A stretch of 64,000 bases of DNA from an uncultured Flavobacteriia bacterium (GTDB lineage: Bacteria; Bacteroidota; Bacteroidia; Flavobacteriales_D; Crocinitomicaceae), in assembly GCA_903873915.1 (NCBI GenBank), contig CAIQQH010000012.1, positions 1 to 64,000 of the forward strand, given 5' to 3'. Position numbers and translations under genes: made by a program. The notes under the pieces were generated by a model that was given only the letters and a program-made list of their open reading frames with translations, made no database searches and was not told the origin of the DNA. Position 1 is the stretch's first letter; the number at the start of each line of letters is the position of its first letter. This document shows positions 1-64,000 of the stretch, piece after piece.

Positions 1-60
1 ATCGAACTCCTCTTACGGAAATCTATCTCTTTAGTTACACAACCTTTCCTCAAAAATAAT

Positions 61-80
61 CCCGCTAACGTTCTAACGGG
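61..80 (-). other. Hairpin in a predicted 5' leader
   Basis: On the minus strand the arms CCCGTTAG and TTAGCGGG enclose an AACG loop. The stem has eight pairs, two of them G-U wobbles. It lies just downstream of the leftward promoter at 85-114, so it would be the first structure in a transcript running off the left edge. It is followed by a modest T-rich run, so a terminator for the leftward gene ending at 180 is the alternative. Positions 81-179 hold no gene. Confidence 0.35.
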
Positions 81-84
81 GGCA

Positions 85-114
85 CAAAGATACTCAGTCT
101 TTTCATTCTTACAA
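85..114 (-). promoter_or_regulatory. Leftward promoter, Bacteroidota type
   Basis: The minus strand carries TTG (112-114), 19 bases, then TATCTTTG (85-92). This fits the Bacteroidota pattern of a -33 TTG/TTTG and a -7 TAnnTTTG. It points off the left edge, so the gene it drives is not visible. Confidence 0.55.
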
Positions 115-179
115 GGGTTTTGAACAATCTTTTTTTAATAAAATTTAAAAGACCAAAAAACTCCAATAAAAGCGGCGAT

Positions 180-1061
180 TTATTTCAAATGTCCCTCTAA
201 AATTGCAAATAACTCTGGGTACCTTTTTTCGATTCTTCTTGGATTTTCACGGTAAGCCTCCATTAAAACGGCAAAAAACTCTTCCTCAGATGTGAGACCA
301 TACGCATTGAATTTGGATTGCTTCACCTTCCTTTTTAATTCACGCTCAACAAGCGCAGCCCAAATCAAACGTTCTTCTCCTTGAATAAAAGCAGGTATTC
401 CATCAACGGACTCGTCTGCCTTATCTAACATGTGAGCAAACTCATGGATTCCAACATTGGATGCATCAAGCAATAAAAATCCTCTCTTTAAAGAAGTCAA
501 AGACAAAACCATTGTATTGTCCATAAACCCTCCATGGTGTACTTTTCCCGCAATCACCCCTTTGTGATCTATCGTATTGTCCTCATTAAAATTATCAGGA
601 TACACCAATACTTCACTCAATTCTCCATAATTCCAATATGGCAAGCCCCAAAAAGAGATCACGGCAGAAGCCGCAACATATAAACAAGTTGATTTTTGAG
701 GCGCATCTTTAGCTACCTCGGTGATTGTTATTTCGGCTAAAAACAACCCAATACGGTCTTCAAAGATGATTTTATCGCGCGCGGATAGCTTCTTGTAAAA
801 TGAAATATGTTGATTCAACCAAAAGCGATCATTCAAGTTCAACATTATCCTTGCCTTGCGCTGCATTCGTTTAATTGTCTGAATTCTCCAGATCCACAAT
901 GCTGTCGAAATGGCCAAGATGACAACAATCCCTAAAACCTTCGCGGCAACCTTCATCTCTGTTGCCATAAGTGGTGGAACAGAGAACAATAAAACAAAGA
1001 AAACAAGCAGCCAAGCCGTAAATCTTGCCTTTCCTTCTAAAAAACTCAAATAACTCTTCAT
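180..1061 (-). CDS. MtfA-like zinc metallopeptidase (M90 family)
   Basis: The 293-residue product has two N-terminal membrane segments (about residues 14-32 and 38-58), then a cytosolic or surface-facing peptidase domain. HEFAH at 206-210 is the zinc-binding HExxH, followed by the MLDKADESVDGIP stretch typical of the MtfA/M90 family. A later EEEFF segment could supply the third ligand. In Enterobacteria MtfA interacts with the sugar regulator Mlc; whether that applies here is unknown. The membrane anchor is an addition relative to the soluble E. coli protein and is common in Bacteroidota homologues as I recall them. The ATG lies four bases after a TATTTTTG element, so the mRNA is probably leaderless. 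Confidence 0.85.
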   Translation of the reverse strand: MKSYLSFLEGKARFTAWLLVFFVLLFSVPPLMATEMKVAAKVLGIVVILAISTALWIWRIQTIKRMQRKARIMLNLNDRFWLNQHISFYKKLSARDKIIFEDRIGLFLAEITITEVAKDAPQKSTCLYVAASAVISFWGLPYWNYGELSEVLVYPDNFNEDNTIDHKGVIAGKVHHGGFMDNTMVLSLTSLKRGFLLLDASNVGIHEFAHMLDKADESVDGIPAFIQGEERLIWAALVERELKRKVKQSKFNAYGLTSEEEFFAVLMEAYRENPRRIEKRYPELFAILEGHLK

Positions 1062-1065
1062 GGTA

Positions 1066-1073
1066 CAAAAATA
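1066..1073 (-). promoter_or_regulatory. -7 element for the MtfA-like gene, predicted leaderless
   Basis: TATTTTTG on the minus strand is followed by TACC and then the ATG at 1061. No TTG is placed well at -33. The region upstream is the terminator hairpin of the preceding gene (1080-1097), so terminator and promoter overlap. Confidence 0.5.
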
Positions 1074-1079
1074 AAAAAA

Positions 1080-1097
1080 GGGGGCTTAATAGCCCCC
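1080..1097 (-). terminator. Rho-independent terminator of the 63-residue gene
   Basis: GGGGGCT and AGCCCCC form a perfect 7-bp stem around a four-base loop. On the minus strand it is followed by seven T residues. It sits 30 bases past the stop of the small gene at 1127-1318. Confidence 0.85.
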
Positions 1098-1126
1098 TAA
1101 CATATCTTATCTGGATAGTTCACCTA

Positions 1127-1318
1127 CTAATCTACCCATTTATCGTCGCGCATTTCGCCTCGAATCGTTACATCTTTTGTTCGTGCATAATCTTCTGCCG
1201 CCAAAATCATTTGTTCACGTGTATCTCTTCTCACCAAAATGGCACCACTACCTTGAGATTTTACTTCAATATAGAATCCGTTGCGTAAGCGTGCCGGTTT
1301 TGTTGCTGGTCTTCCCAT
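1127..1318 (-). CDS. Small basic conserved-type protein, unknown function
   Basis: Sixty-three residues beginning MGRPATKPARLRNGFYIEV. There is no signal peptide or membrane segment, and the N-terminus is basic. The composition (balanced charged residues, a predicted beta strand followed by a helix rich in A, E and D) looks like a real folded microprotein rather than a chance frame. It has its own strong terminator at 1080-1097, which supports expression. I do not recognise a named family. It may be a small DNA- or RNA-associated protein, but that is only a guess from charge. Confidence 0.7.
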   Translation of the reverse strand: MGRPATKPARLRNGFYIEVKSQGSGAILVRRDTREQMILAAEDYARTKDVTIRGEMRDDKWVD

Positions 1319-1345
1319 TAGTTTGTTCTTATTTAAAATGTTTCT

Positions 1346-1380
1346 AAATATAACACAAAACTTTGGATTTTGTTATATTT
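1346..1380. repeat. AT-rich inverted repeat
   Basis: AAATATAAC (1346-1354) and GTTATATTT (1372-1380) are perfect 9-bp inverted arms around 17 bases. It lies between the AlbA_2 gene (ends 1411) and the small gene starting at 1318, both leftward. It could be a weak terminator, an operator for the small gene, or both. The minus strand contains TATATTTA here (1345-1352), a possible -7 element. Confidence 0.35.
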
Positions 1381-1410
1381 TGTGAATTTTTAAGAAATAC
1401 TATCTGATAA

Positions 1411-2040
1411 TTACTCCCCTCTTAATCGGTAATAAATACCGTCATTTTCGAATATCATATCCACTAAATCCCAACAAATAAACAAGACCAACAAACGGTC
1501 AACTCTGCGCAATGGCAATGTTGATTCACGGTATAACTTACTTAAGGTTACTGGTTGAAATTGTCCAATGGACTTCAAAAGTTGCAACTCATCTTCACCA
1601 AAATGCTCTGGTCGCGCTGTTTTTCGTTTTTGCTCGATCCATACCCACTCCAAGATCTTGTTGACAGCTGTCGTTTTATCCTTAATGCGGATGTAAGGCT
1701 TCCATTTTCCGTCGTCATCTTTTGCCTTGTGTGGGCCATTTTCTGATTTTGCCACACTTACTTCCAGTACCAATCGAAAATCTTCTTTCCATATTTTAGA
1801 AGTGATCTTTAGTTCTGGCTGACAAAATATGGATGCTGCCCCTTCTAGCATGTGAAATTCTTCCTCAGGATTGCACCCTGCTATTTTCCGGTTATCCTTG
1901 ACACCAATAAGCAACCTTCCGCCTGATGTATTGGCAAAGGCACATAAGGTTCTTGCGATTTTTCGCTGATCATCGATGCGGAATTTGAAATCCTGATTCA
2001 CGTGTTCTCCCTGATCAATCAGATCCTGTAAGGTTTCCAT
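1411..2040 (-). CDS. AlbA_2 (Schlafen-like) domain protein with C-terminal winged helix
   Basis: The 209-residue product opens with LIDQGEHVNQDFKFRID, followed by the IARTLCAFANTSGGRLLIGVKD block. This is the hallmark of the AlbA_2 domain (also called AAA_4 or putative ATP-binding/divergent AAA), seen in Schlafens and many bacterial regulators. Residues from about 145 to the end look like a helix-turn-helix or winged-helix unit. Such proteins are often annotated as transcriptional regulators or ATP-binding proteins without proof. It is monocistronic by appearance, with a predicted leaderless start and unrelated neighbours. Nothing here ties it to defence. Confidence 0.75.
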   Translation of the reverse strand: METLQDLIDQGEHVNQDFKFRIDDQRKIARTLCAFANTSGGRLLIGVKDNRKIAGCNPEEEFHMLEGAASIFCQPELKITSKIWKEDFRLVLEVSVAKSENGPHKAKDDDGKWKPYIRIKDKTTAVNKILEWVWIEQKRKTARPEHFGEDELQLLKSIGQFQPVTLSKLYRESTLPLRRVDRLLVLFICWDLVDMIFENDGIYYRLRGE

Positions 2041-2044
2041 GCCG

Positions 2045-2077
2045 TAAAAATAGTGCGAAAACGATTGGGAATTTCAA
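2045..2077 (-). promoter_or_regulatory. Promoter of the AlbA_2 gene, predicted leaderless
   Basis: Minus strand: TTG (2075-2077), 22 bases, TATTTTTA (2045-2052), CGGC, then the ATG at 2040. The last base of the -7 element is A rather than G. Confidence 0.45.
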
Positions 2078-2081
2078 TTCT

Positions 2082-2807
2082 TTACGAATTCCAAATCTCA
2101 AAAGCGCGCAAGGCCTGGTGACGAAGCATAGATTCACCATTTAATATGGTCGCGCCCGCCTTTTCTGATCTATTCAAGAATACAGTTTTTGGAGGATTGT
2201 ACACCAAATCAATGATCAAATGGTCTGCTGTCAAATGCATGAATGGGATTTCGATGCACTCATCAACATTCGGAAAGGTGCCAAGTGGCGTACAATTGAC
2301 AATGACTTTGCAGGCATTGAGCATGTGCTCATTGATTTCTGAGTAGGAAAATTGATTTCGTCCCTTTGGATTTCTTGAACAAAAAATCACATCAATTCCC
2401 AATGAACGAAAGACATGTGCTACCGCTTTTGCAGCTCCTCCAGTTCCTAGAATCAGCGCACGTTCATGGTGAAAAGTAAGAAATGGTTTGATTGATTGAT
2501 GAAATCCGAAGGCATCTGTGTTGTGCCCTACCTTTTGTCCATCTTTAAACTGAACAACATTTACAGCGCCAATGGCTTTGGCCTCGTCGGAAATTGAATC
2601 TAAAAATGGGATGATTTCCTCCTTGTAAGGAATGGTTACTGTCAATCCACTCAAATGCTGCGCAAACACCTCATCAATGCTATCAATCGTGGCAATCTCG
2701 TAATTGTCAAAACGCGCATCGAAGTTGTTTTTTTGAAAATAATCTTCAAAAAAAGGCTTTGAAAAGGAATAATTTAGTGTTTTACCAAGCAATCCGTATT
2801 TACGCAT
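2082..2807 (-). CDS. aroE: Shikimate dehydrogenase
   Basis: This 241-residue enzyme reduces 3-dehydroshikimate to shikimate with NADPH in aromatic amino acid synthesis. Visible motifs are the N-terminal GLLGKTLNYSFSKPFFE substrate loop, TVTIPYKE with the catalytic lysine, NTDAFGF, the nucleotide-binding LGTGGAAKAVAHVF, NCTPLGTFP, and the C-terminal GESMLRHQALRAFEIW helix. The length is slightly short for the family (about 245-290), which is normal in Bacteroidota. It is the last gene of a leftward operon and overlaps the DedA gene by 8 bp, so the two are probably translationally coupled. Confidence 0.95.
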   Translation of the reverse strand: MRKYGLLGKTLNYSFSKPFFEDYFQKNNFDARFDNYEIATIDSIDEVFAQHLSGLTVTIPYKEEIIPFLDSISDEAKAIGAVNVVQFKDGQKVGHNTDAFGFHQSIKPFLTFHHERALILGTGGAAKAVAHVFRSLGIDVIFCSRNPKGRNQFSYSEINEHMLNACKVIVNCTPLGTFPNVDECIEIPFMHLTADHLIIDLVYNPPKTVFLNRSEKAGATILNGESMLRHQALRAFEIWNS

Positions 2808-3438
2808 TCTTGGAAGACATTTTTGATTTCACGAAACTAATCAGCATTGGCAGAACGGATAGAAGCACAATGCCCAATACAACTTTGGAATTGTTCTCTT
2901 TCACCCACGTGATTTCACCCAAGAAATAGCCAACTAAGGTCATTGAACAGATCCATAAAACACCACCCATGATATCGAACAATAAGAATTTTCTGTAATT
3001 CATCTTGCCAACTCCGGCTGCAAAAGGAGTAAATGTGCGCACGATAGGAACAAATCGCGCCATGATGATGGCAAAAACGCCCCGTTTATCGAAAAATTCT
3101 TCCGTTTTCTTTAGGTAGCTTTCTTTGACCAGCTGACGACCGCGAATTTTCCACTCGAACACACCCAAACCAATGCGTCGACCAATCCAATAGTTGACAT
3201 TATCTCCTAAAATAGCTGCTATACTTAGGAAGAATAAGATGTAACTCAATTCCAAGTTCCCGAACTTCGCATACATTCCCGCCATAAAGAGAAGGGAATC
3301 TCCTGGTAAAAATGGCATAATAACCAAACCTGTCTCGATGAAAATCACCAAAAACAACACGATATAAATGGAATCGCTGTAATGATTTACGATCCATTCA
3401 AAATCTAAATCAAACAGGTGTTTAAATAACTCTATCAT
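2800..3438 (-). CDS. DedA/SNARE-associated family membrane protein
   Basis: A 212-residue polytopic inner-membrane protein of the DedA (VTT domain) family. The core ETGLVIMPFLPGDSLLFMAGMYA, the ILGDNVNYWIGRRIG block and the ARFVPIVRTFTPFAAGVGKM motif are the family signatures. Hydrophobic stretches occur around residues 25-45, 55-80, 145-170 and 180-200. Members are lipid transporters or scramblases (undecaprenyl-phosphate or phosphatidylethanolamine recycling) and affect membrane potential and drug tolerance. It starts one base after the rhodanese stop codon and overlaps aroE by 8 bp, so it is mid-operon. Confidence 0.9.
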   Translation of the reverse strand: MIELFKHLFDLDFEWIVNHYSDSIYIVLFLVIFIETGLVIMPFLPGDSLLFMAGMYAKFGNLELSYILFFLSIAAILGDNVNYWIGRRIGLGVFEWKIRGRQLVKESYLKKTEEFFDKRGVFAIIMARFVPIVRTFTPFAAGVGKMNYRKFLLFDIMGGVLWICSMTLVGYFLGEITWVKENNSKVVLGIVLLSVLPMLISFVKSKMSSKNA

Positions 3439-3439
3439 G

Positions 3440-3757
3440 TTAGTCTAGTTCTAATGTTTGATCAACCTGGTCTTTCCATGCCAAAATTCCACCTTCAAGA
3501 ATCCAGATGTTGTTCAACTCAAAATCTGTGGTCAGCAAATTGGCCATGGCCTCCGCACGTTTTCCTGAACGACACATGATCACCACATTTCTAGTTGAAG
3601 GCAGTTCTGCTAATCGATCACACAATTCTCCCATGGGGATGTGCATCGATCCAATGTTGCACGCCGCATATTCATAGGGTTCGCGAATATCGATGATTTG
3701 ATAGTTTTCCCCTCGGTGCAAAGCTTCATTCAATTCTAACGCAGAAATGATTCTCAT
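3440..3757 (-). CDS. Rhodanese-like domain protein
   Basis: A 105-residue single-domain rhodanese. It begins with the ISALELNEALHRGENYQIIDIREPYEY pattern and carries the active-site loop CRSGKRA with the catalytic cysteine near residue 81. Single-domain rhodaneses carry sulfur as a persulfide for thiolation or thiosulfate metabolism. There is no signal peptide, so it is cytosolic. The gap to the DUF4442 gene upstream is 39 bases and DedA follows at once. The partner of its sulfur transfer is not evident from the operon. Confidence 0.9.
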   Translation of the reverse strand: MRIISALELNEALHRGENYQIIDIREPYEYAACNIGSMHIPMGELCDRLAELPSTRNVVIMCRSGKRAEAMANLLTTDFELNNIWILEGGILAWKDQVDQTLELD

Positions 3758-3796
3758 CGTTGATTTTTTCGTAAAAATAGTAAAATCTCGTGAAGT

Positions 3797-4291
3797 CTAT
3801 GGTTGTTGATTCTGAGCGGATGATTTCATCTTGATTGAAATTTCTATCTTGAAATGTGCGACAAGCTCACCCTTGATATCCCTAGCTGAGACTTCCACCA
3901 TTCGGTTCAATCGTTCCCCTGTGTCTCGACTTTCTTCAATCATTTCTCGGATAATAACACCACCCTTCGACTCAAAAAACACATCACCATCGGCACGTTT
4001 CAAAAATTCAGCCTGCATGCTTTTAAAGGACATGGACATTTCTTTTCCTCCCGTAAAGTAAACGGAATGAATTGCTCCTGCTAGGTCTGCACCCACTGCC
4101 AAAGCCCCAAAATACATGGAGCCGAGATGATTTCGCGTTCGTCTGCGCAACCGAATTCTAATTTTAACCTTCTGATCATCCATTTCCATGATGCGCGGTC
4201 GGACAAACCCAATCATAGGAATTTTCAGTCGCCCGAGAAGTAAAAGGAGCCACTGCATGCGACGCAGCGTTGGAGGGGAACTATTCGGCAT
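3797..4291 (-). CDS. DUF4442 hotdog-fold (thioesterase-like) protein
   Basis: A 164-residue protein of the DUF4442 family, whose hotdog fold is shared with acyl-CoA thioesterases. Visible features are MVKIRIRLRRRTRNHLGSMYFGALAVGADLAG, where the N-H-x-G-S-x-Y-x-G-A-L region corresponds to the active-site helix, and the later basic/acidic strands. The substrate is unknown. I chose ATG 4291 over GTG 4300; both overlap the end of the nitronate monooxygenase gene. It is second in the operon, next to an enzyme that uses small carbon-nitro compounds, which gives no clear functional hint. Confidence 0.75.
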   Translation of the reverse strand: MPNSSPPTLRRMQWLLLLLGRLKIPMIGFVRPRIMEMDDQKVKIRIRLRRRTRNHLGSMYFGALAVGADLAGAIHSVYFTGGKEMSMSFKSMQAEFLKRADGDVFFESKGGVIIREMIEESRDTGERLNRMVEVSARDIKGELVAHFKIEISIKMKSSAQNQQP

Positions 4292-5252
4292 TGTATTCAC
4301 GTTTCAACTGTTCAACGATAGCTTGAATCTTTCGAATAGAGGTCACATGTTCAATCGATGGCCCGGCACACCACACCGTTTTATAGGTTGAACTGAATGC
4401 GGCCTTTTGCAAACTTTTCATTCCTCGAACAAAGACCAAGGCTTTCACCCATTTCTTCAAACGCTTGTTTCTATTCAACAAACGCTCAAACCAATTTTGT
4501 CTTGTCCCTACTTTCTGAACATAGGGGGTATTGATGACCGTACAAGGTGTACCTGACAGTTTTGTAGTCATCACGATGTCCTTTGCGCCATAGTTTACGC
4601 ATGCTGCTTTGTATTCCTTTGAAACAGGGGCTTCCTCGGATGCGATGAAAATGCTCCCCATGGAAACTCCCGCCGCACCCAAATCCATCATAGACCGAAT
4701 TTCTTGACCTGATCCTACTCCACCTGCAGAAATCACAGGAATGGAACACGCGGAAGTCAAAGCTGGAATTAATTCTTGGTAGGAAATAGAACCCGCATGT
4801 CCACCGGCCTCTTTGTTTACAGCAATCAAAGCATCCGCACCCAAGGCTTCAACTTTAATGGCCAATTTTACATCTACCACATCACAAAACACCTTCACAC
4901 CCTGCTGATGTGCCAAGCGAATAGTTTCCTCCGGTGAACCTAAGGACGTAATGATGAAGTCGACTTTTTCTTCGAGACAAACGGTGAGTTGATCTTTGAA
5001 GTAAAAATTGGATTTGTTGACGATTAGATTGATTCCAAAAGGACCTGAGACTTGCGCACGAATAGAACGAATCGCAGCTCGAAGTTCATCTGTTGACTTA
5101 TAGTTGAGTGCTGGAATCGCTCCCGTAATGCCAGAACGGATTGCTTCTACAATCATTTTTTCATCTGAAACCAAGAACATCGGTGCCATGATCACTGGAA
5201 AATCAATTCCCAACATGGAACACAAATCAAGCGATGACGCATTTTCCTTCAT
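4281..5252 (-). CDS. Nitronate monooxygenase family flavoprotein (paralogue 1)
   Basis: A 323-residue FMN-dependent TIM-barrel enzyme of the 2-nitropropane dioxygenase/nitronate monooxygenase family. Motifs are DFPVIMAPMFLVSDE near the N-terminus, GADALIAVNKEAGGHAG with the catalytic-loop AGGH, and PVISAGGVGSGQEI followed by GAAGVSMGSIFIASEEA for FMN phosphate binding. The family oxidises alkyl nitronates, and some members are enoyl-ACP reductase (FabK)-like. It is first in the leftward operon and divergent from menA. The ATG directly follows a TACCTTTA-N4 sequence. A second member lies at 24779-25732. Confidence 0.85.
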   Translation of the reverse strand: MKENASSLDLCSMLGIDFPVIMAPMFLVSDEKMIVEAIRSGITGAIPALNYKSTDELRAAIRSIRAQVSGPFGINLIVNKSNFYFKDQLTVCLEEKVDFIITSLGSPEETIRLAHQQGVKVFCDVVDVKLAIKVEALGADALIAVNKEAGGHAGSISYQELIPALTSACSIPVISAGGVGSGQEIRSMMDLGAAGVSMGSIFIASEEAPVSKEYKAACVNYGAKDIVMTTKLSGTPCTVINTPYVQKVGTRQNWFERLLNRNKRLKKWVKALVFVRGMKSLQKAAFSSTYKTVWCAGPSIEHVTSIRKIQAIVEQLKREYNAE

Positions 5253-5256
5253 TCTT

Positions 5257-5290
5257 TAAAGGTATGAAAATTCAATTTGCCTGCATTCAA
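5257..5290 (-). promoter_or_regulatory. Promoter of the NMO-DUF4442-rhodanese-DedA-aroE operon
   Basis: Minus strand: TTG (5288-5290), 23 bases, TACCTTTA (5257-5264), AAGA, then the ATG at 5252. The transcript is predicted to be leaderless. It is back-to-back with the menA promoter. Confidence 0.5.
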
Positions 5291-5301
5291 TCAATTGATG
5301 T

Positions 5302-5337
5302 TTTGACGATGTGAATTGCAAACAAACAATACCTTTG
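5302..5337 (+). promoter_or_regulatory. menA promoter, predicted leaderless
   Basis: TTTG (5302-5305), a somewhat long 24-base spacer, TACCTTTG (5330-5337), TGGC, then the ATG at 5342. Transcription would start at or next to the A of the start codon. Confidence 0.5.
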
Positions 5338-5341
5338 TGGC

Positions 5342-6241
5342 ATGACTAAAAAACAAGCTTGGATTCATGCATTGCGCTTGCGGACCTTGCCCCTTTCCAT
5401 TTCGGGGATTATTCTTGGCTCTGCCTTAGCTTTCTACAAAGGTTTTGAAAATTATGTTGTGCTTGGATTCGCATTACTGACCACGCTTTTGTTTCAAATT
5501 TTATCGAATCTAGCCAATGATTTGGGGGACAGTATAAAAGGCACGGACAACGCACAGCGTGTAGGTCCGACAAGGGCGGTACAATCTGGGGTGATCTCTC
5601 CTAAAGAGATGAAAAACGCAGTGATACTTACTTCAGTGCTAAGTTTCATTTCTGCTGGAGTTCTTATTTATTTTGGCACCAAAGAGATGCCTCAAGCGAC
5701 AATTTTCTTTTACATCTTCCTGGCCATTGCTTGTGTTGCCGCTGCCATCCTTTATACCGTGGGAAAAAAGGCCTATGGCTACAACGGCTTGGGTGATTTG
5801 ATGGTGTTTCTATTTTTTGGCGTAGTGAGTGTCATGGGCGTTTATCCGCTTTATGCGAAAGCAATCGATTGGACCATCCTCATGCCTGCAAGTACCATCG
5901 GCTTATTGAGCACAGCCGTTCTGAATTTGAACAACATGCGCGACCGTGTCAATGATGCCAAATCTGGCAAACGCACCTTGGTTGTGATGATGGGTGGTGA
6001 TTTGGCTAAAATCTACCACGCATTCCTGATCCTAATTGCTTTAGGACTTCACCTCTATTTCATCAGTGAATTGCACCATGAGATGGCATTCATCGGGCTG
6101 CTACCCGGAGTTGTATTGGCGCTCCATGTGCGCAAAGTCATGCAAACAAAGAATCCCAGAGATTTTGACCCGGAATTGAAAAAGGTGGCACTCTCTACTT
6201 TTGCCTTGGCACTGCTGACGGCGATTGGATTGCTTGTGTAG
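5342..6241 (+). CDS. menA: 1,4-dihydroxy-2-naphthoate polyprenyltransferase
   Basis: A 299-residue UbiA-family membrane prenyltransferase that attaches the isoprenoid tail in menaquinone synthesis. The first Asp-rich motif is NLANDLGDSIKGTDN (about residues 59-73), followed by RVGPTRAVQSG. The second is NNMRDRVNDAKSGKRTL (about 198-214). Eight or nine hydrophobic helices are visible. MenA, rather than another UbiA member, fits the downstream menC and the family's GPTRAVQSG signature. The stop codon abuts the mosaic repeat at 6241. Confidence 0.92.
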   Translation: MTKKQAWIHALRLRTLPLSISGIILGSALAFYKGFENYVVLGFALLTTLLFQILSNLANDLGDSIKGTDNAQRVGPTRAVQSGVISPKEMKNAVILTSVLSFISAGVLIYFGTKEMPQATIFFYIFLAIACVAAAILYTVGKKAYGYNGLGDLMVFLFFGVVSVMGVYPLYAKAIDWTILMPASTIGLLSTAVLNLNNMRDRVNDAKSGKRTLVVMMGGDLAKIYHAFLILIALGLHLYFISELHHEMAFIGLLPGVVLALHVRKVMQTKNPRDFDPELKKVALSTFALALLTAIGLLV

Positions 6242-6370
6242 ATTTGATCCCTACGGGAATTTGACACTGCGTGATTTGTTGCTGCGCAATTTGATGCTTC
6301 GCAATTCAGAATTTGTCGCTGCGCGATTCAGAATTTGATCCCTGCGGGAATTTGACACTACGTGATTTGG
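6241..6370 (+). repeat. Mosaic repeat R1, hairpin-word section
   Basis: This stretch is a chain of about 15-17-bp words, each TTTGnT or TTTGnC plus a tiny hairpin plus AA or GA. The hairpin cores differ but pair: CCC-TGC-GGG, CAC-TGC-GTG, GC-TGC-GC, GC-TTC-GC. Two near-identical 38-40-bp copies lie at 6241-6278 and 6331-6370. Related words appear inverted at 17083-17133 and in the 36.5-36.7 kb gap. Confidence 0.8.
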
Positions 6371-6417
6371 AAATTGGTTAGTTTTACATTCAAAAAGTCT
6401 TTTGTTGTTTAGACACA

Positions 6418-6494
6418 GTAATTCGTAACTCGTAACTCGTAATTCGTAATTCGTAACTCGTAATTCGTAACTCGTAATTCGTAACTCGTAACTC
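6418..6494 (+). repeat. Mosaic repeat R1, GTAAYTC heptad array
   Basis: Eleven consecutive perfect 7-bp units, each GTAATTC or GTAACTC, without a gap. The inverted form (GAGTTAC) recurs as a short, broken run at 47141-47173. Confidence 0.95.
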
Positions 6495-6537
6495 GTCATT
6501 TTTAATTCTTAATTCTTAATTTTCCACTCTTAATTCC
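6495..6537 (+). repeat. Mosaic repeat R1, TTAATTC heptad section
   Basis: A run of TTTTTAA/TTCTTAA/CTCTTAA 7-bp words ends a few bases before the menC start codon, so the mRNA leader of menC, if transcribed from menA, is made of repeat. Similar runs occur at 14908-14945 and 17131-17168. Confidence 0.85.
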
Positions 6538-6540
6538 AAC

Positions 6541-7563
6541 ATGAAGATCACCTTACAACACTTCCCACTTCACTTCAAAGTTCCAGCTGGCACAAGTCGT
6601 GGAGTCATGACGGAGAAGCAAAGTTGGATTGTGCGGATCTCAGATGGAATATCTGAAGGAATTGGCGAAATAAGCGTTATTGAAGAGCTATCCCCTGAAT
6701 ATGTTTCATTTGAGGAATTTGAGCAGACCATTGCTCATTTTCTGTCATGTTTAGAAAATGGATGGAACGAAAATTTAAATCAAGCCTTGCAACCTTATCC
6801 TTCGATATTGTTTGGGATTGAATCTGCCTTGCTCGATTTGAAAAATGGTGGAAAACGGATTTATTTCGATAATGCATTTGCCCGAGGACAGCAAAAACTT
6901 CCGATCAATGGATTGATTTGGATGGGGTCAGAGGCCTTCATGGCTGAACAAATCGCGCAAAAGCTTGCCTCGGGATTCACGACAATAAAGATGAAAATTG
7001 GGACGATGGAACTAAACGCCGAACTTGCACTTCTGCAGTCCATTCGAAAGCAGTTTTCAAAGGATGAAATCACCCTACGTGTTGATGCCAATGGCGCTTT
7101 TGATGTGGAAACAGCTAAAGTGGTGCTTCAAAAATTGGCAGTTTTGGACATTCATTCGATTGAGCAACCCATCAAAGCAGGCAACATCGATGACATGAAA
7201 ATGTTGTGTTTGAGCACTCCGACGCCTATTGCGCTTGACGAAGAACTGATCGGGATTTACAACAAAGAGGAGAAAATTAAACTTTTGGAAACCATACAAC
7301 CGCAGTACATCATTCTGAAACCAAGTTTGCATGGTGGTATTTTTGGGACACAGGAATGGATTGCTTTGGCGGAAGAACGAAACATTCAATGGTGGATGAC
7401 CTCAGCCTTGGAATCGAATGTTGGTCTAGAAGTAATTTGTCAGATGGCGGGAGAATATTCAAATTCACTGCCTCAAGGTTTGGGAACAGGTTCGCTCTAC
7501 ACGAACAACAGTGACTCTCCCTTAACAGTCGCTGATGGACTTATTTATCGGAAATTGAGTTGA
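6541..7563 (+). CDS. menC: o-Succinylbenzoate synthase (enolase superfamily)
   Basis: A 340-residue enolase-superfamily enzyme that dehydrates SHCHC to o-succinylbenzoate in menaquinone synthesis. Visible are the catalytic KMKIG (KxK), the metal ligands in DANGAF, EQP and LDEEL, the second catalytic lysine in IILKPS, and WWMTSALESNVGL plus QGLGTGSLY, which are characteristic of MenC rather than dipeptide epimerases. It follows menA in the same direction across a 299-bp repeat-filled gap, and the two may form one pathway unit. No TAnnTTTG element is obvious directly upstream. Confidence 0.9.
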   Translation: MKITLQHFPLHFKVPAGTSRGVMTEKQSWIVRISDGISEGIGEISVIEELSPEYVSFEEFEQTIAHFLSCLENGWNENLNQALQPYPSILFGIESALLDLKNGGKRIYFDNAFARGQQKLPINGLIWMGSEAFMAEQIAQKLASGFTTIKMKIGTMELNAELALLQSIRKQFSKDEITLRVDANGAFDVETAKVVLQKLAVLDIHSIEQPIKAGNIDDMKMLCLSTPTPIALDEELIGIYNKEEKIKLLETIQPQYIILKPSLHGGIFGTQEWIALAEERNIQWWMTSALESNVGLEVICQMAGEYSNSLPQGLGTGSLYTNNSDSPLTVADGLIYRKLS

Positions 7564-7589
7564 GCATTTCACAACAAAACGCTCAACTC
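7557..7589. terminator. Inverted repeat between convergent menC and helicase genes
   Basis: GAGTTGAGC (7557-7565) and GCTCAACTC (7581-7589) are perfect 9-bp arms around 15 bases. The left arm overlaps the menC stop codon. It could act as a two-way terminator, but there is no clear U-tract, so this is tentative. Confidence 0.4.
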
Positions 7590-7601
7590 ATCCCCTATTT
7601 C

Positions 7602-8888
7602 TTAATACCTATCGCGCTTACCGAACCAAGTTTTGTTCCCCTTTTTCTTCGCAGAATCTACCTTTTGTTCAGCCGTTGGCTTCGTTGATTTTTTTTCGTT
7701 TGGTTTATTTCTTGGAGGTCGAACTATGCGTTCCTTCTTGATGATCTCAAACACCTCCATTGGATACGGATGGTTTTCAATCACAGGAATCTTTTGATGG
7801 ATCAACTTTTCAATGTCCTTCAAATACGCCTTTTCCTCAAAATCGCAGAAAGAAATCGCATTCCCCGTATTTCCAGCTCTTCCTGTTCGACCAATCCGGT
7901 GAACATAGGTTTCTGGAATGTTTGGCAATTCAAAATTGATTACCAATTCCATCAACTCGACATCAATTCCACGCGCAGCGATATCCGTTGCGACAAGCAC
8001 GCGAATGGATCGGTCCTTAAAATTGCTCAATGCACGCTGACGGTGGTTCTGTGATTTATTTCCATGGATTGCATCGGCTTTGATTCCGATTTTCAAGAGG
8101 TGCTTTGCCACACGATCTGCACCGTGCTTCGTGCGCGTAAAAACCAATACCGAATCTGCAGATTGTTCGTTCAACACATCAGAAAGCAAATTCGGCTTGT
8201 TGTTCTTGTCTACAAAATAAAGAGACTGACCAATGATTTCAGCTGTTGTAGAAACTGGCGTTACCTCCACTTTAATTGGATCGCGCAAAATAGACGCTGC
8301 CAATTTCATGATTTCAGGCGCCATCGTTGCCGAGAAAAACAAGTTTTGACGATCATTAGGAAGGGCACGAATGACCTTATTGACATCGTGAATGAATCCC
8401 ATGTCGAGCATGCGGTCCGCTTCATCGAGTACAAAGATCTCTAAGTCTTTCAGGGAAACGAATCCCTGCATCATCAAGTCGAGCAAACGACCTGGAGTAG
8501 CCACAAGAATATCAACTCCTTGTTGAAGTTGGTTCACCTGTGGGTTTTGATTTACACCGCCAAAAATGACAGTGCTTCGTAGTTTCATATGACGTCCGTA
8601 TGCACGCAAGCTTTCCCCGATTTGAATCGCAAGTTCGCGTGTTGGTGTCAATATCAATGATTTAATTTTTCGTTTTCCGGTTTGTTCCCCATGTGCACCA
8701 ATCAATTGAAGGATTGGAATAGAAAATGCGGCTGTTTTTCCTGTTCCCGTCTGCGCGCAGCCGAGTAAATCATGTCCGTTCAGTACTTTCGGTATCGCTT
8801 GTTCCTGAATGGGTGTAGGTGTGGTGTAGCCCTCTTCCTCAATTGCCTTGAGAATGGGCTGGATGATGTTTAATTCGTTAAAATTCAT
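7602..8888 (-). CDS. DEAD-box RNA helicase, RhlE type
   Basis: A 428-residue ATP-dependent RNA helicase. All core motifs are present: Q-motif near residues 8-32, [11 protein letters not shown] (motif I), [26 protein letters not shown] (motif II), SAT, ARGIDV and [10 protein letters not shown] (motif VI). A basic lysine-rich tail from about residue 385 would bind RNA. Such helicases act in ribosome assembly and mRNA turnover, often in the cold. It has a good upstream promoter with a leader of about 50 bases. Bacteroidota carry several paralogues, so I leave the symbol open. Confidence 0.92.
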
Positions 8889-8946
8889 GTATAATTTTTG
8901 TCAGAAAATAATTTTGGTTGACAAAAGGAGATTCTGAAATGAGGTG

Positions 8947-8980
8947 CAAAGGTAGGTACAAAAGAGGGCTTTTCGACAAA
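8947..8980 (-). promoter_or_regulatory. Promoter of the RhlE-type helicase
   Basis: Minus strand: TTTG (8977-8980), 22 bases, TACCTTTG (8947-8954). The ATG is at 8888, so the predicted leader is about 50 bases, long enough for cold-type leader regulation though none is evident. Confidence 0.55.
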
Positions 8981-9032
8981 AGGCGCATTATTTCGTTGAT
9001 TACGACAAATTTCAAGTATCCCTAAAAACAAA

Positions 9033-9058
9033 AAAGGGCCTACCGAAGTAGACCCTTT
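9033..9058 (-). terminator. Terminator of the T9SS cargo gene at 9076-10194
   Basis: AAAGGGCCTAC and GTAGACCCTTT pair around a CGAA loop (TTCG on the transcript), with one mismatch. The minus strand continues TTTTTTGTTTTT after the stem. Confidence 0.85.
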
Positions 9059-9075
9059 CCCATCAACTATTTTTA

Positions 9076-10194
9076 TTATTTAATCACTTTCATGGTCATC
9101 ATTCCTTTTGAAGAATTGATCACCAAGAAATAGGTGCCAGATAAAATTGCCTCTGTATTCATTGACATTGAAACTGAATTTTCAAGTGTCGCCGTTTTCA
9201 CGGTGCGACCAGCCATATCAATTAAAGATACTGTTCCAATTAGCTCTTGTCCGAAAGATACATTCAATGATGTTCCAAACGGATTCACAGCTACCAATCC
9301 TTCTGTGTTCAATTCGTTGATGCCTACAGAGCTGTACTGAACCTGATCATGGATAATAATTGTGTTTACACCATTCGCTTTCTGAGCACAGAACAAGATC
9401 AATGTTGCTCCATAAATGCCTCCATTCGCAGGATTTGTAATCCCATAAGCTACCGTGTATTGTGCGAGAACTGTTCCTCCATTGCCCCAAACGGTCCAAA
9501 CTGCAGCAATTGAATCTACACTCGTTGTATAAAAGTTCGTAATGGCTGCTGAATCCGCATCTGCATAGATAAATCCACAATCAGTGATTACTGTCGTGTA
9601 TAATGAATCAGAGATTGTTCCATTCGGGAAGCTGTTGTTTGAAAAGACAAGCACAGAATCGATCGGTGCTGAAGCATCTACTACAGCTGCATCGCTGCAA
9701 CTTACACACCCGTTGGCGTCAGTTACACACACTGTATACGTCGCTGGACACAAACCTGTCAATGTAGGGCCCGTCGTCACTGCATTCGACCATGTGTAGC
9801 TGTATGGCGCTGAACCACCTGTTGCTGTAACTGTTATCGTGCCGTCGCACAACATCGCGCTTGTTGCGTCTGTTGCTGTTGCTGATGTTGAAAAGTTCAC
9901 GCAAGGATTAAATACTCCTGAACCGATGGTAAAAGTCAAAGTCATATTTCCATTGGCCGTTGTAAATGTTACTGAGTAGGTTCCTGCACACAAGCCAGAA
10001 ATTGAATTTCCACCTTGTTGAAGCACCATTCCTGTTCCCATCCATACTTCATTCGTTGCAACGAGTGCAGAATCAATGGTTGCTGTTCCGTCACACGCTG
10101 CCGGACCTGAGGTGTTTTGTGTAATGATTGGATTCTGAGCGAATGCCAAAATTGTCATGAAGATAAATGACAAAGAGAATAGAATTTTTTTCAT
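9076..10194 (-). CDS. Secreted T9SS type A cargo protein with SprB-like repeat
   Basis: A 372-residue protein with a clear signal peptide ending LAFAQ at about residue 20. I chose ATG 10194 because it begins this signal; an in-frame ATG 60 bases upstream would add an implausible basic extension. About residues 95-170 resemble an SprB repeat (CDGTITVTATGGSAPYSYTWSN, then GLCPATYTVCVTDANGC). The last 80 residues form a T9SS type A sorting domain, with a GTYFLVINSSKG strand and a lysine-containing end. Its role is probably surface adhesion or gliding-associated; the substrate is unknown. It has its own terminator. Confidence 0.85.
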   Translation of the reverse strand: MKKILFSLSFIFMTILAFAQNPIITQNTSGPAACDGTATIDSALVATNEVWMGTGMVLQQGGNSISGLCAGTYSVTFTTANGNMTLTFTIGSGVFNPCVNFSTSATATDATSAMLCDGTITVTATGGSAPYSYTWSNAVTTGPTLTGLCPATYTVCVTDANGCVSCSDAAVVDASAPIDSVLVFSNNSFPNGTISDSLYTTVITDCGFIYADADSAAITNFYTTSVDSIAAVWTVWGNGGTVLAQYTVAYGITNPANGGIYGATLILFCAQKANGVNTIIIHDQVQYSSVGINELNTEGLVAVNPFGTSLNVSFGQELIGTVSLIDMAGRTVKTATLENSVSMSMNTEAILSGTYFLVINSSKGMMTMKVIK

Positions 10195-10280
10195 CTGATT
10201 GGTTTTAGTTTGGCGTAGACGCACAAAATTGTCTTTGCGTTGCGCAATGTACATTCTTTTTTTAATACAAATTATTTTTT

Positions 10281-12401
10281 TTATTTGTAATCAATAACGC
10301 GTTGTAATCCGATGCGCTTGCGTGAAACATCTATTTCCAAAATCCTTACCTCCACATGTTCGTGCAAGGAAATAAATTTCGACGGTTGATCGACATAGGT
10401 ATTGGCCAAATTGGATTTGTGTATGAGGCCATTTTCTTTGATGCCTATATTTACAAAAGCACCGAAGTCAGTCACGTTGGTCACAATTCCAGGCAAGACC
10501 ATCCCCACTTTTAAATCATCAATCGTGCGAATGTGTGCATCAAATTCCAAGACTTTTGCTTTCTTCCGTGGATCGCGCCCTGGCTTTTTCAATTCCTTGA
10601 TGATGTCGTCAAAGGTATATTGATCAATCTCTGGGAAATCTGTTCGAACGATAGATTTCAAGAGCTCATCATTGCCAATTAATTCCTTCAGGTCCACTTT
10701 TACTTTCTTGGCCATTTTATTCACCAAAGTATAACTTTCGGGATGCAGAGCTGAATTGTCCAAAGGGTTTTCACCATTACGAACGCGCAAGAATCCTGCA
10801 GCTTGTTCGAAGGCCTTGTCCCCCAAACGCTTTACTTTTTTCAATTCTGCACGCGATGTGAATCCGCCAATTTCCGAGCGATAGGCCACGATACTTTCAG
10901 CCAATGTGGGACCCAAACCGGAAACATATCCGAGTAAATAAGGAGATGCCGTATTTAAATCCACTCCAACCGTATTCACACAAGAAACCACCACATCGTC
11001 CAAGGCATGCTTGAGATCTGACTGATCGACTTCGTGCTGGTACTGTCCTACTCCCACTGATTTTGGATCAATCTTTACCAACTCCGCTAGAGGATCCATC
11101 AAACGACGGCCAATAGAAACAGAACCGCGAACAGTCACATCGTAATCAGGAAACTCTTTTCGAGCAATCGAACTCGCCGAATAAATGGAAGCGCCATCTT
11201 CACGCACAGAATAAACTTCTAAGTCGCGATCGAATCGAATGCGTTTCACAAAAGCGTCTGTCTCTCGTCCAGCCGTTCCGTCACCGATGGCGATTACTTC
11301 AATTTTATAGGCCTGAACCAATTGAGCGACCTTCGCTTGCGCTTGAGCGGATTCATTTTGGGGTGGATGCGGATAAATGGTCACATTGGTCAACAAATCA
11401 CCAGACTCGTTCAGACAAACCACTTTACATCCTGTTCGAAACCCTGGATCAATTGCTAGTACACGCTTTGATCCCACAGGTGCCGCAAGCAAGAGCTGAC
11501 GAAGGTTCGAAGAAAACACTTTAATCGCTTCAAGATCTGCTTTTCGCTTGTACTCATTCATGAGTTCATTTTCCAATGACGGACACATCAAGCGCTTGTA
11601 AGCTTCCTTGCATGACGCAGCCACCACATCGGCGCAGGCATCATTTCCTCGGACAAAAAACCGTTCCAACTGTTCGATCGCTTCCTCTGCTGAAGGGTGC
11701 GCCTTGAGTGATAAAAATCCTTCACGTTCCGCGCGCACCAGAGCCAAAAAGCGGTGAGATGCACATTTATATAGAGGTTCAGAAAAATCAAAGTAATCCC
11801 GGTATTTCGCTCCCTCAATTTCTTTTCCTTTCACCATTTTGGATTGCAATACCGCCCTACGGGCAAATAGCTGACGCACACGCGCTCGAGCTGGCGCACT
11901 TTCGTTGATCCATTCGGCCATGATGTCCATCGCACCTTGAATGGCTGAAGCTTCATCCTCCACATCCCCTTTTACAAAGCGCTCTGCCATCTGATCTGGA
12001 TCGCCACCCCGCTGCGACATAATCATCTTCGCCAATGGTTCCAATCCCAATTTTTTCGCTTTGTCCCCACGTGTTTGCTTGCGTTGTTTGTAGGGCAAGT
12101 AAATATCTTCCAATTCAATAGAATCAAAACAAGCTAAGACCTTTTCCTTCAAATCGCCCGTTAATTTTCCTTGCTCCTCAATGGATGACAAAATGGTCTT
12201 TTGACGCGCAATGATTTCATCGTGTTTTTTGGCTAAATCGCGAATTTTTGCAATTTCCACCTCATCCAAAGCCCCCGTCATTTCCTTGCGGTAACGCGCG
12301 ATAAATGGAACCGTTGCACCTGAATCTAGCAAGTTTAAGGTGTTGTCCACTGACCGTTTATTGAGTCCACTATGTGTAAAAATGAAGGCGCTTTTTTCCA
12401 T
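10281..12401 (-). CDS. Tex family RNA-binding transcription accessory protein
   Basis: A 706-residue Tex homologue. The N-terminal helical domain includes TVPFIARYRKEMTGALDEVEI. The YqgF/RuvC-like nuclease-fold domain carries LAIDPGFRTGCKV and IAIGDGTAGRETD. Tandem HhH units (LNTASPYLLGYVSGLGPTLAESIVAYR) precede the C-terminal S1 domain from about residue 630 (GMVLPGIVTNVTDFGAFVNIG). I start at ATG 12401, which matches family N-termini, rather than the in-frame ATG at 12440. Tex influences transcription and the stress response. It is divergent from the rlpA-like gene. Confidence 0.93.
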   Translation of the reverse strand: MEKSAFIFTHSGLNKRSVDNTLNLLDSGATVPFIARYRKEMTGALDEVEIAKIRDLAKKHDEIIARQKTILSSIEEQGKLTGDLKEKVLACFDSIELEDIYLPYKQRKQTRGDKAKKLGLEPLAKMIMSQRGGDPDQMAERFVKGDVEDEASAIQGAMDIMAEWINESAPARARVRQLFARRAVLQSKMVKGKEIEGAKYRDYFDFSEPLYKCASHRFLALVRAEREGFLSLKAHPSAEEAIEQLERFFVRGNDACADVVAASCKEAYKRLMCPSLENELMNEYKRKADLEAIKVFSSNLRQLLLAAPVGSKRVLAIDPGFRTGCKVVCLNESGDLLTNVTIYPHPPQNESAQAQAKVAQLVQAYKIEVIAIGDGTAGRETDAFVKRIRFDRDLEVYSVREDGASIYSASSIARKEFPDYDVTVRGSVSIGRRLMDPLAELVKIDPKSVGVGQYQHEVDQSDLKHALDDVVVSCVNTVGVDLNTASPYLLGYVSGLGPTLAESIVAYRSEIGGFTSRAELKKVKRLGDKAFEQAAGFLRVRNGENPLDNSALHPESYTLVNKMAKKVKVDLKELIGNDELLKSIVRTDFPEIDQYTFDDIIKELKKPGRDPRKKAKVLEFDAHIRTIDDLKVGMVLPGIVTNVTDFGAFVNIGIKENGLIHKSNLANTYVDQPSKFISLHEHVEVRILEIDVSRKRIGLQRVIDYK

Positions 12402-12465
12402 GAATGAATGGTCTTTTTGAAATAAAATTGTTGTAGGCAAAAACTAGTTTACCTATCTTGCCCGA

Positions 12466-12473
12466 CAAATTTA
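12466..12473 (-). promoter_or_regulatory. Possible -7 element of the tex gene
   Basis: TAAATTTG lies on the minus strand in the 79-bp gap between the divergent tex and rlpA-like genes. No convincing -33 element is seen; a matching site would fall inside the rlpA-like reading frame. Confidence 0.35.
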
Positions 12474-12480
12474 GCGTTTC

Positions 12481-12837
12481 ATGAAGAATTATCTCATCGC
12501 CATTTGCGCTCTTTTCTTTATTTCTTTTACCCTTCAACAAGTAATTGAACAAGGAAAGGCAAGTTATTATGCTTCCCAGTTTGAAGGCAGACGCACATCT
12601 TCAGGTGATATCTTTCGTCAGGATAGTTTAACTGCCGCGCACAAAACTTTGCCATTCGGAACGCGCGTATTGGTGAAAAATCTCAGCAATGACTCTAGCG
12701 TTATTGTTAAAATAAATGACCGGTTAAGTAAAAGTTCGCCACATGTCATTGATCTTTCGTTGAAGGCGGCGAAAAAGCTTAATTTTGTCAGACAAGGAAT
12801 CACCACGGTGACCATAGAAAAAATAGAACAATTATGA
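12481..12837 (+). CDS. RlpA-like double-psi beta-barrel protein
   Basis: A 118-residue exported protein with an N-terminal hydrophobic segment (residues about 4-18). The DPBB core is QGKASYYASQFEGRRTSSGDIF, then TAAHKTLPFGTRVLVKNLSN and VIVKINDR. The catalytic-type aspartate corresponds to the one in KINDR. RlpA family members are lytic transglycosylases acting on denuded peptidoglycan at the septum. It lacks the C-terminal SPOR domain of enterobacterial RlpA, so septal targeting is uncertain. It overlaps the next gene by ATGA. Confidence 0.88.
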   Translation: MKNYLIAICALFFISFTLQQVIEQGKASYYASQFEGRRTSSGDIFRQDSLTAAHKTLPFGTRVLVKNLSNDSSVIVKINDRLSKSSPHVIDLSLKAAKKLNFVRQGITTVTIEKIEQL

Positions 12838-13139
12838 AAAAATACATTTTCGCATTTGCGAGTGTCTCAATTTTGGTGGCGTGTGCTCCAAAAGTTATTG
12901 TTGAACAAGAAGTGACGCCAATAAAAGAGCAAGCTGAAACGAAACCAGAGGTGAAATACCTAGCAGGAAAAACGCTTTTTGATACCAACTGTGGTAAATG
13001 CCATGACCTCCCGCATCCGTCACAACACAGCAAAGCCCAATGGTCTAAAATTGTTCCCGCAATGGCAAAAGAAGCAAAGCTTAACGCAGAACAAGAAAAT
13101 CATATTCTACTGTATGTGCAGTATGGTGCGATGAATTGA
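12834..13139 (+). CDS. Monohaem cytochrome c-like lipoprotein
   Basis: A 101-residue protein. The N-terminus ends in an LVACAP lipobox, which predicts lipidation at Cys17. A single haem-binding CGKCH lies at about residues 54-58, followed by the W-x-x-x-V-P-x-M segment in which a methionine could be the distal haem ligand. The likely role is periplasmic electron transfer. It is translationally coupled (ATGA) to the RlpA-like gene, an unusual pairing of a wall enzyme with a haem protein. Confidence 0.8.
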   Translation: MKKYIFAFASVSILVACAPKVIVEQEVTPIKEQAETKPEVKYLAGKTLFDTNCGKCHDLPHPSQHSKAQWSKIVPAMAKEAKLNAEQENHILLYVQYGAMN

Positions 13140-13213
13140 TGCATGAAACGCCTTGATTTTCTCCATATCTTAAGAGAAACAATTGCCTCAAGCTCATTCA
13201 ATTTCTGAAGGAT

Positions 13214-14272
13214 ATGCTAGAAAATTTAACAATCATCGATGCGTCGACAGTTTTGGCAGGACCATGTGTCGGAACCTTTTTCGCAGAATTGGGGGCTACT
13301 GTTATCAAAGTTGAAAATCCACTCATTCCCGATGTGACACGTTCTTGGAAATTGGCCAGTGAAGATCAAGAATCACCGATCTCCGCCTATTTTTCCTCCG
13401 TCAATTACCTCAAAAAAGAGAAATCCATTGACCTGAAAAACAGTGACGGTCATGCTGCATTCCTTGATTTAATCAAAGATGCAGACATCCTTATTTCGAA
13501 CTTTAAACATGGAGACGAAGAAAAATTAGGCATCATGGATGAAACGCTTAATGCCATCAACCCAAAACTCATCATTGGGAAAATCAATGGCTTTGGCGAT
13601 GCGAGCGATCGCGTGGCCTATGACCTCATTCTTCAAGCTGAAACCGGATTTATGTCCATGAATGGCACACCTGAAAGTGGTCCAGTAAAAATGCCTGTTG
13701 CCCTCATCGATGTGCTTGCCGGACACCAATTGAAAGAAGCACTTTTACTCGCTTTGCTTGAAAGAAATACCACCGGCAAAGGAAGGTCTGTGAGCGTTTC
13801 CTTGTATGATACCGCCGTTTGCAGTTTAATGAACCAGGCCTCCAATTATTTGATGGTGGGAAAAATTCCAGCGCGTATTGGCAGTGCCCACCCGAATATC
13901 TCGCCCTACGGTGAATTGTTTCCCACCAAGGATGGTGATATAGTCACCTTCGCTGTGGGGAGCAATGCCCATTTCGTGAAATTGTGTCATTTTTTAGACC
14001 TCGAAGCACTCACGAACGACCCACGCTTTGCAGAAAACATTGCCCGCGTGAAAAACCGGGAGACCTTGCGTGCATTGATAGAAGAAAAAGTCAAACACTT
14101 GACGACCAAAGAAATCCTAGATACACTCATTCAGTCCAATGTTCCCGTAGCGAAAGTCAGGAATCTGGAAGAAGTATTCGAAGATGAAGCTGCAAAAGCA
14201 CTGATTCGAGAAGAAGATCAAGCAGGGATAAGCACCAAACGCGTAAGTTCAATTGCATTTAAATGGCACTAG
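13214..14272 (+). CDS. CaiB/BaiF family CoA transferase (class III)
   Basis: A 352-residue family III CoA transferase. It starts MLENLTIIDASTVLAGPCVGTFFAELGATVIKVENP, the canonical opening of the family. The mid-region VALIDVLAGHQLKEALLLALLERNTTGKGRSVSVSLYDTA contains the catalytic aspartate region. Members move CoA between carboxylic acids (oxalate, carnitine, bile acids, aromatic acids). The substrate cannot be read from the sequence. A GAAGGAT ribosome-site-like stretch precedes the ATG. It overlaps the GNAT gene by 10 bp. Confidence 0.9.
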   Translation: MLENLTIIDASTVLAGPCVGTFFAELGATVIKVENPLIPDVTRSWKLASEDQESPISAYFSSVNYLKKEKSIDLKNSDGHAAFLDLIKDADILISNFKHGDEEKLGIMDETLNAINPKLIIGKINGFGDASDRVAYDLILQAETGFMSMNGTPESGPVKMPVALIDVLAGHQLKEALLLALLERNTTGKGRSVSVSLYDTAVCSLMNQASNYLMVGKIPARIGSAHPNISPYGELFPTKDGDIVTFAVGSNAHFVKLCHFLDLEALTNDPRFAENIARVKNRETLRALIEEKVKHLTTKEILDTLIQSNVPVAKVRNLEEVFEDEAAKALIREEDQAGISTKRVSSIAFKWH

Positions 14273-14709
14273 AAATTCGGACCCCACAAGACCAGGAATG
14301 GGACGCATACTACGACTTGCGTTACCGCGTCTTGCGCGAACCATTGGACCAAGTACGCGGCAGTGAGCGCAACGACGGAGATACGACAGGAATCCATTTC
14401 GCGTTGTTTGATGACGGCACCTTAAAAGCCATTGCCCGCTTAGATCGTCACGATGACACCACCGCACAAGTTCGCTTCGTCGCTGTTGAATCTGCCGAGC
14501 AAGGCAAGGGCTACGGCCGAATAATCATGGAAGCCACCGAACAGCACGCTGTAAAACAAGGAAACACCAAAATGATTCTTCACGCCAGAGATTACGCTGT
14601 CGATTTTTATTTGACATTGGGCTATACTATAATTGAACCATCGCACAAGCTTTTCGGGGTGCTGCAACACTACCTTATGGAGAAAAGTTTAGTAAAAAGG
14701 GACAATTGA
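14263..14709 (+). CDS. GNAT family N-acetyltransferase
   Basis: A 148-residue acetyltransferase. The acetyl-CoA-binding motif A is VRFVAVESAEQGKGYGRIIMEATEQHA (Q/R-x-x-G-x-G/A at about residues 85-92), followed by ILHARDYAVDFYLTLGYTIIEPS. It overlaps the CoA transferase gene by 10 bp and is probably co-transcribed. The acceptor is unknown; YjcF-like small-molecule or protein acetylation is possible. Confidence 0.88.
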   Translation: MALEIRTPQDQEWDAYYDLRYRVLREPLDQVRGSERNDGDTTGIHFALFDDGTLKAIARLDRHDDTTAQVRFVAVESAEQGKGYGRIIMEATEQHAVKQGNTKMILHARDYAVDFYLTLGYTIIEPSHKLFGVLQHYLMEKSLVKRDN

Positions 14710-14945
14710 CGATGGACAAAAGACAAAAGACAATCCTTCTTCGCTCAATGAGCTTCGAAAGACAAAAAATCGACAACTCTGTGCATCAATCAACAAAAAG
14801 AAAGTCGTAAACTATTTCCCCCGCCGGAGCGCTGTCCCGAGAGCCACGATGCGGTGGGGACTATTGGGGAGGAACATTAATTTAGCAAACCCACCCCACC
14901 AGCCCCTCATTTTTAACTCTTAATTTTTAATTCTTAATTTTCATC
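14705..14945. repeat. Mosaic repeat R2
   Basis: This gap after the GNAT gene contains, in order: a GTCTTTT-type heptad run in inverted form (14715-14742, GACAAAA words); a TTCGAAGCTCA/GAGCGAAGAAG palindromic word shared inverted with 47335-47362; a GC-rich hairpin (14819-14859); and a TTTTTAA/CTCTTAA heptad run (14908-14945). No gene is seen from 14710 to 14975. Confidence 0.8.
14819..14859. other. GC-rich hairpin within R2
   Basis: CCCCGCCG (14819-14826) and CGGTGGGG (14852-14859) pair with one G-U wobble around a 25-base loop. The base composition is strikingly richer in G and C than the surroundings. No U-tract follows on either strand, so it is not a standard terminator. Confidence 0.5.
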
Positions 14946-14975
14946 TCATAATTATCAACCTTTAAAAACCTCATC

Positions 14976-15551
14976 GTGCATTGCATAGAAAACAAAAAAA
15001 TTGAAAAAGAGAACTACAGTGAATCCGCTTTAGAAGCTGGTGAATATGTAGAATGTGAATTCCATTTTTGTGATTTCTCAAATTCATCCTTGACTGGGAT
15101 AAAGTTTGATGCCTGCACCTTTGTGGAATGCAACCTCAGTTTGGTGAAGCTTTCAGGGGCTTCTTTTCAGGATGTGACCTTCAATCGCTGCAAAATGTTT
15201 GGTCTTCACTTTGAGGAATGCAATCCGTTCGGCTTGAGTTTCACCTTCAACAACTGTCAGCTCAACCACTCCTCATTTTACCAATTGAAGATGAAGAAAC
15301 AGCTCTTTTCAAGTTGTCATTTGGAGGAGGTTGATTTCACCGAATGTGAATTGATGGAAGCCAAATTTAGTGAATGCAACCTCATCGGGGCGCGCTTTGA
15401 AAACAGCAATTTAATCAAAGCCGACTTGAGCACTGCAGTGCATTACACCATCAATCCGACCATTAACCGCATTAAAAAAGCAAAATTCGCCTTGATCGGA
15501 ATTCCAGGATTATTGACCACCTTCGACATAGTCATCGATCGAAATGTGTAA
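14976..15551 (+). CDS. Pentapeptide-repeat protein
   Basis: A 191-residue protein made largely of pentapeptide-type units, for example CEFHFCDFSNSSLTGIKFD, CTFVECNLSLVKLSGASF, CELMEAKFSECNLIGARF and ENSNLIKADLS. These fold as a right-handed quadrilateral beta-helix. Many cysteines stack in the repeats. The start is GTG at 14976, and no ATG gives a fuller product. The C-terminal 30 residues (NRIKKAKFALIGIPGLLTTFDIVID) are the capping segment seen in McbG/Qnr-like proteins. A DNA-mimic gyrase-protection role is possible but not shown. It lies directly upstream of another repetitive beta protein. Confidence 0.85.
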   Translation: MHCIENKKIEKENYSESALEAGEYVECEFHFCDFSNSSLTGIKFDACTFVECNLSLVKLSGASFQDVTFNRCKMFGLHFEECNPFGLSFTFNNCQLNHSSFYQLKMKKQLFSSCHLEEVDFTECELMEAKFSECNLIGARFENSNLIKADLSTAVHYTINPTINRIKKAKFALIGIPGLLTTFDIVIDRNV

Positions 15552-15600
15552 ATTCATCACGTATTCATTCATTCGCAACCAAAACCTTAAACCTATACCC

Positions 15601-16065
15601 ATGAAAAGCACATTCACATTTATAATTATCCTATTCTCACTTTTTCAATCACAGGCACAAACCAAAGTGTACAAAGGAAATTCAACAAGTTACTCCGACT
15701 GTCTTTTTACGGTGAGCAACGACAAGATCTACACAGGAAACTCCACGAGCTACTCCGACTGCCGCATGACCATTTCAGGAAATAAAGTCTACCAAGGGAA
15801 TTCGACCAGTTATTCCGATTGCTTGTATACTGTGAGTGATGGCAAAATCTATCAAGGCAACTCCACCAGCTATTCCGATTGTTTATACACCATCAGCAAC
15901 GATAAAGTCTACAAAGGCAACTCCACCAGCTATTCCGATTGTTTATTGACCTTCAACGACGGTAAAATTTACAAAGGAAATTCGACAAGTTATTCCGATT
16001 GCATCATGACAAGCAACGGGATTTTGGCTGATGCGGTGATGGCGATTTTGGCGGGACCGTATTGA
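15601..16065 (+). CDS. Secreted GNSTSYSDC-repeat protein
   Basis: A 154-residue protein. ATG 15601 opens a signal peptide (residues 1-20, ending SQAQ); an upstream in-frame ATG at 15544 overlaps the previous gene and would bury the signal. The mature part is six 20-residue repeats (residues 22-140) of the form K-[VI]-Y-x-GNSTSYSDC-x-x-T, then a hydrophobic tail ending ILAGPY. One cysteine, one asparagine and a Ser/Thr pair recur at a 20-residue period, as in a stacked beta-solenoid or a small closed beta-barrel. No function is recognised. A paralogue without a signal lies at 45770-46180. The stop codon abuts the stop of the convergent DUF4846 gene. Confidence 0.85.
   Translation: MKSTFTFIIILFSLFQSQAQTKVYKGNSTSYSDCLFTVSNDKIYTGNSTSYSDCRMTISGNKVYQGNSTSYSDCLYTVSDGKIYQGNSTSYSDCLYTISNDKVYKGNSTSYSDCLLTFNDGKIYKGNSTSYSDCIMTSNGILADAVMAILAGPY
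15664..16020 (+). repeat. Six in-frame 60-bp coding repeats
   Basis: The repeats are exact in length (60 bp) and in the nine-residue core, but the codons of that core differ between copies at most positions. The DNA is therefore old and selected at protein level, not a fresh duplication. Confidence 0.92.
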
Positions 16066-16944
16066 TTAAAACCGCTTCAACTGATCCCAAGTAAACGACC
16101 ATTCCGGCGTTTCTAAATTCCCACCATCCACAGCAGTGTACCACATGTCTTCGCTTGATGGATTGCGCAAGACTTGAATCTCCTGCGCAGGCATGTAGCT
16201 TTGTGCGAGTAAGAATTTCTTTTCGCCGGTTTCTGGGTTACGCACGAGATCAATGACGATCACGCAATGTCCCGGAGCACCACCCTTGATAAACACGTCA
16301 CCGATAGCAATCTCATTTGGTTGAATGGACTTCATCTCTCTCGACAAGGATAGCGTGCTCGCATAAGAGAAAATGACTTCCATGTAATTCCAGAAATCTT
16401 TGTAGGTATTAGATGCAGCTGCTGTTGGAACCCAATGTGCACCGCCCTGCAAACTTACTCGTGAACCATTCATCCAAGGGGTGTATTTGGTGTAAAAGCC
16501 GCTCACCAAGTGGAAGCCAATTTCATCATAACGTTTTTGCGTCCAAAGGTATTCCGCACGCAAACGCATGAGCGCATCCGCACACTGGTGCAAATTTTTT
16601 CTGCCGATCGGTAAATTCACCACGGCACATTGTCCATCTTGGTAGCCTTTCTGAGATCCGTCGTACAACAGAACTGGAGAACCGTCTGACTTGAGTGGAA
16701 GAGTGCGCAAATAAGAGGTGAAAGAAATGGCTGAACTGCTGTCGCGTACAAAACCTGAAGGTGCTGGAAATCGAGTTTCTATGGTTTTTCCAGACGGGTT
16801 AATGAACGAAAAGACCTTGGTCGTATCTTCCGTTGGCTTTGGGTTTGGTGTTTTTTGATCCTGATCTTTGGTGTTGGCCGCTTGACTACACGCACTGAGT
16901 GCTGACCAAAGAAAAAATGCAGAGAAAATAAGCTTGTATGACAT
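16066..16944 (-). CDS. DUF4846 domain lipoprotein
   Basis: A 292-residue protein. The N-terminus has a signal ending in SALSACSQ, which predicts a lipidated Cys19. The remainder matches DUF4846: RFPAPSGFVRDSSSAISFTSYLRTLPLKSDGSPVLLYDG, then DALMRLRAEYLWTQKRYDEIGFH, and GDVFIKGGAPGHCVIVIDL, where a His near the GxPGH turn may be active-site-like. The function of DUF4846 is unknown; the conserved Cys/His/Asp pattern suggests an NlpC/P60-like hydrolase fold, which is inference. It ends directly against the convergent repeat-protein gene. Confidence 0.85.
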   Translation of the reverse strand: MSYKLIFSAFFLWSALSACSQAANTKDQDQKTPNPKPTEDTTKVFSFINPSGKTIETRFPAPSGFVRDSSSAISFTSYLRTLPLKSDGSPVLLYDGSQKGYQDGQCAVVNLPIGRKNLHQCADALMRLRAEYLWTQKRYDEIGFHLVSGFYTKYTPWMNGSRVSLQGGAHWVPTAAASNTYKDFWNYMEVIFSYASTLSLSREMKSIQPNEIAIGDVFIKGGAPGHCVIVIDLVRNPETGEKKFLLAQSYMPAQEIQVLRNPSSEDMWYTAVDGGNLETPEWSFTWDQLKRF

Positions 16945-17002
16945 TGTTGTTCATTTTAAAAAACAGAGGGGGAAATGCCTTTTTTCTGAAAAGTAACATA
17001 AT

Positions 17003-17168
17003 TGGACTAAAGACCCTTCCGCATATGCGGAATAAAAGACAAAAGACCGCTGCGCTTAAAGACTTCAATCATTCGTTGAATTGCCTTCGGCAACAAATTC
17101 CGTCAGGATCAAATTGCGTAGCAACAAATTTGTAATTCTTAATCCTTCATTTTTAATTTTTAATTTTC
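17003..17168. repeat. Mosaic repeat R3
   Basis: From left to right: a 68-bp block (17003-17070) that is a close inverted copy of 47274-47340 and includes the perfect palindrome TTCCGCATATGCGGAA (17017-17032); inverted hairpin words (17083-17133); then a TTAATTC/TTAATTT heptad run (17131-17168). The heptad run extends into the 3' end of the gene at 17153. The rest of the 16945-17152 gap holds no gene. Confidence 0.85.
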
Positions 17169-17719
17169 TTCATCCTTTCCTCAATGCGCTTGGTCACCAA
17201 TTGAAACAACAACTTCGCGTCCTTTTCATTGAGTTTTCTGCCGAAACGAATCATTTTTCCGTTGTATTCAAATTCGATCCGTTCGCCACCGCGAATCCAA
17301 GGTGATGCTTCCCATACACGTTGAATTGAACGTTCCTCGGGCACTGACATAGCCATCTTATTGATGTTTTCAAAATAGTAAGGCACTGCCCTGCCGTATT
17401 TTTTGATGGACTTTTTATAGGTCAAGGATGCCTCGTCGATCTTGATCATTTCCTTGCCCCAGAGGAGCCAAAAAAACGAGCGAGCGACCTTAACCGCATA
17501 ATACAACCAAAAAGTAAGAAATATCAGTAAAATAATCTCTTCTTGACTTGTTAGTTTCAAGGTGAAATACGCCCAGATCACAACGGCACCGATGGTCAAC
17601 CACATGGAAAGCCATGCGCCCATGAGCCCTTTTACCCAATAGGTGTTCTCAGGTTCGATCATAATCGTTGTGCGAATCTTGTCTTCACTGAAGCTAACGC
17701 GTTCTCCAATCCATTTCAT
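17153..17719 (-). CDS. Membrane protein with PH-like cytosolic part, unknown function
   Basis: A 188-residue protein with two membrane segments (about residues 32-57 and 62-86), then a soluble C-terminal half (MIKIDEASLTYKKSIKKYGRAVPYYFENI) that resembles bacterial PH-like or DUF304-type beta domains. ATG 17719 is preferred over one 36 bases upstream because TACCTTTG-N4 precedes it. Its last residues (KKIKN) and the stop codon are encoded inside the R3 heptad repeat. No pathway is suggested by the neighbours. Confidence 0.72.
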   Translation of the reverse strand: MKWIGERVSFSEDKIRTTIMIEPENTYWVKGLMGAWLSMWLTIGAVVIWAYFTLKLTSQEEIILLIFLTFWLYYAVKVARSFFWLLWGKEMIKIDEASLTYKKSIKKYGRAVPYYFENINKMAMSVPEERSIQRVWEASPWIRGGERIEFEYNGKMIRFGRKLNEKDAKLLFQLVTKRIEERMKKIKN

Positions 17720-17723
17720 GGCG

Positions 17724-17756
17724 CAAAGGTATTCGATTTTCGTTGATGGACACAAA
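17724..17756 (-). promoter_or_regulatory. Promoter, predicted leaderless, built on a terminator T-tract
   Basis: Minus strand: TTTG (17753-17756), 21 bases, TACCTTTG (17724-17731), CGCC, then the ATG at 17719. The TTTG is the end of the T-tract of the terminator at 17760-17777. Confidence 0.65.
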
Positions 17757-17759
17757 AAA

Positions 17760-17777
17760 GGGTGACCGAAGCCACCC
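17760..17777 (-). terminator. Terminator of the Omp28-like cargo gene
   Basis: On the minus strand, GGGTGGC and GTCACCC pair around a TTCG loop with one mismatch, followed by TTTTTTG. Confidence 0.85.
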
Positions 17778-17799
17778 TAATTTATTGAAATTTTATTTC

Positions 17800-19812
17800 T
17801 TATTCAACGACCAAACGCTGAACCATTGTTTGATTGTTCACTGTTAATTCGATCATGTACACACCTGCATCAAGCATTGACGTGTTCAAGTCGATTGTTG
17901 AAGCACCATTCATTGAACCGTAGTTTTTGAAGGCTACTGTTTTTCCTGACATATCCACTACGCGAAGAGCAACAGCAGATTCTTGTGTCAATTGGATCGC
18001 AACTGTTGTGAATGCACCCGCTGGGTTTGGATATACCGTCATCACTTGGTCTGGGCCATTCAATGTCAAATCCTCAACACCTGCTCCGTTACCGTTCACA
18101 TAGCCATTCGCTATTGCTTCAGTGATTGTTGCTTTACCCGCATTGTCGATACGTCCTGCTGGATCGAACAACAAACCGATGATGTGGATTTTTGTCTCAT
18201 CCCAAGTTGCAGGTAGAACAAAAGAGAAATTGTTTGTCAATACATCGCCGGTATTCACTGTAGCTGGAAAAGCTGTAGCCAGTCCTGTGAATGAAGGCGC
18301 AATCGCACGCGCAACGTGGTTGTACACCATCTGTGCTGCTGGAACCGGGTTTGCTAAGGCTTCAAATCCGCCCATCACACCATTTGCACCACCTCCATAC
18401 GCATTTGATTGGTTGTATGCCCCTGTTGTACCAGTTACATCATCTTCCGTCAACACACATGCTACTTTGTAGTTGCTGTTTGCTGCAGCTTGGAAATCAC
18501 ACGAAACAGACACATTCAATGTGCGTGTCGCCGCATCCCAAGTCGCACCATTTTGGATGAATGCCACTGGAGCAGTTTGCAAACGCGCGAAGAAATCAGG
18601 ACCCATTCCAGACGGATCCACGTCAATACCACGGTCAACCAAAGCACTCGGATACCCACCAATCAATCCGCTCACTCCCGCATCATAGTCTGTAACTGTC
18701 ATCGGGTCGCCATTGTGTACAGCGATGCCCGCCCAGAATTGAGTGTAATCTTGTTCAAACCTGTCCATGTAAACAGCTCCACGTGGACACCATTGACACC
18801 AGGTTCCAGTACCTTCTTCACCAACAACCATTTTACCAAGAGCTGGAACAATTGGGTTTACAACTACTGACCCTACATTGTCTGTGATGTCATTGTCAAC
18901 TCCTCCGTTGATATTGCTGATTGTCACAGTTGCTGTATTTGCACCCGGAAGCAATGTCATACTTGGAAATGTTACCGTGTAAGTTCCAATAGAAGCCAAG
19001 TTTTGTCCTGTAACGTTTTGCGTATAGGGTGTGCCTCCATAATTCAATACCACATCAAAAGAAGTAATGTTTGTTGTTCCGGCATTCAATACGGTTACTT
19101 TTGGCGTAACGGTTTGTGACGCAATATTCCCGCCCATGTCCAATCCAGCATATGCTGCGTTTAGGGTCATCATGGAATAGGCTATGTGATCAAATGATAC
19201 ATTGTCCATGTAAAACTGACTTCCTTGAAGCGGGAAGTTATCCACGCTTGTTAATGAATTCACCCCATTGATCCAAACACCGATTGACGTTCCGTTGATG
19301 AATGCCTCCCACAAATGCAAGGTAAGATTCGCCTCAATTCTAAGGGTAAACCAGTTTGCATGTGTAAATGAACCCATCGCCAAATCAGCTGTTATTCCAT
19401 CATCAATGGTAAGCAAGCCATTCGCCATGTTCACATTCAATGCCCAAGTGGTACCAATTGGCACAGCACCTTGGAAGTTGAAATAACCTGATTTTCCTGT
19501 ATTCACATAAAAATCAGCTTGGTAAGTGAAAATGCCGCTGTTGTAGGTCGTTCCGAAATTCAATACGCAGTCTTGTGGACCTCCACCTGCTGCTGTTGAA
19601 TTTAAATAAACTGACTTCGTGCCTGATGCTGCTTGGGTTGCAGAAACAACTCCATCTTCAGCTCCACCTTCCGTTCCACTCCAAGTGGTCCAAAACGTAG
19701 ATTGAGGGCCTAAAGCCCCTGTGGTGTATGCATCAAAATTATCTGAAAAAATTTGGGCATGTGTTCCCAAACCAATCAACAACGACGCCACCAAAAAAGT
19801 AAATCTTTTCAT
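17800..19812 (-). CDS. T9SS type A cargo with choice-of-anchor and Omp28-like domains
   Basis: A 670-residue secreted protein. The signal peptide ends GTHAQ at about residue 19. About residues 20-210 form a jelly-roll choice-of-anchor-type domain (DNFDAYTTGALGPQSTFWTTWSG). A CARDB/Ig-like stretch follows at about 220-320. About residues 325-575 match the Omp28-related family: GEEGTGTWCQWCPRGAVYMDRF carries a thioredoxin-like WCQWC pair, then GIAVHNGDPM. The last 80 residues (QVMTVYPNPAGAFTTVAIQL to VQRLVVE) are a T9SS type A sorting domain. The CxxC suggests a redox or disulfide role at the surface, which is inference. Confidence 0.88.
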   Translation of the reverse strand: MKRFTFLVASLLIGLGTHAQIFSDNFDAYTTGALGPQSTFWTTWSGTEGGAEDGVVSATQAASGTKSVYLNSTAAGGGPQDCVLNFGTTYNSGIFTYQADFYVNTGKSGYFNFQGAVPIGTTWALNVNMANGLLTIDDGITADLAMGSFTHANWFTLRIEANLTLHLWEAFINGTSIGVWINGVNSLTSVDNFPLQGSQFYMDNVSFDHIAYSMMTLNAAYAGLDMGGNIASQTVTPKVTVLNAGTTNITSFDVVLNYGGTPYTQNVTGQNLASIGTYTVTFPSMTLLPGANTATVTISNINGGVDNDITDNVGSVVVNPIVPALGKMVVGEEGTGTWCQWCPRGAVYMDRFEQDYTQFWAGIAVHNGDPMTVTDYDAGVSGLIGGYPSALVDRGIDVDPSGMGPDFFARLQTAPVAFIQNGATWDAATRTLNVSVSCDFQAAANSNYKVACVLTEDDVTGTTGAYNQSNAYGGGANGVMGGFEALANPVPAAQMVYNHVARAIAPSFTGLATAFPATVNTGDVLTNNFSFVLPATWDETKIHIIGLLFDPAGRIDNAGKATITEAIANGYVNGNGAGVEDLTLNGPDQVMTVYPNPAGAFTTVAIQLTQESAVALRVVDMSGKTVAFKNYGSMNGASTIDLNTSMLDAGVYMIELTVNNQTMVQRLVVE

Positions 19813-19895
19813 AGTAAATAGTCTTATTAGATTTTAGTGTGCCAAATTACGATTTTCAGTTCGTTAATTTGACGAATGAATTAAATTATTCGAGC

Positions 19896-20975
19896 TTATT
19901 TAAAATACCTGAAATCCTGATCGTTTTTCAAAGCGATTACAGATTCATAAATCAAGTGAATCGTCGCCTCAACATCTTCTTTTCGAACTGTTTCAACCGT
20001 CGTATGCATGTAGCGCAAGGGCAATGAAATCAATGCGCTCGGCACTCCTTCGTGCGAATAGGCGAAAGCATCCGTATCTGTTCCCGTTGAGCGAGAAGCT
20101 GCTGCACGTTGGAACTTGATTTTATTTTTCTCCGCAGCAGAAATGATGTGCTTCAACAGGTTATTCTGCACCGCTGGACCATAGGTCAATACGGGTCCTG
20201 CGCCAGACTTCTGATCGCCATTTTCAATTTTATCGACCATTGGCGTATGTGTATCGTGACACACATCGGTGATAATCGCCACGTTTGGCTTTATTTTCCG
20301 CGCAATCATTTCAGCACCACGCAAGCCAATTTCTTCCTGAACCGAATTCACCACATACAAACCAAAGGGCAACTTCACTTTATTTTCTTTGAGCAAACGT
20401 GCCACTTCGGCAATCATAAATCCTCCAACTCGATTGTCCAAGGCACGACCGACATATCTATTTTTATTCAAAATCATGAACTCGTCTTCGAAGGTGATCA
20501 CACAGCCGACATGCACACCCAATTTTTCCACTTCCTCTTTAGAATCGCAGCCACAATCAAGAAAAATATTTTTCATGGATGGCGCCTCCTCCTTTGCAGA
20601 ACGCATGTGAATCGCTGGCCAACCAAATACGGCGCGAACAATTCCCTTGTCGGTGTGAATGTTTACTCGTTTTGATGGTGCAATTTGATGGTCAGAACCC
20701 CCATTTCTTCGAAGATAAATGAAGCCCTCTTTCGTGATGTAATGCACAAACCATGAAATTTCATCGGCATGTGCTTCGATCACCACTTTGTAAGGCGCAT
20801 CTGGATTGATCACCCCAACGACAGAACCATAGTTGTCTGTAAAATACGTGTCTATATATGGTTTCAAATACGAAAGCCACAATTTTTGCCCTTCCGATTC
20901 AAATCCTGTAGGACTTGGGTTGTTGAGGTATTGTTCGAGAAACTTCTCCGATTTAGCTTGAATGATTTTTTTCAT
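19896..20975 (-). CDS. M42 family metallopeptidase
   Basis: A 359-residue cytosolic di-metal aminopeptidase (glutamyl aminopeptidase/TET type). Metal ligands are visible in EAHADEISW (His-Asp), GRALDNRVGG (bridging Asp), SVQEEIGLRGA (the catalytic Glu-Glu pair), ITDVCHDTHTP (Asp) and YMHTTVETV (His). Members form dodecameric complexes that degrade peptides. The length fits the family (340-370). No operon partner is evident. Confidence 0.93.
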   Translation of the reverse strand: MKKIIQAKSEKFLEQYLNNPSPTGFESEGQKLWLSYLKPYIDTYFTDNYGSVVGVINPDAPYKVVIEAHADEISWFVHYITKEGFIYLRRNGGSDHQIAPSKRVNIHTDKGIVRAVFGWPAIHMRSAKEEAPSMKNIFLDCGCDSKEEVEKLGVHVGCVITFEDEFMILNKNRYVGRALDNRVGGFMIAEVARLLKENKVKLPFGLYVVNSVQEEIGLRGAEMIARKIKPNVAIITDVCHDTHTPMVDKIENGDQKSGAGPVLTYGPAVQNNLLKHIISAAEKNKIKFQRAAASRSTGTDTDAFAYSHEGVPSALISLPLRYMHTTVETVRKEDVEATIHLIYESVIALKNDQDFRYFK

Positions 20976-21016
20976 GTTTACTGTTGATTGCTGTGATTTA
21001 TAGTTGTTGAAATATG

Positions 21017-24000
21017 TTACTTCATTAAGGAAATGTTCCCTTTGATGATGGATTCATTGCCATCGATGCATATGGCTTTGAGGTAATAATCGTAGACATC
21101 AGGATCCAAAGCTTTTCCGCGGAAGGTTCCGTCCCACCCAAAGTCGCGGTCGGTAGATTCGAACACCATTTCTCCCCAGCGGTCAAAAACACGGAACACC
21201 ATCCCTTGGATCATTAGTCCGCGCACGTAAAGCACATCGTTTTCATTGTCCCCATTTGGCGTGAAGGCATTTGGAACAAACACATAGGGTTCGCCACAAA
21301 TAAATGCGAAGGTCTTCACCAAGGCTGTATCACTTTTGGTACAAATGCCGTCCGAAACAGATAAGGTGTAAATGGTGGTTTGATCTACCGTTGCCAAGGT
21401 GGATTGCATCGAAGGATTGGTCACGCCCAAAGCTGGCGTCCATGTGTAAGTCATACCCGAAGGCTGACCTGAAAGTGTTGTTTGACCACCTTCAGGCACC
21501 AAGGTTGGATTGGCCGAAGCGATGACCGAACCATTCGCAATGGAACTCACTGCTATGAGTATGGAGTCCACAATCACACAGCCATTGCTCGCACTAGCGG
21601 TAACATAGACATATTGGGTAACATGGGGGATAAATCCAACCGATGCACCCGTGCCCGGAGCAATAAGCAGTGAATCAGGCCCCCAGTCGTAGGTAAATTG
21701 GATGGATGGATCCAAACTGACCGCTGTAACGATAGCTACTTCGCCCGAACAAATTGAATCGTTGGCCGAAAGCGAGAGTGACGAACTCACAAAGGTGACA
21801 ACCACCGAATCTTTCTGGTAACATCCTTCATTTCCGGCCATGACATACAATACGGTGCTTCCACTTGGCATATAGGTAATGACTGAATCTTGAGGTGCAT
21901 TCAACGGATTGCTAAAATCGGACGATTCCGACCACATAAAATACGTTGCCGTTCCGAGTGAATTTGCAGTAAAGGTCATTGGAACTGGAGAGCATAACGA
22001 CACGTCATTTTGCACTTGCAATTGAATGGCATCCGTCACGGTAATCGCAATTTGAGCCGTATCCGTGAGCAAGCAAACACTATCGGTCACATATAAATAC
22101 ACGAGATAGTCGCCCGGCTGCGTATAGGTGATTGTCGGATTGAAGATTACCGTTGAGGTGTCGCCATTGCCAAAATCCCATAAATACGAATCAGACTGCG
22201 AGGAAAAATTATCCAAAGTCACTGTAAAGTCGGCGCAGCCTAATGTTTGATCAGCCGTAAACTCTGCATTTGGAATCAACTGAAAATCGAACTTAAAGAC
22301 GATGTTGTTGCAGTTCGAGCTCAAATTCAGGTTGGACCAAGCTCCTGGCGTTGTCGGAAAATCGGAATGTCCACCACATCCACCACACACCGATTGATAG
22401 ACAATTCCATTTTTATCAAAACGTGAGGTTCCGCCATCAACATGCTCATTTGCTTGATTTCCACCTAAGTATGTACCATACAACATGGCGTCAAATCCAC
22501 GTGCAATAACGAGCAAGTAGAAATCAAATCCATTACCTGGGTTTTGCTGAAAAGCATTTGGCGATACCGGCATTCCCGACAGTGGTGTTCCTTGAAGAAT
22601 ATTTGCTCCCCAACCCGAGATGTACAGATTCCCACAGATATCTACTAAAAAGGCAGAAGGAGAAATGTTTGTTGTGGCGCCTCCATTTCCAAAAACCGTT
22701 GAATTGAGAACCCCCGTCAAGGAGGGATTCAATTTCATCACAAACTGACTACTGTTTGGGTTTACAAACGAGGCATTGGTCACCGGAAAAGCACCTCCAG
22801 CCGATTGTCCCAATAAGAAAACATTGTCATTTCGATCGATCTCAACAAAAAATGCTTGATCGTAATTCGGTGTTCCAACGTAGGTCCCATTGAGCACAGC
22901 CGTTGCTAGTGGGTTCAATTTTACTACAAAGCCATCTGTCTTCCCTCCGTTATAAACGGACTGCCATCCACCTGCTGTAAAAGGCAAGTTGACGGAACTT
23001 GTTCCCCCAGAAAATAAAATGTTCGAGCTCGAATCAATTTTTACTGAATAACAGGCATCGTTGTTTGGACCACCGTAATAGCTCGACCACACCAAGTTGG
23101 ATAAGTTCGGAGTTAATTTAAAAAGTACACCATCCTGCATTCCAGCATTGTTCGCCTGAAAGGGATTGAGAACGGGGAAATCCGTTGAACGCGAACAAGA
23201 TGCAATCAAACAATTCCCGGCAGGATCCAACATGATTTCACCGCGAAACTGATCGCCATAATTGGATGTCAGAGAATCATAGGCAGCCACTGAATTGTAA
23301 ATCCCAGAAGAAACTTTCGTGTTGATGCCATCATTTTGAGTCCCACCCATGTAGGTTGAACCCATCAAATTCTGACCATTGGCACTCAGTTTTGCCACAT
23401 ATATATCCGTTCCTTGATTGGAGAAATACACGCCATTGTAGTAGAAATTGGCATTCGAAACACCACCACTGTGCGCGGATTGATAGCCATTTACAATCGG
23501 AAAATCCGTACTTGAAGTTGCCCCATAAATGTATAGATTGTTGAGCTTGTCACAGATTAAGCTATGCGCCGTCTCCGTTCCTTGCAAGTCATCGCCACCA
23601 CCCAAAAATGTCGTCCAAATCATGTTGGTCCCATCGGGCGTGTACTTCGACACAAAAACATCGGTGATGCCATATGCTGAATTCGATGCCACGGTAAAAT
23701 TGGAGTTGACATCAAAGGCATTGTTGTCTGGCGTTGGGTAGGCATTGCCAAAAACGGTCCCCGCAGAATACGCCGTCCCATCGTATCCATACGTCGCTGT
23801 CATCCCAAAATTATCGGTCACAGAGCCCGAATAGGTCGCGAACACCAACACCGGATCGATCACTAAAATAGCGTTGGGATCGTAGTTACCCAATTGAAAA
23901 GAAACCTCATTTCCCACCAACTGAAATGCGCATTCCACCGTGCGGATAGAACCGTTGATGATCTGATAGGCATAGGGTTTTTGTTCAATGATTTGTCCTA

Positions 24001-24583
24001 GTGCTGTCGAAACGACCAAGTTGCCTTTTTTGTCCAATTGAATTTTCTCTTGTCCAGCGTAATTGAACCGAATCACCTGAGCAGACACCTTTGGCTGAAC
24101 ATGAAATTCGTACTTCAACTGGGCATGTTCCTCAATGAGTTTTAAATCAATGCCGTTGTAAAATTCATGCAGAATCGCTTCCGAATACCCGTGCACATTC
24201 GATTGCCATTTAGACGAGTCGTTTCCTTTGAAAAAATTGTAACAATAGGATGAAGGAATGAATTTTTCAATGTGCTGAACCTCATTCGCTCCGGGAAAAT
24301 TGAGATGAACCACTGTCTGTGGAATGTGTGCTTGAGGTCCATTGTCGCGGGGCTGACCGTGAACTGCCCTCATCGCAGAATGATCTTGAAGGTGAAACAC
24401 CATTTTTCGCTGTTGAATCCACAAATTCCCGGTTGGAACCTTTGCCTTAAACAACACTTCATGCTGCCATTGCCCTTTGTTTTCTACAAACGAGTGATAA
24501 ACATCATGTTCGTGCGTAATCTCTTGCGATTGCACAGATAATGACGCCAATACGAAGAATAATAAACACCGGAATTTGCCCAT
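21017..24583 (-). CDS. Giant T9SS type B surface protein: SBBP propeller, PKD, gliding C-terminal domain
   Basis: A 1188-residue protein. ATG 24583 opens a signal peptide ending SVQSQ; an in-frame ATG 36 bases upstream is less likely. About residues 20-245 form a DUF7948-type N-terminal region (FVENKGQWQHEVLFKA). About 250-760 carry SBBP-type beta-propeller repeats (TTFLGGGDD, STYMGGTQND, SSYYGGPNND, GTYLGGNQ). A PKD domain follows (YLWDFGNGDTS), then Ig-like stretches. The last 90 residues are the gliding-motility-associated C-terminal domain (VPNAFTPNGDNENDVLYVRG, then FRVFDRWGEMVFES, then GTFRGKALDPDVYDYYLKAIC), a T9SS type B signal. The role is presumably adhesion or surface structure. 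Confidence 0.9.
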   Translation of the reverse strand: MGKFRCLLFFVLASLSVQSQEITHEHDVYHSFVENKGQWQHEVLFKAKVPTGNLWIQQRKMVFHLQDHSAMRAVHGQPRDNGPQAHIPQTVVHLNFPGANEVQHIEKFIPSSYCYNFFKGNDSSKWQSNVHGYSEAILHEFYNGIDLKLIEEHAQLKYEFHVQPKVSAQVIRFNYAGQEKIQLDKKGNLVVSTALGQIIEQKPYAYQIINGSIRTVECAFQLVGNEVSFQLGNYDPNAILVIDPVLVFATYSGSVTDNFGMTATYGYDGTAYSAGTVFGNAYPTPDNNAFDVNSNFTVASNSAYGITDVFVSKYTPDGTNMIWTTFLGGGDDLQGTETAHSLICDKLNNLYIYGATSSTDFPIVNGYQSAHSGGVSNANFYYNGVYFSNQGTDIYVAKLSANGQNLMGSTYMGGTQNDGINTKVSSGIYNSVAAYDSLTSNYGDQFRGEIMLDPAGNCLIASCSRSTDFPVLNPFQANNAGMQDGVLFKLTPNLSNLVWSSYYGGPNNDACYSVKIDSSSNILFSGGTSSVNLPFTAGGWQSVYNGGKTDGFVVKLNPLATAVLNGTYVGTPNYDQAFFVEIDRNDNVFLLGQSAGGAFPVTNASFVNPNSSQFVMKLNPSLTGVLNSTVFGNGGATTNISPSAFLVDICGNLYISGWGANILQGTPLSGMPVSPNAFQQNPGNGFDFYLLVIARGFDAMLYGTYLGGNQANEHVDGGTSRFDKNGIVYQSVCGGCGGHSDFPTTPGAWSNLNLSSNCNNIVFKFDFQLIPNAEFTADQTLGCADFTVTLDNFSSQSDSYLWDFGNGDTSTVIFNPTITYTQPGDYLVYLYVTDSVCLLTDTAQIAITVTDAIQLQVQNDVSLCSPVPMTFTANSLGTATYFMWSESSDFSNPLNAPQDSVITYMPSGSTVLYVMAGNEGCYQKDSVVVTFVSSSLSLSANDSICSGEVAIVTAVSLDPSIQFTYDWGPDSLLIAPGTGASVGFIPHVTQYVYVTASASNGCVIVDSILIAVSSIANGSVIASANPTLVPEGGQTTLSGQPSGMTYTWTPALGVTNPSMQSTLATVDQTTIYTLSVSDGICTKSDTALVKTFAFICGEPYVFVPNAFTPNGDNENDVLYVRGLMIQGMVFRVFDRWGEMVFESTDRDFGWDGTFRGKALDPDVYDYYLKAICIDGNESIIKGNISLMK

Positions 24584-24778
24584 GCAAGTGAATTTCAGTC
24601 GGAGTTCTAAATTAGTCAATTTTATGTGAAGACGGAAAAAAAATAGCTCCGTTGCAATAGCACACAGTCACCCGTGCATAAATTGCAAATCCACCTCCAA
24701 TTCGCTGCTTCAAAAACAGTAACTTCGTTTGTGGGTTTTTATGCCCTAGATGCAACAAAAACAGTATTATTGACGCAC

Positions 24779-25732
24779 ATGAACAATCGTATTTGTCGAC
24801 TATTTAACATTGAATACCCACTGATCCAAGCAGGTATGATTTGGTGCTCTGGATGGGAATTGGCTTCCGCTGTTTCGAATGCAGGAGGCCTCGGAATCAT
24901 AGGGTCAGGCTCCATGTATCCTCAAATTTTAGAAGAACAAATTCTGAAATGCAAAGCGGCAACATCGAAGCCCTTTGGGGTGAATTTACCCATGCTTTAT
25001 CCCGACATTGACAAGCATATCGACACGATTATTCGCCATAAGGTTCCAATCGTCTTTACCTCTGCAGGGAATCCGAAGACTTGGACACAAAAATTAAAAA
25101 ACGAAGGGATAATTGTCGTGCATGTTGTTTCAAGCTTGAAATTTGCCTTAAAAGCCGAAGAAGCTGGTGTTGATGCGGTGGTCGCTGAAGGATTTGAAGC
25201 GGGCGGACATAACGGTCGTGATGAAACAACGACAATGTGCTTGATTCCCTTAGTCGCTAAGAGAATATCCATTCCTTTGATCGCTGCAGGTGGCATTGGC
25301 ACAGGACGAGGTATGCTCGCTGCACTGAATTTGGGTGCTGACGGGGTGCAAATCGGCAGTCGCTTTGTGGCTACACCCGAATCCAGTGCACATCAAAATT
25401 TCAAAGAAACAATTCTACATACAGGTGAAGGTCAAACTCAACTGACCTTGAAAGAATTAACTCCTGTTCGTCTCATCAAAAATGACTTTTATAAAAAAGT
25501 AGAAGCGGCCTATGAAAACGGTGCTACCACGGAGGAGTTAACCGAGCTTTTGGGTCGGGGACGCGCGAAGAAAGGCATGTTTGAAGGAGACCTCATTGAA
25601 GGAGAATTGGAAATTGGTCAAGTTTCCGGACTCATTGAGAAAATTATGCCTGCGGCAGATGTTGTACAGGAAATACTCATGGAATACCGCGCTGCCTTAA
25701 GCGACCAACACACTGAAAAATATACATTCTAA
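24779..25732 (+). CDS. Nitronate monooxygenase family flavoprotein (paralogue 2)
   Basis: A 317-residue FMN enzyme of the same family as the gene at 4281-5252. It starts NRICRLFNIEYPLIQAGMIWCSGWELASAVSNAGGLG, an opening more typical of the FabK-like branch. Also visible are VDAVVAEGFEAGGHNGRD, PLIAAGGIGTGRGMLAALNLGADGVQIGSRFVATPES. ATG 24779 fits the family N-terminus; the in-frame ATG at 24674 would add 35 foreign residues. Its stop overlaps the M16 start as TAATG, so the three genes that follow each other here are coupled. It might be an enoyl-ACP reductase-like enzyme; the reaction is uncertain. Confidence 0.88.
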   Translation: MNNRICRLFNIEYPLIQAGMIWCSGWELASAVSNAGGLGIIGSGSMYPQILEEQILKCKAATSKPFGVNLPMLYPDIDKHIDTIIRHKVPIVFTSAGNPKTWTQKLKNEGIIVVHVVSSLKFALKAEEAGVDAVVAEGFEAGGHNGRDETTTMCLIPLVAKRISIPLIAAGGIGTGRGMLAALNLGADGVQIGSRFVATPESSAHQNFKETILHTGEGQTQLTLKELTPVRLIKNDFYKKVEAAYENGATTEELTELLGRGRAKKGMFEGDLIEGELEIGQVSGLIEKIMPAADVVQEILMEYRAALSDQHTEKYTF

Positions 25733-26976
25733 TGATAAAATTCGAACGATTTACTCTTCCCAACGGACTCACAGTACTCTTCCACAAGGATGTCACAACA
25801 CCTCTTGCGGTGGTGAACACCTTGTACGATGTTGGGGCGCGCGATGAATCTGAGGAAAAAACAGGATTTGCCCACCTTTTTGAGCACTTGATGTTCGGTG
25901 GCTCAGTCAATATTCCCGACTTTGATGCACCACTTCAATTGTCTGGGGGCGAAAGCAATGCATTTACATCCAACGACATCACCAATTACTACAATGTACT
26001 TCCAGCGGTGAATATCGACACAGCGCTTTGGTTGGAAAGTGATCGAATGCTCTCTTTGGCCTTTACTCCAAAAAGTCTTGAAGTGCAGCGAAATGTCGTG
26101 ATCGAAGAGTTCAAACAACGCTATTTGAATCAACCTTATGGAGATGTATGGTTGGAGCTTCGCCCTTTGGCATTCCACACTCATCCCTATAAATGGTGTA
26201 CCATCGGGAAAGAAATATCACACATCGAAGAAGCGACGATGGAAGATGTTAAAGCCTTTTTTGGAGTGCATTATCACCCAGCAAATGCCATTCTTTGTAT
26301 CGCTGGGAATTTTGAGTTGGAGGAAATTCGCGACAAGGTAAGTAAGTGGTTTGGGGACATCCCGGAAAAATTGAAGCCAGCACGCATCCTTACTGCAGAG
26401 CCAGAACAAACAGAATTTAGAGAGAAAATTCTCGAACGAAATGTACCTACAGATGCCTTTTACTATGCCTTTAAAATGGCGGAACGACGCAGCGACGGCT
26501 ATTATATCGCCGATGTGCTTTCCGATTGTTTGGGGCGTGACAAGTCGTCTCGCTTGTACATTGCGCTGAAGAAAGAACAGAAATTAGTCTCTGAAATTGG
26601 CGCCTATATTTCTGGGGATTTGGACAATGGCTTGCTCATTATCTCGGGAAAACTGAATCCTGGCGTGACCTTCGACATGCTTGACAATGCTCTGTGGGAA
26701 GCGCTCGATGAATTGAAAAAAAGCCCAATGAAAGAAAGTGAATTGAATCGATTGATGATTAAAATTCGAACAGCCCGAGAATTCCAAGAACAAGGTTTAC
26801 TCAATCGCGCCATGAATTTGTGTTACTTCGAATTGCTGGGCGATGTCAATGGCATAAACGAAGAACACCTCATCTATCAAGCCATTCAACCCGAACATTT
26901 ACAAGAAACTGCTATACACCTATTTCGCAAAGAGAATTGCTCCTTGTTGAAAGTAAAATCGTTATCCAATGATTAA
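25732..26976 (+). CDS. M16 family zinc peptidase, catalytic subunit type
   Basis: A 414-residue insulinase/pitrilysin-family peptidase. HLFEH at residues 48-52 is the inverted zinc motif HxxEH, and the downstream EEFKQRYLNQPYGDVW supplies the distal glutamate. No signal peptide is visible. In Bacteroidota such genes often come as an active/inactive pair of half-enzymes, and the next gene is exactly that. Coupled to both neighbours (TAATG upstream, 8-bp overlap downstream). Confidence 0.92.
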   Translation: MIKFERFTLPNGLTVLFHKDVTTPLAVVNTLYDVGARDESEEKTGFAHLFEHLMFGGSVNIPDFDAPLQLSGGESNAFTSNDITNYYNVLPAVNIDTALWLESDRMLSLAFTPKSLEVQRNVVIEEFKQRYLNQPYGDVWLELRPLAFHTHPYKWCTIGKEISHIEEATMEDVKAFFGVHYHPANAILCIAGNFELEEIRDKVSKWFGDIPEKLKPARILTAEPEQTEFREKILERNVPTDAFYYAFKMAERRSDGYYIADVLSDCLGRDKSSRLYIALKKEQKLVSEIGAYISGDLDNGLLIISGKLNPGVTFDMLDNALWEALDELKKSPMKESELNRLMIKIRTAREFQEQGLLNRAMNLCYFELLGDVNGINEEHLIYQAIQPEHLQETAIHLFRKENCSLLKVKSLSND

Positions 26977-28225
26977 CAGAGCCATTGCACCCGAACTTCA
27001 AACAATAAAGCACATCGATTTTCTTAAACCTAAGATTTTTGACATCTCGCCAAATGTGCATTTGTATTGGAATGCCGACGTCCCCAACGATACCTCTCGG
27101 GTTGACTTGTACTTTGACGCAGGCACCATTCTCGGGACAATTGGCGTTGCCTCTTTTGTGAATGGACTTTTACTTTCAGGAACAAAAACCCATACGTCCA
27201 TTGAAATCAATGAATCAATTGACGCGCTTGGTGGATTTTTTGAATCGGGCGTGAGCAATGAAAACGCTGTGATTTCAGTCTATGCATTGAAAGAAAACAT
27301 GATGCCAGTGCTTCGAATCATTCGCGATGCAATTCATGGCGCAAGCTTCCCCGAACATGAGGTCGATGAGCTGTTGAATGACCGAAAACAAAAATTCTTG
27401 GTCAACATGGAAAAAGTGAGTTTCCTCGCTCAGCGTGCATTCCAACAGCGACTATTCAGTGAGTCAATCTATGGGAGAGTGAGTGATCTGAAAGATTTTG
27501 ATTCCATTTCTCGTTCAGAGATTGTTGCTTTTCACGATGAGTATTACCTCAACGGATTAAGTAAAATGGTTGTTGTTGGCGACTTAGGACAAGATGCTGT
27601 TGATCATATTATTGATCTATTCGGTGATTGGTCACATGCACATCAACCAACATTTGAAAAAAACATCCATAACCTTCGTGGTACAGCACATATCGTGAAA
27701 GACGATGCGGTGCAATCTGCGATTCGAGTGGGAAGAATGCTCTTCAACAAAACACACCCCGACTACCTCGATTTCAATATTTTAAACACGATTCTTGGGG
27801 ACTATTTTGGTAGCCGATTGATGTCCAACATCCGCGAGGACAAAGGCTACACCTATGGCATAGGCACGATGATGGCTGAATTGCATGCTTCCGGATACTT
27901 TTTAATTGCCACAGAGGTAGGAAAGGATGTGCGGGAGGCAACTTTAGCAGAGATTCAAAAAGAAATTGACATTCTTCAAAATGAATTGGTACCTGAAGAT
28001 GAGCTCGAATTGGTAAAAAATTATTTACTCGGCCAACTATTAAAAAGCGCCGACGGTCCTTATTCGATGACGGATTTATATTTGAGTGTTGAACCTTACA
28101 ATATGGACATGGATTTTTACAACAAGGCCATTGAATCGATCAACAACATTACTGCAGAGCGAATTCAAGAACTGGCAAAAAAATACCTCAACTGGGATGA
28201 TATGACAATCGTTTCAGCAGGATAG
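26969..28225 (+). CDS. M16 family partner subunit lacking the zinc motif
   Basis: A 418-residue M16-fold protein. The place of HxxEH is taken by SFVNGLLLSGTKTHTSIEIN, so it lacks the zinc site. The C-terminal half keeps the family's NILNTILGDYFGSRLMSNIREDKGYTYGIG segment, which contributes the R/Y substrate clamp. It therefore likely pairs with the preceding gene's product as a heterodimer, as in the processing peptidases and Sphingomonas Sph2681/2682-type pairs. That pairing is inference from family knowledge and the 8-bp gene overlap. Confidence 0.9.
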   Translation: MINRAIAPELQTIKHIDFLKPKIFDISPNVHLYWNADVPNDTSRVDLYFDAGTILGTIGVASFVNGLLLSGTKTHTSIEINESIDALGGFFESGVSNENAVISVYALKENMMPVLRIIRDAIHGASFPEHEVDELLNDRKQKFLVNMEKVSFLAQRAFQQRLFSESIYGRVSDLKDFDSISRSEIVAFHDEYYLNGLSKMVVVGDLGQDAVDHIIDLFGDWSHAHQPTFEKNIHNLRGTAHIVKDDAVQSAIRVGRMLFNKTHPDYLDFNILNTILGDYFGSRLMSNIREDKGYTYGIGTMMAELHASGYFLIATEVGKDVREATLAEIQKEIDILQNELVPEDELELVKNYLLGQLLKSADGPYSMTDLYLSVEPYNMDMDFYNKAIESINNITAERIQELAKKYLNWDDMTIVSAG

Positions 28226-28275
28226 CAACGACCTATGATTTTCTGCGTTTATACTATGTGATACGCTCTTGCGTT

Positions 28276-28283
28276 ATACTTTG
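28276..28283 (+). promoter_or_regulatory. Possible -7 element of the 1095-residue surface protein
   Basis: ATACTTTG ends four bases before the ATG at 28288. The TA is one base too close to TTTG for the standard motif. A near copy, GCGTTTATACTATGT, lies 25 bases upstream of GCGTTATACTTTGT, so the promoter region may be duplicated. Confidence 0.3.
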
Positions 28284-28287
28284 TCCC

Positions 28288-31200
28288 ATGCGAAAAATAC
28301 TCTTTTTATTGGCCTTTATGTTTGCGCTGACTCCAGCGTTGAGGGCTTCGCACGTGATGGGAGGAGAGATCACTTGGCAATGTCAGAATGGGAGCTATGT
28401 CTTCACATTGGTTTTTTACCGCGATTGCAACGGCGCGGAAATCAACATCATCAATGAAAGTTTGCGCGTTTGGAATCACCCAACGTTAACATCGATCTCA
28501 CTTCCTTTTGTTTCTAGGACGGACATTTCACCCACCTGCAATCCCGTAACGGGTTCCCCACAACCCTTAGACTGTGGTAACGGCATCTCCGGGGGCAATG
28601 GTGTTGGGGCCATTGAAAAAATTGTATACCGAAGTGCGCCAATCGCCATAAGTGGAGTTCCGCCAGCAGGAGGGTGGGTATTTACCTACGAGAATTTTTC
28701 GCGAAGTGCCAACATCACCAACATTACAAATCCATCCAATTACGGAATAACCTTGGCCGCAAAGATTTATGCCAGCCCGGGAATGGGCACCAACTGTGAT
28801 TCGTCTCCAATTTTCTTGCAAGAACCTTATTTTGTGGCCTGCGCGGGGACACCATTCCAGTACAACATGAATGCGGTCGATCCTGATTTAGATTCACTCG
28901 CCATTGGCTTTGGCATTCCTTACAACAACTTTCCCACAGGCATTTATCAGCCTCCAACGAATCCAATACCCATTCCATTTGACCCGAGTTTTTCTTATAC
29001 CTCACCTACACCTGGAACTTCTCTCAATGCGCTTAATGTTCCAGCGAGCATAAATCCATCGAATGGACAGCTCAATTTTACGTCATTGAATATCGGCAAT
29101 TATGTTGTGAAAGTTTTGGTGAAATCTTACCGCAACGGACTATTGATCGGCGAAGTAGAGCGCGAAATGCAAATTGTGGTGACGGCATGCATGGACAACA
29201 ATACGCCTCCAGTGATCAACGCGCCTTTTGCTGGAGGACTGTTTGAAACGACAGTAAACGCTGGTGGACTTGTCACATTCACCTTGAATTCAGTTGATCC
29301 AGAATTGCTGCAAGATGGAAGTCCGCAGCACAACTTATTGACCGCATCAGGTGCCATGTTCGGAACGAATTTCACCTCAACAACGGGATGTGGAACGGTG
29401 CCTTGTGCCACATTAAATACAGCACCAATCATTTCGGGAGTTCAAGGATCTACGGTCAATTTCAGCTGGCAAACATCCTGTGACCATCTTGTGGGCGCAG
29501 ATGGCAATGCTTTAGATCTCGTTCCTTATTATTTTGTTTTTAAAGTGCAGGATGACTTTTGTCAAGTACCCAAGGTGCGCTATGCTACCGTGACGATTAA
29601 TGTGGTCAATGAAGGCGTCATTCAAGCTCCGAGCATACAGTGCATTCAATCAGATGTGAACGAAAATGTGACGATTCAATGGAGCCCGGTTGTAGATCCA
29701 ACGGGAAGCTTTGTCGCCTATCAAGTTCATTCTGTTCAAGGTGGACTCCTCGCTACGATCAACTCGATCGCTACCACCAGCTGGACAGATCCTGCAGTGA
29801 CGCAAGCCAATGACTATTTTATTTCAGTTATGTCAGGATGCAATGGCAATGCACTACGAAATAGCGATACCGTATCCAACATCTTCTTGAATTTGGTGAA
29901 TCCGTCGAATGGTACAGCGGTTCTCCAATGGAACGATCCAGTATCTGTAGCTTGGCCTTCCATGGATGACCAGTACTACATTTACCGTGAATACCCAACA
30001 GGCACTTGGACCTTGATTGATAGCGTAAATTATGGGGTGAATGCCTTCATCGATACGATTGATATTTGTCAGGCATACTTGAGTTACCAGGTCGTGCTAA
30101 ACAATACGCCGTGTGACTTCACGTCCAACATTCAAGGTGATGACTTAGAGGACATGTTGACCCCTGATATCCCTGTGATTTCATTAGTAAGCGTTGATAC
30201 GGCGACCAATCAGATGCAAATCAATTGGAATCAAAATGGTCAGTCTGACACCTATGGGTACGTGATTTACACCTTCGACGCCAACGGTTTCCTTTTTGAA
30301 CTAGATACCGTTTGGGGAATCGGCAGCACGAACTATTCGTATCCAGCAGATTTAAGTAATGGTCCACTCTCCTATTCGGTTGCGGCATTCGATTCGTGCT
30401 ATACGCCTGCCATTCCACCAACCTTCCAAACATCCGCAAAGGCAGATGTTCATACAAGTGTTTTCTTGACACATGAATTGTTGATTTGCAGCAGCGAAGT
30501 AAAACTCAATTGGACACCTTATGTCGGTTGGGGAGCTATTGATCATTATGAAGTTTGGGGAAGCATGCAAAATGGTCCTTGGACACAATATGGAACAAGC
30601 GTCAACACGACACTTACCCTATCGGTAGTTGATTTAATGGATTACTGTTTCTTTGTCAAGGCCGTTTCTAATCTTGGGGTAGAGTCATTTTCAAACAAAC
30701 ATTGCTTGACCATCCTCGCGCCGACCCTTCCTGGGAATCATTATTTTAAAGTGGCCACCGTCAACGGCAGTCAAGTCGAACTGCGTCATTTGACAGACAA
30801 TTCAGGTGGGGTGACCGCTATTTCTTTTGAGCGAATGGATGATTCGGGTGCTTTTGTTCAGGTGGCGCAAATTCCTGTGTCCACAAATCTGATTTCCTAC
30901 ACCGATGCGGATGTGGACGTGAATGAATTCAGCTACACCTATCGCGCACGCATCATTGACAGTTGCGGACGACCTGGCGGGATTTCGAATGAGGCTCAGA
31001 CAATTCTCTTACGCAGTGAAAAAGACGATGTCCGGCTCTTGTGCTACTTGCAATGGAATCCCTATCAAGACTGGAATGGCCCAGTTTTAGGATATCGATT
31101 GTACCGCGGGATAGACGGCGTTTTCAGTGCAACACCTCTTGCTTTTCTGCCACACGATGTATTGACCTATTTAGATGATTTGAACGATATCACGTTTACA

Positions 31201-31575
31201 GGAAAAGTATGTTATTACTTGGAGGCAATTGAAGGTTCTAACGTTTACAATGACTCAGAAATCAGTAAGTCGAATGAAACATGTCAGGTTTTCGAACCCA
31301 TCATCTATGTTCCAAATGCATTCATCGTTTCAGGAATAAACAATACATTCTTCCCTGTCATCAGCAATTTTGACCCAACAGAATACCATTTTACCATTCT
31401 CGATCGTTGGGGACAAACCGTGTTTCGATCAAACACACCAGGCGAGGTGTGGGATGGCACTATTCAGGGTACAGGAAAAGCAGCTGAAACCGCCACTTAT
31501 GTCTATATGGTTGAACTGCGTGATGGAAATGGCACTGAAATCATTAAGCGCGGACATGTGAGTCTGCTGAGATAA
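28288..31575 (+). CDS. Large T9SS type B surface protein with fibronectin/Ig-like domains
   Basis: A 1095-residue protein. ATG 28288 opens a signal peptide ending PALRA, directly followed by SHVMGGEITWQC, the N-terminal motif of a widespread Bacteroidota surface family. Its middle holds many beta-sandwich units (for example PSIQCIQSDVNENVTIQWSPV and SSEVKLNWTPYVGW), which are fibronectin type III-like. The last 90 residues are a gliding-motility-associated C-terminal domain (IYVPNAFIVSGINNTFFPV, ILDRWGQTVFRS, GKAAETATYVYMVELRD), a type B sorting signal. Adhesion or matrix function is inferred. Confidence 0.88.
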   Translation: MRKILFLLAFMFALTPALRASHVMGGEITWQCQNGSYVFTLVFYRDCNGAEINIINESLRVWNHPTLTSISLPFVSRTDISPTCNPVTGSPQPLDCGNGISGGNGVGAIEKIVYRSAPIAISGVPPAGGWVFTYENFSRSANITNITNPSNYGITLAAKIYASPGMGTNCDSSPIFLQEPYFVACAGTPFQYNMNAVDPDLDSLAIGFGIPYNNFPTGIYQPPTNPIPIPFDPSFSYTSPTPGTSLNALNVPASINPSNGQLNFTSLNIGNYVVKVLVKSYRNGLLIGEVEREMQIVVTACMDNNTPPVINAPFAGGLFETTVNAGGLVTFTLNSVDPELLQDGSPQHNLLTASGAMFGTNFTSTTGCGTVPCATLNTAPIISGVQGSTVNFSWQTSCDHLVGADGNALDLVPYYFVFKVQDDFCQVPKVRYATVTINVVNEGVIQAPSIQCIQSDVNENVTIQWSPVVDPTGSFVAYQVHSVQGGLLATINSIATTSWTDPAVTQANDYFISVMSGCNGNALRNSDTVSNIFLNLVNPSNGTAVLQWNDPVSVAWPSMDDQYYIYREYPTGTWTLIDSVNYGVNAFIDTIDICQAYLSYQVVLNNTPCDFTSNIQGDDLEDMLTPDIPVISLVSVDTATNQMQINWNQNGQSDTYGYVIYTFDANGFLFELDTVWGIGSTNYSYPADLSNGPLSYSVAAFDSCYTPAIPPTFQTSAKADVHTSVFLTHELLICSSEVKLNWTPYVGWGAIDHYEVWGSMQNGPWTQYGTSVNTTLTLSVVDLMDYCFFVKAVSNLGVESFSNKHCLTILAPTLPGNHYFKVATVNGSQVELRHLTDNSGGVTAISFERMDDSGAFVQVAQIPVSTNLISYTDADVDVNEFSYTYRARIIDSCGRPGGISNEAQTILLRSEKDDVRLLCYLQWNPYQDWNGPVLGYRLYRGIDGVFSATPLAFLPHDVLTYLDDLNDITFTGKVCYYLEAIEGSNVYNDSEISKSNETCQVFEPIIYVPNAFIVSGINNTFFPVISNFDPTEYHFTILDRWGQTVFRSNTPGEVWDGTIQGTGKAAETATYVYMVELRDGNGTEIIKRGHVSLLR

Positions 31576-31578
31576 AAC

Positions 31579-32550
31579 ATGAAACGCATTCTCCTCATAC
31601 AAACCGCATTCTTGGGTGATGTCATTTTAGCAACACCTGTCATCGCTGAGCTGAAACGCCTTTTTCCCACAACTGAGATTTCCATTTTGGTGAAGAAAGG
31701 GAATGAATCCTTACTTGAAAACAATCCACACATTGAGGAGGTATTCACCTTCGAAAAATCAAAAGGTAAATACAAAGAAATACTCCGCTTGGTGAGAACT
31801 TTTCGAAAGCTTCAATTCGACCTCGCCATCAACCTGCATCGCTTTGGAAGTTCAGGATTGATCACCATGCTATCGGGAGCAAAGAAGACCATTGGTTTTG
31901 CCAAAAATCCTTTTTCATTCGCCTTTTCCAAACGCTTACCGCATGCGATTGGTGATGGCACACATGAAGTTGCCCGCAATCTTTCCCTGATCAAAGAATT
32001 TGGTGCGGTAGACCTCCGTCGTCCCGAACTTTACCCGAGTCAAGCAAACAAGGAAAGGATAAATCCGTATGCTCAAGGACAATTCTTTTGTTTTGCGCCA
32101 GCAAGTGTGTGGTTTACAAAACAACTTCCTATCGAAAAATGGATTGAACTTGCGGTGAAAAAATCGGCAGAAGGAAAGGTTTATTTATTGGGGGGAAAAC
32201 AAGACCACGACTTTTGCGAACAAATTCGTTCTGCTATTCCAAACACTCAAATCATCAACCTATGCGGTGCACTGAATCTCTTGGAATCCGCTGCGTTGAT
32301 GTCATCAGCCACAAGAAATTACGTGAATGACTCAGGTCCTTTGCATATGGCTTCGGCCATGAATGCCCCAGTTACTGCATTTTTCTGTTCGACCATTCCT
32401 GAGTTTGGTTTCGGCCCTTTATCGGATGACTCAACCATTCTTCAAGTGGAAGAAAAAATCTCTTGTCGACCTTGTGGTCTGCATGGTCATGCTAGCTGTC
32501 CAAAAGATGATTTTCAATGTGGATTGGCTATAGATTTAAGTCACGAATAA
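31579..32550 (+). CDS. Glycosyltransferase family 9 (heptosyltransferase-like)
   Basis: A 323-residue GT9 enzyme. It opens MKRILLIQTAFLGDVILATPVIAELKRLFP, the WaaC/WaaF-type N-terminus, with catalytic Asp near residue 14. The sugar-nucleotide part has FAPASVWFTKQLPIEKW, YLLGGKQD, and VNDSGPLHMASAMNAPVTAFF. GT9 enzymes add heptose or another sugar to the lipopolysaccharide core at the inner membrane. It begins four bases after the preceding stop codon, so it is probably co-transcribed with the surface protein. Confidence 0.92.
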   Translation: MKRILLIQTAFLGDVILATPVIAELKRLFPTTEISILVKKGNESLLENNPHIEEVFTFEKSKGKYKEILRLVRTFRKLQFDLAINLHRFGSSGLITMLSGAKKTIGFAKNPFSFAFSKRLPHAIGDGTHEVARNLSLIKEFGAVDLRRPELYPSQANKERINPYAQGQFFCFAPASVWFTKQLPIEKWIELAVKKSAEGKVYLLGGKQDHDFCEQIRSAIPNTQIINLCGALNLLESAALMSSATRNYVNDSGPLHMASAMNAPVTAFFCSTIPEFGFGPLSDDSTILQVEEKISCRPCGLHGHASCPKDDFQCGLAIDLSHE

Positions 32551-32594
32551 TAAATCCTTTTAGTTTTCGTTTTTGAGGACTTAAAACGCCAATC

Positions 32595-33278
32595 ATGAAA
32601 ACAACTCTTCTTTTTCTTTCATTTGTCACTAGTATCATTCTCGCATCTTGTGTTTCACAACGAAGTGCCTCCTACGCTTATGAAGGCAGCCCTGCGGGAG
32701 GGGTTTACCTTGAACAAAAAAATGATTTGTTCGAACAAGGAGTAAGATCAGAAAGCAACAAGAAGGTCATTTTTTCAAGCAGCATATATTTAACCGTTGA
32801 ACATCCAGATACGGCCATCGTGCGTTTAACGAACATTGCACAAAAACACAAAGGATATGTTCAAGAGTCAGGCACCACGAAATGTGTGATTCGCATTCCA
32901 AATGACTCGAGAACAGCAGCCGCAGGTGAAATTGAAGCCTGTGGAAAGGTTACCTATAAAAACACGACTGGTGAAGATGTAACAGATCAATACGCTGACT
33001 TTGCCATTCGTCTGGACAATGCAAAAAAAGCAAGGATGCGCTATTTGGAATTGCTCGAAAAAGCGCAAACTGTTGCTGAAGCTCTGCTCGTTGAAAAGGA
33101 ATTGGAGCGCTTGAATGAAACTATCGATCTATTGGAAGGAAAGATGAACCGCATCGATCACTTATCAACCTACTCAACGATTACGATTTTTCTAAAAGAA
33201 AAGAAAAAACCGGGAATCATTGGTTATATCGGAATCGGCATCTACCATTCCGTAAAATGGTTATTTGTCAGAAACTAA
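32595..33278 (+). CDS. DUF4349 lipoprotein
   Basis: A 227-residue lipoprotein (lipobox ILASCVS, Cys at about 19). The DUF4349 core is KKVIFSSSIYLTVEHPDTAIVRLTNIAQKHKGYVQES, followed by a predicted coiled coil (residues about 140-190, LLEKAQTVAEALLVEKELERLNETIDLLEGKM). Unlike many DUF4349 members the C-terminus has only one short hydrophobic stretch (GIIGYIGIGIYHSVKWLF). The function is unknown. The 3' end faces the GNAT gene across six bases. Confidence 0.8.
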   Translation: MKTTLLFLSFVTSIILASCVSQRSASYAYEGSPAGGVYLEQKNDLFEQGVRSESNKKVIFSSSIYLTVEHPDTAIVRLTNIAQKHKGYVQESGTTKCVIRIPNDSRTAAAGEIEACGKVTYKNTTGEDVTDQYADFAIRLDNAKKARMRYLELLEKAQTVAEALLVEKELERLNETIDLLEGKMNRIDHLSTYSTITIFLKEKKKPGIIGYIGIGIYHSVKWLFVRN

Positions 33279-33284
33279 TCGAGT

Positions 33285-33779
33285 TTAAATCGGCAACTCC
33301 ATCACATAATCTTCCATAAGGTATCCATGTCCGATGTCGATGTCCTCTTCTTTGGCAATGTAAAATCCAATAGATTCATAAAACTGTACGGCTTTATTGA
33401 AGCGATTGACATTCAGAGTTAGGGTAGAAATCCCATTGGATTTGGCCACTGATACAGCATGTTCGATCAACAATTTACCATATCCTTTTCCTTGTTGAGA
33501 TGGCAAGATATATAGTTTATGAATTTTTAGTTTGTCGCCGGACGGATGAAATGCTTGAATGCCCAAAAATCCAATCTTCCCTAATTCATTTTCCAGCAAG
33601 AAGAACTGATGTCCGCTTTCTAGTTGCGACGCGAGTGTCTGTGGATTGTACATCCATTCCAACATAAAATGAAGTTGCTCCGGTTTTAGGATGTTGCGAA
33701 AGGTGTCAGGCCAAATCAGATGTGCCAATTTCGTGACTTCTTCGACCTCCGAAGCATCGATTCGACGGACGGTGTCCAT
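33285..33779 (-). CDS. GNAT family N-acetyltransferase
   Basis: A 164-residue acetyltransferase. KIHKLYILPSQQGKGYGKLLIEHAV is the acetyl-CoA-binding motif and LNVNRFNKAVQFYESIGF the motif B region. ATG 33779 is chosen because the subtilase stop codon overlaps it as TAATG, which implies coupled translation; an in-frame GTG/ATG upstream would lie inside the subtilase gene. The acceptor is unknown. Confidence 0.88.
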   Translation of the reverse strand: MDTVRRIDASEVEEVTKLAHLIWPDTFRNILKPEQLHFMLEWMYNPQTLASQLESGHQFFLLENELGKIGFLGIQAFHPSGDKLKIHKLYILPSQQGKGYGKLLIEHAVSVAKSNGISTLTLNVNRFNKAVQFYESIGFYIAKEEDIDIGHGYLMEDYVMELPI

Positions 33780-35944
33780 TACAACTTGATGAACTGTTGT
33801 TGTTGAATGCGGCCATTGTATTCTACGCGCACCCAATACGTTCCTGCGGGTAAATCAGACACGTTTACACTGGCGTTTTGCACCGAGCGCGTCGAAACTC
33901 TTCCCATCTCATCCACAATTTGCACTTTCGAAGGCAACTCATCAACCAATGTAAAACGCAAATCCTTGAGCACAGGATTTGGATAAACAGACCAATGCAT
34001 TTCTTGCTCAATTTCTTCCGTACCCACGGTAACTAAAGCCAATTTGACCGCAGCATAGGCATTGATTTTACCCCACCCCCACTGCGGACTTCCGGTGGTA
34101 GGTATAATTCCTGTGTAGGTATCTTCACGTGCCGTTTGAATAATGATCTCTTTAATCTGCGCTGGAGATAAGTAAGGATTTGCTTCGAGTATAAGCGCGA
34201 CAATCCCTGTTACCATAGGTCCAGCCATGGACGTACCCGAGAATTTAGCAAAGGGATAAGTTCGTCCATTGAATGAAACAGATGCAATTTGAGTGAATGA
34301 ATTATCGGTGTACGATGAAATAGACGAAGCAACAGCAACACCAGGCGCTGCTATTTCCGGTTTCAACACGCCATCATAACGTGGCCCAATACTAGAAAAC
34401 CCTGCAATAGCGCCACCCACATGTGAGCCTCCAGGAGTATAATACTCAGAGGCATAGGCCGCTACACTGATCAAACTCGTTGTGACCGAAGGCTCGGATA
34501 CTCCATTTTGAGAATTTCCAGCCACTGTTCCTACTCCATACACAGAAAAAGGCATGCCCCAATTTCCGACATCCGTAGACAATTCTGTCACATTCCAGTA
34601 ATGCACCAATCCACTGTCTGCCTGAGATTTCAACATCACACGGAAACCTGTATTCGTGCATTTTACACGCAGACGCATTTGAGGTTTTCCATTTTGTGGA
34701 TGTGCTGCATCAGCGGAGATGTTGTACCACACCGTATCTGCATTGACAAGCAAAAATGTATCGATATACGATGTTGTAGTAAGCGTCGGATAATATGGAC
34801 TTTCGTTCACAAGTGTACCCGATGAATTGTAAACTTGAATGCCCGAACTAAACTGCTTTCCTGGCTCTCCCCACATGTGAATACTTTGTCCCCACATGTT
34901 TGCATTGGACGCATAAGAATAAAACTCGATTCGCGAACGCAACTCATCGGCGTTAAACTGTTTACTCAGGTGAAAATTGACATTTCCATTGTTACCTCCT
35001 GAATTGCAGAAAACAACACCCAGATTCGAATAATTGTCAATCGCTTGACTTAATAATGAATTCCCATCAAGCGTTCCAAAATGGTACAATCCCCAGCTCA
35101 TGTTGATCACCAAACGTTTTCCTTCGCTTACGGATTTTTGATACATCCACTCCCACGCATCGAACACGGCACCTTCATCTACCAAGAATGTAGCAAAAAG
35201 ATACTGCGCTTCAAAAGCAACACCACGGTAAATCGTTCCAGCGCCGCTTCCACCGGTAATTCCGGCAACGTGTGACCCATGTGTGGCATAACTGTAGATG
35301 TTTGCTGTATCTGCTCCTGCTGCAATAAATTCTGGCTGAGACGAATACTCAGTTCCATAACCAAATCCAACCGGTGCTGGACCACTTGTCTTGAATTGAT
35401 CCCAAGCGGCTAAAATTCGCGTGTTTTGCAATAAAGTGTCATAAAACATTGGGGACGAATAATCGAAACCCCAGTCCGTTATCCCAATCAATACGTTTTT
35501 TCCTGTATAGCCCTGTGGCAGGCCAATGCCTTGCTGAACACTGTCTGCATGAACATCTTTAACCGCTTTGTCCAAAGACTGTTTAATTTTTCCGGCCAGT
35601 TGAAGTTGTGCGATTCCTGAAATGGACATATTGGCACTCAATAACGAAACAGGAATTTTTAAACTTACCACATCATTCAACACCGCACCAACCATGATTC
35701 CTTGCGCAGTTAGCGTGTTTTTCGAAAATCCCGTATCCTTTTTTCCTAAAAAGGAAACGAAATCAACGCCATTGATTCTGCTTACGGCAAATCGCTCTTT
35801 GATCAGTTCCGAAGCAAGCCCCTTGTTGGACTGAACATCTTTCATAATCAACAGAATATCAGCGCGCGAATTGGCTGGAAGTTGTGTTTGGCCGAACAAA
35901 ACGACCGACACAATTGTTAAGATTGCAGTAAGAATTATTTTCAT
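33779..35944 (-). CDS. Secreted S8 (subtilisin) peptidase with T9SS type A sorting domain
   Basis: A 721-residue serine peptidase. ATG 35944 begins a signal peptide ending VLFGQ. A propeptide-like stretch precedes the catalytic domain. The triad is Asp in IGITDWGFDYS (about residue 157), His in THGSHVAGITGG (about 222) and Ser in FSGTSMAGPMVTG (about 585). An insert of about 200 residues between His and Ser looks like a beta-rich domain. The final 80 residues (WSVYPNPVLKDLRFTLV to RIQQQQFIKL) are a type A sorting domain. It degrades extracellular protein, or processes cargo. GNAT is coupled downstream. Confidence 0.92.
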   Translation of the reverse strand: MKIILTAILTIVSVVLFGQTQLPANSRADILLIMKDVQSNKGLASELIKERFAVSRINGVDFVSFLGKKDTGFSKNTLTAQGIMVGAVLNDVVSLKIPVSLLSANMSISGIAQLQLAGKIKQSLDKAVKDVHADSVQQGIGLPQGYTGKNVLIGITDWGFDYSSPMFYDTLLQNTRILAAWDQFKTSGPAPVGFGYGTEYSSQPEFIAAGADTANIYSYATHGSHVAGITGGSGAGTIYRGVAFEAQYLFATFLVDEGAVFDAWEWMYQKSVSEGKRLVINMSWGLYHFGTLDGNSLLSQAIDNYSNLGVVFCNSGGNNGNVNFHLSKQFNADELRSRIEFYSYASNANMWGQSIHMWGEPGKQFSSGIQVYNSSGTLVNESPYYPTLTTTSYIDTFLLVNADTVWYNISADAAHPQNGKPQMRLRVKCTNTGFRVMLKSQADSGLVHYWNVTELSTDVGNWGMPFSVYGVGTVAGNSQNGVSEPSVTTSLISVAAYASEYYTPGGSHVGGAIAGFSSIGPRYDGVLKPEIAAPGVAVASSISSYTDNSFTQIASVSFNGRTYPFAKFSGTSMAGPMVTGIVALILEANPYLSPAQIKEIIIQTAREDTYTGIIPTTGSPQWGWGKINAYAAVKLALVTVGTEEIEQEMHWSVYPNPVLKDLRFTLVDELPSKVQIVDEMGRVSTRSVQNASVNVSDLPAGTYWVRVEYNGRIQQQQFIKL

Positions 35945-36018
35945 TTCTTCAGGTTTCGTCATTAAAGATAAGAAAATCATTTTGATGGGTAGCTGAGAAA
36001 AAATCTTGGAAAAATAAT

Positions 36019-36049
36019 TTTGGGAGAATAAAAAAATAAACTAACTTTC
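36019..36049 (+). promoter_or_regulatory. apaG promoter
   Basis: TTTG (36019-36022), 19 bases, TAACTTTC (36042-36049). The last base differs from consensus. The predicted start lies about 15 bases before the ATG at 36069. Confidence 0.45.
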
Positions 36050-36068
36050 ACATACCAAAATTGATCTT

Positions 36069-36455
36069 ATGTACAATGAAATCAGCGCAGGAGTTGGCAT
36101 TCAGGTTGAAACAACATTTCGTCCTGACCTTTCGGATCTTGTTGAAGGGACTTATTTTTTCAACTACCGAATCACCATTGTGAACACCAATGATTTCTCG
36201 ATTCAACTGCTTCATCGTGAATGGCATATTTTCGATTCATTGCGTTCACACGAATATGTCAGTGGAGCTGGTGTTGTGGGTGAACAACCAATCTTGCATG
36301 CAGGTCAGCAATTCAGTTACGTTTCGGGGTGTCAGCTTTTTTCTGAAATTGGAAAAATGGCTGGATATTACACCTTTCTGAACATGCAAAATGGCGCACT
36401 TTTCCAATCCAAAATCCCACGGTTTGACCTTGTTTATCCTGGGAAATTGAATTGA
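36069..36455 (+). CDS. apaG: ApaG domain protein
   Basis: A 128-residue protein of the ApaG family (fibronectin-like fold). Visible are FFNYRITIVNTNDFSIQLLHREWHIFDS and GVVGEQPILHAGQQFSYVSGC. ApaG is linked to cobalt/magnesium homeostasis in Enterobacteria and to F-box protein domains in eukaryotes; its molecular role is still unclear. It is single by appearance, and the repeat-filled gap R4 follows. Confidence 0.9.
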   Translation: MYNEISAGVGIQVETTFRPDLSDLVEGTYFFNYRITIVNTNDFSIQLLHREWHIFDSLRSHEYVSGAGVVGEQPILHAGQQFSYVSGCQLFSEIGKMAGYYTFLNMQNGALFQSKIPRFDLVYPGKLN

Positions 36456-36502
36456 TGTTTATAGACAAATGAACCGTCAGGCGTGGCTGAGGTCCGTGGG
36501 AA

Positions 36503-36716
36503 AACTCGAAGTAGAATTAAGTCTATTGTCCTTTGTCTTTCGTCCCTTGTTCAAAATGCCATCAAATTCCCGAAGGAATCAAATTCGCAGTTGTCCCCAG
36601 TATCAATTTATTTCAGCCAACTCGAAGTAGAATTAAGTCTATTGTCCCTTGTCCTTCCGTCCCTTGTCCAATATGGCATCAAATTCCAAATTGCCTCCGG
36701 CATCAAATCCTAGTAA
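36503..36716. repeat. Mosaic repeat R4
   Basis: Two direct copies of a 68-69-bp block (36503-36570 and 36619-36687) share AACTCGAAGTAG, AATTAAGTCT, then GTCCYTT-type heptads, then a hairpin word (ATGGCATCAAATTCC). Between and after them lie further inverted hairpin words (AAATTCCCGAAGGAATC, AAATTGCCTCCGGCATC). The rest of the 36456-36752 gap holds no gene. Confidence 0.85.
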
Positions 36717-36752
36717 CCCAAGAAATAACTACTTTTACAAAAATATTTTATC

Positions 36753-38381
36753 ATGTCAAATGCCATTTTCCATGTGCCGGTAGCGATCAACGAACCTGTT
36801 AAGGGGTATGCTCCGAGTTCACCAGAACGCGAAAGTTTATTGCGTAAATACCGTGAAATGTATGAACAAGATCCAATCGATGTACCCATGTACATTGGTG
36901 GAAAAGAAGTACGTACAGCTCAGAAACACGCCATGACAGCTCCTCATGAGCATACCAAAGTACTTGGGCATTTTAATATGGGAGATGCATCACATGTGCG
37001 TGAGGCGATAGACACTGCCATGGCTGCTCGTGAAAAATGGTCGGCGCTTCCTTGGGAAGAACGTGCGGCGATCTTTTTAAAGGCTGCGGATTTATTGGCT
37101 GGACCTTTTCGAGATAAAATGAATGCCTCCACTATGTTGGCGCAATCTAAAAACGTTTTTCAAGCAGAAATCGATGCTGCTTGTGAGTTGATTGACTTCT
37201 TCAGATTCAATGTTCAATACATGACTCAGATTTATAAGGAGCAACCTGAATCTCTGCCTGGAATGTGGAACCGTTTGGAGTACCGTCCTTTGGAAGGATT
37301 TGTATTTGCGATTACCCCATTCAACTTTACATCAATCGCTGCCAATCTTTGTGCAGCGCCTGCCATGATGGGAAATGTCGTGGTATGGAAACCGGCTGAA
37401 TCACAAATATATTCTGCCCAAGTAATCATGGAGCTTTTTAAAGCAGCGGGAGTTCCTGATGGTGTAATCAACATGATAACAGTGGAGGGTCCTGTAGCCG
37501 GTGAAGTGATTTTCTCTGACAAGAATTTTGCAGGACTTCATTTTACGGGATCAACGGCAGTATTTAAAAACCTTTGGAAACAAATAGGCAATAACCTTGA
37601 CCATTTCCGCACCTATCCGCGCATCGTTGGAGAAACGGGAGGCAAAGACTTTATCATGGTTCACCGCAGTGCCCATGCTGCTGAAGTGGCTACCGCTATG
37701 TCGCGTGGAGCTTTTGAATTTCAAGGTCAAAAATGTTCAGCAGCTTCGAGAGCCTATATTCCTTCGAACATTTGGCCTGAGGTAAAACGAATTTATGTCG
37801 ATCAAGTCAATTCATTTAAGGTCGGAAGTCCTGAAGACACCAGCCACTTTGTAAACGCTGTGATTGACGGCCGTGCCTTTGATAAAATTGCTGGATACAT
37901 TGACTTTTGTAAAACACAGCCTGATGCCGAAATCATTACAGGTGGGAACTATGACAAATCAAAAGGGTATTTCATTGAACCAACAACCATCGTTACAAGC
38001 AACCCGAAATTCCGAACCATGTGTGAAGAGATTTTTGGACCTGTTTTGACGGTTTATGTGTACGACGAAAACAAATTTGAGGAAACCTTAGAAATCCTCG
38101 ATCAAACATCAGAATATGCTTTGACGGGTTCAATCATTTCAAACGATCGATATGCCATTCAATTGGCGACCAAGAAATTGGAAAATGCAGCTGGGAATTT
38201 CTACATCAATGACAAGCCTACAGGCGCAGTTGTTGGACAGCAGCCATTTGGTGGTGCTCGAGGTTCAGGCACAAATGACAAGGCAGGTGCAGCAATGAAC
38301 TTGCTTCGCTGGGTTTCCGCACGTACGATCAAAGAAACGTTCGTTCCACCGACAGATTACCGCTACCCATTCCTTGGATAA
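36753..38381 (+). CDS. pruA: L-glutamate gamma-semialdehyde dehydrogenase
   Basis: A 542-residue aldehyde dehydrogenase that oxidises glutamate semialdehyde (delta-1-pyrroline-5-carboxylate) to glutamate in proline catabolism. Evidence: RIVGETGGKDF (catalytic Glu region), FQGQKCSAASR with Cys328, and TGAVVGQQPFGGARGSGTNDKAGA, the last being specific to the PruA type. N-terminal SNAIFHVPVAINEPVKGYAPSSPER is the Bacteroidota PruA start. PRODH is not in the window. A clean terminator follows. Confidence 0.95.
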   Translation: MSNAIFHVPVAINEPVKGYAPSSPERESLLRKYREMYEQDPIDVPMYIGGKEVRTAQKHAMTAPHEHTKVLGHFNMGDASHVREAIDTAMAAREKWSALPWEERAAIFLKAADLLAGPFRDKMNASTMLAQSKNVFQAEIDAACELIDFFRFNVQYMTQIYKEQPESLPGMWNRLEYRPLEGFVFAITPFNFTSIAANLCAAPAMMGNVVVWKPAESQIYSAQVIMELFKAAGVPDGVINMITVEGPVAGEVIFSDKNFAGLHFTGSTAVFKNLWKQIGNNLDHFRTYPRIVGETGGKDFIMVHRSAHAAEVATAMSRGAFEFQGQKCSAASRAYIPSNIWPEVKRIYVDQVNSFKVGSPEDTSHFVNAVIDGRAFDKIAGYIDFCKTQPDAEIITGGNYDKSKGYFIEPTTIVTSNPKFRTMCEEIFGPVLTVYVYDENKFEETLEILDQTSEYALTGSIISNDRYAIQLATKKLENAAGNFYINDKPTGAVVGQQPFGGARGSGTNDKAGAAMNLLRWVSARTIKETFVPPTDYRYPFLG

Positions 38382-38391
38382 CCATATATAA

Positions 38392-38411
38392 GCGCCCTTC
38401 GGGGCGTTTTT
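38392..38411 (+). terminator. Rho-independent terminator of pruA
   Basis: GCGCCC and GGGCGT pair (one G-U) around TTCG, followed by TTTTT. It lies 10 bases past the stop codon. Confidence 0.92.
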
Positions 38412-38437
38412 CATTGTACTCACTTTTCCTCATAAAT

Positions 38438-39718
38438 ATGATTTCCTCGCCATTAAAAAGTATTTCACTCGTTTCGGTTTTCGTGATTACCTCGATTTTT
38501 GTTGCACAACGATTTCGCTATGGCCACAACAATGATGTAAATGGTTACAATGCAACAAGCTGGGATGCACTCGGGTATTACATGTACTTGCCTGCAACTT
38601 TCATTTACGATGATGTCAAAGATCTCAAGTGGTTTGGAAAAATTGATTCGACCTATCATGTATCTGGAGGATGGTTTTACCAAGCGATGCCTTTGGAAAA
38701 TGGCCAATTCACCTTCAAGTATTTGTCAGGGGTGGCGATTATGGAAAGTCCCTTCTTTGCCCTCGGACATCTCTCCGCTCAACTTACCGGAGCGCCACAA
38801 GATGGATTTTCAGCACCTTATCAATACGCGATTATGTTTGGCGCCCTCTTTTGGTTTTTCATTGGATTGTTCTTTTTACGAAAGGTTCTACTCCACTATT
38901 TTAACGAACAAACCACCGCCATTACCGTGCTATTGCTCTGTCTCTGTTCCAACCTCATCCAGTATGTTTCTGTGGATGGAGCCATGAGCCATGCTTACAT
39001 TTTCCCCTTATATTCCTTGATCCTTTGGTTGACGATCCGCTGGCACAATAGTCCACAATGGAATACCGCGTTGTTTCTGGGTTTACTTTCAGGACTCGCA
39101 GTCATTTCTCGTCCGACGGAATTGATTCTCATCTTCATTCCCATCCTTTGGATGTGGGACAAGGAAAAGCATGGACTCACTAAATTTCAGTTCTTAAAGA
39201 AAAATCCTATTCACCTTGCCGCTGTGATTGGCGGTGGGATTACTGGGATTTTACCACAGCTATTGTATTGGAAATACAGCACGGGAAGTTTTGTCTTTGA
39301 TGTAGGCAGTAAGTGGTTTTTCTTAAATCCGTGGTGGCGCGTTTTGTTTGGACATGAGAAAGGATGGTTTTTCTATACGCCTATAGCCCTCGCGATGGTA
39401 GCTGGATTTTTCTTCATGAAAAAATACCCATTTCGAAAGGCTGTTTTGACCTTTTGCTTATTGAACATTTGGATCATCATTTCCTGGTCAGACTGGAAAT
39501 ATGGGGCGAGTTACTCTACCCGTGCATTGACGCAAAGTTACCCTATATTCGCCCTTGCATTGGCGTGTTTGGTCGATAAAACGATGTCATTTGAGCGATT
39601 GAAATGGAGTATTCCCGTGCTTGGAATCGCCTTAATTGTCTTGAATTTTTATCAGCTGGAAATCTATAATCAAGGGGTTCTGGAGAACTTTTCCCCCTTG
39701 TGGCGCATCTTTCATTAA
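38438..39718 (+). CDS. Polytopic membrane protein, GT39-like
   Basis: A 426-residue protein with about ten hydrophobic helices. The first loop after helix 1 holds the acidic and aromatic WDALGYYMYLPATFIYDDVKD, which recalls the catalytic loop of GT-C fold (mannosyltransferase-like) enzymes; this is why I call it GT39-like. A later conserved WWRVLFGHEKGWFFYTP segment is typical of Bacteroidota members. I use ATG 38438; a TTG 24 bases upstream overlaps the terminator. The likely role is transfer of a sugar from a lipid carrier, which is inference. Confidence 0.65.
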   Translation: MISSPLKSISLVSVFVITSIFVAQRFRYGHNNDVNGYNATSWDALGYYMYLPATFIYDDVKDLKWFGKIDSTYHVSGGWFYQAMPLENGQFTFKYLSGVAIMESPFFALGHLSAQLTGAPQDGFSAPYQYAIMFGALFWFFIGLFFLRKVLLHYFNEQTTAITVLLLCLCSNLIQYVSVDGAMSHAYIFPLYSLILWLTIRWHNSPQWNTALFLGLLSGLAVISRPTELILIFIPILWMWDKEKHGLTKFQFLKKNPIHLAAVIGGGITGILPQLLYWKYSTGSFVFDVGSKWFFLNPWWRVLFGHEKGWFFYTPIALAMVAGFFFMKKYPFRKAVLTFCLLNIWIIISWSDWKYGASYSTRALTQSYPIFALALACLVDKTMSFERLKWSIPVLGIALIVLNFYQLEIYNQGVLENFSPLWRIFH

Positions 39719-39773
39719 TAAAGAAAAGCCATTGAGTAGCCAAAATCTGTACATTTACCCAAAAAACTGAACC

Positions 39774-40226
39774 ATGAAATACCTTATTACGCCCTTGCTT
39801 TTCCTCTTCTTATTCAGCGCTTGTACAAAGAAAAAAGCCGAGAAACAAGCCATCACCGATGATCAAATCATCCAACAATACATTGCAGATAACGGCTTAA
39901 CCGCTGTAAAGGCAAGTTCTGGATTGTATGTGGTTATTGAGAATCCGGGAACAGGAGCGTCGTGCAATAGTTTTTCTACAGTGAAAGTGGCTTATACAGG
40001 ATATTTTACGAGTGGCGAAATTTTCGATTCTTCTTCATTGGCAGGAATTGACTTTTCATTGCAATCGGTTATCCCAGGATGGACCTCAGGAATACCTTAT
40101 TTTAAAGAGGGGGGCTATGGTAAATTGTTGGTTCCTTCCGCCTTGGCTTACGGACCAAGTGGTAACGGATCTATTCCAGGAAATACAGTATTGGTATTTG
40201 ATGTGAAATTGATTCAAGTGCTCTAG
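39774..40226 (+). CDS. FKBP-type peptidyl-prolyl isomerase lipoprotein
   Basis: A 150-residue lipoprotein (lipobox LFSACTK, Cys16). The FKBP domain occupies about residues 60-150: VKVAYTGYFTSGEIFDSS, VIPGWTSGIPYFKEGGYGKLLVPSALAYG and NTVLVFDVKLIQVL. It isomerises prolyl bonds in exported proteins, in the periplasm or on the outer membrane. It runs tail-to-tail into paaD with only four bases between. Confidence 0.92.
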   Translation: MKYLITPLLFLFLFSACTKKKAEKQAITDDQIIQQYIADNGLTAVKASSGLYVVIENPGTGASCNSFSTVKVAYTGYFTSGEIFDSSSLAGIDFSLQSVIPGWTSGIPYFKEGGYGKLLVPSALAYGPSGNGSIPGNTVLVFDVKLIQVL

Positions 40227-40230
40227 GCTA

Positions 40231-40716
40231 CTACCTCAAACACTTAAAATAATCGTAGGGTTCGAGGCAGTCATTGCATTGGTAATGTGCTTTGCAGGCT
40301 GTACTTCCGAAGAGTGAAATCATTCTCGTATTTAAAGATCTACATTGCGGACAGGGAACAACAGTTGGTTTTGCAAATAATACCGTTTTGTCGGGCTCAT
40401 TTTCTGGAGGAGCAATCCCATATTCACGAAGCTTATTCTTTCCCTCTTCCGAAATCCAATCGGTCGTCCATGCTGGTGCCAAGGTCAAGTCAACGGTGCA
40501 GGTATCCACACCTTTTTCCTTCAGCTTTTCAATGATTTGATCTTCAATCATTTTCATGGCGGGACAGCCGCTATAGGTTGGGGTAATAACGATGTGTGCA
40601 TTCTTGCCATCCGTTTCAACCGAACGAATAACACCCAAATCTACAACAGTTAAAACAGGAATTTCAGGATCTGAAACCTCCTCAAGCCAAAGCCAAAGAT
40701 CAGAAGCAGTTACCAT
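40231..40716 (-). CDS. paaD: Phenylacetyl-CoA epoxidase subunit PaaD
   Basis: A 161-residue PaaD. The N-terminal MIP18/DUF59-like part has EVSDPEIPVLTVVDLGVIRSV and VVITPTYSGCPAMKMIEDQI. The C-terminal zinc-ribbon part has CPQCRSLNTRMISLFGSTACKAHYQCNDCLEPYDYFKC with four conserved Cys pairs. PaaD is thought to help assemble the iron-sulfur centres of the epoxidase complex. Its ATG overlaps the paaC stop codon by 7 bp. Confidence 0.95.
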   Translation of the reverse strand: MVTASDLWLWLEEVSDPEIPVLTVVDLGVIRSVETDGKNAHIVITPTYSGCPAMKMIEDQIIEKLKEKGVDTCTVDLTLAPAWTTDWISEEGKNKLREYGIAPPENEPDKTVLFAKPTVVPCPQCRSLNTRMISLFGSTACKAHYQCNDCLEPYDYFKCLR

Positions 40717-41462
40717 TCCATGTTGGGGTATGCCCGTTGCATGTATTGCATTTCCGCCAAGATGTAGCCAAGATGTTCGGAATGCATTCCTTTACGGCCG
40801 CCTTCCTGCTTCCAATTGTTTGTGGGAATTGTCAAGGTTGCCTCTTGGAAAACATGGTTTACGGTATTTTCCCACTGTTGGCGCAAATCGGACAAATCAG
40901 GTAAAATTCCCGTGTTTCGCATCTCGTCGTCCACAGCATCGGTATAGAACAATTCGTTGGCATAACGCCACAAGGTGTTCAGCGATTCCTGAATGCGTGC
41001 GTGCGATTCTTCCGTTCCATCTCCCAAGCGAATCACCCATTCCGATGAATGCTTTAGGTGGTATTTCGTTTCCTTCAATGATTTCTCAGCGATAGCAGCA
41101 ATCATTTCGTCTGAACTTGATTGCAAGCGTTCAAACAAAATCGTTCGGTAGGCATCAAACAAAAACTGGCGCATCATCGTCATCCCGAAGTCGCCATTTG
41201 GCTGCTCAACGAGCAATAGATTTCGGTACTCGCGGTCGAAGCGCAGGAACGCCAAATCATCACCTGTCTTTCCCTCTCCTTGCAACGTTGCCGCATGGCT
41301 GAGCAGACTCGTTGCCTGACCGATTAAATCTAGGGCAATGTTTGTCATCGCAATATCCTCTTCCAGGACAGGTCCATGGCCACACCATTCAGACAAACGA
41401 TGACCGAGAATTAAACTATCGTCAGCGATGCGCAATACAAAATCAACATGTGCTTGATTCAT
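40710..41462 (-). CDS. paaC: Phenylacetyl-CoA epoxidase subunit PaaC
   Basis: A 250-residue structural partner of PaaA with a ferritin-like helical fold: DDSLILGHRLSEWCGHGPVLEEDIAMTNIALDLIGQATSLL is the conserved N-terminal segment. The diiron ligands present in PaaA are lost in PaaC generally. I use ATG 41462 rather than TTG 41474. It lies between paaB (13-base gap) and paaD (7-bp overlap). Confidence 0.95.
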   Translation of the reverse strand: MNQAHVDFVLRIADDSLILGHRLSEWCGHGPVLEEDIAMTNIALDLIGQATSLLSHAATLQGEGKTGDDLAFLRFDREYRNLLLVEQPNGDFGMTMMRQFLFDAYRTILFERLQSSSDEMIAAIAEKSLKETKYHLKHSSEWVIRLGDGTEESHARIQESLNTLWRYANELFYTDAVDDEMRNTGILPDLSDLRQQWENTVNHVFQEATLTIPTNNWKQEGGRKGMHSEHLGYILAEMQYMQRAYPNMEW

Positions 41463-41474
41463 CTTACTTATCAA

Positions 41475-41762
41475 TTACATGTGAGATATGCCGTCTGGCA
41501 CATCATAAAACGTTGGGTGACGGTAGATTTTAGAATCTGCCGGCTCAAAGAACTCTTGCGATTCAGACGGATCTGAAGCAAACACATTGTTTGATTCCAC
41601 CACCCAGATACTGATGCCTTCAGAACGTCGCGTGTAAACATCGCGGGCATTTTCGAGCGCCATTTCCGCATCTGCTGCACGTAAACTTCCTACATGCTTG
41701 TGATTCAATCCTTGTTTACTGCGAATAAACACTTCCCACAATGGCCATTCCTTACTTGACAT
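41475..41762 (-). CDS. paaB: Phenylacetyl-CoA epoxidase subunit PaaB
   Basis: A 95-residue small subunit: WPLWEVFIRSKQGLNHKHVGSLRAADAEMALENARDVYTRRSEGISIWVV is characteristic and bridges PaaAC heterodimers. It sits 18 bases after paaA and 12 before the paaC start. Confidence 0.96.
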   Translation of the reverse strand: MSSKEWPLWEVFIRSKQGLNHKHVGSLRAADAEMALENARDVYTRRSEGISIWVVESNNVFASDPSESQEFFEPADSKIYRHPTFYDVPDGISHM

Positions 41763-41780
41763 TTCTATCCGATTTTAATA

Positions 41781-42728
41781 TTAAGCAGACTTTCGGGCTG
41801 CGCGTTTTTGCGCAAAAGCGGTAGCCGCTTCACGAACCCATTGTCCTTCTTCTTTTGCTTTTCTGCGTGTGTCGATGCGGTCCTTGTTACACGGTCCATT
41901 TCCTTTAACAACCTCCCAAAATTCCGCCCAGTTGATTTCACCATATTCATAATGACCTGTCGCCTCATTGAGTTTCAAATCCGCATCGGGCAATGTCAAA
42001 CCAATCATCTCAGCCTGCGGAACAGTGACATCCACAAATTGTTGGCGAAGCTCATCATTTGTTGAACGTTTGATTTTCCATTTCATGGATTGTGCAGTGT
42101 GCTTAGATTCCCCATCGCTTGGACCAAACATCATTAACGCGGGCCACCAAAAACGATTCAAGGCATCTTGCGCCATCGCTTTTTGTTCCGGAGAACCTTT
42201 CGCCAGTGTCATCATGATTTCAAATCCTTGACGTTGATGAAAAGACTCCTCTTTGCACACACGCACCATGGCACGTGCATAGGGTCCGTATGAACAACGG
42301 CAAATTGGCACTTGATTCATAATCGCGGCGCCATCCACTAACCAACCGATGGCACCCATGTCGGCCCATGTTAATGTTGGGTAGTTGAAGATGGACGAGT
42401 ATTTTGCTTTTCCAGTGTGGAGATCATCGATGGTATCCTCACGATCAGCCCCTAATGTTTCAGCTGCTGAATACAGGTATAATCCATGACCCGCTTCGTC
42501 TTGAACCTTTGCCAAAAGGACAGCTTTACGACGAAGATTCGGTGCGCGAGTGATCCAGTTTCCTTCAGGCAGCATTCCAACAATTTCAGAATGTGCATGT
42601 TGAGAAATTTGACGAATCAAAGTCTCGCGATAATCGTCCGGCATCCAATCCTTCGGTTCAATCTTGATGTCTTGATCAATCTTCTCTTGAAACATGCGTT
42701 CCAACTCAGTTATGTTCACCTCTTTCAT
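41781..42728 (-). CDS. paaA: Phenylacetyl-CoA epoxidase catalytic subunit PaaA
   Basis: A 315-residue diiron oxygenase subunit that epoxidises the ring of phenylacetyl-CoA. The metal-binding helices are visible as [17 protein letters not shown] and [17 protein letters not shown] (each E-x-x-H), plus [14 protein letters not shown] and [11 protein letters not shown]. Length is typical (about 310). It is the first gene of paaABCD, whose promoter lies within an operator-like inverted repeat (42738-42809). A highly charged tail (KRAARKSA) ends the protein. Confidence 0.96.
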
Positions 42729-42748
42729 CGCTCTCTGGCTTAGTTAGA

Positions 42749-42756
42749 CAAATGTA
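42749..42756 (-). promoter_or_regulatory. -7 element of the paaABCD operon
   Basis: TACATTTG on the minus strand. A candidate -33 TTG falls at 42781-42783, 24 bases upstream, at the inner end of the left operator arm. The leader to the ATG at 42728 is about 15-20 bases. Confidence 0.5.
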
Positions 42757-42770
42757 ATTAAAAGTACCTA

Positions 42771-42809
42771 TTCTAATGAACAACTAAGCAGAAAAGGTGT
42801 TCATTAGAA
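42771..42809. promoter_or_regulatory. Probable operator between divergent paaA and paaE
   Basis: TTCTAATGAACA (42771-42782) and TGTTCATTAGAA (42798-42809) are perfect 12-bp inverted arms with a 15-base spacer. The left arm covers the predicted paaA -33 region. A second 8-bp inverted pair, GCTTAGTT (42738-42745) and AACTAAGC (42782-42789), overlaps it. The AATGAAC half-site resembles those of some TetR regulators such as Bm3R1. No regulator gene is near. Confidence 0.55.
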
Positions 42810-42854
42810 AAGAGAAAATAATCAAATCTTCAACCCTCCAATTGACCTCTGAGA

Positions 42855-42888
42855 ATTGACCCTGCATGAAACGAAATCACTACCTTTG
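42855..42888 (+). promoter_or_regulatory. Promoter of paaE
   Basis: TTG (42855-42857), 23 bases, TACCTTTG (42881-42888). The predicted start is about 15 bases before the ATG at 42907, which supports that start over the in-frame one at 42856. Confidence 0.55.
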
Positions 42889-42906
42889 CGCAACAATAAA
42901 TCAGGC

Positions 42907-43968
42907 ATGACACCTAAATTCCATTCATTGCGAATTGCCGACGTAAGGCATGAAACGGAGGACACTGTATCCATCGCTTTTGATGTTCCAGAAACATTGC
43001 AAGCAGATTATTCCTTTCAAGCGGGACAATACCTGACCTTGAAAGCACTGATCGATGGTGAAGAGGTACGTCGTTCCTATTCGTTGTGCTCTGCACCCTA
43101 TGAACACGAATGGCGAGTGGCGATCAAACAAGTGGAAGGTGGAAAATTTTCGACCTATGCGAACGCAAATCTTGCCGTTGGACAGGACATGGAAGTGATG
43201 ACGCCAACGGGTAATTTCAGCGTCTATCCCGACAATAGTAACGATCAAACATACGTGCTTTTCGCCGCGGGAAGTGGCATAACCCCGATCTTATCCATTG
43301 CAAAAACGCTTTTAAAAGAAGAGTCGAATAGCTCCATTCATTTGTTCTTCGGAAACAAAGGGTTTGGCAGCATCATCTTCCGAGAAGAAATTGAAGCTTT
43401 GAAAAACAGCTACATGGACCGATTCAGAGTTGTTCATATTCTATCCAGAGAAAATTTAGGAAATGAGATTCAGAAGGGGCGAATTACCGCTGAAAAATGC
43501 GATTCATTATTCACTGCATTCCTGAAAAATGAGCAGATCAAGGGTATTTACACCTGTGGTCCTGAGGAAATGATTTTAGGAGTAAAAGAAAGCATGACTC
43601 GCAATGGTGTGTCGGAAAAATCGATTCATTTTGAGTTGTTTGGTACGAATGTCAGCAAGAAAAGTAAAACAGAAACTAGCACACCTGAAATTGATTCCAA
43701 CGTTACAGTCATTCTAGACGGGGATTCTATCGATATATCTCTGCTTTCTGGCGAAAGCATCTTGGATGCCGCACAAAAAGCAGGTGCTGACTTGCCTTTT
43801 GCCTGTAAAGGTGGGGTTTGTTGCACGTGCAAAGCAAAAATAATTACAGGGACGGCACGCATGGATGTCAATTATGCCCTCGAAAAAGATGAAGTTGAAG
43901 CAGGTTATATTTTGACCTGTCAAGCACATCCTACCAGTGAAAAATTAATTGTATCATTTGACGAATAA
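42907..43968 (+). CDS. paaE: Phenylacetyl-CoA epoxidase reductase PaaE (copy 1)
   Basis: A 353-residue electron-transfer subunit. The N-terminal half is a ferredoxin-NADP reductase: FQAGQYLTLKALIDGEEVRRSYSLCS (FAD-binding R-x-Y-S), FAAGSGITPILSIAK (NADPH), IYTCGPEEMI. The C-terminal 90 residues are a plant-type 2Fe-2S ferredoxin with ACKGGVCCTCKAK and ILTCQAHP, giving the C-x4-C-x2-C...C pattern. It passes electrons from NADPH to the PaaA diiron centre. Divergent from paaABCD and followed by a paralogue four bases later. Confidence 0.93.
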   Translation: MTPKFHSLRIADVRHETEDTVSIAFDVPETLQADYSFQAGQYLTLKALIDGEEVRRSYSLCSAPYEHEWRVAIKQVEGGKFSTYANANLAVGQDMEVMTPTGNFSVYPDNSNDQTYVLFAAGSGITPILSIAKTLLKEESNSSIHLFFGNKGFGSIIFREEIEALKNSYMDRFRVVHILSRENLGNEIQKGRITAEKCDSLFTAFLKNEQIKGIYTCGPEEMILGVKESMTRNGVSEKSIHFELFGTNVSKKSKTETSTPEIDSNVTVILDGDSIDISLLSGESILDAAQKAGADLPFACKGGVCCTCKAKIITGTARMDVNYALEKDEVEAGYILTCQAHPTSEKLIVSFDE

Positions 43969-43971
43969 ATT

Positions 43972-45042
43972 ATGGGCTTATTTTCCATCTTCAAGAAAGA
44001 CAAGACAGAGCATCGAGGATTTCATATACTTACGGTAAAATCCATTGATCGCTTGACATCGAACTCCATCAAAATCGTTTTTGATGTTCCATCGGCTGTT
44101 GAGGCATCCTTTATATTCATTCCTGGCCAATACATCACCTTATTGATCAATCACGGAGGAAAAGAAGAGCGTCGTTCATACTCCTTGTGCAACGGTCCGG
44201 ATGAATCTTTGGCGATTGCAGTGAAGGAGGTTCCCAATGGAACAATTTCCGTTTGGTTGAACCGCGAATTGAAGGTTGGTGATGAGATTCAAGTCAGCGA
44301 ACCACAAGGAAACTTCACTTTAAAACCGACAGAGAAAAATGTTGTGGCCATCGCTGCCGGAAGTGGGATTACACCAATCATGTCCATCGCCAAACAACTT
44401 CAAGCAACAGGTGGAAACATGCAGTTATTTTATGGAAATAGATCTGAATCCGATATACTTTTTAAGTCGGAGCTTGGAGGATTAGATGCCGTCAAGGGTC
44501 ACTATGCTTTAAGTGGAGAAACGAAAGATGGATTTCTTTCAGGACGCATTGATAAAGCACAAATTACCGCATTAATCAAGCAGGACTTGGACATGCTCAA
44601 ATCAGATGCCTTCTTTATTTGTGGGCCAGAGCAAATGATCATGGAGGTGAAAGAAACCTTGGAGTTTTTCGGTGTGAATGCTACAAAAATTCGTTTTGAA
44701 TTGTTCACTACTCCCGTTCTTATGGTTCAGGAAAGTGTTCAAGTTCAAGCCAATTATTCTGGCGACAGCAAGGTAAAAGTTATTCTTGACGGAGAAGTGG
44801 CCAATTTCACCTTAAACACCAATGGGAAATCACTCCTTGAAGCCAGTGAAAATGCAGGGATTGATGCCCCTTATTCATGCAAAGGTGGAGTGTGTTGTTC
44901 GTGCAAAGCCAAGGTGGTTAAAGGTTCCGTCAAAATGGATTTGAATTACGCCTTGACCGATCAAGAAGTGGCGAAGGGATATATTTTAACCTGTCAATCG
45001 CACCCAACAAGTGAAGAACTAACCATCTCTTTCGATGAGTAA
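43972..45042 (+). CDS. PaaE-type reductase (copy 2)
   Basis: A 356-residue protein with the same architecture as the preceding gene: IPGQYITLLINHGGKEERRSYSLCN, IAAGSGITPIMSIAKQL, FFICGPEQMIMEV, then a ferredoxin with SCKGGVCCSCKAK and ILTCQSHP. All FAD, NADPH and cluster residues are retained, so it should be active. It starts three bases past the paaE stop and overlaps the SDR gene by 8 bp. Having two tandem intact reductases is unusual; each may serve a different oxygenase or redox condition. Confidence 0.9.
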   Translation: MGLFSIFKKDKTEHRGFHILTVKSIDRLTSNSIKIVFDVPSAVEASFIFIPGQYITLLINHGGKEERRSYSLCNGPDESLAIAVKEVPNGTISVWLNRELKVGDEIQVSEPQGNFTLKPTEKNVVAIAAGSGITPIMSIAKQLQATGGNMQLFYGNRSESDILFKSELGGLDAVKGHYALSGETKDGFLSGRIDKAQITALIKQDLDMLKSDAFFICGPEQMIMEVKETLEFFGVNATKIRFELFTTPVLMVQESVQVQANYSGDSKVKVILDGEVANFTLNTNGKSLLEASENAGIDAPYSCKGGVCCSCKAKVVKGSVKMDLNYALTDQEVAKGYILTCQSHPTSEELTISFDE

Positions 45043-45724
45043 AAAAACCATTGTTGTCGTTGGCGCAAGCCGTGGTATTGGAAAGGCGCTTGTTGAATTT
45101 TTTGCGGCAAGCGCAGATCACCAAGTGATTGCCTTATCCCGAGACCTCGAGAAAATGGAGGATAATTTTCAAGGCTATAGCAATGTAGTTTCCTTTCCAT
45201 TTGATTTACTTCACAATGTGCAAAGTGAGGCGAAAACCATTTTTGAAGGCATAGGAAGCATCGATATCTTGATCAACAATGCAGGCAAGTTGGTGAACAA
45301 GCCATTTCCAGAAATTACACATCGCGATTTGACGGATTGTTACCAAGTGAATGTAATTGGCGTGATGGAAACTGTGCAAGCCGCAGTGCCTCAAATGCTT
45401 GGTGGTGGACACATCGTGAATATCAGTTCAATGGGAGGATTTCAAGGAAGCATGAAGTTTGCTGGCTTAAGCGCCTACTCCACGTCAAAAGCGGCCTTGT
45501 GTAGTTTTACCGAATTGTTTGCTGAAGAGTATAAGGAAAGTAAGATAAAAATGAATTGCTTGTGCTTGGGCGCAGCACAGACAGAAATGTTGGAAGAGGC
45601 ATTTCCAGGATATCAAGCACCGGTTAGTGCTGAAAAGATGGCTGAATTCATTGCTAATTTTGCGCTGACTGGAGACCAATGGATCAATGGAAAGATCATT
45701 CCTGTTTCATTGAGCACGCCTTAA
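45035..45724 (+). CDS. Short-chain dehydrogenase/reductase
   Basis: A 229-residue SDR. VGASRGIGKALVEFF is the nucleotide-binding motif, LINNAGKLV the NNAG motif, and ISSMGGFQGSMKFAGLSAYSTSKAAL holds the catalytic Ser, Tyr and Lys (YSTSK). Its 8-bp overlap with the second reductase and position in the paaE operon suggest a step in aromatic or CoA-ester catabolism, but the substrate is not visible. Confidence 0.9.
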   Translation: MSKKTIVVVGASRGIGKALVEFFAASADHQVIALSRDLEKMEDNFQGYSNVVSFPFDLLHNVQSEAKTIFEGIGSIDILINNAGKLVNKPFPEITHRDLTDCYQVNVIGVMETVQAAVPQMLGGGHIVNISSMGGFQGSMKFAGLSAYSTSKAALCSFTELFAEEYKESKIKMNCLCLGAAQTEMLEEAFPGYQAPVSAEKMAEFIANFALTGDQWINGKIIPVSLSTP

Positions 45725-45769
45725 ATTAAATATTTATTCAACAGATTATTAACCAAATACAAAGGAACT

Positions 45770-46180
45770 ATGAGCCAAAAAATTTACAGTGGAAACTCGA
45801 CAAGTTATTCAGATTGTCAATTCACAGCAGATGGTAATAAAATCTACCGCGGAAATTCAACAAGCTACTCCGATTGTTTGTATACAATTGATGGGTACAA
45901 GGTTTACTCCGGGAATTCCACCAGCTACTCCGATTGTTTGTTTACCATTAGTGGTGAAAAAATATATCAAGGAAATTCTACAAGCTATTCAGACTGTATC
46001 TATACGATCAGTGGAAACAAAGTATATCGTGGGAATTCAACGAGCTATTCGGATTGTATTTTCACCTTCGATAACAACAAAATTTATCAAGGAAATTCTA
46101 CAAGCTATTCGGATTGTGTAGCTACGATTGATGGTATGTTTAAATATTGGTTACTTGTAATTTTAGTTGGACCTTACTGA
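45770..46180 (+). CDS. Cytosolic GNSTSYSDC-repeat protein
   Basis: A 136-residue protein, without a signal peptide, of six 20-residue repeats (residues 4-122) with the invariant core GNSTSYSDC, K-[IV]-Y before it, and a variable T-[IVA] strand after it. It ends in a hydrophobic FKYWLLVILVGPY, similar to the ILAGPY tail of the secreted paralogue at 15601-16065, so the tail is a family feature. An AAAGGA-like sequence precedes the ATG, rare here. The last repeat is followed by a hydrophobic segment that might insert in a membrane. Function unknown. It is flanked by the paa operon and an ECF sigma factor. Confidence 0.85.
   Translation: MSQKIYSGNSTSYSDCQFTADGNKIYRGNSTSYSDCLYTIDGYKVYSGNSTSYSDCLFTISGEKIYQGNSTSYSDCIYTISGNKVYRGNSTSYSDCIFTFDNNKIYQGNSTSYSDCVATIDGMFKYWLLVILVGPY
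45779..46135 (+). repeat. Six in-frame 60-bp coding repeats (paralogue)
   Basis: The period and core are the same as in 15664-16020. Codons of the nine-residue core differ between copies, as they do in the other gene. Confidence 0.92.
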
Positions 46181-46266
46181 TGAAATGTCATGATTGTCAT
46201 CGATAGCGATTTTTGTGTTACTTTACAACAACTTCCCATTTAAAGACCAAAACCTAAGGATTGAAC

Positions 46267-46830
46267 TTGCAACGGAAACATATCAAGAAGCTAACTGAGC
46301 CAGAGATTATCGAACTGGCGAAGAAAGACCAGCAATACTTTGGTGAATTGTATGGCAACTACTTCAAGCGCATCTTCCGCTTCGTTTTTAAGCGCTTAGG
46401 CGGCAACGAGGAAGTGGCCAACGACCTTACACAACAAACCTTCATCAAGGCAATGGCCAACATCGCTAAATACGAGGACCGAGGATTGCCTTTTTCAAGT
46501 TGGTTGTTTCGCATTGCACAGAATGAAGTATCTATGTTTTTCAGGGCTCAAAAAAATGCGTATACCGTTGAGATTGAAGACTGGAGAATGAAAGATCTCT
46601 GTACAGAAGGAAATCTCCTAGGATACATGACTCAAGAGGACCAAGAAAAATTGGTTGGACTATTGAATGACATGGAACAAGAACATTTGGATTTGATTGA
46701 GCTTCGTTTTTTCCAAGAAATGAGTTTCAAAGAAATTTCAGAAATTTACAATATCACAGAGGCAAATGCAAAAATGCGCGTTTATCGCATTCTTGAAAAG
46801 CTTAAAAATAAATGGACCGCATCGCTATGA
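46267..46830 (+). CDS. ECF-type sigma factor
   Basis: A 187-residue extracytoplasmic-function sigma factor. Region 2 is about residues 18-95 (FGELYGNYFKRIFRFVFKRLGGNEEVANDLTQQTFIKAMANIAKYEDRGLPFSSWLFRIAQNEV). Region 4 is about 130-185 (LDLIELRFFQEMSFKEISEIYNITEANAKMRVYRILEKLKNKW). The first ATG is well downstream, so a TTG is used; TTG 46267 sits six bases after AAGGA, better than TTG 46261, which abuts it. Coupled to the next gene by ATGA. Confidence 0.9.
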   Translation: MQRKHIKKLTEPEIIELAKKDQQYFGELYGNYFKRIFRFVFKRLGGNEEVANDLTQQTFIKAMANIAKYEDRGLPFSSWLFRIAQNEVSMFFRAQKNAYTVEIEDWRMKDLCTEGNLLGYMTQEDQEKLVGLLNDMEQEHLDLIELRFFQEMSFKEISEIYNITEANAKMRVYRILEKLKNKWTASL

Positions 46831-47033
46831 GAAAATTTAGCATTAAGCAAGATGATCGGCCGATAGAGCCATCGCTGGAACAGATCCAACGCAATCAAGA
46901 TTTCAGAAAATTGTACCACGATTACGAGCGATTGACAAAGCGCGGCAAAAAACCCATTTACCGCGATCCAAAATTGTACCTCCTGATGGTATTGATTGGT
47001 GTGATTGCGTTGTTACTCTTTTTTGAAGGATAA
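46827..47033 (+). CDS. Small tail-anchored protein coupled to the sigma factor
   Basis: A 68-residue protein: a charged 47-residue N-terminal part (EQIQRNQDFRKLYHDYERLTKRGKKP) and one C-terminal membrane helix (LYLLMVLIGVIALLLFF), with about three residues beyond it. Its ATG overlaps the sigma stop codon as ATGA. An alternative ATG is at 46812. The place and shape suggest a minimal membrane-held regulator or anti-sigma factor, but it lacks any recognisable zinc or anti-sigma motif. Confidence 0.75.
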   Translation: MRKFSIKQDDRPIEPSLEQIQRNQDFRKLYHDYERLTKRGKKPIYRDPKLYLLMVLIGVIALLLFFEG

Positions 47034-47084
47034 AATCCTTTTAGATTCTAAGATTTCAAGATGTTAAGAAGTTAAGACTTGTTT

Positions 47085-47370
47085 ACACTTCGAATTCTCG
47101 AAAGGAGCAAATTTCCATTAAGACATCAAGACTTCTAAAAGTTACGAGTTTCAAATCACGAGTTACGAGTTAGTTTTAGCTTCGATTTAACGCTTTGAAG
47201 GCATTTAGTTAGATTTTTTCACGAAGTTGCAATTCTTCAAATCAGTATGAAAATGCTCTAGAACTCGAAGTAAGATTAAGTCTTGAAGCGAAGCGGTCTT
47301 TCGTCTTTTATTCCGCAAATGCGGAAGGGTCCTTTGTCCTTCGAAGCTCAAGGAGCGAAGAAGTGTCTTT
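47085..47370. repeat. Mosaic repeat R5
   Basis: The 383-bp gap holds inverted GTAAYTC words (GAGTTAC at 47141-47173), AACTCGAAGTAAG with GATTAAGTCTT (47262-47283), the 67-bp block at 47274-47340 that is an inverted near-copy of R3 and includes TTCCGCAAATGCGGAA (47311-47326), and the TTCGAAGCTCA word shared inverted with R2. No gene is seen from 47034 to 47416. Confidence 0.85.
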
Positions 47371-47398
47371 TGTATTTCAAAGATTTTCATTAGTTTTA
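47369..47398 (+). promoter_or_regulatory. Promoter of the PorP/SprF gene
   Basis: TTTG (47369-47372), 18 bases, TAGTTTTA (47391-47398). The predicted start is about 14 bases before the ATG at 47417. Confidence 0.4.
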
Positions 47399-47416
47399 AG
47401 TTCACTTGACAATGGA

Positions 47417-48424
47417 ATGAATCAAAGAATTCTGCTTATTGGATTGATTGCACTGATGAAATTCAACACTTCACTGGCTCAAGACATCCATTGGTCGCAG
47501 TTTAATGATATCCCCATGTTTCAAAACCCTGGTCATGCTGGTCATTTTGACGGCGATTACCGCTTCGTAGGGAATTACCGCAACCAATGGCGCAGTGTCT
47601 CCGTTCCTTTCAGTACTATTTCTATGTCGGCGGACATGCACCTGCCCAACTTTCGAAACCTTGGTGTAGGCCTTCTCTTTTTTCACGATGCCGTGGGAGA
47701 TGGTAAGTTGCAGACAACCGAGCTTCAAGCAAACGTTTCTTATCTATTAAAACTGACATCCGACTCCAGTCATATCCTTCGTGGAGGCATAAATTTCGGG
47801 ATGAATCATCGGCAAATCAATTGGAATCAGCTCTATTTTGACAACCAATTCAATGGAACACAATTCGACCCAAATCTTCCAAGCAATGAGTTGTTTCAAA
47901 CCGACAGAAAAACGAATCTCTCTGTTGGAGCGGGTGTTTTGTATGAGTACTTGATCAACAAACGCGAAAAAATAACAGCCGGCTTTGGCATGTTCAACTT
48001 GAACCGACCAAATCAAGGATTCTACACATCTGTCATTCCTCGCGACATTCGCTACAACTTTTTTGTCAAAGGCATTTACGCCATAGATTCCGATTGGGAC
48101 TTGATACCCTCATTCAATTTATCCATTCAAGGAAAATACCGGGAATTTGTCGCTGGATCTTCACTGAAATACACATTGATCAACAAGCGAGGTGACTACA
48201 AGGCCGTATATGCTGGAATCTGGTACCGCACAGCCGATGCTGCCTATCTCAGTGTTGGCATGGATTACCAAAGTTGGTTTGTTGGATTAAGTTATGACAT
48301 AAACTTTTCGAAATTGGTTCCAGCCAGCAATATGCGTGGCGGATTTGAAATTGCAACGCGCTATATCCTGAGCCGATTTAAACCTAAAAAGATGCAACAC
48401 CGCGTATGTCCAGATTTCATTTAA
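47417..48424 (+). CDS. PorP/SprF family outer-membrane protein
   Basis: A 335-residue protein. ATG 47417 opens a signal peptide ending NTSLAQ; an upstream in-frame ATG at 47363 lies within the R5 repeat. HWSQFNDIPMFQNPGHAGHFDGDYRFVGNYRNQW is the PorP/SprF signature and the rest is a predicted 12-14-strand beta-barrel ending with a hydrophobic aromatic strand. PorP-like proteins are outer-membrane parts of the T9SS gliding apparatus and carry cargo such as SprB. It overlaps the next gene by 19 bp. Confidence 0.9.
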   Translation: MNQRILLIGLIALMKFNTSLAQDIHWSQFNDIPMFQNPGHAGHFDGDYRFVGNYRNQWRSVSVPFSTISMSADMHLPNFRNLGVGLLFFHDAVGDGKLQTTELQANVSYLLKLTSDSSHILRGGINFGMNHRQINWNQLYFDNQFNGTQFDPNLPSNELFQTDRKTNLSVGAGVLYEYLINKREKITAGFGMFNLNRPNQGFYTSVIPRDIRYNFFVKGIYAIDSDWDLIPSFNLSIQGKYREFVAGSSLKYTLINKRGDYKAVYAGIWYRTADAAYLSVGMDYQSWFVGLSYDINFSKLVPASNMRGGFEIATRYILSRFKPKKMQHRVCPDFI

Positions 48425-50643
48425 TACTGGTTTTTGTGTGCGCGTCATTTGGAATTTCAGCGCAATCTCGACTCGCGCAATATTTGAAAGCTGCGGAGGA
48501 TAAATACCGGAATGGCGATTATTATTATGCTGTTGAGCTCTATGAAATGGCCATGGAGCTTGATTCCAATTCCGTTGAAACGTTATGGAATTACGCAGAA
48601 TCATTGCGGGCATTTAAGGATTACCGAAAAGCTGAATTTTACTACGAAAAAGTATATGATCGCGAAGAAGCGATGCTCTATCCAATGTCATTGATTTACC
48701 TTGGGCTGATGCAAAAGTGCAATGGGAAATACGACACGGCACTTGAAACCTTTAAAAAGGCTAAAAAGAAATTCGCCAAGCAGAAAAAAGAATACCCCTA
48801 CCTGAAAGCGAAACGAGAGATGGAATCCTGCCTGTGGGCAAAATCAGCCATTAAGGACACCGTGAACCTGTTGTTCTCGCGCTTACCAGAAACCGTTAAT
48901 ACCCCAAACTCAGAATTTGGACATACGATTTCAGAAGGGTCTTTTATTTTCTCCTCACTACGCGCCGATTCCATTGGTTCGGGCGAGGAGGTCTATACCA
49001 AGAGTTATAAAACACGGCTGTATCAGTCAGTACTTGATTCAGGATCTTTGGGACAATCTCAGCGGATTGATGATTTATTTTTTGCTGGATTGAGCACCGG
49101 AAATGGTGCCTTTTCAATAGATGGAAAACGCTTTTATTTCAGCTTGTGCACCGACGAAGGATACAATTACACCTGCAAAATCATGGTTTCGCGTTTTGAA
49201 AATGGGAAATGGACAGCTGCAGATTCCTTGGGAGAGCTCATCAATGTGGATGGAAGCAACACCTCAATGCCCGCAATCGGAATGATGGATGGACAAGAAG
49301 TCTTGTTTTATTCTTCGAACCGAGAAGGAGGTGAAGGCGGCATGGACATTTGGTTTTCGGCGATTAAAAACGGGAATGAATACGCCAAACCACGCGCCAT
49401 TAAAACGATAAATTCAGTAGACAACGAATTGTCGCCTTGGTGGGATCAACGCACGAATACACTTTATTTCTCGTCCTCGTGGCATGATGGTTTTGGCGGG
49501 TATGATGTGTTTGCTGTCCCTTACAGCACACAATTTGGAGAATCTAAAAATGTTGGAATCCCAATCAACAGCCCAGCGAATGACCTCTATTATTTCAAAT
49601 CTGGGGATACCAGTTATTTTTCAAGCAATCGTCTTGGGGTACTTTACAGTAAAAACCCGACCTGCTGTAGCGATATCTTTTCAGCGTCACCACCTGTGCT
49701 TATTGTTCCAACAACACCGAAAGAGACTTTAGAAGATTTAAATAAGCGCTTACCTGTCACACTTTTCTTTCATAACGATTGCCCAGATCCTAAAACACAA
49801 GACACCGTAACGAAAGTGAACTATCTTACGAGTTACGAGGACTACCGCAAGTTACTTCCCGAATATCAGAAAGAATATGCCAATGGATTGAGTGGGGTAA
49901 AAGCCGAAGATGCCCGTGAAGACATCGAGAGTTTTTTCATCGAATTTGTGGATCAAGGTGTGAAAGACCTCTACTTGTTCAGAGATTTATTGCTGGAAGA
50001 ATTGAAGAAAGGTGCACGCATTAAAGTCACAGTTCAAGGTTTTGCGAGTCCATTGCACAAAACTGCCTACAATGTCAATTTGACCAAGCGAAGAATTTCC
50101 TCCTTCATGAATTATTTGCGCGCTTTCGAGAATGGCGTTTTCATTCCCTATTTGGATGGAACAGCGGGAAATGGAGGCTTCGTTATCTTTGCGCAAGTAC
50201 CTTTTGGAGAATACTCTGCCAATCAATTGACCAGTGACAATATCAACGACCAACGCAACTCCGTTTATTCAAGAGCTGCAGCGATCGAAAGAAAGATAGA
50301 AATACAGAGTGTTGAATCCATCCAAAAAGACAGTTTGGCCTTTTATACTGAAATTTCACCTACATCCGTGGATCTTGGTTCAGTCGTGAAGGGAGTAACT
50401 TTGGTCAAAAATATCGTGTTCAAAAATAAGAGCAATCAAACATTAGAAGTAGAGCGAATTGACTTCGACGCAAGCATCGTTCAAGTCACCATGGAAAATA
50501 ATATTCCAGCGCATACTGAGGCCAACATACTATTCACAACAACTGGGCAACTTCCTAAAGGTCTCTTCTCCATTCCAGTACAAATTTATTTCAAAGGATA
50601 TTCGACACCAATATCCCTTCGCGTTTTAGGTGAAGGCTTATAG
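48406..50643 (+). CDS. TPR/PD40/OmpA-like T9SS accessory protein with DUF1573-type tail
   Basis: A 745-residue exported protein (signal ending ASFGISAQ). About residues 20-135 hold TPR-like helices (DYYYAVELYEMAMELDSN, DYRKAEFYYEKVYDRE). About 160-420 hold PD40/WD40-like propeller repeats (FFYSSNREGGEGGMDIWFSAIK, TLYFSSSWHDGFGGYDVF, DTSYFSSNRLG). About 530-645 resemble an OmpA-type peptidoglycan-binding domain (IKVTVQGFASPLHKTAYNVNLTKRRISSFMNYL). The last 90 residues look like DUF1573 (YTEISPTSVDLGSVVKGVTLVKNIVFKNKSN). This matches PorE-type T9SS partners except for the DUF1573-type tail. It overlaps the PorP gene by 19 bp. Confidence 0.87.
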   Translation: MSRFHLILVFVCASFGISAQSRLAQYLKAAEDKYRNGDYYYAVELYEMAMELDSNSVETLWNYAESLRAFKDYRKAEFYYEKVYDREEAMLYPMSLIYLGLMQKCNGKYDTALETFKKAKKKFAKQKKEYPYLKAKREMESCLWAKSAIKDTVNLLFSRLPETVNTPNSEFGHTISEGSFIFSSLRADSIGSGEEVYTKSYKTRLYQSVLDSGSLGQSQRIDDLFFAGLSTGNGAFSIDGKRFYFSLCTDEGYNYTCKIMVSRFENGKWTAADSLGELINVDGSNTSMPAIGMMDGQEVLFYSSNREGGEGGMDIWFSAIKNGNEYAKPRAIKTINSVDNELSPWWDQRTNTLYFSSSWHDGFGGYDVFAVPYSTQFGESKNVGIPINSPANDLYYFKSGDTSYFSSNRLGVLYSKNPTCCSDIFSASPPVLIVPTTPKETLEDLNKRLPVTLFFHNDCPDPKTQDTVTKVNYLTSYEDYRKLLPEYQKEYANGLSGVKAEDAREDIESFFIEFVDQGVKDLYLFRDLLLEELKKGARIKVTVQGFASPLHKTAYNVNLTKRRISSFMNYLRAFENGVFIPYLDGTAGNGGFVIFAQVPFGEYSANQLTSDNINDQRNSVYSRAAAIERKIEIQSVESIQKDSLAFYTEISPTSVDLGSVVKGVTLVKNIVFKNKSNQTLEVERIDFDASIVQVTMENNIPAHTEANILFTTTGQLPKGLFSIPVQIYFKGYSTPISLRVLGEGL

Positions 50644-50675
50644 TTTGGATGCATCCGCGCGAATTGATACCTTTG
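50644..50675 (+). promoter_or_regulatory. Promoter of the acyltransferase cluster
   Basis: TTTG (50644-50647), exactly 20 bases, TACCTTTG (50668-50675). This is the best-matching promoter in the window. It begins at the stop codon of the preceding gene and lies about 20 bases before the ATG at 50696, which supports that start over the in-frame one at 50630. Confidence 0.7.
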
Positions 50676-50695
50676 CTGCCAAATTAACGAATCGA

Positions 50696-51850
50696 ATGAG
50701 TAAGATCCCGGTAAAGCGTCCTCGACTAATGTTCATTGACATGGCACGATCAATTGCCATTATTTTGATGCTTGAAGGGCACTTTGTGGATCAAACCTTG
50801 GGATCACGCTTTCGAAGTCCGGCTGCTCACTTTGTAAATCCTGATTTTTTCTGGTACGACTGCTGGCACATCATCCGTGGGTACACATCACCTATGTTCT
50901 TGACCATGACGGGATTGATCTTCGTTTATCTTTTATATGCCAATAAAGGTGAACCATTCTTCGGAAATGAACGCGTTAAAAAAGGCTTTAAGCGAGTGGC
51001 CGAACTGTTGTTTTGGGGCTATGTATTGATGCCCAAAGGATTTCACATTTTGCAATGTATAGGTTTCGGAATACTCGGGCTATTGTTGACATACGGCTTG
51101 TATCGTTTGATTAAGGTTATCCCACTATGGGTGTATTATTTTGTGTTCTCGCTTGTCATTTTCTCCTTTTGGGCGCCATTGAGTAAAATACGCAACGAAG
51201 CTGGAGTGATTCCATGGCCCTATGGTTGGCCTAATTTTATTCAAAACATCATTCATGCCCCATCCCATCGCTCTATGTTTCCACTCGCGCCGCATTTGGG
51301 ATATACATTCTTTGGTGCGGGTATAGGTGTATTGCTGCATACTGCATGGATGAACAAAAGCAAATGGATTATCCCTGGATTTCTTCTTGTCACAGGATTT
51401 CTGATGTTCTTTTTTTCCACCCAATTTTTATACTTCGTTCACCACTTCATGACACGTTCATTTGGCTTTGGGATTGAGTATCTTGCCAGTGGAAATTGGT
51501 TGTTCGAAAACCTTGGGATGATTCTAATGGTATTGGGTATTTTGTCGCTGGTAGAAAAGCTTTTTACCATAAAAGACAATTTGTTCATTCTCATGGGACG
51601 AAATACCTTACCTGTTTTCGTTGTTCATATGATTGTACTTTATGGCGCAATCATTCACTTTGGCATTGCTAAATTTATTTCACGCGACATCAATTCATTA
51701 AATCCCTATGAAGCAGCAATTGGTTCGGCGCTATTTATTTCATTGTTTGCCGTAATGGTCTATTACATTAAGCCATTGACTGCGTTTTACGACCGGATTT
51801 TAGGCATAATTTTTCCGATTCGTAAACGATTTTCTAAAGAGAACAAATAA
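50696..51850 (+). CDS. HGSNAT-like membrane acyltransferase (copy 1)
   Basis: A 384-residue polytopic protein with about ten membrane helices. The opening PRLMFIDMARSIAIILMLEGHFVDQTLG, with E-G-H, matches the heparan-alpha-glucosaminide N-acetyltransferase catalytic family (DUF1624). Such enzymes move acetyl groups from cytosolic acetyl-CoA to a glucosamine on the far side of the membrane. A paralogue follows two genes later. The SGNH hydrolase begins 11 bases after its stop. Confidence 0.82.
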   Translation: MSKIPVKRPRLMFIDMARSIAIILMLEGHFVDQTLGSRFRSPAAHFVNPDFFWYDCWHIIRGYTSPMFLTMTGLIFVYLLYANKGEPFFGNERVKKGFKRVAELLFWGYVLMPKGFHILQCIGFGILGLLLTYGLYRLIKVIPLWVYYFVFSLVIFSFWAPLSKIRNEAGVIPWPYGWPNFIQNIIHAPSHRSMFPLAPHLGYTFFGAGIGVLLHTAWMNKSKWIIPGFLLVTGFLMFFFSTQFLYFVHHFMTRSFGFGIEYLASGNWLFENLGMILMVLGILSLVEKLFTIKDNLFILMGRNTLPVFVVHMIVLYGAIIHFGIAKFISRDINSLNPYEAAIGSALFISLFAVMVYYIKPLTAFYDRILGIIFPIRKRFSKENK

Positions 51851-51861
51851 TCCCATCACCA

Positions 51862-52905
51862 ATGAAACGACTGCTTTTTCTGACCTTCATCCTTGCTAAT
51901 TTTCAGACCTTTGCTCAGAATCAAAACGTGTTGTTTATTGGGAATAGTTACACGCATTACAACAACATGCCTAAGCTTTTTGAGCGCATTGCAAAAGCCA
52001 ACAATCAAACGGTGTATGCGGATTCAATTGCGGTAAGCGGAAGTACCCTGAAGCAGCATTCTGAGCGACCTACTACCTATGAAAAGATGAAATCAAGGCC
52101 TTGGAATATTGTTGTTATTCAAGGGTTTAGTAGAGAGTTTGCCCAAGACTCAAGCGTCATCATGACCGAAACCATTCCTTATGTTCGGCAGTTGATTGAT
52201 TCTGTTTTAAGCTTTAGTCCCTGTGCTCAAATCTATTTTTACATGACCTGGGGATACAAAGATGGCTTTGCAGAGCAAGAAGCAAACAATACATACGATA
52301 AGATGCAGGCGCGCATCCTGTATGGGTACACGCTTTTGCAGCACGAGTTTGATTATCCCATTGTTCCTGTTGGACTGGTATGGAAAGACATTCGCGAGAA
52401 TCATCCAGAAATAAATCTATACGAGTCAGACAATCAGCACCCCAATTTCAATGGAAGTTATACCATTGCAACGACCTTTTATACCGCATTTTACAATAAA
52501 ACCTCCAATGGTGAATATTCGCCAGTAAAACTGAATCATGATTGGAAAACGACATTAATCACGACGGCAAGTAAAATTATTCGAGACAACTACAGCATCT
52601 TCAAAATGGACAGTCTGAGTCACCCGATGCCACCGCCGCCTATTATGGATTTCAGCATTCATGAACATTGGACAAACATCAGCATTCAGAACCGCTCCAA
52701 GTATTACAACTCGATTGTGTGGGATTTTGGAGACGGAAGTGTTTCAAAGAAGTATCACCCGAAACACTATTACGAAAAAAATGGAACCTATATCGTGACA
52801 TTAACAGTGGTGCGGGATTGTCATGAATTTGTGATCTCAAAAAAAATTACGGTTTCTCATTCCGACAAGTATGCGACCTCAAACCCCAAAAAGAAAAAGA
52901 GCTAA
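51862..52905 (+). CDS. SGNH-type hydrolase with PKD domain
   Basis: A 347-residue secreted protein. The signal ends QTFAQ at residue 19. The SGNH/DUF4886-type domain has block I FIGNSYTHYNNMP (GNS at 27-29) and block V SDNQHPN (Asp190, His193). About residues 270-335 form a PKD domain, with WDFGDG at 287-292. It is an esterase or acetyl-hydrolase by family, acting outside the cytosol. It lies between two acyltransferase genes, three bases from the second. A basic KKKKS tail ends the protein. Confidence 0.85.
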   Translation: MKRLLFLTFILANFQTFAQNQNVLFIGNSYTHYNNMPKLFERIAKANNQTVYADSIAVSGSTLKQHSERPTTYEKMKSRPWNIVVIQGFSREFAQDSSVIMTETIPYVRQLIDSVLSFSPCAQIYFYMTWGYKDGFAEQEANNTYDKMQARILYGYTLLQHEFDYPIVPVGLVWKDIRENHPEINLYESDNQHPNFNGSYTIATTFYTAFYNKTSNGEYSPVKLNHDWKTTLITTASKIIRDNYSIFKMDSLSHPMPPPPIMDFSIHEHWTNISIQNRSKYYNSIVWDFGDGSVSKKYHPKHYYEKNGTYIVTLTVVRDCHEFVISKKITVSHSDKYATSNPKKKKS

Positions 52906-52908
52906 TAC

Positions 52909-54225
52909 ATGGCAGAACTGAAACCAAAAAAATCCGCCGATCGCCTTTTTTTCATTGATGTAACACGTTCCATTTCCATTTTACTCATGCTCGAGGGGCA
53001 CTTCATTGTGATGTGGCTCGAACAGCAATTCAAGGACAAAGACGAATGGGCATATTCCATTTTCGCGAGTATTCGTGGCAATACAGCTCCATTATTCCTC
53101 ACCATTACAGGTGTTGTTTTCATGTATTTACTTGAGCGTAAAGGCAGTGATATTTACAATTCAGAACGTGTAAAAAAAGGCTTAATTCGTGTGGGGACCT
53201 TATTGGGCTGGGCCTATTTGGTACAAATCAATTACAGAACAATTGCAAAAAACACGGGTACTTGGGCAGAAGAATGGATGGCATTTACGAAAGAGTTTCA
53301 TTACAACCCCTTCACCTATTTCACTCACCTCGTAGGAGATCGTTTTTATACCTTTCACATCCTTCACTGCATTGCCATTGGCTTGCTTCTAACGCTTGGC
53401 ATTTATGTCTTCGCACATTTCATTAAGAAAATGCATTATGTTCCCCATTTTTTAGTCGGAGCAACCTTAACATGCATTTTCATGAAGCCGGTGATTTTGC
53501 AGTATTACGATACTCACACGCAACTTCCCTACCTGCCAGATATGTTCAATAACTTCTTTGGGGGAGAGCACAGTGTATTCGGTGTTTTTCCGTTTTGTGC
53601 GTATGTACTTGGTGGCGCTTTCATTGGTTCCTTGATCGCCCGTGGATTTGATGCCACTACTAAACATGGACTACGCAATTTGTTGATTGCTGCTATTTCG
53701 TTGATTGTTATTCCTGTATTATTCAGTTTGTCCTGTGACGCAGTTTTGAGTCACTTCATGGACAAACCCATTCGCTTTTTCCGTTTGATGGATTCCTCCT
53801 TTATGCGTTTTTCTCTGGCTTTGGTACTAGTTATGTGCGTGATCCTCGCAACACGCAATAAAACCACCATAAACAAAACTTTACTCGCTGTAGGACAGAA
53901 CACTTTGCCGATATTTATTTTGCACCTACTCGTGCTCTATGGCGCTGTGAGTGGCTTTGGACTTGACACCATCATCACTTCGGTGAATACACAAGACCTT
54001 GAGCCGTACAGACAACCGTGGATCACAATTGCTTTTGCTGTGGTGTTTATTGGAATTTTTGTGGTATTTGCTTCGAGAATTGATGCATTGACCGAATTCT
54101 ATCGAAAGTTTTGCAATGCCTTATTTTTACACCCGAAAAGTAAATCTCCTCTTACAAGCCTTAAGGCCATGAGTGGAATGTTGGTGCTTGGATTCGTTGT
54201 GTATCAGCTTATTTCGCGGATATAG
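52909..54225 (+). CDS. HGSNAT-like membrane acyltransferase (copy 2)
   Basis: A 438-residue homologue of the gene at 50696. The opening DRLFFIDVTRSISILLMLEGHFIVMWLEQQF aligns with that of copy 1, including E-G-H. It keeps about ten membrane helices and has a longer loop between the first helices. It begins three bases after the hydrolase stop codon and overlaps the convergent HIT gene by 17 bp at the 3' end. Substrate unknown. Confidence 0.82.
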   Translation: MAELKPKKSADRLFFIDVTRSISILLMLEGHFIVMWLEQQFKDKDEWAYSIFASIRGNTAPLFLTITGVVFMYLLERKGSDIYNSERVKKGLIRVGTLLGWAYLVQINYRTIAKNTGTWAEEWMAFTKEFHYNPFTYFTHLVGDRFYTFHILHCIAIGLLLTLGIYVFAHFIKKMHYVPHFLVGATLTCIFMKPVILQYYDTHTQLPYLPDMFNNFFGGEHSVFGVFPFCAYVLGGAFIGSLIARGFDATTKHGLRNLLIAAISLIVIPVLFSLSCDAVLSHFMDKPIRFFRLMDSSFMRFSLALVLVMCVILATRNKTTINKTLLAVGQNTLPIFILHLLVLYGAVSGFGLDTIITSVNTQDLEPYRQPWITIAFAVVFIGIFVVFASRIDALTEFYRKFCNALFLHPKSKSPLTSLKAMSGMLVLGFVVYQLISRI

Positions 54226-54610
54226 CCACACGAATGCATTTTGCTGCTTCATCCAACTCCTCCATTGAAGGGTTTAGTTTTGGTCCTGAAAAGTTCATGT
54301 CTGCAATGGAATCCATGGGGACTAAATGAATGTGCGCATGCGGTACTTCCAAACCAATCACAGTCATACCCACTTTTTTACAGGGATAAGCCCTCTGAAC
54401 AGCTTTGGCCACTGAAGACGTAAATTCCATCATCTCTGCCATATCACTTGGTGCGATATCGAAAAAATAATCGATTTCTTGTTTCGGTATGACAAGAGTA
54501 TGGCCCATTCTCAAAGGATTGATGTCTAGGAAGGCAAGAAAATGATCATTTTCAGCCACCTTGAATGCAGGGATATCCCCGGTAACGATTTTAGAAAAAA
54601 GTGTACTCAT
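54209..54610 (-). CDS. HIT family nucleotide hydrolase
   Basis: A 133-residue histidine-triad protein. STLFSKIVTGDIPAFKVAENDHFLAFLDINPLRMGHTLVIPK opens it and HAHIHLVPM (His 91, 93, 95) is the active-site triad; the last His is nucleophilic in the family. It hydrolyses nucleoside phosphoramidates or dinucleotides. It starts four bases after the greA stop codon and is co-transcribed with it. I use ATG 54610, not the in-frame start inside greA. Confidence 0.94.
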   Translation of the reverse strand: MSTLFSKIVTGDIPAFKVAENDHFLAFLDINPLRMGHTLVIPKQEIDYFFDIAPSDMAEMMEFTSSVAKAVQRAYPCKKVGMTVIGLEVPHAHIHLVPMDSIADMNFSGPKLNPSMEELDEAAKCIRVAISAK

Positions 54611-54614
54611 CCGC

Positions 54615-55088
54615 TTATCGGGAGATTTCCACGACTTCAAACTGGATGATTCCGTTCGGGGTTTGAACGTCAGCGAAATCACCTTGCTTTTTACCGAGCA
54701 ATCCTTTGCCAATCGGAGAATCAATCGAAATCTTTTTGGCTTTTAAATCGGCTTCGTTTTCAGCGACGAGTGTATACTCCATCTCCATCCCATTCGCCAC
54801 GTTGCGAATTTTCACCTTCGATAGAATAAGGACTTTCGATGAATCGATGTTCGTCTCATCAATGAGTCTTGCATTCGAGATGACCGCTTCGAGTTTAGAG
54901 ATTTTCATTTCGAGCAAACCTTGTGCTTCCTTGGCTGCATCGTATTCCGCATTTTCAGACAAGTCACCTTTGTCTCGCGCTTCAGCGATTTGTTCTGATA
55001 TGGAAGGGCGTTGTACCGTTTTCATTTGATGAAGCTCTTCCTTCAGTTTATTCAAACCCTCCTGTGTATAGTAACTAATCTGTGACAT
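54615..55088 (-). CDS. greA: Transcription elongation factor GreA
   Basis: A 157-residue factor. The N-terminal coiled coil (about residues 10-75) has EGLNKLKEELHQMKTVQRPSISEQIAEARDKGDLSENAEYDAAKEAQGLLE; its tip D-L-S-E-N-A-E-Y carries the acidic catalytic residues that stimulate RNA polymerase cleavage. The FKBP-like C-terminal domain includes PIGKGLLGKKQGD. Length is standard. Co-transcribed with HIT. Confidence 0.96.
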   Translation of the reverse strand: MSQISYYTQEGLNKLKEELHQMKTVQRPSISEQIAEARDKGDLSENAEYDAAKEAQGLLEMKISKLEAVISNARLIDETNIDSSKVLILSKVKIRNVANGMEMEYTLVAENEADLKAKKISIDSPIGKGLLGKKQGDFADVQTPNGIIQFEVVEISR

Positions 55089-55120
55089 AAATATCTTGTT
55101 GTGGTGGTATTAAACAAAAA

Positions 55121-55145
55121 CAAGAGAGCCACTAGGGCTCTCTTG
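55121..55145 (-). terminator. Terminator of the TonB-surface protein-PorV operon
   Basis: CAAGAGAGCC (55121-55130) and GGCTCTCTTG (55136-55145) are perfect 10-bp arms with a five-base loop. The minus strand continues TTTTTGTTTA. It lies 28 bases past the PorV stop. Confidence 0.92.
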
Positions 55146-55173
55146 ATATTTCAAAAATAGAAAATTCTTTTTA

Positions 55174-56286
55174 TTATTTCAAATCGATTGTTGCACCGAT
55201 GGTATGAATGATTCCGAAGATCCCTGCAAATCGAGCGCAGTATTCGATGCCCAAAGCTGTTTTGTTTTGGCCTACAAGCGCATCAAGTGAGAAACCAGCT
55301 GTGGGTCCTACCAATGCATTTGAACGGTTCTCAGCAGAAAAAAGATTTCTTTCGTAAACAAAACCACCACGCAAATTAAACGCTACTTTCTCTCCGACCA
55401 TTCCATAATCCAATCCAAGACGGAATTGGTCGTATGAGAATGAGTTCGCAGTAAATCCAAGCGCCAAAGTCAATTTGTGCTGAGCTGCTGAAGTTTCAGT
55501 ACTTGTTCCAATTGCCGGTTTTGATTTTGGGCCACCTAAAAGGAAATCATAAGAGCCACCGATAGACAACAACGAAGGCATTTCGAAATTTGCTGAACGC
55601 TCCTCTAATGACGCTGTGTAACCAGAACTTAGGTAATCCACTTGTTGTGCAAGTCCATCACCTTTGTAGTGCATTACCGGACCTACATTTTTCAATGCGA
55701 TTCCAAATTTGATTTGATCTCTCTCACCCGTTACGTAACGGATTCCCGCGTCGATTGCCATACCTGAAGATTTCAAGTTAGAAATGCTCGAAGAAATCAC
55801 TTTGAAGTTGATTCCTCCGTAAATCGATTGCGAGAACGCACGTGCATACCCTACGTTGAAAATATTTGCTCTTGGAGAGAAGAAACCGATGTTTCCTTCA
55901 GGGTTTGCAACAGTTGTAATTGGAATATCACCATAATTTAACGATTGAACACTCACCGCGATCACATCAGTTTCCGAAATACGGTGTGCGATTCCAGCGC
56001 TATTCATTGCAATACCAGCAGTACCCATCCAGTTGCTGTAGTTGAACTTGATTTGGGTTTTATCTGTAAATGCAAGACCAGCAATATTTGTGTATGTCGC
56101 CTCCAAGCCATTTACGCTTGAAATACCAGCATCACCAATAGCTGAGCTTCGTGCCCATGGATTCACCAACAAGTGCGATGCACCTGCAGAACCCACGCGG
56201 TCTTCATTACCCGCCATTGCGATCATACTGAACGCAACAGCTCCGCCGAAAAGGATGTTCTTCATATTCATTGTTGAACTTTTCAT
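55174..56286 (-). CDS. PorV-like outer-membrane protein
   Basis: A 370-residue protein with a signal peptide (residues about 1-25). It follows the PorV/LptO family: GSAGASHLLVNPWARSSAIGDAGISSVNGLEATYTNIAGLAF is the characteristic opening of its plug region, followed by a 14-strand-type beta-barrel. PorV shuttles T9SS cargo and takes part in attachment to lipopolysaccharide. Here it is the last gene of an operon with a TonB receptor and a huge secreted protein, so it may be a dedicated PorV paralogue rather than the housekeeping one. Confidence 0.82.
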   Translation of the reverse strand: MKSSTMNMKNILFGGAVAFSMIAMAGNEDRVGSAGASHLLVNPWARSSAIGDAGISSVNGLEATYTNIAGLAFTDKTQIKFNYSNWMGTAGIAMNSAGIAHRISETDVIAVSVQSLNYGDIPITTVANPEGNIGFFSPRANIFNVGYARAFSQSIYGGINFKVISSSISNLKSSGMAIDAGIRYVTGERDQIKFGIALKNVGPVMHYKGDGLAQQVDYLSSGYTASLEERSANFEMPSLLSIGGSYDFLLGGPKSKPAIGTSTETSAAQHKLTLALGFTANSFSYDQFRLGLDYGMVGEKVAFNLRGGFVYERNLFSAENRSNALVGPTAGFSLDALVGQNKTALGIEYCARFAGIFGIIHTIGATIDLK

Positions 56287-56308
56287 TTCACTTTTACTTT
56301 TAAATCAA

Positions 56309-59300
56309 TTAAGTACCTTGTAAGTCTACTTGACGCATACCTCCGAAGAATTTGAGGATTACCTCTCCTGCTCCTGGCACTTCCACATGGATTAAATACA
56401 CACCACCAGCCACTGGAATACCTTTCCAGTTGTTCAAATCCCAATCCAGTGAAGTAATTGGACTGTCCTTTTTAAACGTACGAATCAACTTCCCGTTTGA
56501 ACTGTAGATTTTCACTGTACAACGTTCAGGTAGGTTTGTGATTTTTACACGCGTATCCAAACGCGTACGCTCGTATTCTGAGAATGCATAGTAAGGATTC
56601 GGTACGACATTGATTAAGCTAAGTGCATCCGTCAAGGCATCAGCACTAGCTGTTTCCGTAAAGATATCATCCATTGACCAAGAATACATTGGTTTGCCGT
56701 TGTTTTCACCTGACCCCACAAAGTTTTTGTACTCCTTATTGATTCTCAAACGAATTTTCACATCCGTTGACAACAAGTCTTGACCTGGAGTCAACATTGG
56801 GTAAGCTACCCATGTTAAGCTACCGTACAATTCACGTTTTGCGGAAGAGCTATTATTGGTTACAACATCGAGGTATTTTTGGTACACTGCGTTAGTCGCA
56901 TTGTTCTCGCCCTCAGAAGGAATGTAAGCAGGGAAATCATATCCTGACACATAACTGTTCGTTGTTGCTTGTTTGTAGCTAAATACATAGAATGGTTGAA
57001 CACCACCCAACAATGGGGAACCAACACCGTTCACAAAACGATCCGTTGGATTCCAAATCATATCCGCACCATTTTCAGCACCTAGGAATGAACATTCACC
57101 AAAGGCCATGTACAAACGTGCACCTGACTCTAGGTCAATCGCATAACCTGGGAACCAACCCATTCCAGTACCTGTACCGTCAGGATTACCATTCTTATCA
57201 ACACTTTGACTAGCACGTAAAGAACCAGGTTGTGCGCCTCCAACATTCAACGCTGATTCGCGACCAAGTTCGATTACTGGACAACGTGTCCATTTCGATT
57301 GATCATCTGTTAAAACGATATCGACACTAGGCAAGAATGAAATTGAAGCATTGCTCTTCGCAGAACCTGGGCTTGTCAAGTTGTAGTAAGCCATCGGCAT
57401 ATAGCTCGCTTGATATCCTACAAGTCTGTGAGGGGCAATACCACCATCGAGGATTTTCGCAAATTTCTTGTCATTGTCCTGACCAGATTCGTCCTTGTAA
57501 TTACATGGATTCAAATAATCAACACCATTAGGCAAACAATCCGTTGCTGGATCTGGAGAATAATCTCCTGAACGAATCCAGTTCGTCGGGAAGAATCCAT
57601 CATTATCTGGAACAGCCCTCATCCATTGTTTTGAAGAATCTTCAAATTCAATTGTCGCATCGATCATGTCTGTTACTTTCACTGAAGCATTTCCAGACGC
57701 ACCGAAGTATTTCTCTTGATAGATTTGAACAGAGATACCCCATTGTGGTATGATTTGCTCATTATTTCGATCAATTGCTGATTCAGAACTTACAGAATCT
57801 AAGATGTTCCCATTTTTAGAATCGTAACGGTAAATCACCCAACTTGCTGTATCCGCTGCATTTGTTGAAGTCGGCACATAGTCGCGGAACTTGCATTCGA
57901 AATATCCGTTCACCAAGTTCAATGGATCCACCACTTTCACTTGAATTGGTCCTGCACCCAGGTCATACGTAGGATTTTCCATGTACCCTTGTGACAAAAT
58001 TGTGCTTGTTGTCAAATCATCAAACTCAAGTGCATGGTTTCCGTTTCCGTATCCATCCAAACGTGTAATTTTTGGTGAAGACCCATACTCAATACGTTGA
58101 ACCGTACCATCCGCTTCTGGAGCTGGATCGTGAGGAATAGCAGGAATTGCAGCAATTGCAGTTCCGTCATAATTCAAACGAGACGAAATGTATGGCATCT
58201 TCTGTCCATCCAAGAACAAGGGATCTGTTGGATCGTATTTCTTGAATTGGTTGTAAGCGTATGCAATAGCCACATAGTAGTATGTTTTGTGATTGATCAA
58301 ACGACGGTCACCAGATGCAAATGCATCTTCTGTCAATTTGAACGAGTGTTGAATCCCTTCGTCGGCACCATTCACTTTTTCAACTGGAACAGCAAAGCCA
58401 AGATCTTCATCAAATTCAAAGTTAATCACACGAGCAATTCCATTCTTCTTGTCTGTTTGAGCGACTAAACGTGCTTTGCTAGGATCGTTGATATCCGCAA
58501 CAGATACGTCAACAGCTTTCAACTGGAAGATTTGGTACCCTTCAAAACGGTAGAAACGATCGACTGTTGGATCTGTAATGTTGATTTCATCTTTCTCTTC
58601 GTACCCTTCTTGGTAGTTGTTTGAAGAAGACGGATTTTCAATCATCAAGATCAACTCATTTTTCAGCTCCTGAATCGTCAATTTCGGCGCATCTGGAGGA
58701 GAAAGAATTTTGAAACATGCATCGAACAAGGCCTGAGCTTTTGTATCGGCACGTTTCATTGCATTCACAGAAGAGAACAAGTCTCCGTCAGTACCACGAC
58801 CAAAAACGATACCTACCGTAATGTTGTTTACAGCACCTGGCTTCAATGTAAATGGTCCTGCAGATTGCACGAAACGACGGTCACCTTTAGGGTTGTTGTT
58901 TGTTGCTTCATCCCATCCATTCGGGAAAGCCGACGTCATATCAGTTCCTGCTGTAGACCAATTCAATGGATCTGAATCACCAGGGAACATATAATCGGAT
59001 GGCACTGTGTTATCAACTCCAGTTGAGCCCTCATAACCCAATCCTCCAAAGAACATCTCAGAAGCATTTGCCCAACTACCACTCATGAAATTGTAATACT
59101 CAGAAGCAGATGAAGGGTCATTGTATGGATACTGTGATGTAGATGTATAGTAAGTGAATCGACGCATACCAAAACGTTCGTTATCTACGATACCATCTGA
59201 GTATCCGATACCAACTCCTTTGTAAACGATTCCTTTCCCAGCAATTGCTTGAATGACTGAAGGCACAATCAATGAATCCAATGCTTCGTCGAAATAAGGT

Positions 59301-60484
59301 CCAACGTTATCAATTCCATCTGCATCTTGGTAAGGACCTTCAAAGAAGTCACAACCCACTGCTGGTGGATTTTCACCGTAGCCCAATTTACCTGAGTTTG
59401 TTTCATCGAAAAGGTCACCGTTGTACATGTACCCTAAACCACGAGAGACATCACAACCTGTGTAGTCATCTGAGAAGTTTCCAACGTCAGCATCAAGATA
59501 CTGAGAGAAATAAGTATTGTACAATGTTTGCGTACCGCGGTTGATCAACTCATAGTTGTAGAAGGTCATTCGGTTTACTTCGTCGTTCGTCGCAAAAGCA
59601 AAAGCTTGGGCACGAATTTCCATTCCGATAGGATCACCATTTGTTTCCGTGTGGATGTTTCCTTTGTCGTTGAATACCCACCAGTGTGTTTCATCACCAA
59701 AAAGAGAAACACGACGGTCGATGCCACATTCGATATCATCACGACCTAAGATATCATCGTACCAAGGGTGGTCACCATCGTCTAAAGCGTTATACACTTG
59801 ATCTTGATTTCTATCGTAGAAGGGCGCCAAATAATAATCTTGACCTAGAGAAACATCACCGTGTGCTGGCCAGTTCTCGATACGATTTAACTCATCTGCT
59901 GTTGGGTCTGTGATATCATCACATCCTTCAGGTTGAGGCGTAAGGTTGTTACATTCCCACCATAAGTTAAAGCGAATCACCTCTGCCTTGCGGATGGTGT
60001 AAAATTGATCATATGCAATACACTGATCTGGATCTATGTTCGCCTCACCAAAGTCACGAACAACTCCAGCGCCCAATGGCACACTAGGGTTATAATTTCC
60101 TGATCCTGGATTCACCGTAAGTGGACCAGGCCAGAAGTCATTTCCTGAACGGTAACGCAAGGCAGCCAATTTCAATTGACCGTTAACATCCGTTCCACCC
60201 ATCCAAAGTGCACCTGCATAAACTACATGCAAGCCACTTCCTTTAGGCACCTCATAAGAGGCAACGCTAGCCGCGCGGTTTTGGAACATACTACCCCCTT
60301 GCTCAATCAGACACTTCACGTCATTGAATTGAAGAATCAATTTTGCTGTAGCTGGTGCACAGTTTGCTCCCTTTTGCGTTGGCGTAGCTTTCTTGCCGAT
60401 ATCGCCAGGCGCTAAATAAGCAAAGGCACTATTCGACAACAACGTCGATACTCCTACTACAATTCCTATTATTCGCTTTTTCAT
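56309..60484 (-). CDS. Huge exported surface protein with FlgD-like C-terminal strand domain
   Basis: A 1391-residue exported protein (signal peptide ending NSAFA). The body is a long multi-domain beta-rich sequence with repeated Trp/Asp-rich stretches (AGALWMGGTDVNGQLKLA, GSWANASEMFFGGLGYEG). The last 90 residues (VPNPYYAFSEYERTRLDTRVKITNLPERCTVKIYSSNGKLIRTF to GEVILKFFGG) match the FlgD-Ig/T9SS type A-like sorting domain. It lies 24 bases after the TonB receptor and 22 before PorV. The pattern suggests a receptor, cargo and secretion helper working together. I do not recognise the body of the protein. Confidence 0.8.
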   Translation of the reverse strand: MKKRIIGIVVGVSTLLSNSAFAYLAPGDIGKKATPTQKGANCAPATAKLILQFNDVKCLIEQGGSMFQNRAASVASYEVPKGSGLHVVYAGALWMGGTDVNGQLKLAALRYRSGNDFWPGPLTVNPGSGNYNPSVPLGAGVVRDFGEANIDPDQCIAYDQFYTIRKAEVIRFNLWWECNNLTPQPEGCDDITDPTADELNRIENWPAHGDVSLGQDYYLAPFYDRNQDQVYNALDDGDHPWYDDILGRDDIECGIDRRVSLFGDETHWWVFNDKGNIHTETNGDPIGMEIRAQAFAFATNDEVNRMTFYNYELINRGTQTLYNTYFSQYLDADVGNFSDDYTGCDVSRGLGYMYNGDLFDETNSGKLGYGENPPAVGCDFFEGPYQDADGIDNVGPYFDEALDSLIVPSVIQAIAGKGIVYKGVGIGYSDGIVDNERFGMRRFTYYTSTSQYPYNDPSSASEYYNFMSGSWANASEMFFGGLGYEGSTGVDNTVPSDYMFPGDSDPLNWSTAGTDMTSAFPNGWDEATNNNPKGDRRFVQSAGPFTLKPGAVNNITVGIVFGRGTDGDLFSSVNAMKRADTKAQALFDACFKILSPPDAPKLTIQELKNELILMIENPSSSNNYQEGYEEKDEINITDPTVDRFYRFEGYQIFQLKAVDVSVADINDPSKARLVAQTDKKNGIARVINFEFDEDLGFAVPVEKVNGADEGIQHSFKLTEDAFASGDRRLINHKTYYYVAIAYAYNQFKKYDPTDPLFLDGQKMPYISSRLNYDGTAIAAIPAIPHDPAPEADGTVQRIEYGSSPKITRLDGYGNGNHALEFDDLTTSTILSQGYMENPTYDLGAGPIQVKVVDPLNLVNGYFECKFRDYVPTSTNAADTASWVIYRYDSKNGNILDSVSSESAIDRNNEQIIPQWGISVQIYQEKYFGASGNASVKVTDMIDATIEFEDSSKQWMRAVPDNDGFFPTNWIRSGDYSPDPATDCLPNGVDYLNPCNYKDESGQDNDKKFAKILDGGIAPHRLVGYQASYMPMAYYNLTSPGSAKSNASISFLPSVDIVLTDDQSKWTRCPVIELGRESALNVGGAQPGSLRASQSVDKNGNPDGTGTGMGWFPGYAIDLESGARLYMAFGECSFLGAENGADMIWNPTDRFVNGVGSPLLGGVQPFYVFSYKQATTNSYVSGYDFPAYIPSEGENNATNAVYQKYLDVVTNNSSSAKRELYGSLTWVAYPMLTPGQDLLSTDVKIRLRINKEYKNFVGSGENNGKPMYSWSMDDIFTETASADALTDALSLINVVPNPYYAFSEYERTRLDTRVKITNLPERCTVKIYSSNGKLIRTFKKDSPITSLDWDLNNWKGIPVAGGVYLIHVEVPGAGEVILKFFGGMRQVDLQGT

Positions 60485-60507
60485 AATTCGATTTTCTTGT
60501 GCTATTT

Positions 60508-63500
60508 TTAGAAGTCAAATTTAACACCCAAACGGATTGTTCTTGGAGAACTGATGTTGTACGGGTTTTGAATTTTCATTGTATAATAATCTCTGAATGC
60601 TTGTTCATCCAACTGGTTTTGGATTGATGTCTGGTTTGCAGCAGCTGCAAGGTATCCATCATCATCCCAGTTACCTGTAGCGCGGTACACACTAAGAACG
60701 TTGAAGCGGTTGAACAAGTTTGTTACACGAAGGTAAACGTTCAAGAATGTTGTTTTCTTCTTGTCTTCTTTTCCGAACTCCAAGTTGAACGTACGGTCCA
60801 ACTGAAGATCCAAACGGTAAGACCAAGGCAAACGTGAACCGTTCAATGTACCATTCAAACCTGAGCTCAAGTTACCAATCGCATCATCCGTGATGAATGT
60901 TTGTGATGAGTAAGGTGATCCAGAATAGATGTTAGAGATGATGTTCAAACCAGTATTTTCCAACAAGTTCATTCCACCAATCACAGGGCCGTTGTAGTCT
61001 GCACCTTCACCATAACGGTAATCCATCGTGATGGCAAATGCGTGACGTTGGTCAAATGAATAAGGGAAGATTGCTCTCAAGTTTGGCAAACCAGCATTCA
61101 CAAGACCTGCTGCAGATGTTGCATCCGACCCCGTACCGTCAGCAAACTGCAAAGTGTAGGCAGCTGTCATACGGATGTTACCCGTTCTACGCATGTCGTA
61201 AGAAACTGTCAATCCTTTTACAGTACCGAAGTCACGGTTACCATAGGTACGGTACGTAGCTGGATATGCTTCGAACACATTCACCAACTGTACGTTGTTG
61301 CGTTGCTCGCGGTAGAATGCTGAAATTTTCAAAGACGATGTCTTCGACAATACCTGTTGGAATCCTAATTCGTAGTCTACAGTCGTCTCAGGCTTCAAGT
61401 TTGCGTTGTCGATCACAGCACTTCTTGATTGAATAAACTGGTAGTCGAATGGATCAAAACGATAACCTGAAGTAGGACGTTTTGTCAAGATGTCGTAGTG
61501 AGCAAAGAAAGACGCTTCATCCGAAATCGGGAATGAGAATGCGATACGAGGCATTACATTCACCTGCGCTTTGTAATCCTGGAACGCATCTGCACTTGGC
61601 GTATTTTGCGATGGATTTTGCAACCATGGCTGAATACCCGTAGCGCCTCTCAGTACTTTTGGATCTTCTACTTGAACACCATCCGCGTTGTACCAGTTAT
61701 TCAATACACGGAAACCATTGATTGCTGAAGGGTTGTTTACATCATTCACGTAAACTGTATAATCGTCACCCATAGCTTGTGGAATGTTTACCCAAGAATA
61801 AGCTGTTGGATTATTTACTGCCAATTGTTTCGCTTCAGCAACAGTTTTTGCGTTGTAGAACAAATAAGGATCTTTCAATGTAGGTTGGTTTGCATCGAAC
61901 ACATCGACACGAACACCTACGTTAAATACGATATCGTTAAATGCAAACTTGTCCATGATGTATCCCGCCATATAGGTTGGTTGGAAGGCACCTACAAAAC
62001 GGCGGTAGTTTCCATTTTTGTCAAAATCGTTAAAGTACTTGTTGATGTCTGTTGATCCACGCACCTTTTGTCCGGTGTGATCATATCCCCAGTAAGAAAC
62101 GAAAGAGTTACCACCATTCAACAATTCATCAGGAGAGAACATGTCAAAGGTATAGATGGATGGATCGTACTGGTCAATATCGATGAAATCAGAACCAGCG
62201 CCACCAGCAGAAATTGCACCTTGCTCGTACAAGTAGTTACGAAGGTTGTAGTCAAAGAATGATTGGTTATCTTGAACAGGATTACCGTATTGATCCACTT
62301 TACCCCCTTGTCCACCGTACTCACCAGTGCCTGATTGGTAGGCATAACCTGAGTTGTAACGGTTGTACGTAATTGCTTTAAACGAGCCTGAATCAGAAAC
62401 AACGCCTGAGTTCATGTCCAATTCTTTGATGTGGAAGTTTGTCAACTGACGTGCAATCGACCAAATTCCAAGAGGACCATTTGTTCCACCAGAAGTTGAT
62501 GTTCCAGATGTCCATCCACGGTCGAAACGTTGTTCGTATTCAAATCCTAATGAAATGGCATGGTCGCCGATGTTTACTGAACCTGAACCTGTTACACGGA
62601 ACTGATCGTTTTCAGTTTTTCCGAAATAGTTGTAAGGCGTTCCGATGTTAGACCACATTTGGTAAACCGCAGATGGCGCATCTCCATTACGAAGTGCATT
62701 TCCTTGTTGGATTTGAAAAAGGTTTTCGTAGTGATTGTTTGGATCACCAGCGTAGATGTTATAATACTGTGTTGTGATTGCAGCAAGAGCCGCATTGGTC
62801 TCAGACGGTTTAAAGTCCACTTGTATATCGCGGAAACCATTGTGAACATATGTTTGTGTCGCTTGATCAAATTCATACGAAGGACGACGTGTTGTCGTAA
62901 AGGTACCTACGTGACCATAGTTAAACATGCTGTATTTATGGTTTGGATCGTACACATCATTTTTAGATTTCGAGTAATCCACCATCAATGAGTAATAGAA
63001 AGACTTCACTTTTGAAGCACTTCCCTCTTTCGTGTTTGTAAACCGTTGTGTCAAACGACCGAATACACGGTAATCCAATGATTTATATACCCCGAAGTTT
63101 TGGGAATTCATCAATGAACCTGCATACGAATAGTTTGTTCCGTAGCTGTAATTCAATGATCCACCGAATGTTAAGTTTAAAGTAGGTCCGAGGTTAAAGT
63201 CGATTTTACCTTGACCAGAAATAACCGTTTGACGTGCATTCATTCTCCAAGCTGTTTTTTCAAACGCATCTTTGTGCAAGAATGAGGCATTGTAGAATGT
63301 ACCTTGACCTGTTGATGTTGGACGTAATGGATTGGCAAGCAATTCATCGCGCACCTCTTTTTTAATGCGGTAGCTACCTCCAGCCAATGGGCGGCTATCC
63401 AACTGATCCGTGTAGTTACCTGAAATCAAGAAACCTAAGAGTGGTTTCGTTTTCTTACCTGTTGAGTCACGTCGCATCAACAATGGTCCAGAGAACATTC

Positions 63501-64000
63501 CCTCCAAAAGGTTATATCCATATTTATCGAGCCCAATAACCTTTCCATCGTAACCATCTTTATCTGCGCCATTAAAGTAGAAACCAGACGTTACACCTTC
63601 AAGAGAACCGAAATACTTTGCAGATGGACCACGCGTTGTAACAGCGATGATACCCCCTGTTGCATCCCCGTAGTTTGCAGGAAGACCACCGGTGATTACC
63701 GATACCTCTTCAATCGCAGACTTTGGAAGGTTAGCTGATCCGCGCACTTTGATACCATCTATATAAAAGTATGTACCGTCAGAACGAGACCCACGAACCG
63801 AGATTGAACCAGAACCCTCATCTGTATTTACCCCACCAACCGTTGATGCAACACCTGCTGCTGAACGAACTGGGAGACGAGCGATATCTTCACGTGTTAC
63901 GGTTGAACCTGAAGCTCCACCATCTTTGTCGATCAATGGTACCTTAAAGGCAACAACCTTCATCTCTTCAATTTCCTGAATGTTTTTCGCTTTCGACACT
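60508..64000 (-). CDS. TonB-dependent receptor, partial (5' end beyond the right edge)
   Basis: At least 1163 residues are visible, and the reading frame runs off the right edge, so the start is unseen. The visible N-terminal end is a linker and the plug domain: ASTVGGVNTDEGSGSISVRGSRSDGTYFYIDGIKVRGSANLP, then VSVITGGLPANYGDATGGIIAVTTR. The beta-barrel follows, ending with a terminal aromatic residue. A carboxypeptidase-like domain and signal peptide are expected outside the window. It would be energised by TonB-ExbBD to import a large ligand or to serve surface display. It is first in the operon with the 1391-residue protein and PorV. Confidence 0.9.
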   Translation of the reverse strand, partial: VSKAKNIQEIEEMKVVAFKVPLIDKDGGASGSTVTREDIARLPVRSAAGVASTVGGVNTDEGSGSISVRGSRSDGTYFYIDGIKVRGSANLPKSAIEEVSVITGGLPANYGDATGGIIAVTTRGPSAKYFGSLEGVTSGFYFNGADKDGYDGKVIGLDKYGYNLLEGMFSGPLLMRRDSTGKKTKPLLGFLISGNYTDQLDSRPLAGGSYRIKKEVRDELLANPLRPTSTGQGTFYNASFLHKDAFEKTAWRMNARQTVISGQGKIDFNLGPTLNLTFGGSLNYSYGTNYSYAGSLMNSQNFGVYKSLDYRVFGRLTQRFTNTKEGSASKVKSFYYSLMVDYSKSKNDVYDPNHKYSMFNYGHVGTFTTTRRPSYEFDQATQTYVHNGFRDIQVDFKPSETNAALAAITTQYYNIYAGDPNNHYENLFQIQQGNALRNGDAPSAVYQMWSNIGTPYNYFGKTENDQFRVTGSGSVNIGDHAISLGFEYEQRFDRGWTSGTSTSGGTNGPLGIWSIARQLTNFHIKELDMNSGVVSDSGSFKAITYNRYNSGYAYQSGTGEYGGQGGKVDQYGNPVQDNQSFFDYNLRNYLYEQGAISAGGAGSDFIDIDQYDPSIYTFDMFSPDELLNGGNSFVSYWGYDHTGQKVRGSTDINKYFNDFDKNGNYRRFVGAFQPTYMAGYIMDKFAFNDIVFNVGVRVDVFDANQPTLKDPYLFYNAKTVAEAKQLAVNNPTAYSWVNIPQAMGDDYTVYVNDVNNPSAINGFRVLNNWYNADGVQVEDPKVLRGATGIQPWLQNPSQNTPSADAFQDYKAQVNVMPRIAFSFPISDEASFFAHYDILTKRPTSGYRFDPFDYQFIQSRSAVIDNANLKPETTVDYELGFQQVLSKTSSLKISAFYREQRNNVQLVNVFEAYPATYRTYGNRDFGTVKGLTVSYDMRRTGNIRMTAAYTLQFADGTGSDATSAAGLVNAGLPNLRAIFPYSFDQRHAFAITMDYRYGEGADYNGPVIGGMNLLENTGLNIISNIYSGSPYSSQTFITDDAIGNLSSGLNGTLNGSRLPWSYRLDLQLDRTFNLEFGKEDKKKTTFLNVYLRVTNLFNRFNVLSVYRATGNWDDDGYLAAAANQTSIQNQLDEQAFRDYYTMKIQNPYNISSPRTIRLGVKFDF

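Follow-up and report, generated by a model that had tools for sequence, protein, structure and literature searches.

Repeat content of the menA-menC gap and of other gaps in the window

The window, a stretch of 64,000 nucleotides from an uncultured Flavobacteriia bacterium of the Crocinitomicaceae (GenBank assembly GCA_903873915.1, contig CAIQQH010000012.1), carries menA, whose product belongs to the UbiA family, and menC, whose product belongs to the MenC/enolase family. The two genes are separated by a gap of 299 bp (6242-6540), in which we located the hairpin words, the eleven GTAAYTC heptads and the subsequent TTAATTC heptads that a preliminary description of this DNA had reported (Table 1). 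Its gap length was also correct, although its coordinates (6241-6537) were off by 1-3 bp. The CTNCG-loop hairpins span 6251-6362, and TTAATTY copies lie at 6502, 6509, 6516 and 6530. The spacer between the hairpin chain and the GTAAYTC array is mostly conserved in four sister species, with the repeats on either side differing.

The same vocabularies, in both orientations and shuffled order, had been reported from gaps at 14.7, 17.0, 36.5 and 47.1 kb. We did find heptads of the GTCYYTT type, AATTTGA hairpin words and runs of TTAATTY across these gaps and in both orientations, but not every vocabulary is present in every gap. At 17.0 and 47.1 kb GTAAYTC forms no array and is limited to one or a few degenerate units. 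The repeats at 36524-36720 consist of one block in two copies. The run at 17132-17167 covers the stop codon of a minus-strand gene (17153-17755; in gene sense ...AAAAATTAA / AAATGAAGGATTAAGAATTAC). A known structured RNA family is ruled out by the absence of any Rfam match at the gathering score anywhere in the window, and a CRISPR-like or phage array by the units themselves, which are bare heptads without spacers. The window also contains two genes for 6-fold beta-flower (Bflower_3) proteins with 60-bp internal coding repeats (15544-16065 and 45770-46180), one of which comes after a pentapeptide-repeat gene.

Table 1. Repeat features of the window, with positions counted from its first nucleotide
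Feature	Position	Strand	Remark
Seven hairpin words, each an AATTTGA-type heptad followed by stem-CTNCG-stem, in a chain	6242-6373	+	Clade-wide stem covariation
Loops of the seven CTNCG hairpin words	6251, 6267, 6282, 6297, 6319, 6342, 6358		menA-menC gap
Spacer, GGAAATTGGTTAG...	6374-6417	.	Between hairpin chain and GTAAYTC array
GTAAYTC heptads, eleven exact copies	6418-6494	+	
TTAATTC/TTAATTT heptads, degenerate	6495-6537	+	Reach menC start at 6541
GTCTTTT-type heptads (reverse complement GACAAAA)	14710-14768	-	Hairpin CTTCGCTCAATGAGCTTCGAA at 14739-14759
TTAATTY/TTAACTC heptads	14908-14943	+	Upstream of pentapeptide-repeat gene
GTC heptads	17010-17055	-	Hairpin TTCCGCATATGCGGAA at 17017-17032
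AATTTGA/ATTTGTT hairpin words	17075-17131	-	
GTAATTC/TTAATTT run	17132-17167	+	
GTCCTTT/GTCCCTT heptads (+) with ATCAAATT hairpin words	36524-36720	.	Hairpin words are reverse complement of AATTTGAT
Degenerate GARTTAC/GTAAYTC-like units, scattered	47095-47180	.	
GTCTTTT/GTCCTTT heptads	47275-47372	+	Hairpins TTCCGCAAATGCGGAA (47311-47326) and CTTCGAAGCTCAAGGAGCGAAG (47339-47360)

Heptad arrays are dispersed and share a period of 7 bp

The genome to which the window belongs (G000) is a 2.82-Mb MAG of 137 contigs, some of which end at repeats, and genome-wide counts given here rest on pattern searches and on 0.71 Mb of stretches. A search for the words across this genome, suggested in the preliminary description, found them elsewhere too, with 38 occurrences of three consecutive GTAAYTC against none for a reversed control. 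Within 426 kb of G000 the only enriched periods were 7, 14 and 21; period-7 segments numbered 31, compared with 0 in shuffled sequence, and other periods gave 0-3. Two sister species share this period spectrum, with G014 having in addition a few segments of periods 8 and 12. The proposal that different words share one 7-bp period is thus borne out in three species.

The vocabulary of the heptads is small, comprising GTAAYTC, TTAATTC, TTAGTAA/TTACTAA, TTAATTT and GTCYYTT, with rarer members such as CACTAAC. Arrays are mostly intergenic, only 2 of 71 lying inside ORFs of at least 110 aa. GTAAYTC triplets occur in 11 of the 26 species of the genus; across the order their distribution is patchy, with 23 of 299 genomes and 10 of 65 genera having them. 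The arrays sampled from other genera consist of heptads, several of them beginning at a stop codon, and are devoid of the hairpins of the five-species clade described below. The congeners G021 and G005 use different words; most segments in G021 (7 of 8) have period 7, and G005 has few arrays. Congeners also hold a handful of period-8 or period-9 arrays. A separate block, CATGTATAAACCACCCCTTGCCCCTCCACGAGGGGATTTTTAT...CTTGCTGAGTGTCA, recurs in repeat gaps in both orientations (locus L048, 4862-5647; locus L039, 19202-19708) and is probably another dispersed element.

Arrays are oriented towards stop codons

Taking GTAAYTC as the canonical orientation, we found the 3' side of the array to be the side nearer to a gene boundary in 26 cases versus 7 in G000, 22 versus 5 in G014 and 12 versus 3 in G018; gene calls here are simple ORF calls, of which single boundaries may be off, and the counts of the three species are not independent because many orthologous sites are shared. 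Where the nearest gene boundary lies 3', 30 arrays face a stop codon and 14 a start codon, and within 30 bp the numbers are 24 and 4. Canonical arrays ending at most 30 bp from a stop codon number 15, 11 and 4 in G000, G014 and G018, where simulation gave means of 5.5, 2.7 and 1.0, and arrays of the opposite orientation number 1, 0 and 0. Read in gene sense, the stop codon is followed by TTACTAA or TTAAGAA heptads, then by TTACGAR and often by a GTGGC hairpin. Heptads are commoner in convergent gaps (11 of 43) than in divergent ones (6 of 80), and only about 4% of genes have an array. This anchoring to stop codons is the most surprising aspect of the heptad arrays.

Covarying hairpins are nested in the heptads

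The hairpin words with the form ATTTGA-stem-CTNCG-stem were gathered by flank (ATTTGA) and loop (CTNCG) only. Among the 108 obtained, two stem positions were Watson-Crick paired in 92 and 93 words, whereas independence of the two sides would give about 37; these counts include related copies and do not represent a probability. When any S...S combination was allowed in the pattern AATTTGATSCCTNCGGSAATT, only complementary pairs were present among the matches listed. In G014 and G018, ACC-GAA-GGT, GCC-GAA-GGC and GCT-GAA-AGC alternate along one tandem chain. At the level of sequence, these data demonstrate that the stems of the hairpin elements are kept by compensatory changes.

A second family, the GTGGC hairpin, has the form GTGGCTTCGAG(N)CCTCAGCCAC, also given as GTGGCTTCGAG...CTCAGCCAC, and occurs in lengths of 23, 32-34, 41 and 51 nt, growing by added inner hairpins. 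Its DNA fold contains a 2-nt TC bulge, with energies of -5.1 to -8.8 kcal/mol. Covariation of its outer stem is weaker, 43 of 55 against 30 expected at the innermost position and less further outward, because the loose anchor TTCGAG...CTCA admits chance matches. In 22 of 30 complete copies heptads flank the element on both sides, and the junction is fixed, TAAYTC^GTGGC...GCCAC^CAAAYTC, with the consensus CAAAYTCGTA on the 3' side. The five clade members hold 37, 87, 29, 23 and 24 copies, two congeners 1-3 and 19 congeners none, and the control likewise gave 0; a genome from another family contains two base forms of the element.

The sisters differ in the presence of single copies. At the men locus, a 41-nt GTGGC element is located in the GTAAYTC region of G014, G018 and G016 and is missing from G000 and G004, while at L048 two copies lie inside the heptads of G000 and none in those of G014. 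Such differences could equally reflect hairpins that were ancestral and then lost in some sisters. Neither a target-site duplication nor a transposition intermediate was seen for the hairpin elements.

Repeat-bearing sites persist while their contents turn over

We compared orthologous gaps between G000 and its sister genomes, all of them MAGs that are broken at repeats. Across three sister species, gap lengths agree within 5 bp for 286 of the 315 gaps without heptads and for 2 of the 20 with heptads, the latter having a median difference of 91 bp; the median difference between sisters for gaps without repeats is 0. Changes can be resolved to whole units. At one site G000 has two TTACTAA and two TTACGAG where G014 has four and three, a difference of exactly three heptads (+21 bp), and at another the word itself is exchanged with the period of 7 retained, AACTAAT in four copies being replaced by CACTAAC in nine. 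Since most repeat-bearing sites are common to the sisters, the sites persist while their contents change.

The preliminary description had suggested examining the same gaps in relatives, and the menA-menC gap is an example of this turnover. It is filled in five species whose MenA proteins are 92-100% identical, and the number and order of words differ in each. In twelve congeners with 56-70% MenA identity the spacing of the two genes is -4 to 3 bp, and in two more the gap is about 70 bp and free of heptads. As the genes nearly touch in the twelve distant congeners, the filling was acquired. In five other congeners (G005, G007, G012, G017 and G021) the gap measures about 120-220 bp and holds arrays of period 8 or 9 whose words are unrelated; more than one lineage has therefore filled this gap. 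These period-8/9 arrays, at L066, L067, L064, L065 and L070, read GAATTCGC, GAGAATTT, TTGTAATG and TTCAAATG and are independent of the heptad clade.

Origin of the two layers

The preliminary description treated the repeats as a single mosaic family. Its hairpin words and their recurrence hold up, but heptads stand alone in other genera and the hairpins are almost confined to one clade, so the two layers are separable. A mobile cassette shared by both is ruled out, as other genera have heptads without these hairpins and the two layers change independently of each other between menA and menC.

On balance we favour an account in which the gap consists of heptad arrays grown by slippage or recombination together with REP/SDR-like hairpins, mostly as selfish or tolerated DNA. 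The first layer would comprise related 7-bp words (GTAAYTC, TTAATTC, TTAGTAA, GTCYTTT, AATTTGA) in tandem arrays, with slipped-strand mispairing or unequal recombination adding and removing whole units. Such arrays would be long-lived at a genomic site with their words turning over, and would survive mostly just after stop codons and in a single orientation. The second layer would comprise short palindromes, namely the ATTTGA-stem-CTNCG-stem words, the GTGGC hairpin and the hairpins of the GTC arrays, that may insert into, or be copied with, the heptads and be maintained as hairpins. The arrays are most likely selfish or tolerated DNA in the 3' flanks of genes and may have no function. Slippage as the growth process fits the steps of whole units, and movement of the hairpins by transposition, beyond deletion or recombination, is suggested by their presence and absence between sisters. 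Of the two explanations offered earlier for the common period, one mechanism of growth is favoured over one binding geometry. Plain slippage leaves unexplained both the orientation tied to gene ends and the recurrence of one word shape (GTNAYTC-like) in distant species; stop-codon-anchored polarity and the exclusive 7-bp period are the part that present explanations miss.

It is possible, though we hold it only tentatively, that the hairpins are REP/REPIN-like and are moved in trans by a resident single-copy Y1 (IS200/IS605-type) transposase, with the heptads as target. A Y1_Tnp gene encoding 144-148 aa is present in single copy in G000, G014, G004 and G016; its 3' flank opens with heptads in all four, with a GTGGC element there in G000 and G014, and the bulge of this hairpin as well as the REP-like palindromes flanking several congener Y1 genes (for example GTCCCTACGGGAC and GACTTCTCTGAAGTC) would suit such a transposase. 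However, the gene was not found in G018 (91% complete) by family and protein search despite 24 GTGGC copies, the element lies on one side of the gene only and in two of four carriers, and adjacency of a gene to an array is not rare in G000. The protein scores 28.6 bits against the NCBIfam model for REP-associated transposases (cut-off 80) and 77.9 against the IS200 model (cut-off 55). The congener Y1 genes with flanking REP-like palindromes (GTCCCTACGGGAC, GACTTCTCTGAAGTC, ACCCTGAAGGGGTTG) are those at L154, L155, L156, L157, L158, L162 and L163, apparently with one kind of palindrome per transposase lineage.

We think it unlikely that the arrays serve regulation or RNA processing at mRNA ends, acting through stop-codon context, 3' UTR protection or an RNA-binding-protein array. 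Such elements would be expected to keep a strongly fixed orientation and place with respect to stop codons and to be enriched in convergent gaps, as is seen here, and a TAACTGA set of Flexibacter has been described with the same polarity (PMC4679880). Against this, content and unit number differ among sisters with 92-94% identical MenA, the share of genes with an array is small, and distant congeners have no array between menA and menC. In a further reading, which we judge rather improbable, a dedicated process coupled to transcription or to stop codons would build the heptad arrays at the 3' ends of genes, through templated or enzyme-driven addition of 7-bp units with fixed strand polarity, and the arrays would serve as landing pads for hairpins moving via single-strand or RNA intermediates.

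We consider very unlikely a reverse-transcriptase route, by which hairpin RNAs would be copied and inserted via an RNA intermediate, possibly by a resident retron RT. An orthologous retron-type RT does adjoin a repeat-filled gap in G000, G014 and G018, its 3' end abutting the array, and homologues are present in G004 and, as a fragment, in G016; but RT relatives also occur in congeners without GTGGC/CTNCG hairpins, G021 has heptads and no RT, and the clade represents a single phylogenetic event. The retron lies outside the window (L038, contig C56 of G000, 9577-12592; orthologous in L114 and L165). Its RT of 359 aa has RT-Protease_XI as best PADLOC matches and Ec67/Ec86 as PDB relatives, and is 79-90% identical in three relatives, with a fragment in a fourth. 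A candidate msr-msd upstream of the RT lies between the arms of a perfect 12-bp inverted repeat, GAGAGCCGTTGC...GCAACGGCTCTC (fold z -7.4); a DnaB_C-like helicase and a protein of 198 aa that matched no family come before it. Neither the RT nor the Y1 transposase tracks the heptads across species, which rules out either as their driver, and as mobilising agent of the hairpins both are unproven and neither is accepted here. An artefact of assembly, or noise from simple sequence, in a MAG with contigs ending at repeats deserves practically no credence and is already refuted for the heptads, as other MAGs have the same vocabularies at the same sites and the one-contig genome G130, of another genus, has heptads.

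Relation to known repeats

The preliminary statement that no named family fits was too strong, since tandem heptamers are a described kind of repeat (PMC4692102, PMC4679880). TAACTGA heptamer direct repeats were described in Beggiatoaceae, cyanobacteria and five Bacteroidetes, upstream of start codons, and were proposed to form an RNA-binding-protein array (MacGregor 2015, PMC4679880). The arrays reported here resemble them as intergenic 7-bp direct repeats, patchy among close relatives, polar towards gene boundaries and facing shorter, repeat-free gaps in relatives; several words coexist here, as other heptamers accompany TAACTGA in Gramella and Elizabethkingia (PMC4679880). They differ in their many related words, in stop-codon rather than start-codon anchoring, not being placed forward just upstream of start codons, and in their nested covarying hairpins. 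The exact TAACTGA family is ruled out, with zero TAACTGA doublets in 1.97 Mb of sampled sequence from G000, G014 and G018 versus 190 GTAAYTC doublets.

Further parallels are the heptameric LSSR/STRRs of Calothrix, Nostoc and Xanthomonas (PMC4692102), where a 7-bp unit is over-represented and intergenic and varies strongly in length and sequence at the same gene pairs of close species, as in Xanthomonas and Nostoc. The Calothrix heptamers and the long simple sequence repeats of Mrazek 2007 are cited in PMC4692102 and PMC4679880, and PMC4679880 also relates the suggestion by Mrazek et al. that the length of 7 nt reflects contact with the polymerase. Here we likewise find a 7-bp excess, mostly intergenic, with copy number variable among close relatives; the words are AT-rich, without G-quadruplex-type G-runs, and belong to a different phylum.

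In Nostoc punctiforme, small dispersed repeats (SDRs) were reportedly recognised (by Elhai et al., in 2008) as small hairpins embedded in heptamers. Going by this description, our hairpins are similar in their small size, in their compensatory stem changes, in being nested in tandem heptamers (22 of 30) and in apparent recent mobility, and differ in reaching 51 nt, in their modular build and in their Bacteroidota host. REPINs are described, and SDRs also named, in PMC3116915; shared with REPIN/REP-RAYT systems are palindromic intergenic elements and a single-copy Y1 transposase in most carriers, but here the transposase is missing in one carrier and falls below the RAYT model cut-off, and the elements lie in heptads.

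Our literature search found no paper on heptads and nested hairpins combined in Bacteroidota. To our knowledge, heptamer arrays with nested hairpins are undescribed in this phylum. The repeats are a real, strong and genome-wide feature, in which known kinds of repeat occur in a new combination and lineage, and they look like a Bacteroidota counterpart of the cyanobacterial heptamer repeats and small hairpin repeats. The same architecture may have arisen in two phyla. Through the exclusive 7-bp period and the orientation set by stop codons, the old puzzle of why long tandem repeats of bacteria favour 7 bp becomes testable, in a clade whose five related species hold different states of the same sites.
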